Shown here: piece by piece, positions 1 through 64,000 of the stretch
How positions within the stretch are numbered: position 1 is the first letter of the stretch
Layout of the letters: the number at the start of each line of letters is the position of its first letter
NCBI RefSeq assembly: GCF_003671495.1
Contig: NZ_RCHN01000015.1
Location: 1 to 64,000, forward strand
DNA length: 64,000 bases
Origin: Ketobacter sp.
GTDB taxonomy: Bacteria > Pseudomonadota > Gammaproteobacteria > Pseudomonadales > Ketobacteraceae
Reading direction: 5' to 3'
Translations under genes and position numbers: made by a program
The notes under the pieces: model-generated
What the model saw: only the letters and a program-made list of their open reading frames with translations
What the model was told of the DNA's origin: nothing
Database searches by the model: none

Positions 1-102
1 ACGTCCAAGAAAATGAGTTTTACCGATTCATTCCTCTTTGAGCATGGGTTTTTTGATCTATTAAAAGACCTTGCAGCTAAAATTGAAAAAGGCATCATCT
101 AG
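1..102 (+). CDS. 3' end of a paralogous small protein (partial)
   Basis: Only the last 33 codons are in the window, ending at the TAG at 100-102. They are identical in DNA and protein to the last 33 codons of the complete gene at 3157-3669, so this is another copy of the same gene family whose 5' part lies upstream. The tail has the family pattern of an aromatic/leucine stretch (FLFEHGFFDLL) followed by a charged lysine-rich end. I do not recognise the family and infer no function beyond membership of the small paralogous array that fills the first 3.7 kb. Confidence 0.7.
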   Translation, partial: TSKKMSFTDSFLFEHGFFDLLKDLAAKIEKGII

Positions 103-118
103 GGGAACAAAGGCATAC
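1..118. repeat. Direct repeat, copy 1 (cut by window start)
   Basis: Bases 1-118 match 3568-3685 with no mismatch by eye. The repeat covers the 3' end of one small gene plus 16 bases after its stop, then the copies diverge. Its left end lies outside the window, so 118 bp is a minimum. The copies are 3567 bp apart and frame most of the small-gene array, so they could mediate duplication or loss of the segment between them. Confidence 0.9.
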
Positions 119-172
119 GTTCAATTTTCCTTTCACACATCGGAAAACAATCTTATCTCGAATGATTCCAAT

Positions 173-706
173 ATGAGCTACGTGCAGAACCATTCAGTGC
201 TCCCCCCGCTTGAAAAGATTAATCGGCATGACCAATTACCAAACAATTGTCAGATCATAGCCCAACTACAAGAAAGCAACACTCAAGACGATGTGCTCAT
301 GATCCTAGCAAAAAGAGGAAACCACTTATCCATACTGGAAACATACACAACAGAATGGAAGAGCGGTCCAGTTTATTCTTGCGATCAATATGACTTTCCA
401 CTAAAAGTCGTTTCCTAGTTTCCAAAAGCTTTGGAAGAGTTCATAAAGCCACCCGCTAACGGCGGCCTGCATGCTGGCGCAATGACCAGTGGAGATCAGG
501 AAACAGATGGCGAGATGCTTTCTATAGGGAGCACCACAACAGGCTACGAAATAACAAACTGGTCCAGAGACGCAAATGGTGTAGATGCAAATCCAGATTA
601 CTACGAACCAACCAGCCTAAGCCTTGACTATGAGCTATTGTACGATTATGGGTTGCTGGACCTGTGGAAAACGTTAGGAGAGAAATACGAACGAGGTGAA
701 ATCTAA
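173..706 (+). pseudogene. Amber-interrupted copy of the array's 178-residue protein
   Basis: Read from the ATG at 173, this frame aligns along its whole length with the intact gene at 2475-3008. It is interrupted by one TAG at 416-418 (codon 82), where the paralogue has TGG (Trp in the motif SWFPKALEEF). The frame continues open after the stop to 706, with the motifs GGLHAGAMTSGD, DGEML and KTLGEKYERGEI. There is no frameshift, so a single base change explains the lesion. The downstream half is the more similar part (roughly 80-85% DNA identity by eye). It is most likely a recently inactivated copy; readthrough or two separate short products are possible but less likely. Confidence 0.75.
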
Positions 707-822
707 TAAAGAATCCAGCCCAGCGGATAGAGCAAACATTGGAATTATTCATGGAATTAATCGACACTCGAAACCTAAGCTCCGATTCTGAGCAGTTAGG
801 AAAGACTCATTAACGGTCAACA

Positions 823-1425
823 ATGACAGCCACCTTCGACCACTTCCTAAAACAATACAACTCTACTGGAAGTCAAAAAGCAGATGGATACAACGAATCG
901 CATTTTGACAGCCTTAACGACGCTGAAAAAGCTAAAGCTTTCGATTTGCTCGAGCAAGAATTAATTGCTCCAGGTGTCACTGAATGGCTAATGTACCTTG
1001 ACCAGACAAAAGCAATAGACGCGTTTAAACAATACATCAGCAGTGCAACACCTGGAACAAGCGCAGGAACCCATCGAGTATACAACGCGCTCTACAAAGC
1101 GACCGGAGACCAAGAGTATTTAGATAAAATGATAGAAAATTACAGCCATTATTTAGACTGGGAAAGAGAAGAAGCTCTGTGGCTAATACGTAATAATTCC
1201 CCAAAACCCAAAGCGGCAAACACCTTTTACAGAAATTTATTAGAAGCTGAATACGACCCAAAAGTAAAATCCCTTGCGGCAGACTTTTATCTTCGTAACA
1301 ACGGTTACACATGCAACTCAAAGAATGAAAGCAAAGCGTTCTTTGAGTTGAAGAACAAATTAACGTCCCTTGGCATTGATGACAGGGATACTCTATTTAG
1401 TGATCTGGAATCATTTCAGGCATAA
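823..1425 (+). CDS. Hypothetical 200-residue protein in the small-gene array
   Basis: Not recognised. The product is soluble, mostly acidic and predicted from composition to be largely helical, with no signal peptide or membrane segment. Helical stretches such as ENYSHYLDWEREEALWLI and repeated Ala/Tyr/Leu patterns would suit an alpha-solenoid (HEAT-like) fold, but that is inference. Codon use is AT-rich like its neighbours and unlike the GC-rich genes after 3.7 kb. It is not related to the flanking paralogues, yet it sits between an interrupted copy and intact copies of them on the same strand. That is the arrangement seen in immunity-gene arrays of polymorphic toxin loci, where unrelated immunity genes collect side by side. 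No toxin gene is visible in the window. Confidence 0.65.
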   Translation: MTATFDHFLKQYNSTGSQKADGYNESHFDSLNDAEKAKAFDLLEQELIAPGVTEWLMYLDQTKAIDAFKQYISSATPGTSAGTHRVYNALYKATGDQEYLDKMIENYSHYLDWEREEALWLIRNNSPKPKAANTFYRNLLEAEYDPKVKSLAADFYLRNNGYTCNSKNESKAFFELKNKLTSLGIDDRDTLFSDLESFQA

Positions 1426-1487
1426 ACACTACCTGGGATTTCACTTGCTTGTGAATTTAGTGATGGCAAATATGCATTCACATGTAA

Positions 1488-1736
1488 CCGATTAGTATTT
1501 TAGCTAAAGATAGAAGACACGCAGATCAAACCCGCCGACAAATTGCGGCCGCCCTGCAGGAAATCGTCGCCGCCGAAGAGCAGGAAAAGGCAGCCATTGA
1601 AGCAGAGCTGAGAAAACAAGCATTTTAGTGGAAGCAGAGAGCTGGGCAGACCGACGGGATTCCGGAGCAGCCGAGGAAGACTAGCCAAGTCTCCGCCGAC
1701 ATACCACAAGACAAAATAGAAATCATGAGTATTTAA
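1488..1736 (+). pseudogene. Gene debris in the 457-bp gap 1426-1882
   Basis: The gap between the genes at 823 and 1883 has no intact gene. One frame reads from 1488 through a helical, Ala/Glu/Gln-rich stretch (RRQIAAALQEIVAAEEQEK), meets TAG at 1626-1628, then continues open (WKQRAGQTDGIPEQP) to TAA at 1734-1736. After two stops the same frame is open again from 1740 to about 1890. The first part is much richer in GC than the genes around it. This looks like the decayed end of an unrelated larger gene, possibly a remnant of what once stood upstream of the array. The parent family is not recognisable. A perfect 8-bp inverted repeat (AGTTCCAA/TTGGAACT, 1767-1790) lies in the same gap. Confidence 0.4.
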
Positions 1737-1882
1737 TGAAACAGCCTTACCAAGGAAATTTATTCAAGTTCCAACAACGAGTTTGGAACTGTAGAAACCC
1801 TTAACTTTGAGCGCAACGAAATAAACCTCAAACAGCCACACAATGCCGGAGCAATCAACATCACAACAGGACTGACTCCACT

Positions 1883-2419
1883 ATGGGCCATATAAAACCG
1901 CCATATGCCGTTTTGAAATCTCTTTCAGCAATCGAACGACACAACCAGCTTCCTGCTGGGACAATTAAGCTGGGTGAATGTCTCGATAACACTTCAGGCC
2001 GAGACAAGCTTTTCACTTTTGTTAAACATCGAGGTCATTTGGCTATACTGACATCCTATCACGCGGGTCCACACGATCAGTATTTTTGTGACCAGTACGA
2101 CTATCCAGTCCGCGCTCTCAGCTGGTTTCCGAAAGCGTTAGATGAGTTCCGCAAGCCTCCCGCTGATGGCAGACTTCATGCTGGAGCCATGGTCAGCAAC
2201 GACGAAAATGTCGATGGCGAAATGCAAGCTGTAGGCAGCACAACTGATGGTTACTGTTTTATTAATCGGTCCCGCAATGATCATTCGAATGATAATTATA
2301 ACCCCGAAGAATACTACAGCTCTATTGAGATATCGCTGAACTACGACTTTCTGTACCGACTCGGCTTTCTAGATCTCTGGAAATCACTGGGTGATACGTA
2401 TGAAGGCGGAGACATCTGA
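1883..2419 (+). CDS. Array paralogue, hypothetical 178-residue protein
   Basis: Family not recognised. The protein aligns with the product of 2475-3008 throughout. Shared blocks are the early HNQLP segment, the DQYDYPVRALSWFPKALDEF block, RLHAGAM, DGEMQAVGSTT, the acidic/Tyr-rich region and the C-terminal DLWKSLGDTYEGGDI. It has no signal peptide or transmembrane segment, so it is probably cytoplasmic. The ATG at 1883 is used because similarity to the paralogue starts there. It is followed after 55 bp by the next copy on the same strand. Sequence divergence between copies with a fixed architecture would suit diversifying immunity or decoy proteins, but this is only inference. Confidence 0.7.
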   Translation: MGHIKPPYAVLKSLSAIERHNQLPAGTIKLGECLDNTSGRDKLFTFVKHRGHLAILTSYHAGPHDQYFCDQYDYPVRALSWFPKALDEFRKPPADGRLHAGAMVSNDENVDGEMQAVGSTTDGYCFINRSRNDHSNDNYNPEEYYSSIEISLNYDFLYRLGFLDLWKSLGDTYEGGDI

Positions 2420-2474
2420 AGACCGTTAACCGAATATCCATGTTTAAAAATTCTCGCCCTGTCAATGGATTGCA

Positions 2475-3008
2475 ATGAGCTACATACAAAATCACCCTCT
2501 TTTAGCTCCCTTGCCGGAGATCACACGCCATGATCAGTTACCGCCTGAATCAGAGTGCATTGCTGAGTTACGCAAAGGAAATAAAAAAAACAACCCCGCT
2601 TACATGTTCATCAAACGAGGCGACAGTCTTTCTATTCTAATCACATATACAACAGTGATCTCAGGACAGGAAAAATATATTTGCCGCCAAAAAGACTTTC
2701 CACTAAAAGTCCTTTCCTGGTTTCCAAAAGCTTTGGAAGAGTTCATAAAGTCACCCGCTAACGGTGGCCTGCATGCCGGGGCAATGACCAGTGGAGATCA
2801 GGACGTAGATGGAGAGATGCTCTCTGTAGGTAGCACAACAAAAGGCTATGAAATTACAAATTGGTCTAGAGACGCAAGCGGGGCAAACGCAGATCCTGAT
2901 TATTACGAACCTACCAACCTCAACCTTGACTACGATCTCTTGTACGATTATGGGTTACTGGAACTCTGGAAAACGTTAGGAGAGAAATACGAGCGAGGCG
3001 AGATATAA
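2475..3008 (+). CDS. Array paralogue, hypothetical 177-residue protein
   Basis: This is the best reference copy of the array family: intact, 177 residues, soluble, acidic, with no export signal. Landmarks are TRHDQLP near residue 20, DFPLKVLSWFPKALEEF around residues 74-90, the glycine-rich GGLHAGAMTSGDQDVDGE around 97-114, an Asp/Tyr-rich stretch (DPDYYEP) and the C-terminal LLELWKTLGEKYERGEI. The interrupted gene at 173-706 is its closest copy, and 1883-2419 and 3157-3669 are more distant ones. I cannot assign a known domain. The start ATG at 2475 is preceded by only a weak ribosome site. Confidence 0.75.
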   Translation: MSYIQNHPLLAPLPEITRHDQLPPESECIAELRKGNKKNNPAYMFIKRGDSLSILITYTTVISGQEKYICRQKDFPLKVLSWFPKALEEFIKSPANGGLHAGAMTSGDQDVDGEMLSVGSTTKGYEITNWSRDASGANADPDYYEPTNLNLDYDLLYDYGLLELWKTLGEKYERGEI

Positions 3009-3156
3009 TAGGGCCTTTGACTGTTATATTCCTCAACCCGCAAATAGCAAAATTGACATACTCATAAAATCTTTAAGGGACCTGGATGATTAGGAGATCT
3101 CAGAAGAGATCGCGCATCTTCAACCAACTTTTAACCAGCGACCAGGAATCTGAAGC

Positions 3157-3669
3157 ATGCATTATTTCAATGAAATAAACCCACTCACAATCAGCCAAAA
3201 CCCTGACGTTATAGCCGCTCTAATTGATCCCTACAACCAAGAACGAACACTCTATATATTGATTGAGGGTAATTACTCCATTATTGCTTCAACAAAAAAA
3301 CACACCTATCCCAAAACAGGTAAAAGCGAGTGGCTAACTCACCAAATAGAATTACCTAAATCTGGTATTAGTTGGACTGTAAACACAATCGAAAAAAAGT
3401 TTCTCAAACTCTCCCATGAAGGAGGATTACCAGCTGATGTTCGGCACTACGAAGGGATAGTAGATGGAGAGGAACTGGGCATCAGCAGGGCAATGGGTTT
3501 AGGCACCGATGACAACAGGGAATCCAGCTACACGATATACACTCACTCACGCAAAAGCGAATGGGACACGTCCAAGAAAATGAGTTTTACCGATTCATTC
3601 CTCTTTGAGCATGGGTTTTTTGATCTATTAAAAGACCTTGCAGCTAAAATTGAAAAAGGCATCATCTAG
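3157..3669 (+). CDS. Array paralogue, hypothetical 170-residue protein
   Basis: This is the most diverged intact member of the array. It keeps the same plan: an N-terminal beta-rich part (RTLYILIEGNYSIIAS), a block resembling the paralogues' SWFPKALEEF (SWTVNTIEKKF), a VDGEELG motif matching VDGEML, and the C-terminal LFEHGFFDLLKDLAAKIEKG that parallels LYDYGLLELWKTLGEKYERG. The final 33 codons are duplicated exactly at the start of the window. It is the last gene of the AT-rich island; the next gene (3727-5280) is on the other strand and GC-rich. Function unknown; cytoplasmic by lack of signals. Confidence 0.7.
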   Translation: MHYFNEINPLTISQNPDVIAALIDPYNQERTLYILIEGNYSIIASTKKHTYPKTGKSEWLTHQIELPKSGISWTVNTIEKKFLKLSHEGGLPADVRHYEGIVDGEELGISRAMGLGTDDNRESSYTIYTHSRKSEWDTSKKMSFTDSFLFEHGFFDLLKDLAAKIEKGII

Positions 3670-3685
3670 GGGAACAAAGGCATAC
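3568..3685. repeat. Direct repeat, copy 2
   Basis: Exact match to bases 1-118. It begins in codon 138 of the gene at 3157 and ends 16 bases past the stop codon, so the duplication junction lies just outside the coding region. It marks the right edge of the paralogous array. Confidence 0.9.
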
Positions 3686-3726
3686 CCTCAATCAGGTTTC
3701 CTTGCGGGAGCACAACCACATCGGAT

Positions 3727-5280
3727 TTAGCTCGAACGTAATACGGCGTTCCAATCCCGCGAAAACCCCGCCGTTCCAATCTCATCGTCCACCCTTATCA
3801 CCCATCCATCCTCTTGGGAGGTAAAGCCCTCCCTTTCTGCAAGTTGCCTTTCCATCACGGTCACATCCGCCTCCGATGGATCGTTTTTCTTCTGTTGCCG
3901 CAGGGCAAGGCGCTCCCGCAACAGGGCTGCGGGAACATCCAGAAACAGAATATGAAACGGGATATTCACCGACTGCGCCAACTGGTGGAATGGTTGCCTC
4001 GCCACGCGTTTAAGGAAGGTAGCATCCACTATAACGGGGTAATGAAGTCCGATGCTTTGCTGCGCCAACTGCTGCAGGCGTTGAAAGGTTCGCACAGTAT
4101 AAAAATGTGCGTACAAGGCCTCTGGGTCGTCCGGATCAATGGCGGCACTGCTCTGCAATGGTTTGAGCCCTGCAATCTGCTTTCTGACCACATCGGATCT
4201 AAGATGAATTGCCCCGGTCTGAGCCGCCACCCGGCGGGCCAGTGTGCTTTTTCCTGATCCGGAAACGCCACAGGTGATGGCCAGATAAGCATTGCGCGGC
4301 TGAATCAGGGTTTCCGCATAATCCAGGTGACGACGGAACTGCTGCAGCAAATCCTCAGCCTGCTCTTGTGTTGCCTGTTCCATCCGCAACACTGCCACCT
4401 TGGCCCGCACCATGGCCCGGTATACCTGATAAAAGGTCAGAACGCTCAGCAAATCATAATCCGCAGAATAATCCAGATAACGGTTGAGAACCCAGTTTGC
4501 CTGCTCGGGATAACCGTGAATCTCCAGATCCATAAGGAGAAAGGCCAGGTCGCTGGCTACGTCAATCCAACGAAACCGCTCATTGAATTCTATGCAATCG
4601 AACAGGACCGGCTTCTGCTCAATCAAGGCGATATTGGCCAGGTGCAGATCCCCGTGGCACTCACGAATCCGGCCCTCTTGTTTACGCCGAGTGAACACAG
4701 CACTCAATGCCTTGCACTGCGCCTGGCTCCAGTCCTGTATCCGTTCTAAACGAGCCATGTCTTCCTGCTGCTGCAATCGGGGAAGAATCTGTCGAAAATT
4801 CTCTTCCACCGGAAAGAGGACAGATTCCGCATCTCCATATGCCTGCTCATCCGCACAGCACTGCGCTCCATCATGAAATGCCGCCAGGTCAAAGGCCAGC
4901 ACCTGAAAAACATCATGGTTCTCTGCCAACTCCGGCAGAGCATTCAAAAGCAACGCATCGGGATCAAACTGCTTCATCTTAACGGCGTAATCGATCACCT
5001 CGCCTTTACCACAAAAATTGTACTCATCTCCTTCCTGGCAAAGTGGCACAACGGATTCGTACAAATGCGGCGCCGAGCGTCGGTTCAAGCGCAGCTCTTC
5101 TTCACAATAATGCTTGCGTTGCGCCAGGGTGGAGAAATCCAGAAACCCGAAATTCACCGGCTTCTTGATTTTATAAACCCACTGACCGGTCAACAGAATC
5201 TGGGAGATGTGGGTTTCGCGCCATTCCACCCGTGAAGCCTCATGGGGAAACTGCATTGCGCTGATCCAGGCCTTCTGCAT
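3727..5280 (-). CDS. Fused phosphotransferase-like / P-loop kinase protein
   Basis: A 517-residue two-domain protein of the family often annotated as bifunctional aminoglycoside phosphotransferase/ATP-binding protein. The N-terminal half has an APH-type catalytic loop at about residues 208-216 (CHGDLHLAN, with H209 and D211) and a following metal-binding Asp in LFDCIEF. The C-terminal half has a Walker A motif (GVSGSGKST, about residues 337-345) and a zeta-toxin/gluconate-kinase-like P-loop fold with a conserved VDATFLKR segment. It is soluble. The true substrate of such fusions is not established; resistance to aminoglycosides should not be assumed. The start at 5280 has a purine-rich ribosome site (GAGAGCGAGGA); Met9 is a less likely alternative. 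Confidence 0.85.
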   Translation of the reverse strand: MQKAWISAMQFPHEASRVEWRETHISQILLTGQWVYKIKKPVNFGFLDFSTLAQRKHYCEEELRLNRRSAPHLYESVVPLCQEGDEYNFCGKGEVIDYAVKMKQFDPDALLLNALPELAENHDVFQVLAFDLAAFHDGAQCCADEQAYGDAESVLFPVEENFRQILPRLQQQEDMARLERIQDWSQAQCKALSAVFTRRKQEGRIRECHGDLHLANIALIEQKPVLFDCIEFNERFRWIDVASDLAFLLMDLEIHGYPEQANWVLNRYLDYSADYDLLSVLTFYQVYRAMVRAKVAVLRMEQATQEQAEDLLQQFRRHLDYAETLIQPRNAYLAITCGVSGSGKSTLARRVAAQTGAIHLRSDVVRKQIAGLKPLQSSAAIDPDDPEALYAHFYTVRTFQRLQQLAQQSIGLHYPVIVDATFLKRVARQPFHQLAQSVNIPFHILFLDVPAALLRERLALRQQKKNDPSEADVTVMERQLAEREGFTSQEDGWVIRVDDEIGTAGFSRDWNAVLRSS

Positions 5281-5405
5281 TCCTCGCTCTCCTGTTATTT
5301 GCCTGCTACCTGTTACTGCCTGCTTGCTGTTTGATGCACGTCAACGCCCATCATCAAACGTTGGAGCATTATCTATCTGTCTATAGGAAGAGGTTACACA
5401 AGCAC

Positions 5406-5930
5406 ATGACCAATACAACCCAAACCCGTCAATCCATTTCCCTGAATCGGAACGGGCAGGATGCTCTGGCTGCCCGGGATGTCATGAGCACTTCGCTGTT
5501 AGCCGCCCAGGATAGCTGGTCAGTGGCTGAGCTGGCGCAGTTTCTGGTGAGCAACGGTATCACCGGTGCCCCGGTTCTGGATGAAGATGAACATCTTGTG
5601 GGTGTGGTTTCAGTGACCGATGTCGCACGCTTTGCCAGTCGGGGGGATGATCTGCGGGAGGAACGGGGTCGGCACGGATACTATACCGACAGTCTGGACA
5701 GCTGGTCGTCTCTGGATTATCTGGAAGATTCCGGGGACAACGATCTGGAGATCACCACGGTGAAAGACATTATGACTCCCAGCATTTTTGCCGTTGACAC
5801 CCATGCCAGTGTCAACGAGGTTGCTCGGGAAATGGTTTCCAACGGGATTCACCGGGTGTTTGTTCGCCAACAGGAGCGCATCGTGGGCGTGGTCAGCGCG
5901 CTGGATATTTTGAAGCTCGCAACGCCCTGA
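5406..5930 (+). CDS. Paired CBS-domain protein
   Basis: A 174-residue protein consisting essentially of two CBS motifs, the usual adenosine-nucleotide-sensing pair. The first begins at ARDVMSTSLLAAQDSWSV and contains GAPVLDEDEHLVGVVSVTDV. The second begins at VKDIMTPSIFAVDTHASV and contains GIHRVFVRQQERIVGVVSALDI. Between them lies an Asp/Ser/Tyr-rich linker of about 45 residues. Free-standing CBS pairs regulate partner proteins; no partner is obvious here. I chose the ATG at 5406 because similarity to CBS proteins starts soon after, although the frame is open further upstream. The 3' end overlaps the convergent metal transporter by 38 bp. Confidence 0.85.
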   Translation: MTNTTQTRQSISLNRNGQDALAARDVMSTSLLAAQDSWSVAELAQFLVSNGITGAPVLDEDEHLVGVVSVTDVARFASRGDDLREERGRHGYYTDSLDSWSSLDYLEDSGDNDLEITTVKDIMTPSIFAVDTHASVNEVAREMVSNGIHRVFVRQQERIVGVVSALDILKLATP

Positions 5931-6852
5931 TCGACTTTGAGCGCCTTATCGGGCGCGCATCAGGGTCCGCACGAAATGGGTCCTGATGCAGCAACACATC
6001 CGCTGCGGGGAATGCCTCCCGGATCTCCCGCTCCACTTCATCACAAATATCGTGGGCCTGCCATAGTGGCATGTTGCCATCCAATTCCAGATGCAGCTGA
6101 ATGATTTTGACCCGACCGGATTGGCGGGTACGCAGCTCATGCACCCCCAGCACCTCCACATGACTCAACGCAATATTCACAATTTTCTGCTGTTCGTCCT
6201 CAGGTAACTCCCGATCCAGCAAGTGCTGAATGGATTCGTTCCAGATCATAATGGCGGTATAGAATATATAGACGGAAATCGCGATCGCCAGCAGCGGATC
6301 AAACTGATTCCAACCCAACTGGCTCAGTATCAATGCCACAACAATTCCCAGGTTGGTCAGCAGGTCGGACACATAATGCAGTGAGTCCGCTTTGATGGCC
6401 ACCGAATGGGTTTTGCTGACCACCCAACGCTGGTACAGCACCAGGCACAGGGTCGCCACAATGGAAAACCCCATGACGCCCACTGCCACATCCAATTGCT
6501 GCAACGGCTGTGGATGCAGCATACGATCTATCGCCTGAACCAGGAGGTAAATGGCAGAGCCCATGATCAGCAGCGATTGCCCCAACCCTGCCAGCGACTC
6601 TGCTTTGCCGTGTCCAAAGCGGTGTTCCGCATCTGCCGGTTGCAGCGCATACCGAACCGCCAGGAAGTTCACGCAGGAGGCCAGCGCGTCGATGGTGGAA
6701 TCCGCTAACGAGGCCAACACACTGACAGATCCGGATACCCACCAGGCATAGGCTTTCACCACCAACAGGATCACCGCCGTGAGCACAGACGCGCTGGCTG
6801 CCAGTTTTAGCAGTCGCTGTTCAGAAGCCTGGGTGGAATACGCTGATGTCAT
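5893..6852 (-). CDS. fieF: Cation diffusion facilitator, FieF/YiiP type
   Basis: A 319-residue inner-membrane antiporter that exports divalent metals (Zn, Fe, Cd in characterised relatives) using the proton gradient. There are six hydrophobic segments and a cytoplasmic C-terminal domain. The site A motif is LADSTIDALAS (D51, D55) in helix 2, with the partner HxxxD in ADSLHYVSDLL of helix 5. HRFGHGKAESLAGL is the hallmark of the FieF subgroup. The C-terminal domain has the expected metal-binding histidines (VHELRTRQSG, HLELDG, HDICDEVE). The extreme C-terminus is longer and more basic than usual. It is transcribed alone, convergent with the CBS gene. Confidence 0.92.
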   Translation of the reverse strand: MTSAYSTQASEQRLLKLAASASVLTAVILLVVKAYAWWVSGSVSVLASLADSTIDALASCVNFLAVRYALQPADAEHRFGHGKAESLAGLGQSLLIMGSAIYLLVQAIDRMLHPQPLQQLDVAVGVMGFSIVATLCLVLYQRWVVSKTHSVAIKADSLHYVSDLLTNLGIVVALILSQLGWNQFDPLLAIAISVYIFYTAIMIWNESIQHLLDRELPEDEQQKIVNIALSHVEVLGVHELRTRQSGRVKIIQLHLELDGNMPLWQAHDICDEVEREIREAFPAADVLLHQDPFRADPDARPIRRSKSIRALRASKYPAR

Positions 6853-6939
6853 AACGGCTCAGAGAGGTTGAAATTCGGGTTGCATCCCCCATTATAAAAC
6901 AAGACGCAGTGGGCCTGAACCGATATGAAGGCAAAGATG

Positions 6940-7770
6940 ATGACATCGATACGAAATCCAGCGGTTGCCGGGTTATTTTATCCAGGTAATGAAAAAGCGC
7001 TGGCGAACGCCATTGAGAAATATTTATCGAGCGCGACTGTAAACAAGAATGATTCCGCACTGCATTTAACGGCGCCGCAGCAAAAGACACCCAAAGCCAT
7101 CATCGTCCCCCATGCGGGTTATCAGTACTCCGGCGCAACCGCTGCACAGGCTTTCCATGCATTGCTGTTACCCAACCAACACATTCGGCGGGTGGTTCTG
7201 CTGGGCCCATCACACAGGGTCGGTTTCAAAGGCATCGCGTTCTGCAGTTCAGATTATTTTCGCACGCCTCTAGGGGACGTACCGGTGGATCATTCCGCGT
7301 TGGTGGCCATTTCCGATCTGCCGGACGTGGGGTTGCTGGATCGCGCTCACGAACAGGAACACAGCCTGGAAGTTCAACTGCCGTTCCTGCAAAAGACCCT
7401 CGCTGATTTCAAGCTGGTGCCGTTGGTGGTGGGGGATGCCGATACCACGACCGTGGCACGGGTGATCGAACGCCTGTGGGGCGACGAGTCGACCCTGTTC
7501 GTGATCAGTTCTGACCTCAGTCACTATCATGATTACCAGACTGCACAACGGCTGGACACGGCTACCTGCGACGCGATTGAACGGCTGCTGCCGGACGCCA
7601 TCGGGTTTGAACAAGCCTGCGGCCGCAATCCGGTCAAAGGGCTGTTGGAGGTTGCCGCTCAAAAAAGGTTGCAGGTGCACACCCTGGCCCTGTGCAATTC
7701 AGGCGACACCTCCGGCGACCATGAGCGGGTGGTGGGTTACGGCGCCTGGGGATTCTGGGAAAGCGAATGA
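6940..7770 (+). CDS. amrB: AmmeMemoRadiSam system protein B (MEMO1 family)
   Basis: A 276-residue protein of the MEMO1 family, structurally related to nonhaem-iron dioxygenases. It opens with the family signature IRNPAVAGLFYPG and keeps the putative metal/substrate histidines in VPHAGYQYSG, LGPSHRVGF, EHSLEVQLPF and SSDLSHYHDY. The frame has ATGs at 6925, 6937 and 6940. AAGG at 6928-6931 best suits 6940, with similarity beginning immediately after. The stop overlaps the next gene's start (ATGA, 7767-7770), so B and A are translationally coupled. The biochemical role of the bacterial system is unknown. The radical SAM partner that names the system is not adjacent here. Confidence 0.9.
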   Translation: MTSIRNPAVAGLFYPGNEKALANAIEKYLSSATVNKNDSALHLTAPQQKTPKAIIVPHAGYQYSGATAAQAFHALLLPNQHIRRVVLLGPSHRVGFKGIAFCSSDYFRTPLGDVPVDHSALVAISDLPDVGLLDRAHEQEHSLEVQLPFLQKTLADFKLVPLVVGDADTTTVARVIERLWGDESTLFVISSDLSHYHDYQTAQRLDTATCDAIERLLPDAIGFEQACGRNPVKGLLEVAAQKRLQVHTLALCNSGDTSGDHERVVGYGAWGFWESE

Positions 7771-8321
7771 CGTTGTCAGCAGCAGACCGGCAAAGGCTCA
7801 TCGAACTGGCCTGGGCTTCCGTCCGGCACGGTTTGGCACAGGGTGGACCGCTCACAATGCTTGAACCCCTGAGTCCGGCGCTGCGGGAGCCGGGGGCCAG
7901 TTTTGTCACGCTGGAACTGGACGGCGCGTTACGGGGTTGCATCGGCAGCCTGCAGGCGCATCGCCCCCTGGCAGAAGATGTGGCCCATAACGCCTATGCC
8001 GCCGCCTTCCACGACAGCCGATTTACCCCGCTCCAGCAACAGGAACTGACCGCCTTGGGCCTGCAGTTGTCCGTGCTGTCACCCGCGGAGGAGATTCAAT
8101 GCAAGGATGAGGCGGATCTGTTGCGGCAGCTCAAACCCGGCGAAGACGGAATCATTCTGGAGGAAGGTGTTCACCGCGCCACGTTCCTGCCCCAGGTGTG
8201 GGATCAACTCCCCTCCCCCGCGGCGTTTCTGGCACACCTGAAAAACAAGGCCGGGCTGCCCCAGGACTATTGGAGCAACCGACTTCGAATCCAACGTTAC
8301 CGGGTGGAAAAATTCGGCTGA
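7767..8321 (+). CDS. amrA: AmmeMemoRadiSam system protein A (AMMECR1 family)
   Basis: A 184-residue AMMECR1-domain protein, close to the usual family length. The conserved core is present: FVTLELDGALRGCIGSLQAHRPL, the family's near-invariant LRGCIGS box, followed by AAFHDSRF and LSVLSPAEEI, then ATFLPQVWDQLP and the C-terminal YRVEKF. It has no signal or membrane segment. It overlaps the upstream MEMO1 gene by 4 bp, which supports a shared complex or pathway. Function is unknown even in well-studied organisms. Confidence 0.92.
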   Translation: MTLSAADRQRLIELAWASVRHGLAQGGPLTMLEPLSPALREPGASFVTLELDGALRGCIGSLQAHRPLAEDVAHNAYAAAFHDSRFTPLQQQELTALGLQLSVLSPAEEIQCKDEADLLRQLKPGEDGIILEEGVHRATFLPQVWDQLPSPAAFLAHLKNKAGLPQDYWSNRLRIQRYRVEKFG

Positions 8322-8378
8322 CCCACTGACAGTATTCTTTTCCCTTTATATACTGGCATTTTTCCCAAGAGCCAGTAC

Positions 8379-9221
8379 ATGTCCAACGATTTACGCAGGG
8401 GGGCCATCCTCCTGTTAACGGCCGAATTCATGCTTGCCGTGATGGCCGCCTTGATCAAGCTTATCTCCCCCGAGGTTTCCCATGGCATGCTGGTGTTCGC
8501 CCGCAATCTGTTTGGCCTGTTCTTCCTCCTGCCCATCATTACGCACCAGGGTTGGCACAACCTGAAAACCGATCAACTGGGCCTGCATGTGATCCGCTCC
8601 ATTGTAGGGGTGGCCGCCATGTACGGTTATTTCTATGTGATCACTCATCTGCCCCTGGCAGAAGCGGCCCTGGTGAAGCTGTCGTCACCCTTCTTCCTGC
8701 CCATCATCACGCTAATCTGGTTAGGGGAGCGCATCAATCACAAGACCCTGTGGGCCATTGCCATTGGCTTTGTTGGCGTGGTGTTCGTGCTACGCCCGGG
8801 CAGCGACACCTTTCAGCCGGTAGCGCTGATCGGGGTGGCCGCAGCCGCCCTGGCCAGTGTGGCCAAAGTCGCCATTCGCAAAATGACCGTCACCGAACCC
8901 GGCTATCGGGTAGTGTTCTATTTTGGTTTGCTGGCGACCCTGGTGTCCGGCGTGCCATTGATCTGGGATTGGCAAACCCCGGCGTTATCCACCCTGCCCT
9001 GGCTGGCCGCCATCGGTCTTACCGGAACCGTGGGCCAGCTGCTGATGACTCGGGCGTACCAAGTGGCCAACCCCGGGCAGGTGGGACCTTTCACCTATTC
9101 CACGGTAATCTACGCCGCGGTATTTGGCTGGATGTTCTGGGATGAAGTGCTGGTGATCACCACTCTGATTGGCAGTGCCCTTATTATCGGTGCCGGTATT
9201 CTGAATATGAAATCACGCTGA
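8379..9221 (+). CDS. EamA/DMT-family transporter
   Basis: A 280-residue integral membrane protein with about ten hydrophobic helices arranged as two EamA repeats (roughly residues 8-135 and 145-278). Typical features are the charged residue in the first helix pair, PLAEAALVKLSSPFFLPIITLIWLGERI closing the first repeat, and TYSTVIYAAVFGWMFWDE closing the second. Members export metabolites such as amino acids or nucleotides; the substrate cannot be read from sequence. It starts 57 bp after amrA on the same strand and may be co-transcribed. Its end overlaps the convergent hotdog gene by 9 bp. Confidence 0.88.
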   Translation: MSNDLRRGAILLLTAEFMLAVMAALIKLISPEVSHGMLVFARNLFGLFFLLPIITHQGWHNLKTDQLGLHVIRSIVGVAAMYGYFYVITHLPLAEAALVKLSSPFFLPIITLIWLGERINHKTLWAIAIGFVGVVFVLRPGSDTFQPVALIGVAAAALASVAKVAIRKMTVTEPGYRVVFYFGLLATLVSGVPLIWDWQTPALSTLPWLAAIGLTGTVGQLLMTRAYQVANPGQVGPFTYSTVIYAAVFGWMFWDEVLVITTLIGSALIIGAGILNMKSR

Positions 9222-9752
9222 ACGCTGGCTTGCCAGGTTGCGCAGCTGCTCTGCGCGGGTGGCCCGCACTTTGGGGGCCCAGCTCCACACCGCCTCGCAT
9301 TGAGCAGGGGCCAGTCCTTTGTCGTCGGTAAGCTGAACCACGACCACCACCTCACCCCGTTCCTGAGTCTGGATCTGATCGATCTGCGCCTGCGCCAGGC
9401 TGGCGGTGGCTTTAAGGTTGCCACTGACCCGTTTCAGGAAATCCAGATGTAGGGTTTTTAAGACCACCACCCGGGAATCGGGCACATGCATACCCACCAC
9501 CAGGCCGCTGGCCGATTCCGCCAACAGCCCAACAGCCGCCGCATGGATGGTCCCCAGGTGGTTCTGCACCCGCTTGCGATTGCGCAAACTGAGAACCGCC
9601 CGGGAATGGGATAGAAACTCCACCTTGACCCCTGCCATACCGGCAAATCGCACCGCCCTGCCGTAAATCAGGGTGAGCGCCCGGGGTCGGACCTGCTCCG
9701 GGGAGCGGTTGATCCGACTGACCACTCGGCTGAGAAAACTGCGGTTTGCCAT
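9213..9752 (-). CDS. DUF4442-like hotdog-fold protein
   Basis: A 179-residue protein of the DUF4442/PaaI-like thioesterase superfamily. The characteristic helix and active-site region is NHLGTIHAAAVGLLAESASGL, preceded by the beta-strand segment SHSRAVLSLRNRKRVQ. The family members probably act on acyl thioesters, and the acyl-CoA dehydrogenases immediately to the right, though divergent, are consistent with a lipid role. The catalytic mechanism and substrate are not defined for this subgroup. It is soluble with no signal peptide. Confidence 0.8.
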   Translation of the reverse strand: MANRSFLSRVVSRINRSPEQVRPRALTLIYGRAVRFAGMAGVKVEFLSHSRAVLSLRNRKRVQNHLGTIHAAAVGLLAESASGLVVGMHVPDSRVVVLKTLHLDFLKRVSGNLKATASLAQAQIDQIQTQERGEVVVVVQLTDDKGLAPAQCEAVWSWAPKVRATRAEQLRNLASQRSA

Positions 9753-9903
9753 AACACGATCCGTTTAGGGGTAAGGCCAGGATTTTACATAAATTTCTTA
9801 CAAATAATGAGTCGTGTTGCAGGAACGGCCATCAGACCGGGCTTCATCGCCAGATTGACTAAATTGCCCCTCAACCGCCGTTACAATGCCAATGCTTTAC
9901 TAC

Positions 9904-9924
9904 TCTGATATGAGCATCATCAGA
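9904..9924. promoter_or_regulatory. Possible operator upstream of the acyl-CoA dehydrogenases
   Basis: A 21-bp element with perfect 6-bp outer arms (TCTGAT/ATCAGA) lies 52 bp before the first acyl-CoA dehydrogenase start. It could bind a dimeric repressor of fatty-acid degradation, but it matches no consensus I can state with confidence. Confidence 0.25.
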
Positions 9925-9976
9925 TCATTATCCATAACAATGACACACCCAGCAGGACATTAATGAGGAGAAGCCA

Positions 9977-11284
9977 ATGAGTCGCGATCCAATCGGATTA
10001 GCCATGGCCACCATGAGTCGCATCGCCAGTTCATCCCTGGTGGAAAGGATGGGTCTGCGCCCCACCATCGAAAAACTAACGTATCAGGGCACCAAATCCG
10101 GTTTTCAGGCCTTGGGGGCCGCTTCGCGCCAGTTCAAGAGCGTGACCCAGTTGCTGCGCCCAGAGCGTCTGGAAGCACCCTCCCAACCCAAGAGCCAGTT
10201 CGATCTCACCATCAGCGAAGAACAGCAGATGATGCGCGACAGCGTACGTGCTTTTGCCACAGAAGTGCTGCGGCCGGCCGCCTCCCAAAGTGACGTGGAT
10301 TGCAACCTCTCGCCGGAACTGCTGGCCCAGGCCAACGAGCTGGGTCTGGCGTATTTTGCGGTGCCTGAGAACCTGGGCGGAGCGGCCACGGAACGTTCCC
10401 CGGTCACCAGCATGCTGATCGCCGAGGATCTGGCCTACGGCGATATGGGCCTGGCCGTGGCGATTCTGTCCAGCATCGGTGTGGCCAATGCCCTCACCCA
10501 GTGGGGAACCGCAGCCCAGCAATCCCGATACCTACCCGCCTTCCTGGAAGAGAACACCCTGCAGGCCGCCATCGCCGTGAACGAGAAACGCCCCCTGTTC
10601 AATGCCAATGAGCTGGCCACCGTCGCCGTGGAACAAGCGGACGGCTACCAGTTGGATGGTGCCAAAACCATGGTGCCGCTGATCGACAAAGCGGAGTTGT
10701 TCCTGGTGGCAGCCAGCCTGAATGGCAAACCCCGACTGTTCCTGGTGGAAAGTGGCACGGAGGGCGTCAGCATCGCCCGCAAGCCCAATATGGGTGTCCG
10801 GGCTGCCGGCATGGGAGACCTGGCGCTGGCGCAGGTGCGCGTGGGCAAAGACGCCTTGCTGGGTGACGATGACTTCGACTACGAGGCGTTCATCAACATG
10901 GCCCGCCTGGGGTGGTGTTCCCTGGCCCTGGGCACCGCCCAGGCCGTGCTGGATTACGCCATTCCCTATTGCAACGAGCGGATAGCGTTCGGCGAGCCCA
11001 TCAGCCACCGCCAATCCGTGGCCTTTATGATTGCCAACATCGGCATTGAACTGAATGCCATGCGCCTGATGACCCAGCGTGCCGTGGCCCTGGCGGAACG
11101 GGGCAAGCCCTTCGCCCGGGAAGCCTACCTGGCGCGGGTGATCTGCGCCGACAAGGCCATGGAGATCGGCACCAACGGGGTCCAGCTGCTGGGCGGGCAC
11201 GGATTCACCAAAGAGCACCCGGTTGAACTCTGGTATCGCGACCTGCGCGCGATTGCCGTGATGAACGGCGGCCTCCACCTCTGA
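9977..11284 (+). CDS. Acyl-CoA dehydrogenase family protein lacking the catalytic Glu
   Basis: A 435-residue acyl-CoA dehydrogenase-fold protein with an N-terminal extension of about 75 residues before the usual start (DLTISEEQQMMRDSVRAFA). It keeps the FAD-contact regions of the C-terminal domain (ERIAFGEPISHRQSVAF and GVQLLGGHGFTKEHPVELWYRD). Where active enzymes have the base Glu in a YEGT-type motif, this protein reads AVMNGG with N430, then ends five residues later, so the C-terminal helix is also missing. The middle-domain TEPxxGSD motif is likewise absent (AIAVNEKRPLF). It is followed after 58 bp by a fully equipped paralogue, suggesting the two form a heteromer. A GAGGAG ribosome site supports the start. 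Confidence 0.85.
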   Translation: MSRDPIGLAMATMSRIASSSLVERMGLRPTIEKLTYQGTKSGFQALGAASRQFKSVTQLLRPERLEAPSQPKSQFDLTISEEQQMMRDSVRAFATEVLRPAASQSDVDCNLSPELLAQANELGLAYFAVPENLGGAATERSPVTSMLIAEDLAYGDMGLAVAILSSIGVANALTQWGTAAQQSRYLPAFLEENTLQAAIAVNEKRPLFNANELATVAVEQADGYQLDGAKTMVPLIDKAELFLVAASLNGKPRLFLVESGTEGVSIARKPNMGVRAAGMGDLALAQVRVGKDALLGDDDFDYEAFINMARLGWCSLALGTAQAVLDYAIPYCNERIAFGEPISHRQSVAFMIANIGIELNAMRLMTQRAVALAERGKPFAREAYLARVICADKAMEIGTNGVQLLGGHGFTKEHPVELWYRDLRAIAVMNGGLHL

Positions 11285-11342
11285 CCGAACTGAACCTTGC
11301 CACAGACGATATCTGCCACAACAGATAAAGGGTGAACTGATT

Positions 11343-12545
11343 ATGTATCTTGAATTACCGAAGAAACTGAAAGTCCTGGGTGACATGGCCACCAACCTGT
11401 CAGTGGAAATGCTGCGCCCGATTTCGCGTAAGTACGATCTGGCGGAACATGAGTATCCCAAGGAACTGGACCTGGTGGCGTCCATGCTGGACGGTATGAA
11501 CGACGGCGAAGGCGGTGCCGGCGTGGGTGCCGACCAGTCCAAGCAGAAAAAGGATGAGAACGCCGGTGTGCGCAATGGGGCCAATATGGCCGCCTGTGTG
11601 GGCATTCAGGGATTCTGCTGGGGCGATGTGGGGCTGTTGCTGACCCTACCCCGCCAGGGCCTGGGCAACGCTGCCATCGGGGCAGTGGCCAACGCGGAAC
11701 AATCGAAGCGTTTTCAGGGCAAGTGGGCCGCCATGGCCATCACTGAGCCGGGCACCGGGTCCGACTCCGCCAACATCAGTACCACCGCCAAACAGGACGG
11801 GGACTATTATGTGCTGAATGGGGAGAAGATCTACGTGACGGCCGGTTCCCGTGCCGACATCATCGTCGTGTGGGCCACTCTGGATAAAAGCATCGGCCGC
11901 GCAGCCATCAAATCCTTTGCAGTGGAACGGGGTACGCCCGGCATGGAGGTAACGCGCCTGGAACACAAGCTGGGCATCAAGGCATCCGACACGGCCGCCA
12001 TCTCGTTTACGGATTGCCGCGTTCATAAAAGCAATCTGTTGGGCAATCCCGAGATCGACACCAAAAAAGGTTTCGGCGGTGTCATGCAGACCTTCGACAA
12101 CACCCGGCCGCTGGTGGCTGCCATGGCGGTGGGTGTGGCCAAGGCTGCTCTGGATCGAACCAAGGAGCTGCTGCAGGAGCACACCCTGCTCGATTACTCT
12201 GCCCCCATTAATTCCGTTTCCTCCGCTGCAGCGGAAATCTATCGTATGGAAGCGGATTGGGAAGCGGCCCGCCTGTTGACCCTGCAAGCGGCCTGGATGG
12301 CGGATAACGGCAAGCCCAACTCCATGGAAGCCTCCATGGCCAAGGCCAAGGCCGGGCGAAGCTGCAACGCCATCACCCTGAAGTGCGTCGAGCTCTGTGC
12401 CGGTCTGGGGTATGGGGAAGATGAGTTGTTGGAAAAATGGTGCCGTGATTCCAAGATCCTGGACATCTTTGAAGGTACCCAACAAATTCAGCAACTGATC
12501 GTCGCCCGACGTCTGCTGAACCTTTCTTCCGCTGAACTGAAATAA
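11343..12545 (+). CDS. Acyl-CoA dehydrogenase, catalytically complete
   Basis: A 400-residue flavoenzyme that would introduce the alpha-beta double bond into an acyl-CoA. Key motifs are ITEPGTGSD in the beta-barrel domain (FAD and substrate contact), KLGIKASDTAAISFTDCRVH, and the catalytic base E377 in DIFEGTQQIQ, followed by the full C-terminal helix IVARRLL. The segment DGMNDGEGGAGVGADQSKQ near residue 50 is an unusual Gly/Lys-rich insertion. It is in the same operon as the Glu-less paralogue at 9977-11284. Chain length and branch specificity cannot be read. A strong terminator-like hairpin follows. Confidence 0.9.
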   Translation: MYLELPKKLKVLGDMATNLSVEMLRPISRKYDLAEHEYPKELDLVASMLDGMNDGEGGAGVGADQSKQKKDENAGVRNGANMAACVGIQGFCWGDVGLLLTLPRQGLGNAAIGAVANAEQSKRFQGKWAAMAITEPGTGSDSANISTTAKQDGDYYVLNGEKIYVTAGSRADIIVVWATLDKSIGRAAIKSFAVERGTPGMEVTRLEHKLGIKASDTAAISFTDCRVHKSNLLGNPEIDTKKGFGGVMQTFDNTRPLVAAMAVGVAKAALDRTKELLQEHTLLDYSAPINSVSSAAAEIYRMEADWEAARLLTLQAAWMADNGKPNSMEASMAKAKAGRSCNAITLKCVELCAGLGYGEDELLEKWCRDSKILDIFEGTQQIQQLIVARRLLNLSSAELK

Positions 12546-12558
12546 GCCAGGCTGTCAC

Positions 12559-12590
12559 AACACAGGTAGCGCTTAAATGCTACCTGTGTT
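12559..12590. terminator. Terminator-like hairpin, probably bidirectional
   Basis: A perfect 12-bp stem (12559-12570 with 12579-12590, AACACAGGTAGC and its complement) and an 8-nt loop, 14 bp after the acyl-CoA dehydrogenase stop and 17 bp before the end of the convergent gene. The terminal TT is short, so termination strength is uncertain. Confidence 0.7.
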
Positions 12591-12607
12591 CATTCAAGCG
12601 GACCGTT

Positions 12608-13285
12608 TCAGATCTTACGCATCTCTGGTAATGCCGTGTTTTCCCGGGCGAAGTAGATCACTCCGCCGTGAGGGAGTGCATCATGATGCACCCAGGCATC
12701 CAGCCCCACCAGATTTCCTATATTGGACAGGAAGGGTTCAATGTCTTGATAGTTTTTGATGTACTGGCCGTAATCCACCTGCAGCGCACATACACTTTCG
12801 CGGCAATCGGCATTCAACAGCGTCACCCCTTTCATTTGGGGGGCCAGAGTTTCCGAGAGCGTAAAGTATTGCAGCATCTCATCTTTCCATTCCGGGTTTT
12901 CATCCTCATCCCGCATCATGGCTTGAATCGTTTCAGCGCGCTCTTTGCGGGCCAGGGCGAAAAACTCCATGATTTTTTCCGGCTGGGCGTTGGCGATGTA
13001 ACTCATCAGCTCCGGTGACATTTCCGGAATATCCTCTACCGCGGCCCCATTGGCCTCATCCACCTGCGGCTCTCTGGCGATGCCGCCATCCTGTTTCGAT
13101 GCCGCAAAACTGTCACGCACCTGCTGCTTTTGCTCCTCGGTCAGGAACGTCATGTAAGGGTTGGATTCCAGCGCTGCCTGCGCCAGGGGCTGCTCGGCAT
13201 CCGGCGATGGCATCAGGCTGTACAGTGCACCGAACGTAACCGCCGCGGCCGCACCCACCAGGGCGATGGACAATGACTTTTTCAT
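12608..13285 (-). CDS. Exported hypothetical protein beside the tyrosinase-like gene
   Basis: A 225-residue protein that I do not recognise. Residues 1-22 form a signal peptide or N-terminal anchor (two lysines, then a hydrophobic stretch). The rest is acidic and helical, with ESNPYMTFLTEEQKQQV near the start and two cysteines in NADCRESVCALQVDYG that could form a disulphide. The start at 13285 has an AAGGAG site at good spacing. It lies 86 bp downstream of the tyrosinase-like gene on the same strand, so it may be its accessory or partner, by analogy with caddie-type partners, but no similarity to those is visible. Confidence 0.7.
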   Translation of the reverse strand: MKKSLSIALVGAAAAVTFGALYSLMPSPDAEQPLAQAALESNPYMTFLTEEQKQQVRDSFAASKQDGGIAREPQVDEANGAAVEDIPEMSPELMSYIANAQPEKIMEFFALARKERAETIQAMMRDEDENPEWKDEMLQYFTLSETLAPQMKGVTLLNADCRESVCALQVDYGQYIKNYQDIEPFLSNIGNLVGLDAWVHHDALPHGGVIYFARENTALPEMRKI

Positions 13286-13371
13286 CAGAATTCTCCTTTC
13301 TGCGTAGTTCCCTTCTGCGTACTTCCCTTGTTTGGTTCGGAGAGCACCTGGGCGCTCTCCGATATCAGGTT

Positions 13372-14580
13372 TTAGGGGCAATTTCGATAATCGACCCAGA
13401 CATCATTGATGGCGTTGTGCCAGAGGAAGAACAAGGGGTTGGCCGGCGAATCAAATGTACCGAAGTGGCCACCGGTATTGACATGGCCTGAACTGTGCCA
13501 GCTGTTGGAGGCACTGGCCACCGCCGCTGTAGAGGCAAAGGCGCAGACGTTGCCGGGCAGCACCGAGTTGGGTTTCAGAGCATTGGGCGTGGAATCGGTG
13601 ATGGGGTCTGAGCGCCAGCCATCACAGGTCCAGCTGTTGCAGCTGCCGTTGGGTGAGACTTCTGCGTTTTGGAACTGGGTCGGAATCCAGGTGCTGCCAT
13701 TCCAGGCAGGAATTTTACCTTCCGGCATCCAGGGATAGTCATACACCATGACGTGACGTTCCATCCGGCGGATGTAGCGTTCATGTCCACCGAAAAAGCC
13801 CCCCAGCTCACAGGTACCATCAGAGCCGGGCTGCCGGCTGCAGGTGCCACTGGCGTCATTGGGCAAGGCATTTTTGGAGGCCGCGGTGGAGGTGTTGTGA
13901 TTGATTTCGTAGTGCAGCAGGATGTTGTTTTCATCGATTTTTTCCCGCATGTGATTGCTGACGATGGTGCGGGCGCAGCTCGGAATCTGGTTCACCATGT
14001 AGTGTCCGTTGGTCTTGGCCAGGGCGGCAGCCGGTGCCGGGCAACTGGCCGGCCCTTCCCGGTAATTGCTGGTGTAAACGTACGCTTCACCACGATGGGA
14101 AAAGCAGTTGGAGGACATGTAAGAGGTGGTGTTGCCTTCGCCGTTGAAGTTCTCGGTGAAGCATTCAAACGCATCCTTGCGTGACACCAACGTGTTGATC
14201 CAACTGGAACCGTTCGTGGTCCACTGGGTGCGGATACGGGCAAAATAGCCACCGGTTCCGGCAGTCCAGTAAACTCCGGGAATGACGATATTACCCGCAT
14301 TCCAGTTGTACAACTTGGTGCCGTCGGCTGTGGTCCAGGCGACGCTGGCGCTGATGCCGACATTGTTTTTGATCGTAACCCAGCTGCCGGTGGTGGGATG
14401 GCGTGCCTGAACACGCATTTTCGACGCTGAGGTCGGGGCCGATGTCACGTAGCCCCAGGGGTTGATGGTGGACGCGGTATTGCTGACGCGCAATCCGTCA
14501 TAGACTCCGACTGAACAGCCGGATAAAAGTGCGAGCACAATTGAAAGAACAGCTAATTTTATCCTGAATAGGTATTTCAT
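13372..14580 (-). CDS. Tyrosinase-like dicopper lipoprotein
   Basis: A 402-residue exported lipoprotein (hydrophobic signal, lipobox LLSGC with Cys at about 22). The C-terminal two thirds resemble the tyrosinase/haemocyanin fold. The CuB-like region reads WHSSGHVNTGGHFGTFDSP followed by NPLFFLWHNAINDVW, matching the usual pattern with the last motif changed from HH to WH. A CuA-like helix may be GGHERYIRRMERHV. About 220 residues of beta-rich, cysteine-containing sequence precede it. If copper binds, expected chemistry is phenol oxidation or related; the altered His makes activity uncertain. The downstream gene on the same strand is a possible partner. Confidence 0.75.
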   Translation of the reverse strand: MKYLFRIKLAVLSIVLALLSGCSVGVYDGLRVSNTASTINPWGYVTSAPTSASKMRVQARHPTTGSWVTIKNNVGISASVAWTTADGTKLYNWNAGNIVIPGVYWTAGTGGYFARIRTQWTTNGSSWINTLVSRKDAFECFTENFNGEGNTTSYMSSNCFSHRGEAYVYTSNYREGPASCPAPAAALAKTNGHYMVNQIPSCARTIVSNHMREKIDENNILLHYEINHNTSTAASKNALPNDASGTCSRQPGSDGTCELGGFFGGHERYIRRMERHVMVYDYPWMPEGKIPAWNGSTWIPTQFQNAEVSPNGSCNSWTCDGWRSDPITDSTPNALKPNSVLPGNVCAFASTAAVASASNSWHSSGHVNTGGHFGTFDSPANPLFFLWHNAINDVWVDYRNCP

Positions 14581-14751
14581 TTCGGTATCTCCATTACACG
14601 AAAGTGAAGCATGTGGCGAGCAATACTACTGAGCCTGAAACAGCCCCAAATGGCTCACCACAAATTGGAACCCGAAATGAAATTCTTCCCAATCAGATAT
14701 GACACCCCCATTGCGTGACATTTTCTACTAAATAAAACGCTAAAATAGCCA

Positions 14752-17700
14752 TCATGCGGGAACCGCCAAGGGAGAGTCAGCACTTGACGGCGCTGACACA
14801 GGCGTCTCTTCTGCCAACCAAAGATAGACCGAAGGCAGAATAAAGAGCGTGAACAACGTGCCCACTGCCATGCCCGCCACCAGAATTATACCAATGCTGT
14901 TGCGGGCTTCCGCTCCCGGCCCGGTCACCAACACCAGGGGAAAATGCCCCAGTACCGTGGCGGCGGTGGTCATCAGCACTGGCCTCAAACGCAGTGCGGC
15001 AGCGGCGGTAATCGCTTCCACCCTGGCCTGGCCCAGCCGTTGCTGTTCGTGGGCAAATTCGGTGATCAGAATGCCGTTCTTGGCGATCAGGCCCACCAGG
15101 GTGATAAAGCCTATCTGTGAATAGATATTGATGGTGGTAAAACTCAGAAAGGTGAACAGCATGGCGCCGGACAACGCCAGGGGCACCGACCCCACCATGA
15201 CAACCAGGGGCAATCGAAAACTGTTGAACTGTATTGCCAGGGCCAGATACACCACGATGATGGCGATCACCAACACCGACACCATGCTGTTGCCTTCTTT
15301 TTTCAATTGACGGGAAATACCGGCATAGTCGATGGTGTAGTTGGCCGGCAGAACGTCTGCGGCAGCTTGCTCCAAGGTTGCCAGGGCCTGGCCGTTGGTG
15401 GTACCGGGCAATACCCCGCCATAAATCCGGAATGAGCGTTGCTGATTGAACTTGCCCAGGGAGCGGGGACCGGTAATGGATTCCAGTTCGGCAATGGTGC
15501 GCAGGGGCACCAGCTCCCCAGCAGGCGTGCGCACCGGCACATCCAGAATGGCATCCGGATTGTCCCGGGCCTGATGTTCCACCATGGGGATCACCCGATA
15601 GGCTTTGCCATCCGCATTGAAACGATTGGCATCCATTTCCGCCAGCAAGGAGGCCAGCTGGTTACTCACATACTGGATGTCCATGCCCAGGTCAGCGATC
15701 CGGTCATGATCGAAGCGCAGTCGCCCCTGCGGCAGATTCACGTTCAAGTCCGTGTCCACAAACATGAACTGACCGCTCTGGTACGCGGCCTGGATCAGCT
15801 GGCCGGCGTACTGTTCCATGGTTTGGTAGTCGTCAGGAGACTGCACCACCAATTCCACATCAAACTGACCCGCAGTGGGTAAACTGGGGAACAGAATAGG
15901 AAACACCTTCACCCCGGTGATGCCGTTCAACCGCTGGAATACCGTTGGCAACAGGGATTGCACGGATTGCTCCCGCTGAGCAAAATCGACGAATTCAATT
16001 CCACCAAAGCCGCCATCCGGCGAAATGATCTGCCATACCATTTTCAAACCCGGTGTGGTCTTTTGCACCAGATCGATCACATCATGCATGTAGTGGTCGG
16101 TGTATTCCAAGGAGGCATTGGGGGGCGATTCGATGATGATATTGATGCTGTTCTGATCTTCGATGGGTGCCAGTTCCTTGGCAGAAAACAGATAGAATGG
16201 CACCGCCAGCAAGGTAATAAACAGCGCGGTAAACAGTATCTGGTTGCGCCAGGCGAAACTGGCACTCAAGAGTGTGATATAGCGATCACGAAGCCGATCA
16301 AACCAGCCGTTCACCCGTTGCGTCATCCTGCTTTCCCGGCCATTATCCGCACACACCCAGGCGCTCATAATGGGCGACAGCGTGATGGCGACCACGCCGG
16401 AAATGATGACCGCCGTGGCCAGGGTGAACGCAAACTCTTTGAACAAGCTGCCGGTAAAGCCCGAGACAAAGCCGATCGGAGTGTACACCGCTGCCAGCGT
16501 GAAGGTCATGGCGATGATCGGCGACAGCAGCTCACGGGAACTCACCAAAGCGGCTTCCATCCGGGAACGCCCCTCCCGCAGGTGGCGGGCCACGTTTTCC
16601 ACCACCACAATGGCGTCATCCACCACCAACCCCACCGACAACACCACCGCCAGAATGGTCAGCAGATTGAGAGCAAAGCCCATGCTGTAGATCACGGCAA
16701 TACTGCCCAGGATGGAAATGGGAATGGTGACCAGCGGCACCAGGGCCGTGCGGAACGATCCCATCAGCACCAACACCACAATGCCCACCAGAATGATGGT
16801 TTCAAACAGGGTGGTGAAAATTTCCCGCAGGGATTCCCGCATGTAGATCGTGCCGTCGTAGCCGGTATTGATCACCAGACCCCGGGGCAAGGCGGCATTG
16901 ATGGTGGCCAGCCGGGTGTAAACTTCATCGCCGATGGCAATTTCATTGGCACCCGGTAACGGCCAGATGGATATGTAGACCGTAGTTTTCTGATCGTAGC
17001 GGGCTTTGATGGTACCGCGGGTTTCACCCAGCTCCACTCGGGCAATATCCCCCAGGCGGATCATGGCGCCTTCCTGTTGACTCACCACCAACTGTTCAAA
17101 GTCGGCCACGGTTTGCAGGGTCGCATTGCTCAGCAAATGAATCTGGCGTTGATCGTTTTCGGTTTTCCCCATGGTGGCGATCACGTTATTGGCCCGGATG
17201 GCGCCCAGCACATCGTCTGCCCCCATGTTCAGAGCCGCGATTTTGAGGGGATCAATCCACACCCGCATGGCCGGGGAGCGCCCCCCTTCCAGCCCCACCC
17301 GTTGCACCCCATCGATGGCGGCAAACAGCGGATTCACCTCCCGCTCCAGATAATCCGTCAATTCCGAACGGGTCCACTGATCACCCTGCACATCCAGGTA
17401 GAACAAGGCCGCCGGGCGATCCGCCCGCACCACCGACACCGCCGGGTCCTCGGCTCCCTCCGGCAATTCGTAGCGTATTTGTGCCAGTCGGGCCGACAGC
17501 TCGGCCAGGGCACGGGTGCTGTCCTCATTCAACTCCAGCCAGGCGGTGACCTTGCTTTGCCCGGCGGTGGTGGTGGCATCCACATAATCCACACCGGGAA
17601 TGGTCATGGCTGCCCGCTCGATGGGCTCGGTGATAAAACCCTGCACCACTTCTGCAGATGACCCAGGATAGGATGTATTGATTTCCAGGGATGAACTCTC

Positions 17701-17814
17701 GATCTGGGGAAACTGGATGACCGGAATCTGCAATGCAGCAAAACCACCGGCCAGCAACAACACCAGCGAGATGACCACGGCCAGCACCGGGCGACGCACG
17801 AAAATATCCATCAC
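14752..17814 (-). CDS. RND efflux pump inner-membrane permease
   Basis: A 1020-residue proton-driven exporter of the hydrophobe/amphiphile efflux family. It has the expected two halves, each with one N-terminal helix, a large periplasmic loop and further helices. The conserved start MMDIFVRRPVLAVVISLVLLL, the helix 4 motif SVGLVVDDAIVVVEN (proton-relay Asp pair) and the second-half FNSFRLPLVVMVGSVPLAL and GLIAKNGILITEF segments are all present. The start overlaps the stop of the adaptor gene by 4 bp. The substrate cannot be read. No outer-membrane channel gene is nearby, so it probably uses a shared TolC-type partner encoded elsewhere. Confidence 0.93.
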   Translation of the reverse strand: MMDIFVRRPVLAVVISLVLLLAGGFAALQIPVIQFPQIESSSLEINTSYPGSSAEVVQGFITEPIERAAMTIPGVDYVDATTTAGQSKVTAWLELNEDSTRALAELSARLAQIRYELPEGAEDPAVSVVRADRPAALFYLDVQGDQWTRSELTDYLEREVNPLFAAIDGVQRVGLEGGRSPAMRVWIDPLKIAALNMGADDVLGAIRANNVIATMGKTENDQRQIHLLSNATLQTVADFEQLVVSQQEGAMIRLGDIARVELGETRGTIKARYDQKTTVYISIWPLPGANEIAIGDEVYTRLATINAALPRGLVINTGYDGTIYMRESLREIFTTLFETIILVGIVVLVLMGSFRTALVPLVTIPISILGSIAVIYSMGFALNLLTILAVVLSVGLVVDDAIVVVENVARHLREGRSRMEAALVSSRELLSPIIAMTFTLAAVYTPIGFVSGFTGSLFKEFAFTLATAVIISGVVAITLSPIMSAWVCADNGRESRMTQRVNGWFDRLRDRYITLLSASFAWRNQILFTALFITLLAVPFYLFSAKELAPIEDQNSINIIIESPPNASLEYTDHYMHDVIDLVQKTTPGLKMVWQIISPDGGFGGIEFVDFAQREQSVQSLLPTVFQRLNGITGVKVFPILFPSLPTAGQFDVELVVQSPDDYQTMEQYAGQLIQAAYQSGQFMFVDTDLNVNLPQGRLRFDHDRIADLGMDIQYVSNQLASLLAEMDANRFNADGKAYRVIPMVEHQARDNPDAILDVPVRTPAGELVPLRTIAELESITGPRSLGKFNQQRSFRIYGGVLPGTTNGQALATLEQAAADVLPANYTIDYAGISRQLKKEGNSMVSVLVIAIIVVYLALAIQFNSFRLPLVVMVGSVPLALSGAMLFTFLSFTTINIYSQIGFITLVGLIAKNGILITEFAHEQQRLGQARVEAITAAAALRLRPVLMTTAATVLGHFPLVLVTGPGAEARNSIGIILVAGMAVGTLFTLFILPSVYLWLAEETPVSAPSSADSPLAVPA

Positions 17815-18986
17815 AATGCTTCCTGTTGCGGTGCACCGGTGGTGCCTTCGGCGGCCATGTTCTCCGCGTCTGTGGCCGCGGCGGGTTGAGGTTCAGGTAC
17901 GAACACCAGAATGCCCTCATACAATTTGAACGCGCCGGCAGCGGCGATGCGGGCGCCGACGCTGAGGCTGTCCGCGGTGGAAGCAGGCTCCAGCAACGCG
18001 GCATCGCCAATGGTGGTTTTGACCCGGACCTGATGGCGATGGGCGCGAAAACCCTGCCCGTCTTCTGCTTTCTGCAGGCGAAACACATAAGCACCCAAAG
18101 CGTCATACTGAATGGAGACAGCCGGCACCTTCAACAAGGGCACGGCATCACCAATCGGCACCTGCACGCTGACCATGGTATTGGCCATGAACGCCTTGTT
18201 ACCGGCTTGAATGGCGGCGCGATACAGGCGGCTGCGGTTGGCGGTTTGCACTACGGTATTCTCGGCAATGACGGTGCCGGTCACCGCACTGCTGCCCGCC
18301 TGTTGACCGATGGTTTCCACCGTCACCGCTGAGCCGGTAGACAGGGGGCGATAAAACTGCGGGACTTTGAAATCCACCCAGACTTCGTCACTGTCGCCGA
18401 TCAAGGTGGTAACGAGGGTGTTCTCCGGCAGATACTGACCCACCTCGAATTGATGCAGGCCAGCGGTGGCGGCAAACGGTGCCCGCAGGGTTTTCTTGTC
18501 GATGGTGCGTTGCAGCACCTTGACCGCCGCCTGGGAGGCAGCAAGATCGGACTGGGCCTGATCCAACTGTTCCTTGCTGACCGCGTTGCGGCCAAACAGC
18601 TCCCGGGCCCGCTCATAGGTGGACTTCGCCAGATCAGCCCGGGCCAGGGCGGCACCGAGATTGGCCTGCTCAATGGCAACATCCAACTGCAGCAGAATCT
18701 GGCCCGCCTGCACGTGATCACCGGAGCGGAAATTCACCTGGACAATTTCCCCCGCCAACTCGTTATGCAAATCCAGGCGTTTGGCCGCCACCACCGTGCC
18801 CATGACCTTGATAGTCGGGGTGAATCCGGTCTCTTCAACCCGCGCCTCCTCCACCGTTTCCGAGTGTTCGGGAAACGATTCACCAAAAGCGATAGCGGCC
18901 CGGATCTCCATGACCTTGAACAGCGCCAGGGCGGCAAACACAGCGAAACAAATAACGACGGTCAGACTCCAGCGGCGGATGCTCAT
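17811..18986 (-). CDS. RND periplasmic adaptor (MFP) subunit
   Basis: A 391-residue membrane-fusion protein with an N-terminal membrane anchor (about residues 5-25). It has a barrel-sandwich/lipoyl half-motif pair (NELAGEIVQVNFRSGDHVQ and LRAPFAATAGLHQFEVGQY), an alpha-hairpin between them (ANLGAALARADLAKSTYERA and following) and a beta-barrel region. The C-terminal tail is Ala/Glu-rich. It links the inner-membrane pump to an outer-membrane channel. The gene sits between the TetR gene and the permease on the same strand, with a 4-bp overlap to the permease. Confidence 0.92.
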   Translation of the reverse strand: MSIRRWSLTVVICFAVFAALALFKVMEIRAAIAFGESFPEHSETVEEARVEETGFTPTIKVMGTVVAAKRLDLHNELAGEIVQVNFRSGDHVQAGQILLQLDVAIEQANLGAALARADLAKSTYERARELFGRNAVSKEQLDQAQSDLAASQAAVKVLQRTIDKKTLRAPFAATAGLHQFEVGQYLPENTLVTTLIGDSDEVWVDFKVPQFYRPLSTGSAVTVETIGQQAGSSAVTGTVIAENTVVQTANRSRLYRAAIQAGNKAFMANTMVSVQVPIGDAVPLLKVPAVSIQYDALGAYVFRLQKAEDGQGFRAHRHQVRVKTTIGDAALLEPASTADSLSVGARIAAAGAFKLYEGILVFVPEPQPAAATDAENMAAEGTTGAPQQEAL

Positions 18987-19036
18987 AACACTTACTCTCT
19001 CAACGTGACTGGGCTAAAAACGTTACCGGCGGCAAT

Positions 19037-19765
19037 TTAACGTAGATGACGCTCTTCCAGCAGGGAGATCGCCTGCATAATGAGCTCGTCCGTCACCGGT
19101 GTTTTCCAGGGATAACTGTTTAAAACGGTTTTGACACTGCGAATAATGGGTGAATCACTCTGCAGGCGCGAGGGTGGCTGCACACCCCGCCCAATTACAT
19201 TGCGGGCACTGCGCTGCATGATCACCTGTGTATGCCCAACGCACAGTGACCACAGGCCGATCACCATCTCATGGGCCATGGCCTCCTGGCCGTCGGCACT
19301 CACACTCAGCTCACCGGCATCGCAGGCATCGAAAATGGTGCGGCGAAACAGGGCTTCGATGGCGATGTGCTCTTCGATGAAGCGCTGTAACCACCGCTCC
19401 GAGGCCCGCTGCAGGATCGCCTCATTGGCCAGCAGCGTATCCAGGTGCTGGCTGAATGAATATAGAGCCACTTTCTCGTGACAAAACAACTGCACCGCGA
19501 TCAGCCGCACCGCAACCGGTAACGGCAGCGCCAGCACTTCGCTGAACACATTCTTCAGGCGCACATTGGATCGATAACCCAAGGCCACCAGTACATCCTC
19601 CTTGCTTTGCATGTGCTTATAAATGGAGCCCATGGAAAGACCGGCGGATTTGGATATGGCGGACATGGTGAAATCCAGCAGGGAAGACTCCTCGATGCAG
19701 TGCACCGCGGATGCCAATATCCTGTCTTCCTGTTCCTGGGGTGAGTATCTTGGGGCTGGCGGCAT
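19037..19765 (-). CDS. TetR-family regulator of the efflux operon
   Basis: A 242-residue TetR-type repressor. The helix-turn-helix is at about residues 35-60 (SAISKSAGLSMGSIYKHMQSKEDV), followed by a helical ligand/dimer domain. It is first in the TetR-MFP-RND gene order on the minus strand. The ATG at 19765 has an AAGGAA site at good spacing. A TTG further upstream keeps the frame open but would place the start inside the operator at 19792-19814, so I reject it. It probably represses its own operon and may influence the divergent PQQ dehydrogenase. Confidence 0.9.
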   Translation of the reverse strand: MPPAPRYSPQEQEDRILASAVHCIEESSLLDFTMSAISKSAGLSMGSIYKHMQSKEDVLVALGYRSNVRLKNVFSEVLALPLPVAVRLIAVQLFCHEKVALYSFSQHLDTLLANEAILQRASERWLQRFIEEHIAIEALFRRTIFDACDAGELSVSADGQEAMAHEMVIGLWSLCVGHTQVIMQRSARNVIGRGVQPPSRLQSDSPIIRSVKTVLNSYPWKTPVTDELIMQAISLLEERHLR

Positions 19766-19791
19766 AGCGATTCCTTGGATTTTTACGAACT

Positions 19792-19814
19792 CTATTCGAA
19801 TATCATTCAAATAG
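19792..19814. promoter_or_regulatory. Palindromic operator between tetR and the PQQ dehydrogenase
   Basis: A 23-bp palindrome whose arms, CTATTCGAAT and ATTCAAATAG, pair at 9 of 10 positions around an ATC centre. It lies 27 bp upstream of the TetR ATG and about 120 bp from the divergent gene. The size and position fit a TetR-dimer operator. Binding is inferred, not shown. Confidence 0.6.
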
Positions 19815-19933
19815 CAATGGCGGCACCTCCCTCAGCGGCCGGTTGATCTGAGTTTCGTTTCAGTTCATCCTGTTCGGGCACTGCAGACTGTGCGGTCAGT
19901 GGAACAACACAACAACGAAAAGAAGGAACTTCC

Positions 19934-22186
19934 ATGCGTGCGTTCATCAGTCTCGGCCTGGTTTTACTGGCCCTGATTGCGATCTGGTTTTTTCAATCCA
20001 ACCTGCGCGATCCTGTTACTCCTCCACACACGGCCGATGGCCAACCCCCGGCAACCCCGGACCACATTTACGCTGAGGCCATCAGGCAGGCCACCGCCTC
20101 GGTCGACGGCGAGAGAATTCTGAACGCCGACAGCGAGCCCAATAATTGGCTGGCCCACGGTCGTACCTATGATGAATCCCGCTTCAGCCCGTTAGACCAG
20201 ATCAACACCGACAACGTCCACCAGTTGGGACTGGCCTGGTCCTTTGATTTCAACAGCAACCGCGGCCTGGAAGCCACTCCCATTGTGGTGGACGGCATCA
20301 TGTTCAGTACCGCCGCCTGGAGCAAGGTGTACGCCCACGATGCGCGCAATGGCACTCTGCTGTGGGAGTACGATCCCCAGGTGCCCAAAGCCTGGGGTGC
20401 CAAAGCCTGTTGCGACGCCGTGAACCGCGGCGCGGCCCTGTGGGAAGGCAAGGTGTATGTGGGCACGCTGGATGGCTATCTGGTGGCGTTGGAAGCGGCC
20501 ACCGGCAAGGAACTCTGGAAAGTGAACACCATCGACCGCAGCAAGCCCTACACCATCACCGGTGCACCCAGGGTGGTGAAAGGCAAGGTCATCATCGGCA
20601 ACGGGGGCGCCGAGTACGGCGTGCGGGGCTATGTCACCGCCTATGATGCCAGCACCGGCAAGCAGGCCTGGCGTTTTTATACGGTACCCGGCAATCCCGC
20701 CGACGGTTTTGAATCCGACGCCATGGCCCGGGCTGCCCAAACCTGGACCGGGGAATGGTGGCAATATGGCGGCGGTGGCACCGCCTGGGATTCCATGGCC
20801 TATGATCCGGAACTGGATCTGTTGTACGTGGGCACCGGCAACGGGTCCGTTTGGAATCGGTCTGTGCGCAGTCCAGAGGGCGGCGACAATCTGTACCTGT
20901 CCTCCATTGTGGCCCTGAAGCCCGACAGCGGCGAATACGTGTGGCATTACCAGACCACCCCCGGGGACAGTTGGGATTACACCGCCACTCAACATATGAT
21001 CCTGGCGGATCTCAACATCAACGGCAGCCTGCGCAAAGTGATTATGCAGGCTCCCAAGAACGGCTTTTTCTATGTTTTGGATCGCCGCAACGGCCAGTTC
21101 ATCTCCGCCAACAACTATGTGCCGGTGACCTGGGCCACCCACATTGATCCGGAAACCGGGCGCCCGGTGGAGACCGCCAATGCCCGCTACCAGGCCGTGA
21201 ATCCACTGGCCACCTTGCCGCCGGATCAACTGGTGGCGGCGTTGAAACCCATGAGCCCCCAGGCTCTGGAGAGCGCCTTTCACAAGCCCTCGCCCTTTGG
21301 TGGCCACAACTGGCACCCCATGTCCTATAACCCCCAAACCGGTCTGGTGTACATTCCGGCACTGGACATACCCTATGCCTACGGTAATGAGCCGGCGTTT
21401 GAATATCAGGACGGCCGCTGGAACATCGCCATCAACTGGCAATTGAATGCCCCCACCGGCGACGCCGAACTGGATCAGATCATCGCCGGCACGGTGCGCG
21501 GGCATATTGCCGCGTGGGACCCGGTGGCACAGGAAGAAAAGTGGCGGGTACAACACGCCGGTTCCTGGAATGGGGGCATTCTGTCCACCGCCGGCAACCT
21601 GATTTTCCAGGGCACCAGTCACGGCCAGTTTGCCGCCTATAATGCCGAAACCGGTGCCCCCCTGTGGAGCAGCGAAGCCCAGACCGGTGTGGTGGCACCG
21701 CCCATCACCTACAGCATCGACGGTGAACAGTACGTCAGCGTCGTGGCCGGCTGGGGCGGTGTGTTTGCCCTGGCGGCCGGTGAAGCCGCCAGCGCCATGA
21801 ACCAGCGGCATCGGGGTCGGATTCTGACCTACAAACTGGGTGGCACGGCCACATTACCGCCGCTGCTGGAAGACACCGCACCGCTGCCCGCGCTGCCTGC
21901 ATCCAGCGCCGATGCCGAGCAGATACTGCAGGGCAAAGTCACCTATCACCGCTACTGCGGAGTGTGTCACGGGCCGGGCGTTCAGGGGGGTGGCGTGATA
22001 CCGGATCTGCGCTTTATGGGTGAAGCCAAGCACAGCTTATTTAACGACATTGTTCTGGGCGGCATTCTGAAGGATGCCGGCATGGTGAGTTTCGCCGACG
22101 TCATCGACGCAGCCGACGCCGCCAACCTCCAGGCCTACATCATTGCGGAAGGCAAGCGCCTGCGAGAATCCCGCGCCAAAAACTAA
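19934..22186 (+). CDS. PQQ-dependent quinohaemoprotein alcohol dehydrogenase
   Basis: A 750-residue periplasmic enzyme with an N-terminal signal or anchor helix (residues 3-22). The eight-bladed propeller domain carries the vicinal disulphide C159-C160 (GAKACCDAVNRG) that sits against PQQ, and tryptophan-docking motifs such as DLLYVGTGNGSVW and GETYVxx-like repeats. A C-terminal cytochrome c domain has one haem site, C675-G-V-C678-H679. This is the architecture of type II quinohaemoprotein dehydrogenases, oxidising alcohols and passing electrons through haem c to the respiratory chain. It stands alone: no PQQ-synthesis genes are in the window. It is divergent from the efflux operon. Confidence 0.92.
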   Translation: MRAFISLGLVLLALIAIWFFQSNLRDPVTPPHTADGQPPATPDHIYAEAIRQATASVDGERILNADSEPNNWLAHGRTYDESRFSPLDQINTDNVHQLGLAWSFDFNSNRGLEATPIVVDGIMFSTAAWSKVYAHDARNGTLLWEYDPQVPKAWGAKACCDAVNRGAALWEGKVYVGTLDGYLVALEAATGKELWKVNTIDRSKPYTITGAPRVVKGKVIIGNGGAEYGVRGYVTAYDASTGKQAWRFYTVPGNPADGFESDAMARAAQTWTGEWWQYGGGGTAWDSMAYDPELDLLYVGTGNGSVWNRSVRSPEGGDNLYLSSIVALKPDSGEYVWHYQTTPGDSWDYTATQHMILADLNINGSLRKVIMQAPKNGFFYVLDRRNGQFISANNYVPVTWATHIDPETGRPVETANARYQAVNPLATLPPDQLVAALKPMSPQALESAFHKPSPFGGHNWHPMSYNPQTGLVYIPALDIPYAYGNEPAFEYQDGRWNIAINWQLNAPTGDAELDQIIAGTVRGHIAAWDPVAQEEKWRVQHAGSWNGGILSTAGNLIFQGTSHGQFAAYNAETGAPLWSSEAQTGVVAPPITYSIDGEQYVSVVAGWGGVFALAAGEAASAMNQRHRGRILTYKLGGTATLPPLLEDTAPLPALPASSADAEQILQGKVTYHRYCGVCHGPGVQGGGVIPDLRFMGEAKHSLFNDIVLGGILKDAGMVSFADVIDAADAANLQAYIIAEGKRLRESRAKN

Positions 22187-22193
22187 GGCAGCC

Positions 22194-22622
22194 TCATGCA
22201 GACGATACCCGCAGAATCGTCTGCATGGGTTTATGCTTCAACAGGTCTGCCAGGGTGTATTCACTGAGGGCGTCATAGAAGGCTTTTTCGGCCCGCCCCA
22301 GCATGGCTTTGAGGGAACAGGCCGCGGTCAGAATACAGGGTTGCGTATCACAGTCGATCACCGGTGCCCGCGGCTCCGTCACTGCCACCAACTGGCCAAT
22401 GTTGATCTCCGCCGGCGATTGCTTCAACACGAAACCACCATTCTTACCGCGGAAAGTTTCGATGATGTCCAGCTGCGCCAGCAGGTGTACCACCTTCCTG
22501 AGATGCTCCTTTGAAATTCCATAGCGCTCGGCAATCTCGGTCATAGTCACCCGTCGGCCCGGATTGGAGCCGAGAAACAAAAGGACTCGAAGGGAATAGT
22601 CAGTGTAGAGGCTGAGCTGCAT
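22194..22622 (-). CDS. nsrR: Rrf2-family nitric-oxide sensing repressor NsrR
   Basis: A 142-residue Rrf2-type regulator. The N-terminal winged helix includes TMTEIAERYGISKEHLRKVVH and the wing FRGKNGGFVL. The three cysteines C91, C96 and C102 (CDTQPCILTAACSLK) have the spacing of characterised NsrR proteins, where they ligate an iron-sulphur cluster that reacts with NO. It is divergent from a truncated haemoglobin gene, a classical NsrR target. An NsrR-like palindrome lies between the two genes, so the pair likely forms a self-contained NO sensing and detoxification unit. Confidence 0.92.
   Translation of the reverse strand: MQLSLYTDYSLRVLLFLGSNPGRRVTMTEIAERYGISKEHLRKVVHLLAQLDIIETFRGKNGGFVLKQSPAEINIGQLVAVTEPRAPVIDCDTQPCILTAACSLKAMLGRAEKAFYDALSEYTLADLLKHKPMQTILRVSSA
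22195..22227. terminator. Bidirectional terminator-like hairpin
   Basis: A perfect 12-bp stem (CATGCAGACGAT, 22195-22206, with its complement at 22216-22227) and a 9-nt loop, 8 bp after the dehydrogenase stop. It overlaps the last codons and stop of nsrR, so it can serve both convergent genes. The following GGTTTATG has only a short T run. Confidence 0.75.
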
Positions 22623-22659
22623 GGAATTGGGTCCGGATGGGCATCAACCCATGATATTG

Positions 22660-22682
22660 GAGTTGCATTTCGAATACAATTC
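22660..22682. promoter_or_regulatory. NsrR-type operator
   Basis: Arms GAGTTGCATTT and GAATACAATTC flank a single C and pair at 8 of 11 positions, the 11-1-11 layout of NsrR sites. Further half-sites AAGATGTATTT (22686-22696) and AAGATTGTATT (22710-22720) follow towards the globin gene. The cluster lies in the 138-bp divergent gap. NsrR control is inferred from neighbours and pattern. Confidence 0.6.
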
Positions 22683-22760
22683 TATAAGATGTATTTGCGC
22701 TACATTTTTAAGATTGTATTACCACGACCTATCTGCAACCAACCTCTGGAGGGGGGGACT

Positions 22761-23129
22761 ATGAGCCTGTATGAAGACCTGGGTGGCGCCAAAGCGCTGG
22801 ACGCTGTAGTCGATGCGTTCTACCAAAAAGTACTTGCCGATGACCGCGTCAACGGCTTTTTTGACAGCACGGACATGGAACGCCAGGCCAAGAAGCAAAA
22901 GGCCTTTCTGGCCTTCGCCTTCGGCGGCCCCAACAACTACACCGGAAAAAAGATGAGCGATGCCCACGCCCACCTGGTGGCACGGGGGCTGAATGACTCC
23001 CACGTGGACGCCATCGTTGAAATCCTCGGGGCCACCCTGGTGGAGTTCGACGTGCCCGAGGCAAAAATCAAAGAAGTGGCTGCGGTGGCGGAAAGTGTAC
23101 GGGATCAGGTCCTGGGGCGTGCCCAGTAA
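22761..23129 (+). CDS. glbN: Group 1 truncated haemoglobin
   Basis: A 122-residue 2-on-2 haemoglobin. The B-helix motif DAFYQKVLAD supplies the FY pair (Tyr21 as distal Tyr), and the E/F region ends in MSDAHAHLVARGL, where H69 is the likely proximal ligand. The glycine motif FGGPNNYTGKKM is typical of group 1. The likely role is NO dioxygenation or O2/NO scavenging under NsrR control. The start at 22761 is fixed by a strong GGAGGGGGG site and the family start MSLYEDLGG. Confidence 0.93.
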   Translation: MSLYEDLGGAKALDAVVDAFYQKVLADDRVNGFFDSTDMERQAKKQKAFLAFAFGGPNNYTGKKMSDAHAHLVARGLNDSHVDAIVEILGATLVEFDVPEAKIKEVAAVAESVRDQVLGRAQ

Positions 23130-23158
23130 TACCCACCGGACCCTGCTTTGATCGCCCT

Positions 23159-23182
23159 CCGGGCCGGCTGCGGTCGGCCCGG
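23159..23182. terminator. GC-rich hairpin after the globin gene
   Basis: Perfect 8-bp stem CCGGGCCG/CGGCCCGG with an 8-nt loop, 29 bp past the globin stop, followed by a modest CTTCTGT tail. The rest of the 303-bp gap 23130-23432 shows no gene; it holds T-rich sequence near 23240-23290 and the serC leader. Confidence 0.55.
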
Positions 23183-23432
23183 CTTCTGTATCACGGTTTC
23201 TGAGTGACACCTCGCCCGGTTACCCCCACCTTTTTCAGTATCCTCGTTTCTGTCTGGCTCTATTTGCTCAAACCTTGCCCTATTTCATTTCATCAACCTT
23301 AGCCCGCTAAGCCACAGCATGAGCGCTTATCCAGGAGCAGTGGTCACCACCGGGATTCAACTGGCATAATGCCCCACTCACAGCCATTACAACCATCACA
23401 ACCAGCCAGCTCCATGACCAGCGAGGAATGCA

Positions 23433-24548
23433 ATGCGTCCCCAAGTTAAACCCGCCAATCCGAATTTCTCTTCCGGCCCCTGCTCCAAACGCCCGGGGTA
23501 CAATGTTGCTGCCCTGGAGCTCGACACCCTGGGCCGCTCCCACCGTTCCGCCCTGGGCAAAGCCGCCCTGCAGCGTTGCTGCGACGAAAGCGCGGAACTC
23601 CTGGGCTTGCCCGAGGGCTATCGCGTGGGCGTGGTGCCTGCCTCCGACACCGGTGCAGTGGAAATGGCCCTGTGGTCGCTGTTGGGGCCGCGGCCGGTGG
23701 ATGTGCTGCATTGGGAATCCTTCGGTTCCGGTTGGCACACTGACATCGTGAAGCAATTGAAACTGGAATCCGTACGCTCCATGCAGGCGGATTACGGCAC
23801 CCTGCCCCCCCTGGCCGAGGTCAATTTTGATCACGATGTGGTGTTCACCTGGAACGGCACCACTTCCGGCGTGCGCATTCCCAACGGTGACTGGATTCCG
23901 GAGCAACGCCAGGGGCTCACCATCTGCGACGCCACTTCCGCCGTATTTGCCATGGAGCTGCCCTGGGAGAAGCTGGACGTGGTCACCTATTCCTGGCAGA
24001 AAGTGCTGGGGGGAGAAGGCGCCCACGGCATGCTGATCCTGAGCCCACGAGCGGTGGCGCGACTGGAAAGCTACACACCACCCTGGCCCATGCCCAAGAT
24101 TTTCCGCATGACCAAGGGCGGCAAATTGATTGAAGGCATCTTCCGCGGTGAAACCATCAACACGCCGTCCATGCTCTGTGTGGCGGATTATCTGGATGCC
24201 CTCAATTGGGTGCGGGAAATCGGCGGCGTGGCAGCGGCCATCGAGCGTTCCCAGGCCAATCTTGCTGTGCTGGAGAACTTCGTGGAACAGCATGACTGGA
24301 TCGATTTTCTGGCACAGATTCCGGAGCAACGTTCCAACACCAGTATCTGTCTAACCCTGAAGGCCGACAAAGATCAGACCAAACAGTTCATCAAACTGCT
24401 GGAAGCCGAAGGGGTGGCCTATGATATCGGGGCTTATCGGGATGCTCCGGACGGCATTCGCATCTGGGGCGGCGCCACCGTGGAAACCGGTGATCTGGAA
24501 GCCCTGCTGCCCTGGCTGGAATGGGCTTACGCGCAAGTCGCACAATAA
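23433..24548 (+). CDS. serC: Phosphoserine aminotransferase
   Basis: A 371-residue PLP enzyme that converts 3-phosphohydroxypyruvate and glutamate to phosphoserine. It belongs to the divergent SerC class found in alphaproteobacteria and archaea rather than the E. coli type: it begins [15 protein letters not shown], has the PLP-lysine region [17 protein letters not shown], and the phosphate-binding [11 protein letters not shown]. The ribosome site GAGGAA is 4 bases before the ATG. serA follows 65 bp later on the same strand, so the first two steps of serine synthesis are together. A GTGTTC/GAACAC inverted repeat (24572-24587) sits in the gap. Confidence 0.92.
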
Positions 24549-24613
24549 ATACTAACGACTGAATTCAACTAGTGTTCGATAGAACACAGATTCGATTACA
24601 AAGGGAATAACCG

Positions 24614-25798
24614 ATGTTCAAAGTCAGAACCTACAACCAGATCTCAGTGAAAGGCCTGGATCGCTTTCCCCGCGCCCATTACGAAGTGGGCAGTGACATC
24701 AGCCATCCGGACGGCATTCTGTTGCGCAGTCACAAACTGCACGATGAAGTGTTGCCCGAGAGCGTGGTCTGTGTGGCCCGGGCCGGAGCCGGCGTCAACA
24801 ACATTCCCCTGCAAGACTACAGTCACCGGGGCATTGTGGTGTTCAACACCCCCGGCGCCAACGCCAACGCAGTGAAAGAACTGGTGCTCGCCGGGCTGTT
24901 GCTGGGCTCCCGCGGCGTGCTCACCGGCATTGAATATGTGCAAAGCCTCACCCACATGAACGACGCTGCCGCCATGAGCAAGTTGCTGGAAGCGGAGAAG
25001 AAACGCTTTGCCGGACGCGAACTGTACGGCAGCACACTGGGCGTGGTGGGACTGGGCGCCATCGGCTCCATGGTGGCGGAGATGGCCCTGGCACTGGGCA
25101 TGAAGGTGGTGGGTTACGATCCTGCATTATCGGTGGAAGCGGCCTGGCGCCTGCCCAACCGGGTGGAACGGATGGAGAACCTGCATTCCCTGCTGGCCCG
25201 CGCCGATTACATCACCCTGCATGTACCGGCCCTGGAAGCCACCCGCGGCCTCATCAACCAGGATGTCCTCAAGTCGGTGAAGCCCGGCGCCCGTCTGTTG
25301 AACTTCGCCCGCGACGCCATTGTGGACTCCGCTGCCGTGGTGGAAAGCCTGGATGCGGACCAGGGCCTGGGCATGTACATTTGCGATTTCCCTGAACCCC
25401 GCTTACTGGAACGGGAAGACGTGATTGCCATGCCGCACATCGGTGCCAGCACGGCAGAAGCCGAAGAGAACTGTGCAGTGATGGCGGCGGATCAATTGAT
25501 GGAATTCCTGCAGCACGGCAACATCAAAAACTCCGTCAACTTCCCCGCCGTGAATATGCCACGGGCAGAAGGTTGCTGCCGCATCACCTTCAGCAACGAC
25601 AACGTCTCGGGTGTGTTGGGAAATGTGCTGTCCATCTTCACCGCCAACAACGTGAACGTCATCGACATGATGAACAAAAGCCGCGGTGATGTGGCTTACA
25701 ACATTCTGGACGTGGAAACCCCGCCCAGCGACACCATCATCGATCAGTTACGTCAGGTCGAGCACGTGATCAATGTGCGGGTACTGGGCGCGGAGTAA
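24614..25798 (+). CDS. serA: D-3-phosphoglycerate dehydrogenase with ACT domain
   Basis: A 394-residue NAD-dependent dehydrogenase, the first step of serine synthesis. The nucleotide-binding loop is GVVGLGAIGSMVAEMAL (around residues 143-160). The substrate-site Arg is in LLNFARDAIVD and the catalytic His in MPHIGASTAEAEEN. A C-terminal ACT domain (about 320-394, starting GCCRITFSNDNVSGVLG) would bind serine for feedback inhibition. It is shorter than the long form with an extra domain. Paired with serC; convergent with cysH, only 17 bp away. Confidence 0.93.
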   Translation: MFKVRTYNQISVKGLDRFPRAHYEVGSDISHPDGILLRSHKLHDEVLPESVVCVARAGAGVNNIPLQDYSHRGIVVFNTPGANANAVKELVLAGLLLGSRGVLTGIEYVQSLTHMNDAAAMSKLLEAEKKRFAGRELYGSTLGVVGLGAIGSMVAEMALALGMKVVGYDPALSVEAAWRLPNRVERMENLHSLLARADYITLHVPALEATRGLINQDVLKSVKPGARLLNFARDAIVDSAAVVESLDADQGLGMYICDFPEPRLLEREDVIAMPHIGASTAEAEENCAVMAADQLMEFLQHGNIKNSVNFPAVNMPRAEGCCRITFSNDNVSGVLGNVLSIFTANNVNVIDMMNKSRGDVAYNILDVETPPSDTIIDQLRQVEHVINVRVLGAE

Positions 25799-25815
25799 TA
25801 GCAGAACAAGAAACG

Positions 25816-26463
25816 TCAGGAAGCCACGGGAGAGCGCGTATGCAAACCGCATTCGCGGTCTCCCAGCACCTTGGTGGGATCGTAGTAGTCTTCTTCATTG
25901 GGCAGGCTGTGCTCGTACAGATACCCTTCCATATCCACTTCAGACCAATAAAACAGCGGTGCCACTTTCAACAGGCCGGTCTCATCCTGGGTCACAATAT
26001 CCAGGTTCTGGCGAAACGCCGTCTGGTCTTTGCGAATGGCGGTTAACCAGACTTCCGGTTGAAACTGTTTCATGGCCCGGCTGAAAGGTTCCAGTTTCAC
26101 CTGACGTGTGAATTCCTCGTGCAGGGGAGAATCGATATCGGGGATGCCGTCCATCAGCGCATCCCGCCGCGCTGCCGTCATCAGCGGATTGAACACATGC
26201 AGGTTCAACGCCAGCTGCTGAATGATTTTTTCAGCGCACAGATAAGTGGCTTTGGTGTTGTAGCCGGAATCAATCCACAACACATCCATGTGCGGGTCAG
26301 CCTGCTGGCACAGATGCAGAATCACGGCTTCGAACGGGCGAAAATTGGTAGTAACCACGGTTTTCTTGTTGAGGGCCACAGCCCATTTCACGATGTCGGC
26401 CGGATGTTGGTGGCGCAACTGCTGATTGATCGCGGCCAGGTCTAGGGCACCGGGATTGTCCAT
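25816..26463 (-). CDS. cysH: Phosphoadenylylsulfate reductase
   Basis: A 215-residue thiol-dependent reductase producing sulfite from activated sulfate in the assimilatory pathway. The PP-loop-like N-terminal region reads KKTVVTTNFRPFEAVIL, the substrate segment DVLWIDSGYNTKATY follows, and the catalytic Cys lies in the C-terminal ECGLH. No paired-Cys iron-sulphur motif is seen, so PAPS rather than APS is the likelier substrate. The start at 26463 is preceded by GAGAGTACTCCT. A small hypothetical gene lies upstream in the same direction, separated by a hairpin. Confidence 0.88.
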   Translation of the reverse strand: MDNPGALDLAAINQQLRHQHPADIVKWAVALNKKTVVTTNFRPFEAVILHLCQQADPHMDVLWIDSGYNTKATYLCAEKIIQQLALNLHVFNPLMTAARRDALMDGIPDIDSPLHEEFTRQVKLEPFSRAMKQFQPEVWLTAIRKDQTAFRQNLDIVTQDETGLLKVAPLFYWSEVDMEGYLYEHSLPNEEDYYDPTKVLGDRECGLHTRSPVAS

Positions 26464-26497
26464 AGGAGTACTCTCTTTCCAAATCAGAATGAATGAC

Positions 26498-26521
26498 ACC
26501 GGCTACGGGGTTGCAGCCGGT
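26498..26521 (-). terminator. Hairpin between the small gene and cysH
   Basis: A 7-bp perfect stem ACCGGCT/AGCCGGT with a 10-nt loop, between the stop of the small upstream gene and the cysH start. It has no T run on the minus strand, so it may be a weak terminator, attenuator or mRNA stabiliser. Confidence 0.4.
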
Positions 26522-26530
26522 TGTTTGAAT

Positions 26531-26767
26531 TCAGTTGAACAGGTTTCTCAGAATGACTTCGGTCTCCGCCGCGGCGGCGATACGCTGCAGACGCCGGATG
26601 CTGACATTGGTGCAGGGCACGTCGTTGTCCAGATAGTCCACCCGAAGCTTGTCGGCTTCCAGTATGGCCCGCTGCGCAAGTCCCTTGAGGGCACTCACCG
26701 TTTTGTCAGTTTCGTAGCGGGTTGCCGGAATGAAACGGTTCGAATCCCCTGTAATGTACTTTTTCAT
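26531..26767 (-). CDS. Small conserved-looking hypothetical upstream of cysH
   Basis: A 78-residue soluble protein, not recognised by name. It is basic at the N-terminus (MKKYITGDSNRFIP), has a central helical part (ALKGLAQRAILEADKLRVDYL) and ends with RLQRIAAAAETEVILRNLFN. The ATG at 26767 is preceded by GAGAAGG; an ATG nine codons upstream is an alternative with a ribosome site too close to it. Position next to cysH suggests a sulfur-related role, but nothing in the sequence proves it. Confidence 0.6.
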   Translation of the reverse strand: MKKYITGDSNRFIPATRYETDKTVSALKGLAQRAILEADKLRVDYLDNDVPCTNVSIRRLQRIAAAAETEVILRNLFN

Positions 26768-26916
26768 AACCTGAGCCTTCTCCAGATTAACCATCTCCTG
26801 AGCGTACCTGAACGCTCCTGAACGTTCCGTATTTCCATCTGTGTATCAGTCAGGGGCCGTGCGATGGGAGTTCCACCCGATGGCCAACTGATCACAGATT
26901 TGAGAACAGTTTCCAT

Positions 26917-26935
26917 AGAGTAATGATTATCATCC
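26917..26935. promoter_or_regulatory. Fur box 1 upstream of the sigma factor
   Basis: The core TAATGATTATCAT closely matches the 19-bp Fur consensus (GATAATGATAATCATTATC). It lies about 128 bp before the sigma-factor start, with a second box downstream. Iron-responsive repression is inferred. Confidence 0.7.
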
Positions 26936-27008
26936 GCAATATCCAGTTTTGTTTTAAAGCCATGATGGCGCCGCAGAGTTGTATTTTTTCTGTACTACAC
27001 CATATAAT

Positions 27009-27027
27009 GCGAGTGATTATCATTTGC
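27009..27027. promoter_or_regulatory. Fur box 2 upstream of the sigma factor
   Basis: The core GTGATTATCATTTGC matches the right half of the Fur consensus well. It lies 36 bp before the GTG start of the sigma-factor gene, a position that would block transcription when iron is sufficient. Confidence 0.65.
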
Positions 27028-27062
27028 TGTTCAGCCGATCTGCCGTTTTGCAGGAGTGCATC

Positions 27063-27572
27063 GTGTCTGGTACCCCATCCGCCGAGTCTGTCGTTCTACA
27101 TACGTGGTACAACAACCACCATTACTGGCTGCTGAATGTAATCCGTCGCCGTGTCGGCTGTGTCACCACCGCCGAGGACCTTGCCCACGACGTGTTCGTG
27201 CGCCTGATGGGGAAAACCCTGCCGGCCCCGCTGCTGGAGCCGCGGGCCTACCTGGCGCGGGTAGCCCATGGCCTGGTGGTGGACCGGCAACGGCGCCAGA
27301 GGGTGGAACAGGCCTGGTTGGCGTCCCTCTCGGTGCTGAGCGAACAAGAGGCGCCCTCCCCGGAATCCCAGGTAATCATTATCGACACCCTGACCCGCAT
27401 CGACGCCCTGCTCCACCAGCTTGCCCCCCGACCCCGGCAGGTATTTCTGATGTCCCGCTTGGAGGGCATTGCCTATCAGGACATTGCCCAGACGCTGGAT
27501 GTATCCCTCAGCACCGTACAGAAAGACATGGCTCAGGCTCTGCGCCATTGCTACCAAGTATTGATGGGGTGA
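27063..27572 (+). CDS. FecI-type ECF sigma factor
   Basis: A 169-residue ECF sigma factor of the iron-starvation group. Region 2 includes CVTTAEDLAHDVFVRLM; region 4 includes LAPRPRQVFLMSRLEGIAYQDIAQTLDVSLSTVQKDMAQAL. I use the GTG at 27063, which has CAGGAG six bases upstream and sits after the second Fur box; the open frame extends upstream but without a better site. It is followed after 4 bp by the fecR-like anti-sigma gene and then a TonB receptor with a signalling domain, the classic surface-signalling order. Confidence 0.9.
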   Translation: MSGTPSAESVVLHTWYNNHHYWLLNVIRRRVGCVTTAEDLAHDVFVRLMGKTLPAPLLEPRAYLARVAHGLVVDRQRRQRVEQAWLASLSVLSEQEAPSPESQVIIIDTLTRIDALLHQLAPRPRQVFLMSRLEGIAYQDIAQTLDVSLSTVQKDMAQALRHCYQVLMG

Positions 27573-27576
27573 TGCA

Positions 27577-28560
27577 GTGAGCCTGAATGGAGAATCTTCA
27601 CTGGCCAAGCCGCTGACGGCCGAGGACTTGCCGGAAGCCGTACTGGAGCAGGCGTTTCACTGGGCGGTGATCATGGGGGACACCCAGGTCACCAGCACTG
27701 ACCGCAAGGGGTTCCAGGATTGGCTCCACGCGCACCCTCAACACCAGGCGGCCTGGCAACGTATCCAGGTGATTGAACAGGATTTCGCCCTGGTGCGACG
27801 TTCTGCCAAACGCAGCAGCGTCACGTTAAAGCGATTGAAACACCTGCGTCGAGAACGCCGCCGCCTGAAATTGGGGGCGACCCTGGCCCTTCTGCTGACC
27901 ATCGGTCTGGGCAGCTGGCTTGGTGGCAAATCCTGGCGTCATGACTACGCGACAGGTGTTGCGGAACAGGCGCTGCTGCGGCTGCCCGGCGGCGCCCTGG
28001 TGCACCTGAACGCCAATACCACCCTGGATATCGATCTCACGGCACAGGGACCCCAGCTGTACCTGCACAACGGTGAGATTCTGGTGGAATCCGCCTCTGC
28101 AGCGCCTGCGGACAAACCCCGGGTGCATACACGAGAGGCGGTGTTCACACCGGTCGGCACCCGCTTTCTGGTGGATCATGCGCCCGGCAGCAGTGAGCTG
28201 GCCGTCACCGACGGTAAGGTGAACATCGAAGCCCAAGGCCACCGCCAGCTCAGCGTGGCCGGAGAACGCTGGCGCGTGGATGAGTCCGGAGTTCACCTGC
28301 AAACCGGTGCTGGACTGACCCCCGGAGCCTGGACCGACAACCTGATTGAAGCCAACGACGCCAGGTTGGCGGAAGTGCTGGAGGCATTGGGCCAACACCG
28401 GCACGGTTGGATTCACTATCACCAGGACGTGGCAGATCTGCGCATCACTGGCGTCTTTCGGGTGGATGACACGGATTCTGCCCTGGCGTCCCTGGAGCAT
28501 ACGTTACCGATACAGGTGCAGATGGTGACCGACTGGCTGGTGCTCATCCGGCAAAAATAA
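27577..28560 (+). CDS. FecR-type anti-sigma/signal-transducing protein
   Basis: A 327-residue inner-membrane regulator that would relay receptor occupancy to the adjacent sigma factor. The cytoplasmic N-terminal domain has the FecR features AFHWAVIMGDTQVTSTDRKGFQ and HPQHQAAWQRI. One transmembrane helix follows at about residues 100-116 after a very basic stretch. The periplasmic part contains the FecR core (LRLPGGALVHLNANTTL, VFTPVGTRFLV, LAVTDGKVNI), and its last 70 residues resemble a secretin/TonB short domain (DLRITGVFRVDDTDSALASLE). It starts with GTG. Confidence 0.9.
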   Translation: MSLNGESSLAKPLTAEDLPEAVLEQAFHWAVIMGDTQVTSTDRKGFQDWLHAHPQHQAAWQRIQVIEQDFALVRRSAKRSSVTLKRLKHLRRERRRLKLGATLALLLTIGLGSWLGGKSWRHDYATGVAEQALLRLPGGALVHLNANTTLDIDLTAQGPQLYLHNGEILVESASAAPADKPRVHTREAVFTPVGTRFLVDHAPGSSELAVTDGKVNIEAQGHRQLSVAGERWRVDESGVHLQTGAGLTPGAWTDNLIEANDARLAEVLEALGQHRHGWIHYHQDVADLRITGVFRVDDTDSALASLEHTLPIQVQMVTDWLVLIRQK

Positions 28561-28641
28561 ATTCAATTTTTTTACCGGTTTTCCGGTCTCGTTCGGCATA
28601 GAGATAAAACACACCGATTTTCTTTTCCTTGGGGATTCTCT

Positions 28642-31071
28642 ATGCCGCAGTACACTCGTTCCGAACTGGCCCTGCTGGTGCTGGCTTCCGCCCTGACGTT
28701 GGGCGGCACCCAGTCCGCTTTGGCCGATACTTCCGCTTCCAGCTCATCCAATTCCAGGTCATCGAGTCCCAGTTCATCCAATCCTGGCCCCGGCCTGCAG
28801 GAGATCAATCTGCCGGCAGGGCCACTGGCCACTGCACTGAATACGCTGGCCCGTCAGTCCGGCCTGACGCTGGCGGCCGACCCCAGCCTGTTGGCAGGCC
28901 ATTCCGTGGCGGCCCTGAGCGGCCATTTCAGTGTACAGCAGGCACTGAACACACTGCTGGCAGGGACCGGATTGCAGGCCCGACAAACTGCGGCCAACAG
29001 TTACTCCATTGTGCAGGGAGACCCCGACTCCCTGCCACCGGTGGAGGTCAGTGCCAGCTACATTCCCACTGACCAGTTGCCCGCACCCTATGCCGGTGGC
29101 CAGGTGGCCCGGGGCGGCCGTCTGGGTTTGCTGGGTGAAACCGATATCATGGACGCGCCGTTCAGCATCACCAGCTACACCGAACAAACCATCGAAGATC
29201 AACAAGCCCGCAGCATCGCGGACGTGCTGGCCAACGAGCCGTCGGTACGCGCCGCCAGCGCCCGCACCAACATCAACGAAGACTTCACCATACGCGGCTT
29301 GGCGGTGCCCAGCCAGGATGTGGCCCTGAACGGCATGTACGGGTTGATGCCGTACTTTCGCGTGCCCATTGAAATGGCGGAACGTATCGAAGTACTGAAA
29401 GGCCCCAGCGCCCTGCTCAACGGCATGCCCCCCAGCGGGAGTATTGGCGGCAGCGTGAATGTGGTGCCTAAACGGGCCACGGACACGCCGCTCACCCGGC
29501 TTACGTTGGAATACCTCTCTGACTCCATCGCTGGCGCCCATGTGGATGTAGGGCGACGCTTTGGCGACAACAATGCCTTCGGCGTGCGCTTCAATGGCAT
29601 GCTGCGGGGAGGCGACTCCACCGTGGATTATCAGGAGGAGGATGACGAACTCTTCACCTTGGGCCTGGACTATCAGGGTGAACGGCTGCGGGCCAGCGCC
29701 GATTTTATCTACCAGCAGCAAGAGACCCAGGGCATGGTGCGACAATTCACCTTAGGCCCCGGTGTCACCGATTTGCCGGATGCCGCCGACGGCAACGTCA
29801 ACTACCCGGGCAGCTGGACCGACCTGGAGATGGAAGACAGTTCAGGGGTACTGCGCATTGAATACGACATCAACGATAGGGTGACTGTGTATGCCGGTGG
29901 CGGCACCCGCAGCAGCAGCATGGATGCCCTGGCCGGTAACCCGATGCTGATTAATAATGACGGCGACTATATGTATGGTCCCGCCTGGCAAATCTTCAAT
30001 GTGGATTCGGTCTCCTATGAAGCCGGCTTCAACATGGTGTTCAATACCGGCTCGATCAGCCATCAACTGAACCTGGGGGCAACCCGCGTGGACCAGGATG
30101 AGGAGATCTTCTTCGACTTCACCAGCTTTGCCCCCGGCACCGGCAACCTGTATGAATCCGATAACAGCCGCAGCGTCAGCACCGCTGGCATGCAAAGCAA
30201 TACGGTGCCCTGGGAAGACACCACGCTCACCAGTTATGCCCTGGCCGACACGCTGGGCTTTTTTGAAGACCGCCTCAAAGTCACCCTGGGTCTGCGCCAC
30301 CAACAAGTTGAGCTGCAGAATTACAGCTTTGTCACCGGCGACCCCACCACCGAGCCCTACGACGAATCCGAAGTCACCCCGGTGGTGGGCGTGGTCTACA
30401 AGCCCCAGGAAGAGATCTCCCTGTACGCCAATTACATCGAAGGGCTGAGCCCGGGCCCCAGAGCGCCAGTGGGCGTACCTACCGCCAACATTCCGCCATT
30501 TGAATCCAAGCAGACGGAAATCGGTGCCAAGGCGGATTGGGGACAGTTCGGCGGCTCCATCGCCCTGTACGAAATCAAGCAGCCCGGCGGAGAACTGGTC
30601 GGCACCCTGTTCGTCAGCAACGAGCAGCGCTTACGCGGTACCGAGCTGAGCGTGTTCGGCAATCCGGTGGACAACGTCCGTCTGCTTGGCGGGCTGTCGT
30701 GGATCGATTCCGAGTTGACCGAAACCAGCAACGCGGACAACCGTGGCAACCACGCCGTCGGCGTGCCGGAGCTGCAGCTGAATCTGGGCGGCGAATGGGA
30801 CACGCCGTTCTTCAGCGGATTCACCCTGACAGCGCGGGCCATTTACACCGGCGAACAATATGTAGACCCGGCCAATAACCTGGAAGTGGACCCGTGGACC
30901 CGACTGGATCTGGGCGCACGCTATCGCACCCGAATGATGGACAAACCGCTGGTACTGCGCCTGAACCTGGAGAACGCGCTCAACGAAAACTATTGGGGCG
31001 TAGCCACCGCAGGTTACCTGCACACCGGCGACGCCCGTACCTTGCTGATGTCCGCCAGCGTGGATTTATGA
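28642..31071 (+). CDS. TonB-dependent siderophore receptor with STN signalling domain
   Basis: An 809-residue outer-membrane receptor. After the signal peptide and a serine-rich linker, residues about 52-103 form an STN domain (LPAGPLATALNTLARQSG and VQQALNTLLAGTGL) that would contact the FecR-like protein. The plug domain follows (SITSYTEQTIEDQQARSIADVLANEPSV, ERIEVLKGPSALLNGMPPSGSIGG), then the beta-barrel. Together with the preceding sigma and FecR genes this makes an inducible ferric-siderophore uptake unit; the siderophore is unknown. The start has no strong ribosome site but is followed by a good signal peptide. Confidence 0.92.
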   Translation: MPQYTRSELALLVLASALTLGGTQSALADTSASSSSNSRSSSPSSSNPGPGLQEINLPAGPLATALNTLARQSGLTLAADPSLLAGHSVAALSGHFSVQQALNTLLAGTGLQARQTAANSYSIVQGDPDSLPPVEVSASYIPTDQLPAPYAGGQVARGGRLGLLGETDIMDAPFSITSYTEQTIEDQQARSIADVLANEPSVRAASARTNINEDFTIRGLAVPSQDVALNGMYGLMPYFRVPIEMAERIEVLKGPSALLNGMPPSGSIGGSVNVVPKRATDTPLTRLTLEYLSDSIAGAHVDVGRRFGDNNAFGVRFNGMLRGGDSTVDYQEEDDELFTLGLDYQGERLRASADFIYQQQETQGMVRQFTLGPGVTDLPDAADGNVNYPGSWTDLEMEDSSGVLRIEYDINDRVTVYAGGGTRSSSMDALAGNPMLINNDGDYMYGPAWQIFNVDSVSYEAGFNMVFNTGSISHQLNLGATRVDQDEEIFFDFTSFAPGTGNLYESDNSRSVSTAGMQSNTVPWEDTTLTSYALADTLGFFEDRLKVTLGLRHQQVELQNYSFVTGDPTTEPYDESEVTPVVGVVYKPQEEISLYANYIEGLSPGPRAPVGVPTANIPPFESKQTEIGAKADWGQFGGSIALYEIKQPGGELVGTLFVSNEQRLRGTELSVFGNPVDNVRLLGGLSWIDSELTETSNADNRGNHAVGVPELQLNLGGEWDTPFFSGFTLTARAIYTGEQYVDPANNLEVDPWTRLDLGARYRTRMMDKPLVLRLNLENALNENYWGVATAGYLHTGDARTLLMSASVDL

Positions 31072-31096
31072 TCACCCAGACCGTAGGAGTTTGAGC

Positions 31097-32242
31097 ATGA
31101 ACGTCAAGCTGTGGTTTCTGGTCCATAAGTGGACCAGCATTATCTGTACTGCGTTTCTTCTGTTGCTCTGTATCACCGGCCTGCCGCTGATTTTCAGCGA
31201 GGAAATCGAGCATGAGCTGGGGGATCAGGTGACAGCCCCACCCATGCCCGAGGACACCCCGCACACCAGTCTGGATCGCGTGGCGGAGGCCGCCAGGGCA
31301 CAACGCCCGGGGGAGCATATCCGCTTCATGTTCTGGGATAACGACCATCATCCCAATCAAGTGCTGGTGCTGATGGCGGAATCCATGGATGCGCCCCCGG
31401 ACGCCAATTCCGGGGTGGTGGTGGACTCGCGCACCGCCCTGGTACTGGATGAACCCAAGCTGGATGAAGGCCTGATGTACATACTCTTCAAACTGCATGT
31501 GGACCTGTTCGCCGGTTTGCCGGGAATGCTATTTCTGGGCTTTATGGGGTTGTTGTTTGCGGTTGCCGTCATCTCCGGCGTGGTGCTTTATACCCCGTTC
31601 ATGCGCAAACTGGACTTCGGCACCGTGCGCAAACATCGCAGCACACGGCTGAAGTGGCTGGATCTGCATAATCTGCTGGGCGTGGTGACGCTGGTGTGGG
31701 CGCTGGTGGTGGGCGTCACCGGCACCATCAATACCCTGAGCCAGATTGTGGTGGCGATCTGGCAGCAGGATCAGATGGCGGAAATGACCGCCGCCTATCA
31801 GGACCTGCCGCCGCCGCAACAGATCGGCTCTGTACAACGGGCCCGGGAAGCCGCCCTGGCTGCGGTACCGGACATGAACCTGAGCCTGATCGCCTGGCCC
31901 GGCTCACAGTTCTCCAGCCCCCATCATTACACCGTGTTCCTGCACGGCAACACCCCGGTCACCTCGCGCCTGCTGCAGCCCGCCCTGGTGGACGCCGTAA
32001 CCGGTGAACTGACCGACACCCGGGAAATGCCCTGGTATGTCAAAACCCTGTTCCTGTCGCAACCGCTGCATTTCGGGGACTACGGCGGCATGCCGTTGAA
32101 AATCATCTGGGCCCTGCTCGATATCATCACCATCATTGTCCTCGGCAGTGGACTGTATCTCTGGTTGGGGCGAGGCAGTACCGTCTCCCGTCCCGTGGAC
32201 GAAATTGAATCCGGTGGTCTGGCAGAAGGAAACATCACATGA
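31097..32242 (+). CDS. PepSY-associated membrane protein
   Basis: A 381-residue inner-membrane protein of the PepSY-TM family often linked to siderophore receptors, where members are thought to reduce or release iron from the siderophore. Four main hydrophobic segments are visible: LWFLVHKWTSIICTAFLLLLCITG at the N-terminus, the GMLFLGFMGLLFAVAVISG region, DLHNLLGVVTLVWALVVG, and the C-terminal IIWALLDIITIIVLGSGLYLW. Histidines in these helices (HKW, LHVD, DLHN) may bind haem. It lies 25 bp after the receptor and overlaps the next small gene by 4 bp. Confidence 0.88.
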   Translation: MNVKLWFLVHKWTSIICTAFLLLLCITGLPLIFSEEIEHELGDQVTAPPMPEDTPHTSLDRVAEAARAQRPGEHIRFMFWDNDHHPNQVLVLMAESMDAPPDANSGVVVDSRTALVLDEPKLDEGLMYILFKLHVDLFAGLPGMLFLGFMGLLFAVAVISGVVLYTPFMRKLDFGTVRKHRSTRLKWLDLHNLLGVVTLVWALVVGVTGTINTLSQIVVAIWQQDQMAEMTAAYQDLPPPQQIGSVQRAREAALAAVPDMNLSLIAWPGSQFSSPHHYTVFLHGNTPVTSRLLQPALVDAVTGELTDTREMPWYVKTLFLSQPLHFGDYGGMPLKIIWALLDIITIIVLGSGLYLWLGRGSTVSRPVDEIESGGLAEGNIT

Positions 32243-32442
32243 ACAATACCGTTGGCAGCTCGTCCCAGCGCCGCAGCCTGTGGCAGATTTTCCGCACGCC
32301 GTTCTGGGTGGGTGTACTCAGCGCCGTGGGACTGGTGTCGGCGCTCCTGGGAGACGGCTGGATGGACGCCGTCTCCTGGATTGGCCTGGCCATTCCGGTG
32401 GTGCTGTGTGCCCGCTATACCTGGGGCAGAACAGACAGCTGA
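32239..32442 (+). CDS. Small membrane protein after the PepSY gene
   Basis: A 67-residue protein with two hydrophobic segments (FWVGVLSAVGLVSALLG and AVSWIGLAIPVVLCARYTW). It overlaps the PepSY gene by 4 bp (ATGA), so it is co-translated. Small proteins of this type commonly accompany PepSY-TM proteins in iron-uptake operons; specific function unknown. Confidence 0.8.
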   Translation: MNNTVGSSSQRRSLWQIFRTPFWVGVLSAVGLVSALLGDGWMDAVSWIGLAIPVVLCARYTWGRTDS

Positions 32443-32514
32443 GCTGCTGTCTGCCCCGCGTCCTCCTCTCCATCTGTAACCCCCATTCACCCGCTCGTCG
32501 CTCCGCCTAAAAAT

Positions 32515-32533
32515 CGTAATGATTATCATTTGC
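32515..32533. promoter_or_regulatory. Fur box upstream of the haem receptor
   Basis: TAATGATTATCATTTGC, a strong match to the Fur consensus, 64 bp before the receptor start. With the second, weaker box at 32560 it implies iron control of the whole haem operon. Confidence 0.75.
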
Positions 32534-32559
32534 ACAAAGATCTTTAATTCTGTATTGTT

Positions 32560-32578
32560 GCTAATAATTCTCATTTGC
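32560..32578. promoter_or_regulatory. Second Fur-like box upstream of the haem receptor
   Basis: TAATAATTCTCATTTGC, a partial Fur match 18 bp before the receptor ATG, overlapping the expected promoter/start region. Confidence 0.5.
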
Positions 32579-32596
32579 ATATAAATCTTCTCGCCT

Positions 32597-34633
32597 ATGT
32601 GGACATTTCGACTCACGCTGCGCCCGGTGCGCGGCGCACTGCTGATGTTGTTAATCACCCCCGTTGCCCGGCTGCAGGGGGCAGAGCTGGACCTGATGCT
32701 GGATCGGGTCGTGGTGACCGGCACCCGCACTGAACAGATGATGGTGGATTCTCCGGTGCGCACGGAAGTGATCGACCGCCAGGACATTGAGCGTCAACAC
32801 GCCCGCAATCTGCAGGAAGCCCTGCAGGTGTTGCCGGGGGCCCTGCTCAACAAAATCCACGGCAAAACCGGCTACGAAGTCTGGCTGCAGGGTATCGACA
32901 GCAACCGGGTACTGGTGCTGATAGACGGCGAGCCGGTCTCCGCCAGCACCGGTTCCTCGGTGGACCTGTCCCAGATCGGCAGCGTCAACATTGAACGCAT
33001 TGAAGTGGTCAAGGGTGCCACCTCAGCCCTGTACGGCAGCAACGCCATGGGCGGTGTCATCAACATCATCACTCGCCAATCCGATCAGCCTCTGAGTTAT
33101 GCCCTGCGCGGCGACCTGGGCAGCTACGGGGATCAGAACATCAACGGCGATCCCTCCAGCCATGCCCAGCGCAGCGCCGCCGGTTATCTGGCAGCCCGGC
33201 ACGACCTGTGGTACGGCAACCTGAATTTCGACGGCGTGGACAGCGACGGCTTCCAGCCCTACCCCTCCAGCTGGGATCAGCTGGGCCCCACCAGTCAGAA
33301 AGGCACCGTTCGGGGCAAACTGGGATTCACCCCAAGCCAGGGCCAGGACCTGTTCCTCGCCGCCGAGCTGTACGACGAGGATACGGAATACCGCTATACC
33401 GAACCCAACCCCGGCAATCCGGATTACCGCACCAAGCGGGAACAGGCCACCCGCACCACCTACCGCGCGGGCGGCACCTGGCAGGGGCAGGCGTTCGGGG
33501 AGCTGAGTATCAAGCTGTTTTCGGAAACCTTCGAAGACACCACCGAGCAGGACAGCGCCGCCACTGCATTCCTGGAACAACAGCGCGAGGCGGAGCTGGA
33601 AACCAACAAGCTGATGTCCCAGTGGACGCTGAACTTAGGCCACAACCATCGCCTTACCAGCGGGCTCGACTATGCTGAAGAATCCCTCAGCCAGTCACGC
33701 CTGAAGCGCAGCAGCGCCACCGAGGTCGAGATTGATTCCGAACTGGCTGGCCAGCAACCGCAACGGGATAACCTGGAGCTGTTCCTGCAGGATGAAATCT
33801 TCATCGGTGAACGCCTGCGGGTATTGCCCGGCGTACGTTACCAGTCCGACAGCGACTTTGGTGACCACGTCACCCCCAAGATCAACGGCAGCTATGACCT
33901 GGGTGCCCTAAACTCGGATCACACCAACATGTTGCGGGTCGGCATCGGCCAGGGTTACCGGGTTCCCAATCTGAAAGAACGCTACTATCTGTTTGATCAT
34001 TCCGAGCACGGTTATGTGGTCAACGGCAATCCGGAACTGCAGCCGGAATCCTCCGACAGTGTGCAACTGGGTTGGGTCTACGCCACGCCCAACCTGTTCC
34101 AGTTTGAGATCAATTTCTACTACAACAAACTCACCGACCTGATCGAAACCGGGTTGGTGGAGCCGGCGTCGGCGGACAATGACTGGATCACCCAATTTGC
34201 CTACGTGAATGTGGCGGAAGCGGAGACCCGGGGCGGCGAATTCAGTACCCGCATCACCCCCACGGCCAACACCCGCTTCAATCTGGCCTACACCTATCTG
34301 GAAGCCAAGGACCTCACCACCGGCAACGATCTTGGCAAGCGCCCCCGGCATCAGGTGAAGGGCGGCATCGACTACAACCCATGGTCACCCCTCACCCTGA
34401 GCCTGTTGGGCCAGTGGCAAAGCGATGCCTGGTATGACCTGGAGAACCAGCACAAATCTCCCGCCTGGAGTCGGTTCGATTTCAAGCTGAACTACCAAAT
34501 CACCCGCCAGCTGAAACTGTATGGCGGCGTCGACAACCTCACCGACACCCAGCGGGATTTCACCAACAGCTTTGATCTGCGTCCGGATGAAGGGCGTTTT
34601 ATGTATCTGGGCTTACAACTTGGCAATGACTGA
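32597..34633 (+). CDS. TonB-dependent haem receptor, HmuR-like
   Basis: A 678-residue outer-membrane receptor with a signal peptide, a TonB box region (DRVVVTGTRTEQ) and a plug domain (VLVLIDGEPVSA, RIEVVKGATSALYGSNAMGGVINIITR). The barrel contains YRVPNLKERYYLFDHSEHGYVVNGNP, which matches the FRAP-x-His-NPNL-type signature of haem receptors, including the conserved His. It is the first gene of a haem operon with an HmuY-like lipoprotein and HmuSTUV genes behind it, which supports haem as substrate. Two Fur-like boxes precede it. The ATG at 32597 has a weak ribosome site. Confidence 0.88.
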   Translation: MWTFRLTLRPVRGALLMLLITPVARLQGAELDLMLDRVVVTGTRTEQMMVDSPVRTEVIDRQDIERQHARNLQEALQVLPGALLNKIHGKTGYEVWLQGIDSNRVLVLIDGEPVSASTGSSVDLSQIGSVNIERIEVVKGATSALYGSNAMGGVINIITRQSDQPLSYALRGDLGSYGDQNINGDPSSHAQRSAAGYLAARHDLWYGNLNFDGVDSDGFQPYPSSWDQLGPTSQKGTVRGKLGFTPSQGQDLFLAAELYDEDTEYRYTEPNPGNPDYRTKREQATRTTYRAGGTWQGQAFGELSIKLFSETFEDTTEQDSAATAFLEQQREAELETNKLMSQWTLNLGHNHRLTSGLDYAEESLSQSRLKRSSATEVEIDSELAGQQPQRDNLELFLQDEIFIGERLRVLPGVRYQSDSDFGDHVTPKINGSYDLGALNSDHTNMLRVGIGQGYRVPNLKERYYLFDHSEHGYVVNGNPELQPESSDSVQLGWVYATPNLFQFEINFYYNKLTDLIETGLVEPASADNDWITQFAYVNVAEAETRGGEFSTRITPTANTRFNLAYTYLEAKDLTTGNDLGKRPRHQVKGGIDYNPWSPLTLSLLGQWQSDAWYDLENQHKSPAWSRFDFKLNYQITRQLKLYGGVDNLTDTQRDFTNSFDLRPDEGRFMYLGLQLGND

Positions 34634-34646
34634 CAGGAGCCATCAC

Positions 34647-35840
34647 ATGCACAGCGTTTTGCAACCCATTACCCGATATTGTTCCATTCCCCTACTCTGT
34701 GCCGGGCTGCTTGGCCTGGGCGGTTGCGGCGGCAGTTCCAGCGGTTCTGACGATGGCGAAACCGAACGGGGCAGCAGCGACCCCGGGGCTCAATACGAAA
34801 GCGCCAGCCTGGACGCCAGCGTGGCAACCGCATACACCTATTTCAACCTGGACAGCGGCACCGTCATGGCGCTGACCGACTCCGAAGCAGCGGCCTCCAC
34901 CGACTGGCACATCGCGTTCAGCCGTTACAACGTAATCCTGAACGGGGGTGACTCCGGCCCCGGCAACGTCAGCGGTGCACTGGCAGCGGCACAAGACGAT
35001 TTCTACAGCTCAGCGACGGAGCCCAACGCCAGTGTGTTCCTGAATGCCACACCCGACAGCGAGCTGGAACATCTGCTGGCCAGCTATGATCTGGACGCGC
35101 TGAGTTTCGCCAGCGATGAAAAGGCCTCCGCCATTCAGGCCAGCGGCGCCCTGTCCGGCACCCAGCTGGATATGGGCTGGTACCTGTACGACTTCACCAC
35201 TCACGTCATCAGCCTCAACGCGGACAACTGGTGGCTGCTGCGTTCCGCCGAAGGCAACAGTTATGGGCTGTTTCATGCCACCGCCCTCAGTTACGACAGC
35301 GTCAACGGTCTGGACGTCACTTTCGAGTTTGATGTGCAGCCCTCGGGCACCGTGCAATTCACCAGCGGCGCCAGCTTCAGCGCCCATATCCCCAGTGCCG
35401 GCGGTGAGGCCTGTTTCGATTTTGACAGCGACAGCAGCGTCGACTGTGCCACCGCCAACTGGGATCTGAAACTGGAAATCGCCGGCCGTAACTGGAACCT
35501 GTGGACCCACAGCGGCATCACCGCCAACGGCAATGGTGGTGCATTTGGCCCCTTGGCCACCGCCGACGCGGATCTTTACACCTCGGCCACCACCTCCCCG
35601 GACGGGCAGGACATCCGCTTCCTGTACAGTGTTGATCGCAGCGCCGGCGTGTTCACCGACAACAGCTGGTATGAGTACAACCTGTCCGGTGCGCACAAGT
35701 TGTGGCCCAACTACCGCGTGTACATGATCGACACCGACAACACCTCCGACACCGCCCCAGTCTACGCCCTGCAGATCACCAGCTATTACTCCAACGCGGG
35801 CGCCAGCGGTTTCCCCAATATCCGATATCGACAGCAATGA
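34647..35840 (+). CDS. HmuY-like haem-binding lipoprotein
   Basis: A 397-residue exported lipoprotein with a signal peptide ending in the lipobox LGGC and a serine/glycine/acid-rich linker. It holds what looks like two copies of an HmuY-type beta domain. The first includes TYFNLDSGTVMALTD and DWHIAFSRYNVILNGGDSGPG; the second includes NWDLKLEIAGRNWNLWTHSGITANGNGGAFGP. HmuY proteins are surface haemophores that deliver haem to a HmuR receptor. The receptor lies 13 bp upstream, and cytoplasmic haem-handling genes follow. I cannot pick the haem ligands with confidence. It overlaps an ATG of the next gene. Confidence 0.75.
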   Translation: MHSVLQPITRYCSIPLLCAGLLGLGGCGGSSSGSDDGETERGSSDPGAQYESASLDASVATAYTYFNLDSGTVMALTDSEAAASTDWHIAFSRYNVILNGGDSGPGNVSGALAAAQDDFYSSATEPNASVFLNATPDSELEHLLASYDLDALSFASDEKASAIQASGALSGTQLDMGWYLYDFTTHVISLNADNWWLLRSAEGNSYGLFHATALSYDSVNGLDVTFEFDVQPSGTVQFTSGASFSAHIPSAGGEACFDFDSDSSVDCATANWDLKLEIAGRNWNLWTHSGITANGNGGAFGPLATADADLYTSATTSPDGQDIRFLYSVDRSAGVFTDNSWYEYNLSGAHKLWPNYRVYMIDTDNTSDTAPVYALQITSYYSNAGASGFPNIRYRQQ

Positions 35841-35851
35841 GGGAGCCAGCA

Positions 35852-36949
35852 ATGACCAACACACCCACTACGGTTGCCCAGGCAACCTTGCTCAACCCCG
35901 AACAACGTCAACAGCTCAAGGCCCGCTGGGCTAACCTGAAAGCGGAAGCCCCGACCCTGCGCATTCGCAACGCAGCGGAACGTCTGCAGGTGAGCGAAGC
36001 GGAATTACTGTGCACGGATCTGGGCAGGAACGTGTTCCGACTGAACCAGAGCTTGCCTTCCCTGCTGGTGGAGTTGGAGGCCGTGGGCCCGGTGCTGGCC
36101 CTGTCCCGCAATGAATTGATGGTGCATGAGAAACACGGCCAGTACACGGATTTCAAAATCCGTGGCAACGGGGCCATGGGCATTTGCCTGGGTGCCATTG
36201 ATCTGCGGGTGTTCCTGAACGAATGGCGTTACGGTTTTTCGGTCACCGAAGCCACCGATTCCGGCACCCGCCAGAGCCTGCAGTTCTTTGATCAGGAAGG
36301 CGCTGCCATCCACAAGATTTATAAGACCGCAGCCACCGACAGTGACGCCTGGGACCGGCTGATTGCACGCCACATCAGCAACAATCAGGACTACCAGGTC
36401 GCGCCGGAACCCTACCCCACACCGGTGTTTCCGAATTCAGGCAATACCACCACCCAACAGGTGTTGTCGAAGTGGGAAGCACTCAAGGATGTACACCAGT
36501 TCCACGGCATGCTGCAACAACTGGGTATCTCCCGCGTTGAAGCCTTACGCCTGGTGGGCCGCCATTACGCACAGCCGCTGCCAGTGGACAGCTTCGAGCA
36601 GGCGCTCTGTTACGGCGCTGAACATCAGGTTCCGCTGATGGTGTTCGTCAACAACCGGGGCATCGTGCAGATTCATACCGGTATTCTCAACAAACTGCTG
36701 CGCACCGGTCCCTGGTTCAACGTACTGGACCCGGATTTCAATCTGCACGCCAACACGGATGCCATCGACCAGGTGTGGTTGGTGCAGCGGCCCAGCGTGG
36801 ACGGCATCATCACCTCTCTGGAAGTCTATGATCGCAACGCCCACCTGGTGCTGACCCTGTTTGGTGAACGCAAGCCCGGCCATGGGGAACGGGACGATTG
36901 GCGGGCACTGACGGAACAGCTGCGCGCAGCACACACGGGAGCAGCATGA
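35852..36949 (+). CDS. hmuS: Haem-degrading/haem-trafficking protein HmuS
   Basis: A 365-residue cytoplasmic protein of the HemS/ChuS/HmuS family with the usual internal duplication: the first half includes SRNELMVHEKHGQYTDFKI and the second half VNNRGIVQIHTGILNKLL. Both halves share the pattern of an aromatic pocket and a possible haem-ligand His (HEKHG and HTG). It would accept haem after import and either store it or open the ring to release iron. The ATG at 35852 has GGGAG six bases upstream and is preferred over 35837, which overlaps the HmuY-like stop. Confidence 0.9.
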   Translation: MTNTPTTVAQATLLNPEQRQQLKARWANLKAEAPTLRIRNAAERLQVSEAELLCTDLGRNVFRLNQSLPSLLVELEAVGPVLALSRNELMVHEKHGQYTDFKIRGNGAMGICLGAIDLRVFLNEWRYGFSVTEATDSGTRQSLQFFDQEGAAIHKIYKTAATDSDAWDRLIARHISNNQDYQVAPEPYPTPVFPNSGNTTTQQVLSKWEALKDVHQFHGMLQQLGISRVEALRLVGRHYAQPLPVDSFEQALCYGAEHQVPLMVFVNNRGIVQIHTGILNKLLRTGPWFNVLDPDFNLHANTDAIDQVWLVQRPSVDGIITSLEVYDRNAHLVLTLFGERKPGHGERDDWRALTEQLRAAHTGAA

Positions 36950-37815
36950 TGAAGGTGTGGATGCTGCCACTTTGCCTGTGGGCACTCAGTGTTTTGAGCA
37001 CAGCGGGCTCAGTCTATGCAGGCGATGAGACCCGGGTCATCAGCATCGACGGTTCCATAACGGAAATTGTCTATGCACTGGGTGCAGCGGATCACCTGGT
37101 GGGTGTGGATACCACCAGCCGCTATCCCGCCGCGGCGCAAGCGTTGCCCAATGTGGGCTACATGCGCCAGTTGACGGCGGAAGGCATTCTTTCCCTGCAG
37201 CCCTCCCTGGTGATCACCACTGCCGAGGCGGGCCCGGTTGCCGTACTGGAACAACTGGACCAGGCCGGGCTCAGGGTTGAGACCATCACCACCGACAGCA
37301 GCATCGCGGGCGTCTATGCAAAGATCCGGCGGGTGGCCCAGTTGTTGGTAGTGCAAGAGCGAGGGGAAGAACTGATCGGTAGGTTGCAGAGCAACATTCA
37401 AACCCTGCAGGCGCAGCTGCACGACCGACGCGGGCAGGCACCGCCCAAGGTGATGTTCCTGTTGGCAGCGGGCAATCACGGCGTCATGCTGGCCGGCAAG
37501 AACACTCATGCTGACGCCATGATCCAGGTGATGGGCGGCGTCAACGTGGTCAGCGACTTCAACAGTTACAAGCCGCTGACACCGGAAGGCGGTCTGCAGA
37601 CTTTGCCGGACATCATCGTGGTGGCGGACACCGGCAGCGGCGGCCAGGCTCCCGCCAGCGAGCGCGTGCTGGAGCAATTCCAGTTGCTGCAACACACACC
37701 GGCGGCCCGTCAGAAACGGGTGATCACCGCCGACAGCATGTTGTTGCTGGGCTTCGGCCCCCGCATCGACCAGGCCATCGAAGCTATGGCACCGGCGTTT
37801 TATGTATCGCGTTAA
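36946..37815 (+). CDS. hmuT: Haem ABC transporter substrate-binding protein HmuT
   Basis: A 289-residue periplasmic binding protein with a cleavable signal peptide. The class III binding-protein fold is shown by RVISIDGSITEIVYALGAADHLVGVDTTSRYP at the start and AGNHGVMLAGKNTHADAMI in the second lobe. It presents haem to the HmuU-HmuV importer. The start ATG overlaps the hmuS stop (ATGA), and its own end overlaps hmuU by 14 bp, so the operon is translationally coupled. Confidence 0.92.
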   Translation: MMKVWMLPLCLWALSVLSTAGSVYAGDETRVISIDGSITEIVYALGAADHLVGVDTTSRYPAAAQALPNVGYMRQLTAEGILSLQPSLVITTAEAGPVAVLEQLDQAGLRVETITTDSSIAGVYAKIRRVAQLLVVQERGEELIGRLQSNIQTLQAQLHDRRGQAPPKVMFLLAAGNHGVMLAGKNTHADAMIQVMGGVNVVSDFNSYKPLTPEGGLQTLPDIIVVADTGSGGQAPASERVLEQFQLLQHTPAARQKRVITADSMLLLGFGPRIDQAIEAMAPAFYVSR

Positions 37816-38857
37816 TCCGATCGCCCTCTGGGGAATATTCGCCGTAGCACTGGTGGTGGCCTGTGCCTGGTCGCTGGTGACCGGCGCCCTGCACATTCCC
37901 AGCCGCGAGCTGGTTGCCGTGCTCAAGCAAGGGTTGGGATTCAGTGCCGCTGAACCGGTGCCCCTGCACCTGGAGATTACCCTGCTGCAGATCCGCCTGC
38001 CCCGCCTGGTGATGGCGCTGCTGGTGGGCGCGGCCCTGGCCCTCTCCGGGGCGGCTATTCAAGGCCTGTTCCGCAACCCACTGGCGGACCCGGGCCTGAT
38101 CGGGGTGTCCAGTGGTGCGGCGTTGGGCGCCGTGTCCATCATAGTTCTGGGCGACACCTTGTTCAGCAGTTGGGTCTGGTTGAGCGGGCGCTGGGCGCTG
38201 CCGATCGCAGCTTTCGTCGCCAGCCTGATCACCACTCTGGTGATTTACCGCATCGCCACCCGCAGCGGTTACACCCAGGTCGCCACCCTGTTGCTGGCCG
38301 GCATAGCCATCAACGCCATCGCCGGTGCCGCCACCGGTTTGCTCACCTTCATCGCCGACGACAGCGAGCTGCGCAGCATCACGTTCTGGTCCATGGGCAG
38401 CCTGACCCAATCCAGCTGGCAGGACGTGGCTGCCATGCTGCCGTTCATCCTGATACCGCTGTTGTTATTGCCGCTGTTTGCACCGGCCCTGAATGGATTC
38501 CTGATGGGGGAAGCGGTGGCCGAACACCTGGGCTTTCCCATTCGCTGGGTGAAGCGCTGTATCATTTTGCTCACCGCCATGGCCGTGGGCGCCGCCGTTG
38601 CGTTCTCCGGCGTGATCGGTTTTCTGGGATTGGTGGTGCCCCATCTGCTGCGGCTGGTGATCGGCCCGGATCATCGTCTGCTGCTGCCGGCGTCTGCACT
38701 CTGTGGCGCCTTGCTGTTGACCGTGGCGGACATGTTTGCCCGCACCGTGGTGGCGCCGGCGGAACTGCCCATCGGTTTGATCATGGCCATCATTGGCGGT
38801 CCATTCTTTTTGGCCCTGTTGCTGAGCCCGGCACTGAAACCCGGAGGGGTCGCCTGA
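37802..38857 (+). CDS. hmuU: Haem ABC transporter permease HmuU
   Basis: A 351-residue FecCD-family permease with about ten transmembrane helices. Conserved features include RLPRLVMALLVGAALALSGAAIQGLFRNPLADPGLIGVS near the N-terminus, FWSMGSL in the middle and GVIGFLGLVVPHLLRLVIGPDHR near the C-terminus, which contains the coupling region to the ATPase. It starts inside the end of hmuT and shares one base with hmuV's start. Confidence 0.93.
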   Translation: MYRVNPIALWGIFAVALVVACAWSLVTGALHIPSRELVAVLKQGLGFSAAEPVPLHLEITLLQIRLPRLVMALLVGAALALSGAAIQGLFRNPLADPGLIGVSSGAALGAVSIIVLGDTLFSSWVWLSGRWALPIAAFVASLITTLVIYRIATRSGYTQVATLLLAGIAINAIAGAATGLLTFIADDSELRSITFWSMGSLTQSSWQDVAAMLPFILIPLLLLPLFAPALNGFLMGEAVAEHLGFPIRWVKRCIILLTAMAVGAAVAFSGVIGFLGLVVPHLLRLVIGPDHRLLLPASALCGALLLTVADMFARTVVAPAELPIGLIMAIIGGPFFLALLLSPALKPGGVA

Positions 38858-39738
38858 TGCTGCGCACGGAAAACCTGCGAATTTCCCTCACCAACAAACG
38901 CATCACCGATAAACGAACCACCACGCCCCATCTGGTGGAGAACGTCAGCCTGGCATTCAACCCCGGTGAGCTCACGTTGATTCTGGGGGCCAATGGCGCG
39001 GGCAAAAGTACCTTACTGAACGCGCTGGCCGGCACCCGGGTGCGCCACCCCGCCTTGCAGCAACAGGGGCGCGTTACCCTGGATAACCAGGACCTGGCAC
39101 AGTTCCCCGCCAAAGCGCTGGCCCGGCGACGGGCCGTCATGCCGCAACAGGTGCAACTGGATTTTCCCTTCAAGGTCCACGAGGTGATCGCCATGGGCCG
39201 TTCCCCTTACGGCATGGATAGCCAGAGCCAACGCATCACTGACCAGGCCATGGCGCTGCTGGAAGTCGACCACCTTCAGCACCGCGACTACCCCAGCCTG
39301 TCCGGCGGCGAACAACAACGGGTGCAACTGGCCCGGGTACTGGCGCAGATCTGGCCTCACGGGGACAAGCCACGACCGCAGGCGGATCATGAAGCCGGGC
39401 ACACCAAACGCCATCGCGTGCTACTGCTGGACGAGTGTACCTCCGCGTTGGACCCGGCCCACCAGCACCAGGTGTTGGACATCATCAAGCAATTCACCAC
39501 CCCCGATGTCATCAGTTGCGCGGTGTTGCACGATCTGCCCCTGGCGGCCCGTTACGGTGATCGTGTGATCCTGATGAAACAGGGCAGGGTCATTGCCGAC
39601 GGTACGCCCCGTCAGGTCCTTACCGCTGACAATCTGGCCGCCACGTACGACCTGCGTACCCGGATACTGCAACACCAGGAGGTGGATCACCCGATCATCG
39701 TCGGGCTTGGGCGAGCAACCCATCGCGGGCTTCCGTAA
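38857..39738 (+). CDS. hmuV: Haem ABC transporter ATP-binding protein HmuV
   Basis: A 293-residue ATPase. Walker A is GANGAGKSTLL, the signature SLSGGEQQRVQLARVLAQ, Walker B LLLDECTSALD and the switch His in AVLHDLPLA. Two oddities: the Walker B follow-on reads DECTSALD where most family members have DEPTSALD, and a charged insert of about 24 residues (WPHGDKPRPQADHEAGHTK) lies between the signature and Walker B. The ATG at 38857 overlaps the hmuU stop by one base. Its 3' end overlaps the convergent J-domain gene by 44 bp. Confidence 0.92.
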   Translation: MLRTENLRISLTNKRITDKRTTTPHLVENVSLAFNPGELTLILGANGAGKSTLLNALAGTRVRHPALQQQGRVTLDNQDLAQFPAKALARRRAVMPQQVQLDFPFKVHEVIAMGRSPYGMDSQSQRITDQAMALLEVDHLQHRDYPSLSGGEQQRVQLARVLAQIWPHGDKPRPQADHEAGHTKRHRVLLLDECTSALDPAHQHQVLDIIKQFTTPDVISCAVLHDLPLAARYGDRVILMKQGRVIADGTPRQVLTADNLAATYDLRTRILQHQEVDHPIIVGLGRATHRGLP

Positions 39739-40264
39739 TCTCCACAAATCGTTGCTGACTGCCGCCCACATCCGGATGGGCCTTCTGCGCGAGCCGACGA
39801 TACGCCAGCTTGATCTGGGTAATGGCCAGCTCCCCCTCCACTGGTAAGCCCAGCAACGCCCGGTGCTGTTTGTCGCGACTCAGTGACGAGTGCTTCTGTT
39901 GCGGCTGTCCCGTTTGCTGCTGATGGCCGCGGCGCGTGTTAAAACGGGCAAACGCCTCGGCGACCCGTTCCTGATATTCGTGGCGATTAATACGCGCCTG
40001 GCGCCGCAGCTCCGCCTGTTCCCGTTGCCAGCGTTGTAACGACATCACCACACAGGCCTCGAACCGGATACAGCCGCTGGCTTCCAGATCATCCAGGCTG
40101 AACGGTCCCACCATGTCATAGGGCTCCTCCAGCCAGGCCTGGCGACCGCAAGCGCGGGTCTCAACCTCACCGATGAACACAATATCGCGCAACCCCAGGG
40201 TCAGGTTCCAGATAACCCACGATGGTTCGGCAGCAGCCCGGTTGTCGTGCATGTCAAAACTCAT
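39695..40264 (-). CDS. J-domain (DnaJ-like) protein
   Basis: A 189-residue protein with a C-terminal J-domain: TQIKLAYRRLAQKAHPDVGG carries the HPD tripeptide that stimulates Hsp70 ATPase. The N-terminal 110 residues are a separate region (WNLTLGLRDIVFIGEVETRA, then SLDDLEASGCIRFEAC), followed by a basic Gln/Arg-rich linker. It would recruit a client to DnaK. The frame is open far upstream, but that sequence is low-complexity noise; I take the ATG at 40264 (40252 is an alternative). No heat-shock genes are near. Confidence 0.75.
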   Translation of the reverse strand: MSFDMHDNRAAAEPSWVIWNLTLGLRDIVFIGEVETRACGRQAWLEEPYDMVGPFSLDDLEASGCIRFEACVVMSLQRWQREQAELRRQARINRHEYQERVAEAFARFNTRRGHQQQTGQPQQKHSSLSRDKQHRALLGLPVEGELAITQIKLAYRRLAQKAHPDVGGSQQRFVEITEARDGLLAQARR

Positions 40265-40582
40265 ATTGCAGTGGCAGATCATTACGTGGGAGCAAAATAT
40301 ATACCAGCCATCGAGTTCGACGACTGCTCGCCTGACCAGCCCATGGGCCGGCATCGAAGGAGCAGCACAGGAGCATTGAAACGACAACTCAGCAACCACA
40401 CGGCGTCGAGGAAGGCACCGTTCTGTCGGGTTTCCGACAGGGTGTTGTCCCGGCGATAGACTTTGGTAGGGTGTCTCCACGCCGCGGATCAATGCTATTC
40501 TGCAACGGACTCCGGGTTTGAAAAAACACCATACAAAGCCCTTTAACGAATCCTTTTTTGACAGGTACACAGGCCACGCACT
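40265..40582. other. Intergenic region with a hairpin, upstream of prpE
   Basis: This 318-bp gap holds no convincing gene. It contains a perfect 7-bp stem with a 4-nt loop (CTGTCGG/CCGACAG, 40423-40440) and AT-richer sequence just before prpE where its promoter probably lies. It must also contain the divergent promoter of the J-domain gene. Confidence 0.5.
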
Positions 40583-42469
40583 ATGACCCAGGCGACCCCC
40601 ACCTACCAGCAGGAATACCATGCATCCATTGACCAGCCGGAAGCCTTCTGGCGCAGCAAAGCCGCCCAGTTGAATTGGTTCAAAGCCCCGGAGTGTATAC
40701 TGTCCACCGACGACAACGGCATTCAGCGCTGGTTTGCCGACGGTGAAATGAACACCGCCTTCATGGCCCTGGACCACCACCTGTCCCAGGGCCGCGGCCA
40801 GCAGACCGCGTTAATTTATGATTCCCCGGTTACCGGCAGCAAACGCACCTATACCTATCAACAACTCACCGACGCCGTGGCCCTGTTTGCCGGTGCACTG
40901 CAAAACCAAGGGGTGACCAAAGGTGACCGGGTGGTGATTTACATGCCCATGGTGCCGGAAGCCGCCATTGCCATGCTGGCCTGCGCCCGCCTGGGGGCCA
41001 TTCATTCGGTGGTATTCGGTGGCTTTGCGCCTCACGAACTGGCCGTGCGCATTGACGATGCCACCCCCAAAGTGATTGTCAGCGCCTCCTGCGGCATTGA
41101 GGTGGGCAAAGTCATCGCATACAAACCCATGCTGGATGAAGCCATCCGCCAGGCCCAACACAAACCCGAGCGCTGCATCGTACTGCAACGGCCCCAGGCC
41201 CAGGCCCCGTTAAGCGCAGGTCGCGACCTGGACTGGCAGGAGGCGGTGTCGGCCGCCACCCGCGCCGACTGTGTGCCGGTAAAGGGCACCGACCCGCTCT
41301 ACATCCTCTACACCTCGGGCACCACTGGCAAACCCAAAGGCGTGGTGCGGGACAACGGCGGCCACGCGGTGGCCCTCCACTATTCCATGAAAGCGGTGTA
41401 CAACATGAACCCGGGCGACGTGTTCTGGGCGGCATCGGACGTGGGCTGGGTGGTGGGTCACTCTTATATTGTTTACGGCCCACTGCTGGCAGGCTGCACC
41501 ACCATCATGTACGAAGGCAAACCGGTGAAAACGCCGGACGCCGGCGCCTTCTGGCGGGTGGCCAGTGAATACAAAGCCAAGGCCCTCTTTGCCGCGCCCA
41601 CGGCATTCCGAGCCATCAAGAAAGAAGATCCGGATGCCCGCCTGCTGGGGGACTACGACCTGTCGTCCCTGGAAACCATCTTCATGGCCGGGGAACGGCT
41701 GGACCCACCCACCTACGACTGGACCCGCTCGAAAACCGGCAAACCGGTGATCGACCACTGGTGGCAAACGGAAACCGGCTGGGCCATCTGCGGCAACCTG
41801 ATGGGGATCGAAGCCAAACCCACCAAACCGGGCTCGTCCACCCTGCCCTCCCCCGGCTTTGACGTGCAGATTCTGGACGATGCCGGCCATCCACTGCCGC
41901 CGGGACAACAGGGTGCCATCGCCATCAAATTGCCCCTGCCCCCCAGCTGCCTGCCTACCATCTGGAACAACTTTCCGCGCTTTCAGGCGGGCTACCTGAA
42001 CAGCTTCCCCGGCTATTACTGCTCCGGCGACGGCGGCTACAAAGATGAGGACGGCTACGTGTTCATCATGGGCCGCACCGACGATGTGATCAATGTGGCC
42101 GGCCACCGCCTCTCCACCGGAGAGATGGAGGAAATCATCGCCGCCCACACCGCTGTAGCCGAGTGCGCGGTGATTGGCATCCAAGACGAATTAAAGGGCC
42201 AGGTGCCGGTGGGTCTGGTGCTGTTGAAAGACGGCGCCGACATCGACGAGGCCCAACTGCAAACGGAACTGGTGGCCATGGTGCGCCAGGAGATCGGCCC
42301 CATCGCCTGTTTCCAGAAAGCCATGATTGCCCAACGCTTGCCGAAAACCCGTTCCGGAAAAATCCTGCGCAAACTGCTGCGACAAATTGCCGATGGTGAG
42401 GAATATTCCATACCCTCCACCATTGATGATCCCGGCAGTGTGGAGGAGATGGTGGCGCTACTGCGGTAG
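40583..42469 (+). CDS. prpE: Propionate-CoA ligase
   Basis: A 628-residue AMP-forming acyl-CoA synthetase, the same length as characterised PrpE proteins. Adenylation motifs are ILYTSGTTGKPKGVVRD (P-loop), WWQTETGW, YCSGDGGYKDEDGYVFIMGRTDDVINVAGHRLS, and the acetylation-sensitive catalytic lysine in PKTRSGKILRK. It activates propionate (and less efficiently acetate) for the methylcitrate or methylmalonyl route; no other prp genes are in the window. The ribosome site is weak. Confidence 0.92.
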   Translation: MTQATPTYQQEYHASIDQPEAFWRSKAAQLNWFKAPECILSTDDNGIQRWFADGEMNTAFMALDHHLSQGRGQQTALIYDSPVTGSKRTYTYQQLTDAVALFAGALQNQGVTKGDRVVIYMPMVPEAAIAMLACARLGAIHSVVFGGFAPHELAVRIDDATPKVIVSASCGIEVGKVIAYKPMLDEAIRQAQHKPERCIVLQRPQAQAPLSAGRDLDWQEAVSAATRADCVPVKGTDPLYILYTSGTTGKPKGVVRDNGGHAVALHYSMKAVYNMNPGDVFWAASDVGWVVGHSYIVYGPLLAGCTTIMYEGKPVKTPDAGAFWRVASEYKAKALFAAPTAFRAIKKEDPDARLLGDYDLSSLETIFMAGERLDPPTYDWTRSKTGKPVIDHWWQTETGWAICGNLMGIEAKPTKPGSSTLPSPGFDVQILDDAGHPLPPGQQGAIAIKLPLPPSCLPTIWNNFPRFQAGYLNSFPGYYCSGDGGYKDEDGYVFIMGRTDDVINVAGHRLSTGEMEEIIAAHTAVAECAVIGIQDELKGQVPVGLVLLKDGADIDEAQLQTELVAMVRQEIGPIACFQKAMIAQRLPKTRSGKILRKLLRQIADGEEYSIPSTIDDPGSVEEMVALLR

Positions 42470-42604
42470 TAGGCAGTTGGGTGACCAAGAGCCGGGTGAC
42501 CACGAGTTGGGTAATCTAGGCAATCACCCGCAAACCGTCACCGGAATAACATATTCCCGCTTTAGGATTGGTGGCCAATTGACCAACCACTAGGCATCAA
42601 TCCC

Positions 42605-43609
42605 ATGAACAATACAAAAATGATTCTCGCCGGCGCCCTGCTGGCGTCCTGTTCCGCGGTTTCCAATGTTCAGGCTGATAACATCGTGCTCACCAACGAT
42701 GACGGCCTCACCAGCAACATCAAAGCCCTCTACACGGCATTGAAAGCGGCCGGACATGACGTCATTGTCTCCGCCCCCTGTTCCGGTCAGAGCGGAATGG
42801 GCGCTGCAGTGAAATATCTGCGCCCAATCACACCACTCACGCAACCCTGCCTGAATAACGCCGCCGCCCCCGGTGCTCCCGGTGCCGGCCCCGTCACCAA
42901 AACCGAAGCGGATTTCGACTACAGCGATTTTTATTATGTAGAAGGCACCCCGGTAATGGCGCTGGCCTATGGACTGGATGTCCTGGCCCAGGAACGCTGG
43001 GGCAGCGCGCCGGATCTAGTGCTTTCCGGCCCTAACGAAGGCCAGAACGTGGGCAAAATCGTCAACGGCTCCGGCACCGTCAGCAACGCACAGTTCGCTG
43101 CAGGACGCGGCATTCCCGCCATCGCGCTCAGCGCCGGTTCCAATACCGCCGGAGCAGAGGACGAAGCAGGCAACCACAGTGATAACCCGCTGTCCGTCAC
43201 CGTCGCCGAACTGTCGCTGCATCTGATCGAACAATTGCAGGCGAAGGCCGACCGCAAGTCATTGCTGCCCGAAGGTGTTGCCCTGAATGTGAATTTCCCG
43301 GACACCTTCAGTGCAGAGACCCGCTGGGAGTTTTCGCGCCATGGCAGCTACGACCGCTACGACGTGAAGTTTGTGGCCGACCTGTCCCAGGACCCGGTGG
43401 CACAAAGTTACGGCCTGGGCGGCGTACCCTATCCAGGCATCACCATTGGCTTCAATGCCGAAGAGCCCACCCGCAAGCAATTGAAAGACGAATCCGTGGT
43501 GATCAGTGATGGCAACATCGCCGTCACACCCATGCAAGTGGGATTCGACGCCAGCTTCATCGAGCGCGCCGTAACCCATCAACGGCTGCGGGGTCTGTTA
43601 AGCCGTTAG
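42605..43609 (+). CDS. Exported SurE-family 5'/3'-nucleotidase
   Basis: A 334-residue SurE-fold phosphatase. The metal site motif is VLTNDDGLTS (Asp pair), with SGPNEGQNVG and SDGNIAVTPMQ matching the other SurE signature segments. Unlike cytoplasmic SurE (about 250 residues) it has an N-terminal signal (MNNTKMILAGALLASCSAVSNVQA), possibly a lipoprotein signal, and about 60 extra residues in loops. It would hydrolyse nucleotides or other phosphate esters in the periplasm. A UshA-like nucleotidase and a PhoX-like phosphatase follow on the same strand. Confidence 0.88.
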   Translation: MNNTKMILAGALLASCSAVSNVQADNIVLTNDDGLTSNIKALYTALKAAGHDVIVSAPCSGQSGMGAAVKYLRPITPLTQPCLNNAAAPGAPGAGPVTKTEADFDYSDFYYVEGTPVMALAYGLDVLAQERWGSAPDLVLSGPNEGQNVGKIVNGSGTVSNAQFAAGRGIPAIALSAGSNTAGAEDEAGNHSDNPLSVTVAELSLHLIEQLQAKADRKSLLPEGVALNVNFPDTFSAETRWEFSRHGSYDRYDVKFVADLSQDPVAQSYGLGGVPYPGITIGFNAEEPTRKQLKDESVVISDGNIAVTPMQVGFDASFIERAVTHQRLRGLLSR

Positions 43610-43640
43610 TCCGCCATTGCACCATTTGCCACTTCTCCGT

Positions 43641-43668
43641 CCGCTGCAGCATCCGTTGGCTGCAGCGG
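43641..43668 (+). terminator. Terminator-like hairpin after the SurE gene
   Basis: Perfect 10-bp stem CCGCTGCAGC/GCTGCAGCGG with an 8-nt loop, 31 bp after the stop. Only a short TTT follows, so it may pause rather than fully terminate; the next gene starts 105 bp later. Confidence 0.6.
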
Positions 43669-43772
43669 CAGGTTTCACACTCCATTAACCATTCTGCCAT
43701 ACGCCTGTTGCATTAATCGCCAATCCTAAAGCCCAACCCCATCACACACCAGACAACAATCGGGAGTTAACC

Positions 43773-45692
43773 ATGACCTCTGCCATCAAAGCATGGGCGG
43801 TATGCGGGCTGTTAGCCGCTGCTGTGCCAGTGGCGGCCTCCGCCAAGCATGACCATGAACCGAAAGCGAAAGCGCGTCCCCTGACCGTGAACATCCTGCA
43901 CATGAACGACCACCACTCCCATCTGGCGGCGGACGCGTTCTCTTACGATGCATCGGCCCTGCGCCTGCGCACCACCTTGAGCGACGGTACTGCGCTGAAT
44001 GAAGTGGAGGTCACCTACGGCGGTTTCCCCATGCTGGTGGATACCTTTCAGCGGCTGGAAACCGTGCTCCGCAACCCCATTAAAATTCACGCGGGCGACG
44101 CCGTGACCGGCACCCTGTATTACAGCCTGTTCAAGGGTGAAGCCGACGCCGCGGTGATGAACGAAATCTGTTTCGACGCCTTTGCCCTGGGCAACCACGA
44201 GTTTGACGACGGCGATAGCGGCCTGGCGGGTTTTCTGGATCACCTGAACGCCGGTCCGTGCCAGACGCCGGTGCTGGCCGCCAACGTGGTGCCGGCTGCC
44301 ACCTCCGCCGTGCGTGAAGGCTACCTTCAGCCCTATACGCTCATGCAGGTGGAAGGCCAGCCGGTGGGCATCATCGGCATCGACATCGCGGGCAAGACCA
44401 AACATTCCTCGCAGCCGGACGCGGGCACCGAATTCCTCGATGAGCTGACCACCGCCCAGTATTACATTGATGAGCTGACCGCCCAGGGCGTGAACAAGAT
44501 CATTCTGGTGACCCATTACCAGTACCAGAACGACATTGCCCTGGCGCAAAAGCTGCGCGGGGTGGATGTGATCGTGGGTGGCGACTCCCACAGCCTGCTG
44601 GGGGACAACACTTTGGCAGACCTGGGCTTTCCGGTGGTGGGTGAGTACCCCACCCGGGTCACCGACCTGGATGGCAATCCGGTGTGCATCGTGCAAGCCT
44701 GGGAATACGCCCATGTCATGGGTCGCCTGCAGGTCAACTTCGATCGCAAGGGCAAGGTATCCAGCTGTCACGGCAACCCGCTAATGCCCATCAAGAACGA
44801 GTATGTGTACGCAGACAGCGATGGCAGCGAGAAGACCCTGGGCGGGTTCGACAAGTGGAAAGTGGCGCTGTCCCTGGCCCTGAATCCGGAAATCACCTTG
44901 AGCCGCGAAGACGCCAATACCCTGGCGCTGCTGGACGGCTTCAATGAGCAGGTGTCGGTACTGGAGCAAACCGAAATCGGTACGGTAACCGACGATCTGT
45001 GCCTGGTGCGCTGGCCCGGTGAAGCCCGCTCTGCCATTTGCTCCCCTGCGGACACCTACGCCAACGGCAGCGACATCTCCAACATCGTGGCCAAGGCTTT
45101 CCTCACGGTAACCCCCACTGCGGACTTCGCCATCCAGAACGCGGGCGGTGTGCGGGTGGATGTGGCTGCCGGCCCATACACCATCGCCGATGCCTTCACC
45201 CTGTTGCCGTTCTCCAACACCCTGGTGACCCTGGAGATGACCGGCCAGCAGATCAAGAGCGTGCTGGAAGACGCGCTGTCGAACACACTGGATGACGGCG
45301 GCTCCACCGGCTCCTACCCTTATGCCTCCGGCCTGCGTTATCACGTGGACGCCTCCCAGAGTGAAGGCAATCGCATCAGCAATGTGGAAATCAATGCCCG
45401 CCTGGCAGGCAGCTGGAGCGCCATTGATCCGGCCGCCACCTACACCGTGGTCACCAACGATTTCATCGCCTCCGGTCAGGATGGATACGACACCTTCGGC
45501 GTGATCTTCGATGCGGGCCTGTTTGAAGACACCTTCACCGAGTACGCCCAGGGCTTCATCAAGTATGCAGAAGCACTCACCGATGCCGGCGCCAGCATCA
45601 GCAAGTTGCCGTTGGAAGAATACAGCACCCAGAAGTACATCGGGCGCGACGGCTGTGATCACTCAGCCCAAACGGATTGCGTTGGCTTTTAA
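43773..45692 (+). CDS. Periplasmic 5'-nucleotidase/UshA-like phosphoesterase
   Basis: A 639-residue exported metallophosphatase (signal peptide ending at about ASA, residue 23). The N-terminal calcineurin-like domain has HMNDHHSHL, GDAVTGTLYY, LGNHEFDDGD, VTHYQYQ and GGDSHSLLGD as metal-binding motifs. The C-terminal 5'-nucleotidase domain includes IQNAGGVRVDV and LPFSNTLVTLEMTGQQI. It ends with two cysteines (DGCDHSAQTDC). It would dephosphorylate extracellular nucleotides so that phosphate and nucleosides can be taken up. GGGAG precedes the ATG; the PhoX-like gene follows 24 bp later. Confidence 0.92.
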   Translation: MTSAIKAWAVCGLLAAAVPVAASAKHDHEPKAKARPLTVNILHMNDHHSHLAADAFSYDASALRLRTTLSDGTALNEVEVTYGGFPMLVDTFQRLETVLRNPIKIHAGDAVTGTLYYSLFKGEADAAVMNEICFDAFALGNHEFDDGDSGLAGFLDHLNAGPCQTPVLAANVVPAATSAVREGYLQPYTLMQVEGQPVGIIGIDIAGKTKHSSQPDAGTEFLDELTTAQYYIDELTAQGVNKIILVTHYQYQNDIALAQKLRGVDVIVGGDSHSLLGDNTLADLGFPVVGEYPTRVTDLDGNPVCIVQAWEYAHVMGRLQVNFDRKGKVSSCHGNPLMPIKNEYVYADSDGSEKTLGGFDKWKVALSLALNPEITLSREDANTLALLDGFNEQVSVLEQTEIGTVTDDLCLVRWPGEARSAICSPADTYANGSDISNIVAKAFLTVTPTADFAIQNAGGVRVDVAAGPYTIADAFTLLPFSNTLVTLEMTGQQIKSVLEDALSNTLDDGGSTGSYPYASGLRYHVDASQSEGNRISNVEINARLAGSWSAIDPAATYTVVTNDFIASGQDGYDTFGVIFDAGLFEDTFTEYAQGFIKYAEALTDAGASISKLPLEEYSTQKYIGRDGCDHSAQTDCVGF

Positions 45693-45716
45693 GCCGACAA
45701 CACAGAGGAGAGCATC

Positions 45717-46958
45717 ATGACCCAGCAACATGATCCCAAACGTCGGCAGTTTATTCGCCGCAGCTCCACCGGCATGGCGGCACTGGCCATCGGCAGCAGC
45801 CTGGTCAGCATGTCACGTCCGTTGCAGGCCCAGTCCCTGGCCCAACTGGGAGAGCTGCAATCCGCCAACAGTCTGGGCATTCGTCTGCCGGCCGGCTTTT
45901 CGGCGCGCATTGTCGCCAGTGCCGGCCAACGCCTGGCCAAAGACCGCTGGTGGCGCCGCACCCAGTATCGCTGGCACACCTATCCGGACGGCGGTGCCAC
46001 CTTCGCCACACCGGACGGTGGCTGGATTTACGTTTCCAACAGCGAAACCATCAGCCTGCTGGGCGGTGGCACCTCCGCTGTGCGCTTTGATGCCAACGGT
46101 GTGGTGGTGGATGCCTACCGCATCCTGGGCGGCACCAACGTCAACTGCGCCGGTGGCCTCACTCACTGGAACACCTGGTTATCCTGCGAAGAGATCGACT
46201 TCGGCCGGGTCTTTGAGTGTGATCCCTATGGCCAGCACAGCGCGGTGGTGCGCCCTGCCCTGGGCTACTTCAAACACGAAGCGGTGGCGGTGGACCCCAA
46301 TCTGGGATTCCTCTACCTGACCGAAGATGAAGGGGATGGTCGCCTGTATCGCTTTGTGCCGGACGGCCTGAACGCCCAAGGCAACCTGAATCTGGATGCG
46401 GGCACCTTGCAGGTGGCAGCGGTGGAAGACAACGGTATGCCCGGGGGCTATGTCAGCTGGATCGACCTGCCCAACCCCACCCCCAACCTGTTGCAAACGC
46501 CCACCCGCGAGCAGGTTCCGGAGAGTACCGCATTCCGTGGCGGCGAAGGCATCTGGTACAGCGACGGTGCCGTGTACTTCACCACCAAAGGCGACAACCG
46601 GGTCTGGAAACTGGATACCCACCTCAATCACCTGGAAGTGGTGTATGATGCCGCCACCGCCGCCAATCCGATCCTCACCGGGGTGGACAACATCACGGTC
46701 TCCTCCGGAGGCGACCTGCTGGTGGCCGAAGACGGGGGTGACATGCAGATCGTGGTGATCGACAGTGACGGCAATGTTGCACCGCTGATGCAGATCGAAG
46801 GCCAGGACGGCTCCGAAATCACCGGGCCGGCCTTCAGCCCGGACGGCAGCCGTTTGTATTTCAGTTCCCAGCGGGGTTGTGCCCTGTTCGGCGGCGGCAA
46901 TGGGTTCGGCATCACCTACGAAATCAGCGGTCCATTTGGCGATTACATGTCGCTCTGA
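45717..46958 (+). CDS. PhoX-family (DUF839) Tat-exported phosphatase
   Basis: A 413-residue protein with a twin-arginine signal (KRRQFIRRSSTGMAALAIG). The PhoX-type signature NCAGGLTHWNTWLSCEE is present, as are GYFKHEAVAVDP, LTEDEGDGRLYRFVP and the late SGGDLLVAEDGGD and SPDGSRLYFSSQRG blocks of a beta-propeller. PhoX enzymes are calcium/iron alkaline phosphatases. It is shorter than the classical 600-700-residue PhoX and closer to compact DUF839 proteins. It ends a three-gene group of exported phosphoesterases. Confidence 0.85.
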   Translation: MTQQHDPKRRQFIRRSSTGMAALAIGSSLVSMSRPLQAQSLAQLGELQSANSLGIRLPAGFSARIVASAGQRLAKDRWWRRTQYRWHTYPDGGATFATPDGGWIYVSNSETISLLGGGTSAVRFDANGVVVDAYRILGGTNVNCAGGLTHWNTWLSCEEIDFGRVFECDPYGQHSAVVRPALGYFKHEAVAVDPNLGFLYLTEDEGDGRLYRFVPDGLNAQGNLNLDAGTLQVAAVEDNGMPGGYVSWIDLPNPTPNLLQTPTREQVPESTAFRGGEGIWYSDGAVYFTTKGDNRVWKLDTHLNHLEVVYDAATAANPILTGVDNITVSSGGDLLVAEDGGDMQIVVIDSDGNVAPLMQIEGQDGSEITGPAFSPDGSRLYFSSQRGCALFGGGNGFGITYEISGPFGDYMSL

Positions 46959-47000
46959 TCTCGCTCACCGGGACCGCTCTGCCGCAATCCGCCTAACAAC

Positions 47001-47036
47001 ATGCTGCCTACCGGCACCCTAACCGGTAGGCAGCAT
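47001..47036. terminator. Strong bidirectional terminator-like hairpin
   Basis: Perfect 14-bp stem (ATGCTGCCTACCGG, 47001-47014, with 47023-47036) and an 8-nt loop between the convergent phosphatase and mgtE genes. The right arm encodes the last residues of MgtE, so the hairpin overlaps coding sequence. Confidence 0.8.
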
Positions 47037-48353
47037 GCCCGCCAACAGGGTGGCAATCCCCAGGAACGACATAAAGCCCGCAATATCGGTGACCGTGGTC
47101 AACACAATGGATGAGGACTGGGCCGGGTCCAGGCCGAACTTCTTCAGCACCATGGGCACCAGGGCGCCGGAGCCACAGGCAATGGTCAGGGACGAAATCA
47201 TCGCCAGGGTCATCACCAGCGCCAACCCCATGGAGCCACTCCAGACCCAAACACCGATGGAACAGGTCACCGCAATGGCAATGCCGTTCAGAAATCCCAC
47301 CATGCTTTCCTTGCGAAACACCTGCCACCAGTGGCGGGTGGTGATCTCCTTCAGGGTCAGCCCACGCATGGTCACCGCCAGCGCCTGCGCCCCGGCATTC
47401 CCGCTCTGACCGGCGGCCACCGGCAACAGGATCGCCAGGGCAGTGAACTGCGAAATAATACCCTCAAACGCGCCCACCACCGCCGCCGCGGCAAACGCGG
47501 TCAGCAGATTGATCTGCAGCCAGGGCATGCGCTTGCGCACGGCAAACCAGCTGCTGGACAGCGCCCGCTCATCCTTGCTGGCACCCACCATCACTGCCAT
47601 GTCTGCCGCCAGTTCTTCCTTCGCCTGTTGATAGACGTCCTCATCCCGGATGATGCCCACCACCCGGTCATTGACATTCAGTACCGGCAACATGGTGACC
47701 TTTGCACCTTCAAATTTCTCGATGACGTCTTCCTTGGAATCCAGGGTATTCAGGTAATGGGCAATGGGACGCGCCAGTTTGGACACCTTGCTTTTCGGGT
47801 CCGCCAGAATCAGGTCCCCCAGGTCCAGGGTGCCCACCACCTGATCCTCATGATTGGCCAGGAACAGGGCATCCATTTTTTTGGGATGGCGGATCTTGAT
47901 TTGATGCAGCACCTCTTCAACCGTCAGCGTGCTGTAGAACATGTGAATGCGAGGGTCCATCAGGCGCCCGGCGGAGCCATCCGGATACGCCAGCAAATCC
48001 TGAAATTCCTTGGCCAGGGATTTGTGTGCCTGCGCCATCGTTGCCAACAGTTGTTCCCGGGTGTCGGTATCCAGGCGGGACAACAGGGAAGTCGCCAGAT
48101 GCACATCCAGTTTGGCCAGCAGATCCATAACCTTGTGGTCAGGCCAGTGTTCCAGTAACTGCTCACTGAGCCCGGCGGGAATGTGATTGAACAACGCCAC
48201 CAGCACATGCAACGGCTGTTGAGCCAGCACCGTGGCGGCGTGCTGAATGGGTAACTTGGCGATCTCCCGGGCGGCCTTGGCCGGGTACTGAATCAGGTAA
48301 GCATTGGTGAGCCGTTGGGCGGTATCTTTTAAATGCTCGGTTGTTGCTGTCAT
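47019..48353 (-). CDS. mgtE: Magnesium transporter MgtE
   Basis: A 444-residue MgtE channel. The N-terminal superhelical domain (residues 1-125) is followed by two CBS motifs (RLMDPRIHMFYSTLTVEEVL and LDSKEDVIEKFEGAKVTMLPVL), a connecting helix and five membrane helices with the pore signatures VGAFEGIISQFTALAILLPVAAGQSGNAGAQALAV and GSGALVPMVLKKFGLDPAQSSSIVLTTVTD. Cytosolic Mg2+ binding to the N/CBS parts closes the pore in characterised homologues. It is the last gene of a three-gene operon with a free-standing MgtE-N/CBS protein and a small-conductance channel. Confidence 0.93.
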   Translation of the reverse strand: MTATTEHLKDTAQRLTNAYLIQYPAKAAREIAKLPIQHAATVLAQQPLHVLVALFNHIPAGLSEQLLEHWPDHKVMDLLAKLDVHLATSLLSRLDTDTREQLLATMAQAHKSLAKEFQDLLAYPDGSAGRLMDPRIHMFYSTLTVEEVLHQIKIRHPKKMDALFLANHEDQVVGTLDLGDLILADPKSKVSKLARPIAHYLNTLDSKEDVIEKFEGAKVTMLPVLNVNDRVVGIIRDEDVYQQAKEELAADMAVMVGASKDERALSSSWFAVRKRMPWLQINLLTAFAAAAVVGAFEGIISQFTALAILLPVAAGQSGNAGAQALAVTMRGLTLKEITTRHWWQVFRKESMVGFLNGIAIAVTCSIGVWVWSGSMGLALVMTLAMISSLTIACGSGALVPMVLKKFGLDPAQSSSIVLTTVTDIAGFMSFLGIATLLAGMLPTG

Positions 48354-48395
48354 GGTTTCACCACTGGTTCATTGTTCTTCGATCCGCGGCCGGCT

Positions 48396-49223
48396 TCAGC
48401 CAATGCCCTTGCCCACCACATCCAGCAGACCGCGCATGCTGTCACTGTAGGCCTGTATCAGATCCTGGGCGGCACCGGCAGCCGGAGCATGGGCGGGTTC
48501 CAGCAGCTGGGCATGGGTGGATAACAGGCGGCGGATGTCGCTATACCAGATCACACCGATCAGTTCCCGGCGCCGATTCACCACCGCCGCCACATCCTGC
48601 TGCTGCCAGACAGGAAGGCTGATGGCCGTGGATAAGGTCATTGCACCGTTGATCAGTTCCGGCTTGGGCCCGGCTATGCTTTCCAGGGTGATGGTTTTGG
48701 TGCTGCGCAACAGTACCGTAAAGGACAGGGTCGCCACTGGCCGCCGCTCATCATCCACCACCAGGATCACCCGATCCTCCGCAAAGGATTTGCGTTTCAG
48801 CCGTTTCAGCGCGTCCTCCACCGACATATCAACCGGGAACACCGGCACGTCGGTTTCCACCCAGGCCCCCAGCATGTCGTCTTTGTAGGTGAGCAGCAGT
48901 TGGCAGGCAGTGCGGCGCTTGAGAGGGAGCTGGTTCAGAAGTTCCTGCTGGCGGTTTTTGTCCAGATGGCGCAATACCGCGCACACATGGTTGTTGGACA
49001 GCTCAGCCAACCACAGAATGGTGGCGCTGATCTCGGCGTGCAACAGCACCGCGGCACAGGCCGAGGGCGCCATTTCCCGCAGCACCTCCTGGGCCAGCGG
49101 ATGCGGGGCGTTGGACAGGAACTCTGCCACTTCAGCCGGCTCCATCTCCTCCAGCAACCGGGCCGCCGCCTTGGATTCCTGTTTGATAAAACTGAACGCC
49201 ATTCGATAAATCTGATCAGTCAT
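48396..49223 (-). CDS. Soluble MgtE-N plus CBS-domain protein
   Basis: A 275-residue protein that looks like the cytosolic sensor half of MgtE without the pore. Residues about 18-125 repeat the MgtE-N helical pattern (EEMEPAEVAEFLSNAPHP, LREMAPSACAAVLLHAE, LNQLPLKRRTACQLLL). Two CBS motifs follow (DMLGAWVETDVPVFPVDMSVEDAL and ALNGAMTLSTAISLPVWQQQ-like segment, VAAVVNRRRELIGVIWYSDI). There are no membrane helices. It lies 42 bp upstream of mgtE on the same strand and 10 bp after the MscS-like gene, so it probably modulates one of these membrane proteins. Confidence 0.8.
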   Translation of the reverse strand: MTDQIYRMAFSFIKQESKAAARLLEEMEPAEVAEFLSNAPHPLAQEVLREMAPSACAAVLLHAEISATILWLAELSNNHVCAVLRHLDKNRQQELLNQLPLKRRTACQLLLTYKDDMLGAWVETDVPVFPVDMSVEDALKRLKRKSFAEDRVILVVDDERRPVATLSFTVLLRSTKTITLESIAGPKPELINGAMTLSTAISLPVWQQQDVAAVVNRRRELIGVIWYSDIRRLLSTHAQLLEPAHAPAAGAAQDLIQAYSDSMRGLLDVVGKGIG

Positions 49224-49233
49224 ATATGAAGCC

Positions 49234-50082
49234 CTATTTGCCGCTGCCGGAGCTGGATTTAATGCAGCCGACGTTTTCCATGAACAGGTTGGCCGGCACC
49301 GTGACCCGCCCCTGATGGGATTCGATCACCAGCATGGTGCCGCTGATTTCCACCACCACACCGTCGATACCCGCGATACTGACCTCATCCCCCAGCTGCA
49401 GGAACTTGGCCGCCTGCTGGGCCCCAATGATGTTGGCCACCAGGGTTCTGGCCCCCAGGGCAAAGCTGAGGGAAAAGCCCCCCAGCAGAATCGCGGACAT
49501 CACAATAAAGAACTGGGTGAAAAAGTGAATATTGATGCCAAATTGTTCGATACCGATGACAATGGCCGTGAAGAAGACCGCAAACTGCGTCACCTTGCCG
49601 ATCCACTTGGCCTGCTTGGAGCCCGCGGATTCCACCGCCGACACCACCATCAACTCGACGATGTTGCTGATCAGATAGCCACCGATCATGATCAGCAGAC
49701 CCACCGCCAGTTTGGGCAAATACAGCAACAGGTCTGACATCCATCTGGACACCATTTCCAGACCCAGGCTGTTGGCGGCGGCCGCCACAAATAACAGGAA
49801 CACCAGCCAGAAAATCATCTTGCTGACGGCATTGATATTGATGGGCCTGAATTTGAGATCCGGTTTGACGAACAGCGACGGAAACAGGCGCACCAACAGG
49901 CGCTCAAAAAAATGCATGCCCGTACGCGTGGCCCTGGAGATCAGGAACGCCACCAGGCCGCCGATCACCAGCAACAGAAACGCTCCCAGCAATTTGGGTG
50001 CAAATACAATCAGTTGCTGTAACATTTGTTCATAGGTCAGCGCCAACACTTCCTGCCAACCCCGAGCCTGGTCGGGCGCCAT
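49234..50082 (-). CDS. MscS-family mechanosensitive channel-like protein
   Basis: A 282-residue inner-membrane protein with four to five hydrophobic segments (KLLGAFLLLVIGGLVAFLI, MIFWLVFLLFVAAAANSLG, LLLYLPKLAVGLLIMIGGYL, FAVFFTAIVIGIEQFG, FFIVMSAILLGGFSLSFALGA) and the MscS beta-domain (LQLGDEVSIAGIDGVVVEISGTMLVIESHQGRVTVPANLFME). The pore-lining helix is the Gly/Ala-rich GGFSLSFALGARTLVANIIG. It resembles the CmpX/YbdG-like small members rather than classical MscS. It heads the operon with the MgtE-N/CBS and MgtE genes. Confidence 0.85.
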   Translation of the reverse strand: MAPDQARGWQEVLALTYEQMLQQLIVFAPKLLGAFLLLVIGGLVAFLISRATRTGMHFFERLLVRLFPSLFVKPDLKFRPININAVSKMIFWLVFLLFVAAAANSLGLEMVSRWMSDLLLYLPKLAVGLLIMIGGYLISNIVELMVVSAVESAGSKQAKWIGKVTQFAVFFTAIVIGIEQFGINIHFFTQFFIVMSAILLGGFSLSFALGARTLVANIIGAQQAAKFLQLGDEVSIAGIDGVVVEISGTMLVIESHQGRVTVPANLFMENVGCIKSSSGSGK

Positions 50083-50307
50083 ATTTGCTTCCCCTTCTGC
50101 ATCCGCTGTGGTGAACCTGATTCCTCCATATTGTGTATAAATACCCTATAAGTTACTACCGCATTCTGCGTCATGGTCCGGACGGTCTTGGGCGGCAGTG
50201 GGCAAAAAGCATTCGCGGGATGTGACTATTACCTTGATCCAGTGAGCCGCCCGCCCTTACTTTAGGCAGAGTGTGATTGAATCGGGCTGAGGTTTAGGGG
50301 GAATAGA

Positions 50308-50916
50308 ATGTGGACAAGACACCGTCGAATCGACTTTTCTGATGTGGACTATCCGGGGACCCTGTTTCGCGCCGACGCGGCCAATTTCCGCATTCCACCC
50401 ACGCCGCGCCAGATCAAATACATCATCATCCACATCACCGGCGGCCCGGCCCAGGATGAAGGCCCGGCCATCAACACGTTTCGCCATGGCCCGGCCAGTG
50501 CGCACTACATTGTGAATCGTCAGGGGCACGTCACGCAGTTTGTACGGGATGCCCACATCGCCAACCATGTGGACAACATCAACTCCGCCACCAACCGCGA
50601 CAGCATCGGCATTGAGCATGTGAACCAGTGGAGCCACGGCATTCACATGCGCCCCACTCACCGTCAGTATGAGGCCTCGGCCCGTCTGGTGGCGTGGCTG
50701 TGCCAGCGTTACAACATTCCCATTGTGCACGATACCCGGCGCCATGCTCCGGGCATCCGCGGCCACATTGAGGAACAACCCCATTCCGGCCACACTGCCT
50801 GCCCCAACCCGGCCTGGGATTGGCACAGTTATATTTCGTTGGTGCAGAATATTCAGGTCCCGAACCTGGATGCGTTCATCGCCAGCCTGGCGCGGGACCC
50901 GTTTCCAATGGAGTGA
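50308..50916 (+). CDS. N-acetylmuramoyl-L-alanine amidase domain protein
   Basis: A 202-residue protein of the Amidase_2/PGRP fold. The zinc and catalytic motifs are YIIIHITGG near residue 40, AHYIVNRQGHVTQFV, SIGIEHVNQW and the C-terminal GHTACPNPAWDW, where His and an adjacent Cys/Asp complete the site. It has no signal peptide at the chosen start, so it is either cytoplasmic (murein recycling, prophage-like) or exported by another route. A 225-bp gap (50083-50307) separates it from the divergent channel gene and contains only promoter-like AT-rich sequence. Confidence 0.85.
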   Translation: MWTRHRRIDFSDVDYPGTLFRADAANFRIPPTPRQIKYIIIHITGGPAQDEGPAINTFRHGPASAHYIVNRQGHVTQFVRDAHIANHVDNINSATNRDSIGIEHVNQWSHGIHMRPTHRQYEASARLVAWLCQRYNIPIVHDTRRHAPGIRGHIEEQPHSGHTACPNPAWDWHSYISLVQNIQVPNLDAFIASLARDPFPME

Positions 50917-50939
50917 GCAGCGTGAGCGCGGCCCCGGGC

Positions 50940-51824
50940 TCAGAACTCCGGGGTTGAAGCGGCGTTGGCCTTACGCTGGCGAATCACGTAGTCTGAATTG
51001 TACTGATTGATGGCGTTGAACGCGGTGCCCGAGGTCAAACGGAACACAGACATCACCGAAAGCCCCTTGTTGCAGGTGATCTCGAACAGCATTTGCGAGC
51101 CATCCCCGAGATTGTCTGTCTTGCCCACCAGGCGGGTGCCGGATGACTCGAACATCTTGTTCATCTTTTTAATGAAGTTCTTCTGTTTCTTTTCCACATT
51201 GCGGACCCCTTTCAGGTCCACCTTGGAGCCACCCCAGGTATAGCGCTTCGAACCGCTGGCAACGTCCAGGCGGGAATAGGGCTCATTGGAATATTTTTTA
51301 ATGGCTTTTTTGGCCACGTCTTTACACACCATGTCTTCGCGCATCAGCACACTGAAATCCCACAGCGCAAACAGCTCTTTCCCCATCACATCACGCCCCT
51401 GCGTGCTCACGGTGTACTTGGGGTTATTGGCGAATTTCGCCAACTGAGGGGAACTCAAAGTGGCTTCAAGCTGGGGCTTGGTGTAGTACCCCAGATCAAC
51501 GCCGAAGATGTCCAGTCCGGTGGCCAGATCCGGCAAGCCGGAAGGCGCCATGGAGGAATTGCCGCTGGTGCCGAACACCCGCTTGTTCACTTCACTTTCA
51601 AGCATGTCGGAGGCGTTTTCCATAGTGGCGGTCTGCTTCACAGTGGCTGAGGTTTGCTGCGCAGAGTCCACCGTTTCCTGGGCGGATGTGCTGGTTTCCG
51701 TGACCTTGCCCTGCATTTCATCCACTTTTTTATTAAGCTCCTCCAGCTGGTCAAAAAATCCTGCCTGCGCGGTAGCAGACAATCCCAACGACAACACGGC
51801 AGCAATGGTAAAACGGTTTTTCAT
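50940..51824 (-). CDS. Exported coiled-coil hypothetical protein
   Basis: A 294-residue secreted or periplasmic protein of unknown family. The signal peptide MKNRFTIAAVLSLGLSATAQA is clear. It is followed by a coiled-coil stretch (FDQLEELNKKVDEMQGKV, then Thr/Ser/Gln-rich repeats to about residue 80). The C-terminal 180 residues form a basic globular region with three cysteines, including EDMVCKDVAKKAI and FEITCNKGLSVMS. The start at 51824 replaces a longer open frame because the signal peptide begins there. It is convergent with the amidase gene; CCCCGG/CCGGGG (50932-50953) may act as a short terminator. Confidence 0.75.
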   Translation of the reverse strand: MKNRFTIAAVLSLGLSATAQAGFFDQLEELNKKVDEMQGKVTETSTSAQETVDSAQQTSATVKQTATMENASDMLESEVNKRVFGTSGNSSMAPSGLPDLATGLDIFGVDLGYYTKPQLEATLSSPQLAKFANNPKYTVSTQGRDVMGKELFALWDFSVLMREDMVCKDVAKKAIKKYSNEPYSRLDVASGSKRYTWGGSKVDLKGVRNVEKKQKNFIKKMNKMFESSGTRLVGKTDNLGDGSQMLFEITCNKGLSVMSVFRLTSGTAFNAINQYNSDYVIRQRKANAASTPEF

Positions 51825-52289
51825 CTGAAGCCCCCCAAAGGCGTTATGGTGACACCGCTGCGCCGATAACCCAGTCGATGTGCGGTCACAAAACAGAAAT
51901 ACAGTGGTTACATTGAATTCAACAAAGACAGCGGGCAACGCTGCTGCAACCGCCCCTGACTGCACCCCACACGGTGCAGAACCCCACAGAGGACAGTGGC
52001 GACAAACCCGATGCTTCAGGTCGGAAACACACTCTCAAACCTGAAAGTCATAGTGCGACAGCCAACCACCCCCGTCAAGACCATTGTCCATCTGCGGGCG
52101 CAGGGCCCCAGCCAGGGCTGTTGCGCCCCTGCCGAATGCCATTAACTGACTGAATATTGGGAATTTTTGATCTGGTCCGAGGAAACCGGGAAAAGCACTG
52201 CGCTTCTGCTACTGTTATAATCAACACTGTTTTCCACTGCAGGCCGCAGCGCTTGCCGGCATTATCCGTATAAAATCCAAGAGGTCGTA
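51825..52289. other. 465-bp intergenic region without a gene
   Basis: No convincing open frame or RNA gene is seen. Two small inverted repeats occur: TGCACC/GGTGCA (51961-51978) and TTCAGGT/ACCTGAA (52015-52045). The region must hold the divergent promoters for the coiled-coil protein and the DUF3817 gene. Confidence 0.5.
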
Positions 52290-52595
52290 ATGATTAAGCT
52301 GTTTCGGATCGTAAGCTGCGCGGAGGGTTTGTCCTACCTGATTATCCTCAGCGTCACCCTGGGCTTCATCAGCCGGGATTATGTATTTGTTCTGGGCATG
52401 ACCCACGGTGTGTTGTTTATGGTGTATCTGGTGTTATCCCTGCTGGTGAGCAATCAGCGAGGCTGGTCCGTCATCAAATGGCTGGGGTTGTTCGTGGCCG
52501 CCGTGGTGCCCTTTGCGTTTATTCCGGTTGAATGGTGGATGCGCAAGGAAGCGACCAATGCCCAACCGCCTGCCCTGCAAACCAATCCTTCGTAA
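52290..52595 (+). CDS. DUF3817 small membrane protein
   Basis: A 101-residue inner-membrane protein with three hydrophobic helices. The family features are FRIVSCAEGLSYLIILSVTLG at the N-terminus, GMTHGVLFMVYLVLSLLV in the middle with the conserved HG, and WLGLFVAAVVPFAFIPVEWWM at the end. Function unknown in the family. GAGG precedes the ATG. It is convergent with the AsmA-like gene. Confidence 0.88.
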   Translation: MIKLFRIVSCAEGLSYLIILSVTLGFISRDYVFVLGMTHGVLFMVYLVLSLLVSNQRGWSVIKWLGLFVAAVVPFAFIPVEWWMRKEATNAQPPALQTNPS

Positions 52596-52616
52596 TCAGC
52601 AAGGGCCGAATTCAGT

Positions 52617-54614
52617 TCAATCCTGCGACGAACCGGACTCGGCCTTCTCCACCGCATCCTCAATCACCGCCCGCGCTTCATCGCAATGATCTGCTGCTGC
52701 CGTGGCGCGATCCATGATTCCGGTATAGAGGAACGACATGCCCCCGGTGAGAACGGCGGCGCCCCCGCTGAGCAGAACGCCTTTTCGATTCAATCCGACG
52801 CTGGGCCGCCCCAAGGTGCCACCCAGTTTCACAAACGGCGTCACGAACATATCGGCGCTCACCCCCACGCCGGTGCGGGGCTTGGTATTGAATTCGATGT
52901 TGAGGGCTTCACTGTTGAGATCGATGCTGCCGCCACCCACCACCATCAATTGATCGCTTTGCAACAGAAAACCTTTGATCTCGCCAAACCCGGAGGTAAA
53001 TCGCAGCGCAAACATGCTGCACTCCCAATGGGTAAATTTCTGCTTGTGCATGAACGGATTCAACGCCGTGATCAACTGCGACAGAATGTCGCCGGAGAAG
53101 CGGCGGACCAGATCATTGTTCACCTTGCCGGCTCCCTGATTCAGGGCAATACCGCCGTCCAGCTTGCCCGCCAGAGCGCGGATGGTGTTGCCGGAGCTCT
53201 GTACCAGAATGTTGAGGTTGGTAATGGGCACCTCCTCTTTCGGAACGCCGGGACCGGTCAGCATCCCCAAACGAATATCACGAACCTTGCTGTCCACAGC
53301 AATTTTGGCCTCACTGCCGCTGGCATCAAGCTCGACCGTGCTGGTGAAGCTCCCCCCTAAATAGCCGGAGAACTGATTGGTGAGACTCACTTTCCCGTGG
53401 CGGGCGTCTGCATTCAGTTTGAATTGCTCGAGTTCCGTATTACGTAGCATCAGCCGCTCGACATCCGCATCCAGTTTCAGGTTTAACGACCGCAACAGAT
53501 CCATGGGCAGCGGCGTATCGTCGAACACAAAAGGCGAGATGGAAGCAGGCTTGGTTGCGGATTCTGATTCAGGTTCATCGTTCAACGGCATAAAGGGAGT
53601 CAGGTCCAACACCTTTGACCTGGCCTGAGCGTCAAACCGCAGCGGTTCCCCCAGGTTAATCTGCACCGAGCCCCGCACATCACTGTTCCCCAGCGTTGCC
53701 TGGTAAAGGCCCACCGAAATCCGGTCTTCGCCCAGCGTGATGTGGCCTTTCAATGCCACCGCCTGATCCGGCAGCCCCTCTACCTGCAACAAGCTGCCCA
53801 GCTTGGCCAGCGAGTTCACCGCCAGATCAACATCGAAACCCTGTGCCGGAAAATCAATCCGCGCCTTCAGTGCTACCGGTTCAGCGGGGTTCTGTGCTTC
53901 TGGCTCGGCCTCAATCCGGGCTTGAACGCTGTGCTGTGCTACCTCAGCGGTCACCTGCAGGGGCAGATCCCCATACCGCAGTTTGCCTTGCAGCCGGGTC
54001 GTTTGCTCCCCCGTCGCCGCAATGGATTCCAACACCATCACCTGATCCTGGCTTTGCGGTTGCCGATAGGTAATCCGCACGCCCTGAATGTCCGCGGCAT
54101 GCACCACCACGGGTATACTCATCCCGCCAGTCTCTTGGTTTAATGGGGGCTCCGGATCGCTTTGCATAACCCCGTCGCTTTGCATAACCCCGTCGCTTTG
54201 CATAACCCCGTCGCTTTGCATAAAGGGGAACGACCAATTCATCTGCTGCTGGGGCCCGGTTTCCAGTAACAGCGTAGCCTGCTGCAGTTCGATGCGATTG
54301 ATCACGATGGGATGCGCACGCCAGGCCAACAGCCCCATGCGCACATAGGCTCTGTCCGCCTGCAGCATAACGGGTTCAGACCCCCACTCCGCATTAGCAA
54401 GGCTGACGTTGGTAAGTTCCAGGGTCGGCACGGGGAGCAGATGTACCGACAATGCGCCATCGATTCGAAACTCGCGGCCGGTTAAATCACTGATCGTGGA
54501 TTCAACCTTCGGCTTCAGAAAACCAAAATCCACGAACCAGAGCACCAACACCAACAGGACACACACCGACAGCAGGGTTGCAGCGGTGATTTTGAACATT
54601 CTGACTGCCAGCAT
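52617..54614 (-). CDS. AsmA-family protein
   Basis: A 665-residue envelope protein of the AsmA family, which in other bacteria spans the periplasm and takes part in phospholipid transport to the outer membrane. One N-terminal membrane helix (TAATLLSVCVLLVLVLWFVDF) is followed by the AsmA start motif (FLKPKVESTISDLTGREFRIDGALSV, LLPVPTLELTNVSLANAEWG) and a long beta-rich body. The C-terminal third contains LNPFMHKQKFTHWECSMFALRFTSGFGEI and the family ending NIEFNTKPRTGVGVSADMFVTPFVKLGGTLGRPS. Residues about 131-152 are a short tandem repeat of MQSDGV. It lies 9 bp after the DUF2058 gene in the same direction. Confidence 0.88.
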   Translation of the reverse strand: MLAVRMFKITAATLLSVCVLLVLVLWFVDFGFLKPKVESTISDLTGREFRIDGALSVHLLPVPTLELTNVSLANAEWGSEPVMLQADRAYVRMGLLAWRAHPIVINRIELQQATLLLETGPQQQMNWSFPFMQSDGVMQSDGVMQSDGVMQSDPEPPLNQETGGMSIPVVVHAADIQGVRITYRQPQSQDQVMVLESIAATGEQTTRLQGKLRYGDLPLQVTAEVAQHSVQARIEAEPEAQNPAEPVALKARIDFPAQGFDVDLAVNSLAKLGSLLQVEGLPDQAVALKGHITLGEDRISVGLYQATLGNSDVRGSVQINLGEPLRFDAQARSKVLDLTPFMPLNDEPESESATKPASISPFVFDDTPLPMDLLRSLNLKLDADVERLMLRNTELEQFKLNADARHGKVSLTNQFSGYLGGSFTSTVELDASGSEAKIAVDSKVRDIRLGMLTGPGVPKEEVPITNLNILVQSSGNTIRALAGKLDGGIALNQGAGKVNNDLVRRFSGDILSQLITALNPFMHKQKFTHWECSMFALRFTSGFGEIKGFLLQSDQLMVVGGGSIDLNSEALNIEFNTKPRTGVGVSADMFVTPFVKLGGTLGRPSVGLNRKGVLLSGGAAVLTGGMSFLYTGIMDRATAAADHCDEARAVIEDAVEKAESGSSQD
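54156..54227. repeat. 18-bp minisatellite inside the AsmA gene
   Basis: Three near-perfect 18-bp units ([A/G]TCGCTTTGCATAACCCC on the plus strand, starting 54156, 54174 and 54192) and a fourth partial unit from 54210. They encode MQSDGV repeats in the AsmA protein. The unit is a multiple of three, so copy-number change would alter length without a frameshift. Confidence 0.9.
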
Positions 54615-54623
54615 TAGGCTACA

Positions 54624-55160
54624 TCACCACATCAAGTCGTCCGGAATCTGGTAATCGGCGTAGGGATCATCCTCGGCCGGCTGGTCAGCAGGGGCCTGGT
54701 TCAACACCACCACACACCCCTCATCCCGCTGGGCAATCTTTGCCGCGACTTTGAGCGGCACCAATTCGTACTGTTCGTTCAGGGTTACAATCGCCAGTTG
54801 CCCTGCCACCAGACGCCGTTGCTGCTCATCGGTCACATAGATTTTCTTGATCTTCTTGTTATGGGCAAACTGGTAGGGCTGCTCCGCGCCTTCCCGCTTC
54901 AGGCGGGAGGTTTCCACCAATTGCCGGATCTGGGCCTGGATCGCCTTGCGCTCCGCCTCCTCCTGATTCTGCTGGTTGATCAGCCGATCCTTTTCCTGCT
55001 TCTCTGCCCGTGCCTTGGCAGCCAGGAGCTTGGCTTCATCCTGCTGCACCTGCCCCTTGGGGACCTGCCGCTGCTGTTTGTGTTTTTCCTTTTTGACCTT
55101 CTGATTTTTGGCTTTGTCGATGATGCCGGCTTTCAGCAACTGATCCTGTAGCGATGCCAT
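54624..55160 (-). CDS. DUF2058 family protein
   Basis: A 178-residue soluble protein with a highly charged, helical N-terminal half (LQDQLLKAGIIDKAKNQKVKKEK, then Gln/Lys/Glu-rich coiled coil) and a globular C-terminal part (YQFAHNKKIKKIYVTDEQQRRLVAGQLAIV). This is the architecture of the DUF2058 (YaiL-like) nucleoprotein-type family; function not established. AGGAAG precedes the ATG at 55160. It is upstream of, and probably co-transcribed with, the AsmA gene. Confidence 0.85.
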   Translation of the reverse strand: MASLQDQLLKAGIIDKAKNQKVKKEKHKQQRQVPKGQVQQDEAKLLAAKARAEKQEKDRLINQQNQEEAERKAIQAQIRQLVETSRLKREGAEQPYQFAHNKKIKKIYVTDEQQRRLVAGQLAIVTLNEQYELVPLKVAAKIAQRDEGCVVVLNQAPADQPAEDDPYADYQIPDDLMW

Positions 55161-55424
55161 GATGTGTGCTTCCTGAGTGAAAAATCAAACGGTGGAATTC
55201 TAACCCAGGAGTCCCGCTGGGCAAAAACAATCGCACCAGCCGGCAACCCTGCGCCCATAAGCGCTTGAATTAACGGAGCAATTCAACCTGACCCCGTGGC
55301 GGCAAAAGGCTGCCATCCCACCGTAAACTCACCCTTTGGGGTGAGTCTTCCCTATCGTCAGACCGGTAAACTGATAGAATCCCGATCCGGAGCCCCCCTT
55401 GAATCCACAGGAGACCGACGCAAC

Positions 55425-56744
55425 ATGGATGACCGCAGAACCCCTCCCCGCAAGTCCAACACCATCAAAACAGGACTGATCAGCCGCACCTTCACCACCG
55501 CCAAAATGTCCGCCCGCCTGGGCATGGGGGCCACCAAAAAGCTGTTGAACGTGAGTGCCGACAATCCTGAAAAGGCCATCGAAGTGGCCGCCAAACTGGT
55601 GAACGAGTTTGATGGTATGAAGGGGCTGATGATGAAGTTCGGCCAGATGGCCAGTTACCTGGGCACGCATCTGCCGGCGGAAGCGCGGGACATTCTGGCC
55701 ACACTGCAGGCCAGCAGTACCGCCATGGCCTTCGAAGACGTACGCGAACTGATTGAAGCCGAACTGCACGCCCCCATCGAGTCCTGCTTTGATCAGTTCG
55801 AGGAAACCGCCTTCGCCGCAGCCTCCATTGGCCAGGTGCACAAGGCGGTGGTAAACGGCAAACCGGTGGCGGTAAAAGTGCAGTATCCGGAGATCGAGAA
55901 ACTGCTGTCCATGGACCTGAAGCTGGTGGGTAACCTGTTCACGGTGTTCATGGCGGGGACCTCGCTGCCCGGGCGCGCCATGGCCCAGGAGCTAAAGGCC
56001 CGCCTGTTGGAAGAATGCGACTACGATCTGGAAGCCCGCAACCAGATGAAGATCCGGGCCCTGAGTGAAAACACGCCTGGCGAGCACGTCCCTGCCGTCA
56101 TCGCCCGCCTTTCCAGCCGCCGTGTACTCACCACGGAATTCTGCAGTGGCATGAACTTTCAGGATTTTTGTAGCAGCGCATCACCGGAGCAGAAAAACCA
56201 GGCCGGCCTAACCATATTCACCCACACCATGAATGCCATCTTCCGCCATTGTTATTTCAATGGTGATCCGCACCCCGGCAACTATCTGTTTCAGCCGGAC
56301 GGCCGGGTCACCTTCCTGGATTTCGGCTGTATCAAAAAGTTCGAACCGGCCTACATCAACAACTGGAAAGCCATGGCGAAATCCATTCTGGAGCAACGCA
56401 AATCAGACAACCTGAAGGCCACCGACGCCATGGGGCTGATCGGGCGAATGAAGGCGTTTGATCATGACCATCACTGGGAAATGATGAACCACGTCTACAC
56501 CCCGTTCACCACCGAGACGCCTTTCACCTTCACCCATGAGTTCAATTCAAAAACCACGCGTCTGATGATCTGGGAAAACAAAAACAAATTCAGCGGCGCC
56601 ATGCCCGCCGACTTTCTGTTTATCAATCGCCTGCAGTGGGGCCTGGCGGCCATTCTGGCGGACATGGGCGCTACCGCGGTGTTCGCAACCCCGTTTCGGG
56701 CGGCCGTATATGCCGATGCAGTACCCCTGTTTGAGCCCAATTGA
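55425..56744 (+). CDS. AarF/UbiB (ABC1) family kinase-like protein
   Basis: A 439-residue member of the ABC1 atypical kinase family. Its hallmark motifs are all visible: the KxGQ motif in MMKFGQMASYLGTHLP, the Ala-rich nucleotide loop AAASIGQVHKAVV, the lysine in VAVKVQYPEI, the catalytic-loop NGDPHPGNYLF and the metal-binding LDFGCIKKF. It has no obvious C-terminal membrane pair, unlike UbiB, so it may be a soluble relative with a different lipid substrate. The ATG at 55425 has CAGGAG upstream; the open frame extends further but without a site. A 198-bp gap follows before the next gene. Confidence 0.87.
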   Translation: MDDRRTPPRKSNTIKTGLISRTFTTAKMSARLGMGATKKLLNVSADNPEKAIEVAAKLVNEFDGMKGLMMKFGQMASYLGTHLPAEARDILATLQASSTAMAFEDVRELIEAELHAPIESCFDQFEETAFAAASIGQVHKAVVNGKPVAVKVQYPEIEKLLSMDLKLVGNLFTVFMAGTSLPGRAMAQELKARLLEECDYDLEARNQMKIRALSENTPGEHVPAVIARLSSRRVLTTEFCSGMNFQDFCSSASPEQKNQAGLTIFTHTMNAIFRHCYFNGDPHPGNYLFQPDGRVTFLDFGCIKKFEPAYINNWKAMAKSILEQRKSDNLKATDAMGLIGRMKAFDHDHHWEMMNHVYTPFTTETPFTFTHEFNSKTTRLMIWENKNKFSGAMPADFLFINRLQWGLAAILADMGATAVFATPFRAAVYADAVPLFEPN

Positions 56745-56942
56745 GGAATGGGCTCACCCCCACACGGATGAAGCGGCGACGACGCCTGTGTGACACTTGC
56801 ATGACACGCATCCGCCAATCATCGCCGCCTGGTCAGTCCACTTAAACAACCCCGTTTTAACAAAAGCGTCACCGGAATTATTTATGGTTCCGTAGCGCTA
56901 TTTCACATGCTGAAGATTTCGGGACAACCGGGGGATCATAAA

Positions 56943-59900
56943 ATGGACTTCAAGCCTTTCACCACCGCCGTGGTGTTCTCGACTATTGCTTTGGTATCCA
57001 CTCCCGCCTTTGCCGCCGCACTGCAGAACGGTGCCGCGCCCACCGGTACGCTGTCCTCCCCATTGGACGTGGACAGTTGGACCTTCTCCGCCAACGCCGG
57101 GCAAAGCATTCATCTGCAGGTTGCCGAACTCAGTGGCACTGACCTGCAGCCGCTGTTGCGCTTGTACGACCCCGGCCACGTGGAGGTGACGTCGAACTGG
57201 GGCCAGGATTCCACCGACCTCAAATATGTGGCCAGCCAAACCGGAACCTATACCGTAGAGGTGCTGGACGCCACCTCCACCCCGGATGGCACCGGCACCT
57301 ATCAAATGTTCCTTGCCCTTTCCAGCGGCAGCTTCCAGATCCCCGCCGGTGATGAAGGTGGCAGCCTGATCAGCGGCAACAAGCACAGCGGAACCATTTC
57401 ACTGGCAGATCTGGATATCTGGACATTTTCCGTGGACGCCATGGAAACCGTGTTTCTGCAAATCGGCGAAACCGCCACAAGCTCCAGTGGCTTTCAGCCG
57501 GAGATCACCGTGTACGACCCCTTCGGCAGGGAAGTGGGCAGTAATTGGGGCAATACCTCCGCCGACCTGACGTTCCAAAGCCCTCTGGCCGGCCAATACA
57601 CGGTGGTGGTGAAAGAGTCCACGGCGGATGTGGTCGACAGCGGCTCCTATGATTTGTACTTTACCAGCGCCGGGCAATCGTACATTACGCCCCCCGGTGA
57701 TCACGGTGGTCCCCTGACCAATGGAGGTGTGCATTCCGGCTACATTGATCTGGCAGACATCGACGCCTGGAGTTTCAGCGCAGAAGCCAATGATACGGTC
57801 CTAATTCAGGTGGCGGACATCAACGGCAATGCCGGTTTTCAACCCCAGGTTTTCCTGTTTGATGCCTTTGGCAACGAAGTGCAAACCAACTGGGGCAACA
57901 GCGCCGCGGACCTGAAGGTGCAGTTAACCAAAGGCGGCCAATACACGGTGATCGTCAAAGAATCCACTGCCGACGTACCGGACACTGGTGCCTATCAACT
58001 GTATTTCACCAACACCAGTGAAAACCTGGTGGTCCCGGCGGGAGACCAGGGTGGTGTGGTCACCAATGGCGGCGTCTACGATGGGGAGATCGAGCTGGCC
58101 GATATAGATGCCTGGACCTTCACAGGGGAAAAGGGCAACACCGTGGTCATTCAGGTGGGGGAAGTGGCGGATCACACCAGCGGATTCCAGCCGGAAGTCA
58201 GCCTTTACGATCCCCTGGGTAACCAGCTGGATCTCAACTGGGGCAACACAGCCGCTGACCTGACCGTGGCACTCCCCATGGCGGGCGAGTACACCATTGT
58301 GGTGAAAGAATCCTCCGTCGACGTGCCCGATTCCGGCACCTATAGACTCTACTTCAACAGCGTTACCGAGGCGTCACTGATGGTACCCACCGGCGACGAA
58401 GGTGGCGTGCTTGACAACGGCAGTGTTCATGAAGGGGACATTGATCTGGGCGACGTGGACGCCTGGACCTTCATCGGCGAAGTCTACCAAACGGTACACC
58501 TGCAGATCGCCGAAGTCACCGATGACACCAGCGGTTTCCAACCGGAGATCCGCCTGTACGACCCCATGGGCAACCTGGTCACCAGCAACTGGGGTAACGT
58601 CTCCGCGGACATCAGCACCACCCTGGAGCGCAATGGCCAGTACACGGTGATCGTCCGTGAATCCAGTGCCGATGTACCAGACACCGGCAGCTATAAACTC
58701 TACTTCCAGCAACTCGCCGAAAGTTTCACTGTTGCCGGCAATGATGACGGGGGCACCCTCTTCAGCGGTACGCCCCAGGCGGGCACCATTGAGCGGGCCG
58801 ATCTCGACGCCTGGACTTTCTATGTGGACGCAGAAGACCAGATCGACCTGACCCTGACGGAGCTGACCGATAACGGCGGCTTCTACCCGCAAATCACCCT
58901 CTATGATCCCCTGGGCCGACCGCTGGTCTCCGGCCAGGGCACTACGGGCGGCAGCATCAGCACACCGGCGATTCTGTCCGGCCTGTACACCGCCGTGGTG
59001 GCGGACGGTACTGGTGACGTCCCCAACAGCGGCACTTACGAGCTGGCCTATACCCGCACCAATGTGGCCTCTCCGGTACCCGCCGGTGCCAGCATCGCCA
59101 CCATCGACAACGGTGAGTTGATCTCCGGTACCTTCAACGGCTCCACCGACATCGACAAATACCAACTCAACGTGGTGGCCGGCGAAACGGTTTACCTGCG
59201 CTTGGGGGACACCAGCAACAGTTACCTCAACCCGCGGTTGCGCGTGTTCAGCAGCAGCGGTGCCATTCTGTGGTCTTCGGTAAGCAGCACCTGGACCGAG
59301 GCAGAATTCAAAGCCCCCGCCAATGATACCCTGACGGTCGCGGTCTCCAACGACTACACCACCACCGCCAGCTATGACTACCGGCTCACGGCAGCACTGG
59401 CTTCACAACCCATCAACACGGTAGCGGGTGACATCGGCGGAGTGATCAGCAGCGGTCAACTGATCAGTGGCACCCTGGCCGGGGGGGACGCCGATGTGTT
59501 CAACCTGACGGTCAGTGCCGGTGAGGCGGTCTATGTGCGCCTGGGTGACACCAGCAATTCTTATGTCAGCCCAAAATTGAGGGTCTATCGCAGCAATGGG
59601 GACATCCTGTGGTCCTCCTCAGCGTCGCAATGGACTGACGCCCTGTTCCACGCCCCCGCCTCCGAAACCCTCACCATCGTGGTCTCCAACCATTACGCCA
59701 TATCCAGTATTTATGACTACAAACTCAGTGCGGTGGTGGCGTCCCAAAGCGTCACCTCCAGCAGCGGGGATGAAGGTGGCCTGATCCACTCCGGTGAATT
59801 GATCAGTGGGTCCTTCGAAGGCGGCGATGCGGACGTGTTCAACCTGGCCGTCAGCGCCGGAGAAGCCGTCTACATTCGGGTGGGTGATACCAACAACTCA

Positions 59901-61223
59901 TACGTCAGTCCCCAGCTTATGGTGTTGGGCGCCAATGGCAACCTGCTGTGGGCATCGAGCGCCTCCCACTGGACCGAAGCACTGTTTGAAGCGCCCCATA
60001 CGGAAACCCTCACCATCGTGACGGCCAACGGTTACGCCATCTCATCGCCTTACGCCTACGAACTCACCGCAGTGGTGGCTTCACAAACTATTACCACCAG
60101 TGCGGGTGACGAGAGCGGCACCATCGTCAGCGGCGAAGAGGTTGCCGGGTTGTTTGCAGGTGGCGACGCAGATGTATTCAACCTGGCGGTGCAGGCCGGT
60201 GAGAGCGTATACGTGCGTGTGGGTGACACCAACAACAGCTATGCCAACCCGAGCCTGAGGATCTTCAGCAGCAGCGGACAACTGCTTTGGACCTCAAACC
60301 AGTCCCATTGGACAGAAGCGCTGCTGAAAGCACCTGCCACCGAAACCCTCACCATCGTGGCCTCAAACGGTTACGCTAACTCATCAGATGAGAGCTATCG
60401 TCTCACCGCCATGGCAGCCTCCCAGACCATCACCACCCTGGTGGGCGATGAGGGTGGCGACATCGACAGTGGGGCGCTGGTGAGTGGATATCTGTCCGGT
60501 GGCGATACTGACCTGTTCAGCCTGTCGGTGGTGGCCGGGGAACCGGTGTACCTGCGCTTCGGTGACACCAACAATTCCTACTTCAGTCCACAGCTGCGCA
60601 TTTTCAGCAGCAGCGGCGCGGTGCTCTGGTCTTCCGCTAACAGCCATTGGACTGAAGCGCTGTTCCAGGCGCCGGCTACTGAGAACATCCGCGTACTGGT
60701 TTCCAACGGATATCCGATTTCCTCTGAATACGAATATGAACTTACTGGCGTCGTCGCATCGCAGGCCGTGACCACGCTCGCCGGGGACGAAGGCGGCACC
60801 CTCACCAACGGCATGACCCTCTCGGGAAGTTTCGCCGGTGGTGATGCCGACGTCTACAAAGTCATCGTGCAGAACGGCGTACCGGTGCAGATCCATCTAG
60901 ATGACGGCGGCACCAGCTATACCACTCCGACCCTGTATATTATCAACAGCAACCGGGAACTGGTGGCCTATGGCAGCACCAACTCCTCCACCATTCTGGA
61001 CTGGGTGCCTACCCACAACGAAGTCGTGACGATCATCGTCGCCAACGCCTACCCATCCTCTGCAAACTACGGCTACAACCTCACCGGCACCGGCATCAGC
61101 CCCTTCACTCCACCGCTTTCCAGCGGGCCCGGTGAAGACGTGCCACTGCCCCTGTGGGCGCTACTGATGCTGGGCGGTGTGGTCACCTGGCTGTCGAAGC
61201 GATATGGTTCACACAATGCGTAA
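56943..61223 (+). CDS. Giant secreted protein of twelve tandem beta domains with sorting-like tail
   Basis: A 1426-residue protein. Residues 1-25 are a signal peptide (ending AFAAAL). From residue 42 there are twelve tandem domains resembling bacterial pre-peptidase C-terminal (PPC-like) domains. Domains 1-6 (42-735, about 116 residues each) begin D-[VLI]-D-x-W-[TS]-F and contain FQPE and NWGN. Domains 7-12 (736-1395, mostly 113 residues) begin DADVFNL and contain GDTNNSY, LW.S and SHWTEALF. The last 27 residues read PLPLWALLMLGG, a hydrophobic helix and SKRYGSHNA, a short motif-helix-basic end typical of exosortase substrates. No protease or enzyme domain is seen. The stop overlaps the exosortase start, so the pair is coupled. 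ATG 56943 is chosen over 56907 because the signal peptide begins there. Confidence 0.88.
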   Translation: MDFKPFTTAVVFSTIALVSTPAFAAALQNGAAPTGTLSSPLDVDSWTFSANAGQSIHLQVAELSGTDLQPLLRLYDPGHVEVTSNWGQDSTDLKYVASQTGTYTVEVLDATSTPDGTGTYQMFLALSSGSFQIPAGDEGGSLISGNKHSGTISLADLDIWTFSVDAMETVFLQIGETATSSSGFQPEITVYDPFGREVGSNWGNTSADLTFQSPLAGQYTVVVKESTADVVDSGSYDLYFTSAGQSYITPPGDHGGPLTNGGVHSGYIDLADIDAWSFSAEANDTVLIQVADINGNAGFQPQVFLFDAFGNEVQTNWGNSAADLKVQLTKGGQYTVIVKESTADVPDTGAYQLYFTNTSENLVVPAGDQGGVVTNGGVYDGEIELADIDAWTFTGEKGNTVVIQVGEVADHTSGFQPEVSLYDPLGNQLDLNWGNTAADLTVALPMAGEYTIVVKESSVDVPDSGTYRLYFNSVTEASLMVPTGDEGGVLDNGSVHEGDIDLGDVDAWTFIGEVYQTVHLQIAEVTDDTSGFQPEIRLYDPMGNLVTSNWGNVSADISTTLERNGQYTVIVRESSADVPDTGSYKLYFQQLAESFTVAGNDDGGTLFSGTPQAGTIERADLDAWTFYVDAEDQIDLTLTELTDNGGFYPQITLYDPLGRPLVSGQGTTGGSISTPAILSGLYTAVVADGTGDVPNSGTYELAYTRTNVASPVPAGASIATIDNGELISGTFNGSTDIDKYQLNVVAGETVYLRLGDTSNSYLNPRLRVFSSSGAILWSSVSSTWTEAEFKAPANDTLTVAVSNDYTTTASYDYRLTAALASQPINTVAGDIGGVISSGQLISGTLAGGDADVFNLTVSAGEAVYVRLGDTSNSYVSPKLRVYRSNGDILWSSSASQWTDALFHAPASETLTIVVSNHYAISSIYDYKLSAVVASQSVTSSSGDEGGLIHSGELISGSFEGGDADVFNLAVSAGEAVYIRVGDTNNSYVSPQLMVLGANGNLLWASSASHWTEALFEAPHTETLTIVTANGYAISSPYAYELTAVVASQTITTSAGDESGTIVSGEEVAGLFAGGDADVFNLAVQAGESVYVRVGDTNNSYANPSLRIFSSSGQLLWTSNQSHWTEALLKAPATETLTIVASNGYANSSDESYRLTAMAASQTITTLVGDEGGDIDSGALVSGYLSGGDTDLFSLSVVAGEPVYLRFGDTNNSYFSPQLRIFSSSGAVLWSSANSHWTEALFQAPATENIRVLVSNGYPISSEYEYELTGVVASQAVTTLAGDEGGTLTNGMTLSGSFAGGDADVYKVIVQNGVPVQIHLDDGGTSYTTPTLYIINSNRELVAYGSTNSSTILDWVPTHNEVVTIIVANAYPSSANYGYNLTGTGISPFTPPLSSGPGEDVPLPLWALLMLGGVVTWLSKRYGSHNA
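59148..60842. repeat. Second set of tandem domains (five full 339-bp units)
   Basis: Domains 7-11 of the giant protein are each exactly 113 codons with no length change, and share the string GDTNNSY and SHWTEALF in most copies. The uniform length and high similarity suggest recent tandem amplification, in contrast to the more diverged first six domains. Confidence 0.8.
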
Positions 61224-61755
61224 ACCACTCACCAAAGCCTGGCACCAACCGCCGTTTCCGGTGCTGTTCCTGCTGCTGGCGGTGGGGTTGATGGCAGGCT
61301 ACTACGCCCTGCCCCAAACCCTGATCGATCAGGTGATCGTGCGCTATTTTGCGGTGGTGCCCGGCGCCCACATTCTGGACTGGCTAACGCCCTCTTACAC
61401 GGTGACCAGTGAGAACACCCGCATTCTGTCACCCTTGGCCAACCTGAACGTACTGAAGGGTTGTGAAGGCACCGAGGTGCTGCTGATCCTGTACGCCGCG
61501 ATGATCGCCATGCGCCGCCCCTGGCGTGCCACCCTGATCGGATTGCTGGTGGGCAGCGCCGTGGTGTTTGTGCTGAACCAGTTCCGCATTGTCGCCCTGT
61601 ATTTTGTGGTGGCCTGGCAGCGTGACTGGTTTGAAGCCGTACACGGGTTTGCGGCCCCCATTCTGATTGTGGCGTTGTGCGGCATCGGATTCATGGGCTG
61701 GTTGCGGCTTACCGCGCCGACAACCGCGCCCGCACCCACGCCAGCGGAGGCGTAA
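61216..61755 (+). CDS. Short exosortase-family transpeptidase
   Basis: A 179-residue integral membrane protein with about five hydrophobic segments. The exosortase catalytic triad is complete: Cys83 in LKGCEGTEVLLILYAAM, Arg124 in LNQFRIVALYF and His143 in FEAVHGFAAPIL. The GC-x-G-x-E form of the Cys motif resembles the small exosortase H group; I assign the family with confidence but the subgroup only tentatively. It would cleave and transfer the C-terminal tail of the preceding protein. The ATG at 61216 lies inside the last codons of that gene, and its own stop is one base before the next gene. Confidence 0.88.
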   Translation: MRKPLTKAWHQPPFPVLFLLLAVGLMAGYYALPQTLIDQVIVRYFAVVPGAHILDWLTPSYTVTSENTRILSPLANLNVLKGCEGTEVLLILYAAMIAMRRPWRATLIGLLVGSAVVFVLNQFRIVALYFVVAWQRDWFEAVHGFAAPILIVALCGIGFMGWLRLTAPTTAPAPTPAEA

Positions 61756-61756
61756 C

Positions 61757-62374
61757 ATGCCCTGGCGCACGACCTTGCTTGGGCTGGGCTGGCTGTTGTC
61801 CGCTACCCTGTTGGGGGTTGTGCTGTTTCATTGGCGCACGGAGCTGGTGAGCCTGCTGACGCCCCTGCTGCACGGGGTGGCGGCCCTGGTGGAAACCCGC
61901 ATGGACGTGGCGGGCATGAATGTGTTGCAACGGGGCAGCGAACAACTGCTGGAGCTGCGCCTGGTGAGCCAACAACCCATTCAACTGTATGGGCGGGAAT
62001 TTCCGGGGATGGATGTCAGCGCCACCACACTGGTCACCCACGCCATGTTGCATTTTTTTATTTTCGGAATGGCGTTGATCAGCGGCCTGATGCTGGCGCT
62101 CCCCGACTGGAAACGCGGACTGGGCCTGCTGGGGCTGTTGGCCGGTGGGTTGCTATTGTCGTTAGTCCTGGATCTGCCCTTCACCTTGCTGGGCAGCATT
62201 GAAGGGTTGCTGCTGCAACACCTGGCTCCGGATCAATTGAACCACCACCCACTGGTGTTCTGGGAGCGTTTTATGACCCAGGGTGGACGAATGGTAACGG
62301 CATTGGCGCTAAGCCTGTTGTGCTTGAATCTGGCGGGTGTGCGTTGGCCCTGGCTGTCTCGGCCAACTGCATAA
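61757..62374 (+). CDS. Exosortase-associated membrane protein
   Basis: A 205-residue membrane protein with four main hydrophobic segments: TTLLGLGWLLSATLLGVVLF, a central LVTHAMLHFFIFGMALISGLML, GLLGLLAGGLLLSLVLDLPF and VTALALSLLCLNLAGV. Between the first and second lies a periplasmic loop of about 100 residues. It starts one base after the exosortase stop with AGCGGAGG as ribosome site. Position and topology match the accessory membrane protein found beside exosortase H-type enzymes, but I cannot confirm the family from sequence alone. Its 3' end overlaps the convergent regulator by 104 bp. Confidence 0.75.
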   Translation: MPWRTTLLGLGWLLSATLLGVVLFHWRTELVSLLTPLLHGVAALVETRMDVAGMNVLQRGSEQLLELRLVSQQPIQLYGREFPGMDVSATTLVTHAMLHFFIFGMALISGLMLALPDWKRGLGLLGLLAGGLLLSLVLDLPFTLLGSIEGLLLQHLAPDQLNHHPLVFWERFMTQGGRMVTALALSLLCLNLAGVRWPWLSRPTA

Positions 62375-63179
62375 AGTATTGCCTCGGGGTTTCCAACCAG
62401 GGGCTGTCATCCTCCGGCAGCCAGGGTAAGCCGCAGAACGCCAGCGCCTCCGATGGGCGGCAAACGCCTTCCAGGCAACGGTGCAGACGCCAGGTATCCA
62501 GATCCACATGCTCGGGGTTAAAACCGATTTTATTGTTGGACTGAACAATGCACTCGCTGCCCAGCATTTTCCGCAACCGATGTACGCTGGTATAAAACTT
62601 GTTGAGGGCCGCATCCCCATCGTCTGCTTCCCACAGGGCATCACAGATTTTGTTGACCGGCACCTGAACCCCGCCCAGCGCCACCATCAACTTGATCATG
62701 GACAGCAAACGATGGGGCGGCTTTTTCGGAAACACCCGTTCGGCTTCCCCCAGAAAGATCCGCAGGCCGCCAAAGCTTCGAATAAAAACAGAGGGGTGCG
62801 TATTGCGGCGCTGCTGAATCGCAGCCAGGCAGTCGTACAACCGCTCCAGATCCACCGGCTTGCTGAGAAAATAACTGATGCCCAGCTGCGCCAACCGGAA
62901 CGCCTCCTCGGCGCTGGTCTCTGCACTCATCACAATCACGTCAGACTGGTTCGGCAGCAGGGCTTTGAGCTCCGCCACCGTGCCGCCAGGAAAGCGGCAT
63001 TCCGCTACAACGCTGTCCGGCACTATGTCACACAAGTAAGCCTGTACCGCCGTCAGGGAGGAACAGGTTTCCACCCGGGGCGACAGCTCCCGCAGAAACG
63101 TCGTGAGATGTCGGCGCTGGCAGGATTCCTCCGCCACCACCAGAATGTCCTGCATCCTTACTCTGTTCCGGGCATCCAT
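62271..63179 (-). CDS. Response-regulator-like protein with degenerate receiver and winged helix
   Basis: A 302-residue regulator. The N-terminal receiver-like domain (about 10-122) reads DILVVAEES where active receivers have an acidic pair, and has Glu60 (VVAECRFPGG) at the phosphoacceptor position; Ser85 and Lys107 (FLSKPVD) are retained. Glu can mimic a phosphorylated Asp. A winged-helix domain of the OmpR/SARP type follows at about 140-215 (MIKLMVALGGVQVPVNKICDALW, LNKFYTSVHRLRKMLG), then a C-terminal tail. No histidine kinase is adjacent. The ATG at 63179 has AAGGA; convergent overlap with the exosortase partner suggests linked regulation. Confidence 0.8.
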   Translation of the reverse strand: MDARNRVRMQDILVVAEESCQRRHLTTFLRELSPRVETCSSLTAVQAYLCDIVPDSVVAECRFPGGTVAELKALLPNQSDVIVMSAETSAEEAFRLAQLGISYFLSKPVDLERLYDCLAAIQQRRNTHPSVFIRSFGGLRIFLGEAERVFPKKPPHRLLSMIKLMVALGGVQVPVNKICDALWEADDGDAALNKFYTSVHRLRKMLGSECIVQSNNKIGFNPEHVDLDTWRLHRCLEGVCRPSEALAFCGLPWLPEDDSPWLETPRQYFMQLAETARANAHPPDSSTTGLAPMPLPFVHPGS

Positions 63180-63463
63180 GCTGTTCCTTATCCTGACTTG
63201 CCAAACCAACCCATACAGTCCAATACAAAGCCAATCCGTCCTGGACCAGCCCATACTAACAGCGCCCAACATTCAATTAAGTAAATTTCAGAGGTTGTAC
63301 CTGTGTAAAAGTGCCCGCAGAAACGTGCATCCCACCCGCGTTATAACAAAGCTATTTGTAAGGCGCCTGCCGCTATAGTTCCCCTGCGCCTGCGATCATT
63401 CTGATCCGGGTGAATTAGCTTCACTACCCACAACACCCATTCGAGTGTGAAAAGGAGTTCAAC

Positions 63464-63955
63464 ATGTTCCAATTACTGAAAACCACCGTTCTGGCATCTG
63501 CCTGCGCTCTGGCCGCCGCCTCCGCCCTGGCAGCGGATGCCAAAAACTACCCCGGTTCCATGGGGGTCAAGTACAGCGGCGCCACCCCCAGCTATTCCTC
63601 ATCCGCCATCGTGAATCCATCCTCCAGTTCCTGGATGTACGTGGATCTGCCGGCCATCAACGATGAAGACAATGACATTCTGATTTCCTATGTGCGGGTG
63701 CTGGATCGTCATTACTCATCGGACGTGCGCTGCAGCATCAACCAGGCTTACTGGAATAATTCAGCCGACACCATGTACGGCTGGTGGGGCACCAACGTGT
63801 ACAGCACCGGCTCCTCCAGCAACTCCCAAACCCTGTCCACCGGCCCGCTGGGTGGCACCGGCATGAACGTGCACACGTACTTCAGTTGCGCCGTGCCGCC
63901 CACGTATTCCGGCAATCAGTCGCGCATCATTTCCTATTACGTTTATGAAGGCTGA
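63464..63955 (+). CDS. Small secreted protein, unknown
   Basis: A 163-residue secreted protein with a clear signal peptide (hydrophobic stretch ending ASALAADA). The mature part is rich in Ser, Tyr, Asn and Gly (SYSSSAIVNPSSSSWMYVD, STGSSSNSQTL) with two cysteines (VRCSINQAYW and FSCAVPP) that could form one disulphide. It has no sorting tail. Family not recognised. AAAAGGAG provides a strong ribosome site. It is divergent from the regulator and may be one of its targets; the remaining 45 bases of the window hold nothing further. Confidence 0.75.
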   Translation: MFQLLKTTVLASACALAAASALAADAKNYPGSMGVKYSGATPSYSSSAIVNPSSSSWMYVDLPAINDEDNDILISYVRVLDRHYSSDVRCSINQAYWNNSADTMYGWWGTNVYSTGSSSNSQTLSTGPLGGTGMNVHTYFSCAVPPTYSGNQSRIISYYVYEG

Positions 63956-64000
63956 TCAACCACCGGATTGAACCGTACCTTCGCGGTGACACAGGGCACC

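Follow-up and report, generated by a model that had tools for sequence, protein, structure and literature searches.

An XrtM-related exosortase with a conserved membrane partner and a giant repeat protein as its probable substrate in Ketobacter sp.

Described sorting systems related to the locus

The current view of exosortases (PMC11980579, PMC12188702, PMC10936215) is that they process tripartite tails at the C-terminus and that their substrates stay at the surface of the cell, perhaps through transpeptidation; the first of these papers also names an active-site cysteine. Well-known sorting systems can have at least 20 scattered substrates, and this is part of the reason why exosortase biochemistry is poorly known; on the other side, 'dedicated' sorting systems with one target are an established idea, exemplified by rhombosortase/GlyGly-CTERM, which in some genomes has a single target, mostly adjacent to it, and in others many (Haft et al., 2011, PMC3237569). 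The locus described here resembles that system in the pairing of one sorting enzyme with one detectable, adjacent target, while the enzyme and the motif are unrelated. A second precedent is XrtF with the exosortase F system-associated protein: in the account of PMC10936215, deletion of either XrtF or its adjacent partner in Flavobacterium johnsoniae gave the same colonization and biofilm defect. The present locus likewise combines an exosortase with an adjacent partner, but belongs to a different family and comes from a different group of organisms.

Closer in composition is the XrtH/XrtH_assoc/IPTL-CTERM system, in which a small exosortase likewise precedes a membrane partner of approximately 200 aa, and whose tail family (TIGR04174, PF18203) has the same IP...W motif followed by a helix and basic residues; however, the exosortase of our locus scores under the XrtH cut-off and neither its partner nor its tail is matched by the respective models (NF041730 for the partner). 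With the XrtD/VPLPA-CTERM system the locus has in common a tail starting with VPLP and the presence of an XrtD in the same genome, but XrtD is a long exosortase with a fused EpsI domain, the tryptophan of its tails stands elsewhere, and the present tail has no VPLPA match. A literature search on XrtM, XrtH, IPTL-CTERM and midcut-by-XrtH, in which subscription journals were thinly covered, found no paper on these families.

Gene layout, exosortase family and membrane partner

The window (the whole stretch of 64,000 nucleotides analyzed here, positions 1–64,000 of NZ_RCHN01000015.1, assembly GCF_003671495.1) belongs to contig 7 of a draft assembly (5,319,631 bases, 93.84% complete). On its forward strand, the ORF list contained a frame open from 56907, in which the ATG at 56943, preceded by GGGGGAT, starts a secreted giant protein of 1426 residues (56943..61223) with an apparent signal peptide MDFKPFTTAVVFSTIALVSTPAFA-A, called by eye and hydropathy. 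The TAA of this gene ends at 61223, giving an 8-bp overlap with the gene of a 179-aa exosortase (61216..61755, forward strand), whose start is placed at ATG 61216, with ATG 61204 as a possible alternative. The stop codon of this gene ends at 61755; one base on, the gene of a 205-aa membrane partner (61757..62374, forward strand) begins with an ATG preceded by GGAGG. These positions and the length of the giant agree with those in the initial annotation, which had described a secreted 1426-aa giant, an overlapping exosortase and a membrane partner one base later. The overlap and the spacing suggest that the three genes form an operon with translational coupling.

A response regulator gene on the reverse strand (62271–63272) converges on the partner gene with a 3' overlap of approximately 100 bp, and in relatives the same place is taken by a LuxR-type response regulator (G007, L013) or a hybrid histidine kinase (L004), genomes and loci being given here by G and L numbers. 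Elsewhere in the window, a haem or iron uptake cluster (32597–39738) includes a TonB-dependent receptor, an HmuY-domain protein, HemS/ChuX, an FecCD permease and an ABC ATPase, and a 665-aa ORF on the reverse strand (52617–54614) carries a short in-frame tandem repeat, VMQSDG, in four copies as counted by eye.

The exosortase exceeded the cut-offs of both PF09721 (34.0 vs 25.7) and TIGR04178 (48 vs 23 bits). Cys83, Arg124 and His143, which we take to be the catalytic residues, stood at the positions initially reported and were invariant in an alignment of the window exosortase with five relatives. Comparison with XrtH and other subgroup models, as proposed in the initial annotation, put XrtM (TIGR04300) first with 93.1 bits and XrtH second with 53.3 bits; both scores were under the family cut-offs (125 and 86, respectively), and the enzyme is therefore termed XrtM-related and not XrtM. 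A sequence search of solved structures gave no match at E ≤ 1 with either the exosortase or the partner.

When 33 exosortases were arranged in a tree with FastTree (a 99-aa fragment in L035 was left out and support was checked on the unrooted tree), the window exosortase fell into a clade of 18 members with support 0.99; every one of the 18 adjoins a relative of the membrane partner, including the three that exceed the XrtM cut-off (G126, G385 and G330). The enzyme is thus joined to XrtM by its best-scoring family and by this common clade, while it differs in its score and in its own sub-clade of six members (support 1.0). Half of the clade (9/18) was found independently of the partner: the window exosortase, five found via exosortase searches (L004, L005, L006 and the loci of G006 and G007) and three via the XrtM search (G364, G493 and G506). 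The remaining 15 tree exosortases, selected with the XrtM model at E ≤ 1e-8, had no partner of this kind at E ≤ 1 within the sequence read around them, which was limited by short contigs in some cases; a neighbor passing the XrtH_assoc model NF041730 was present at six of them.

The partner itself matched no NCBIfam family at E ≤ 10 and had a single chance match in Pfam (E 0.68); it is recognized by its conservation beside the related exosortases of the XrtM clade. Among 17 sequences the strongest conservation was found at P36, L144, G146 and in a GGR motif near the end, and the prediction has helices at the N-terminus, then a short stretch of beta structure (residues 53–92) and more helices. 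Its structure model is of low confidence (pLDDT 63) and gave no Foldseek match at E ≤ 0.001. A profile comparison with XrtH_assoc (hhalign) covered 137 columns with a probability of 35, which is suggestive of a common plan and is not evidence of homology. Relatives of the partner were sparse: 5 of 293 genomes of the order and 9 of 369 genomes of the class at E ≤ 1e-3, to which a wider profile added G364, G493 and G506, and, in a draw of 398 genomes from the phylum with at most seven candidates scored per genome, only the genome studied here at E ≤ 1e-5.

The giant repeat protein and its sorting tail

The giant protein has two hydrophobic segments, residues 9–27 and 1400–1418 (19-residue window, threshold 1.6), and is composed of 12 PPC-like beta-domain repeats of two sub-types, six of approximately 116 aa and six of approximately 113 aa. 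Eleven repeats were found directly with a motif anchor, while the fifth type-B repeat was located by spacing and aligns with the others. Pfam matched PPC (PF04151, 71 bits, in three stretches), and no enzyme domain was found in the protein; the net charge of its 1438-aa ORF is -119, and Cys is absent. A model of the type-B repeat, built on an alignment confined to the six copies in the giant itself, was a nine-strand beta domain (pLDDT 81) with the PPC domain of a collagenase as its best PDB match (E 1.6e-6), followed by ColG/ColH collagen-binding domains and subtilases. Because GOLD, PliG and other beta-sandwich domains matched at similar E-values, the structural match supports the fold, and supports the family only together with the Pfam result. 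The giant is likely a long binding or adhesive rod.

Tandem Repeats Finder detected no repeat at the DNA level in this gene, and blastp of the protein against itself returned the self match alone. No full-length homologue was present among 24 genomes, in which its relatives were limited to proteins sharing PPC repeats: one near the G006 module and one on a separate contig of G007, both of them PPC-GDSL lipase-TSP3 proteins with common repeats only, and a weak match in G462. Type IX secretion was considered on account of a match to the T9SS type A sorting model TIGR04183 above the cut-off (33.9 vs 23 bits) and was rejected since the match is internal, lying within a PPC-like repeat (window 58881–59015, residues 659–703 of the 1438-aa ORF); it might lead automatic annotation to misname the protein.

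The C-terminal tail GEDVPLPLWALLMLGGVVTWLSKRYGSHNA (61131..61220, forward strand) consists of a motif, a hydrophobic helix and basic residues and matched the tail profile at E 9.8e-11, the giant being one of the 12 training tails. Most members of this tail class follow the pattern [DE]-[IV]-P-x(1-2)-P-x-W, then A or G, a hydrophobic helix and usually basic residues; the exceptions among 17 aligned tails were two with Q before [IV]P, one with S for the second P and two with T after W. The form [VI]PLP[LA]W found in the giant also occurs in four proteins of G006 and G007, two of them GDSL-lipase relatives and two of approximately 273 aa. The window tail matched no NCBIfam family at E ≤ 10, including VPLPA (TIGR03370) and IPTL-CTERM (TIGR04174), whereas two tails beside XrtM-clade modules exceeded the IPTL-CTERM cut-off of 20.5 bits (L038, 24.4, and L036, 23.9 bits), three were just below it (G506, 20.2, L084, 19.5, and L082, 18.5 bits) and the others scored lower or not at all. 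The window tail is therefore placed in a divergent part of an IPTL-like continuum, and the proposal that it may define a little-described sorting class holds insofar as no NCBIfam family matches it, but it is one variant of a continuum to which IPTL-CTERM also belongs, and not a class of its own.

Signals of this kind may also stand inside proteins. In G555 an IPTLGEW signal is located within an RHS protein and reaches the cut-off of IPTL-CTERM PF18203 (20.8). At L041:9414-13985, an RHS-repeat protein of 1523 aa carries an internal IPTLGEW-type signal and its gene diverges from that of an XrtM-clade exosortase, an arrangement of the 'midcut' kind; the name of the NCBI family 'midcut-by-XrtH' suggests that internal sorting signals exist in other proteins too. 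RHS proteins with a transglutaminase-like domain adjoin the modules of L038 and L039.

Tail proteins and their distribution among genomes

The tail census, made with the profile of 12 tails in 20 genomes (13 with the partner and 7 relatives without it), produced 17 matches at E ≤ 1e-3, distributed over 11 of the 13 module-bearing and none of the seven partner-less genomes, the latter having no match below E 0.19. Eleven of the matches came from the training set and the other six (E 1.4e-6 to 2.1e-4) lay outside it, and the first match beyond the 17 in any of the 20 genomes had E 0.058. Three tails were present in G006, two each in G007, G012, G395 and G532, and one each in this genome (G000), G126, G462, G555, G602 and G610, while the module-bearing G330 and G385 had none at that threshold.

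In G000, a 93.84% complete draft, the giant was the only protein with a detectable tail: the next place of the profile had E 0.196, a VPLPLW-subtype profile applied to 15 genomes of the family gave no second tail either (its next place was at E 0.206), and of the three places matched by a DNA pattern the two other than the giant's were rejected, one after being read and one by its matched letters. The genome-wide search proposed in the initial annotation thus returned the giant alone at E ≤ 1e-3, and its word 'dedicated' would fit this genome as far as detectable tails go; it does not extend to the module at large, because five of the 13 module-bearing genomes searched have two or three tails. 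A single target is not a lasting trait of this enzyme type, and the tail proteins elsewhere are of unrelated kinds (subtilases, a GDSL lipase, a nuclease-phosphatase).

Among 369 genomes, 16 had tails, 25 had an XrtM-like exosortase (E ≤ 1e-8) and 13 had both (Fisher P 9e-15, a value that, like the following one, ignores relatedness among genomes); with the six training genomes removed, 7 of the 10 tail genomes among the remaining 363 had an XrtM-like exosortase (P 4e-8). The three of 16 tail genomes lacking such an exosortase at this threshold were G398 (85% complete), G514 (82% complete) and G599, and 12 of the 25 genomes with an XrtM-like match had no tail match. At the level of loci, a tail protein was found in the stretch read at 10 of 17 other module loci (L004, L006, L036–L041, L043 and L129) and not at the remaining seven (L005, L034, L035, L042, L044, L130 and L131), coverage at L130 and L131 being that of the nearest genes alone; G126 (L034) and G007 (L044) have tail proteins elsewhere in the genome.

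The same three-gene order, substrate, exosortase and partner on one strand, recurs at L038 (G462) and at L129 (G506), the latter with the tail VPLPPWSTALL; a look for this order in other genomes had been proposed in the initial annotation. The cargo varied from subtilases (L006, L036, L037 and, in G006, L043) to a nuclease-phosphatase (L004), an SdiA-regulated protein (L084), GDSL lipases and others, and none was an orthologue of the giant.

Four exosortases were found in the genome with PF09721: that of the window, one XrtD and two XrtE. The XrtD, of the VPLPA-CTERM type, is encoded on contig 46 in what by eye is an apparent polysaccharide locus; a 620-aa protein of this locus (L087:11982-13844) has a Gly-rich tail resembling GlyGly-CTERM by eye, with no NCBIfam match at E ≤ 1. 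The two XrtE are exosortase/protease fusions near contig starts (L088 and L089, contigs 21 and 33), and beside one of them is a 160-aa protein ending in VPEIDGAG..., with no NCBIfam match.

Proposed role of the module and its alternatives

The locus is probably best explained as an XrtM-related three-gene operon, in which the exosortase and its partner process the tail of the giant at or near DVPLPLW, with one detectable substrate in this genome. The scheme published for exosortases (tail processing, and XrtF acting with a partner) is taken over for this module: the giant would be exported by Sec, its C-terminal helix would halt in the inner membrane, and the exosortase, through Cys83/Arg124/His143 and with the partner as a putative second subunit, would cut or transfer the chain at or near DVPLPLW. 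The repeat region would then either become free or be attached at the cell surface, and polymers or other surfaces are conceivable ligands of its PPC domains there.

Since the giant tail starts with VPLP like the VPLPA tails, and the genome has an XrtD well identified by its model (542.7 bits, cut-off 400) along with two XrtE, the tail might be handled by another exosortase, above all XrtD, or be a mere membrane anchor, the adjacent pair serving other substrates; the absence of a detected tail in the module-bearing G330 and G385 would be in line with this. We consider it improbable, because the giant tail matched no VPLPA model and separated from VPLPA-like tails both ways in a leave-one-out scoring of ten proteins, for which set the E-values hold: with a profile of the other 16 tails, the giant scored 13.7 bits while four VPLPA/PEP-CTERM-like proteins did not exceed 0.4, and with a profile of those four, the giant scored -1.6 bits. 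Furthermore, the same genus includes G011, whose XrtD is 71% identical over 529 residues to that of this genome but which has neither the partner nor such a tail; the partner-less relatives had no comparable tail match; and the tails co-occur with XrtM-like exosortases, often adjacent to them. Taken together, the leave-one-out scores and G011 lean against XrtD as the enzyme of the giant. The reading of the locus as an XrtH system whose IPTL-CTERM tail has diverged, which XrtH as the second-best family and the two tails passing the IPTL-CTERM model (L038 and L036) would favor, is very improbable: the exosortase scored under the XrtH cut-off and was placed by the tree outside the XrtH group, and the partner had no NF041730 match and only the weak profile comparison with XrtH_assoc.

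Compatible with the preferred explanation in everything except 'one substrate' is the view that the pair has several substrates here too, missed on account of divergent tails or of a missing part of the assembly. It draws on the two or three tail proteins each in G006, G007 and G012 of the same family and on the incompleteness of the draft, but the profile that recovered six tails outside its training set found nothing better than E 0.196 as the second place in G000, and the subtype profile and the DNA pattern agreed on this; we regard it as possible, although unlikely.

Returning to the XrtM-related module acting on the giant, a broader reading can be offered tentatively: the enzymes of the XrtM clade may be two-subunit ones, whose small catalytic subunit would be active only with the partner, the beta-rich segment and the GGR of the latter selecting the IPTL-like tail or supplying the anchor. 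Such an enzyme would have been put to work repeatedly on unrelated cargo, gained and lost next to it, and this lineage would be down to one giant of binding-type domains.

This kind of module is already known, though little studied, and the form of exosortase, partner and tail found here is a variant, well conserved, with its chief value as a compact test system: in a compact operon with one enzyme, a conserved partner and one detectable substrate, the cleavage, the anchoring and the role of the partner would become directly testable.
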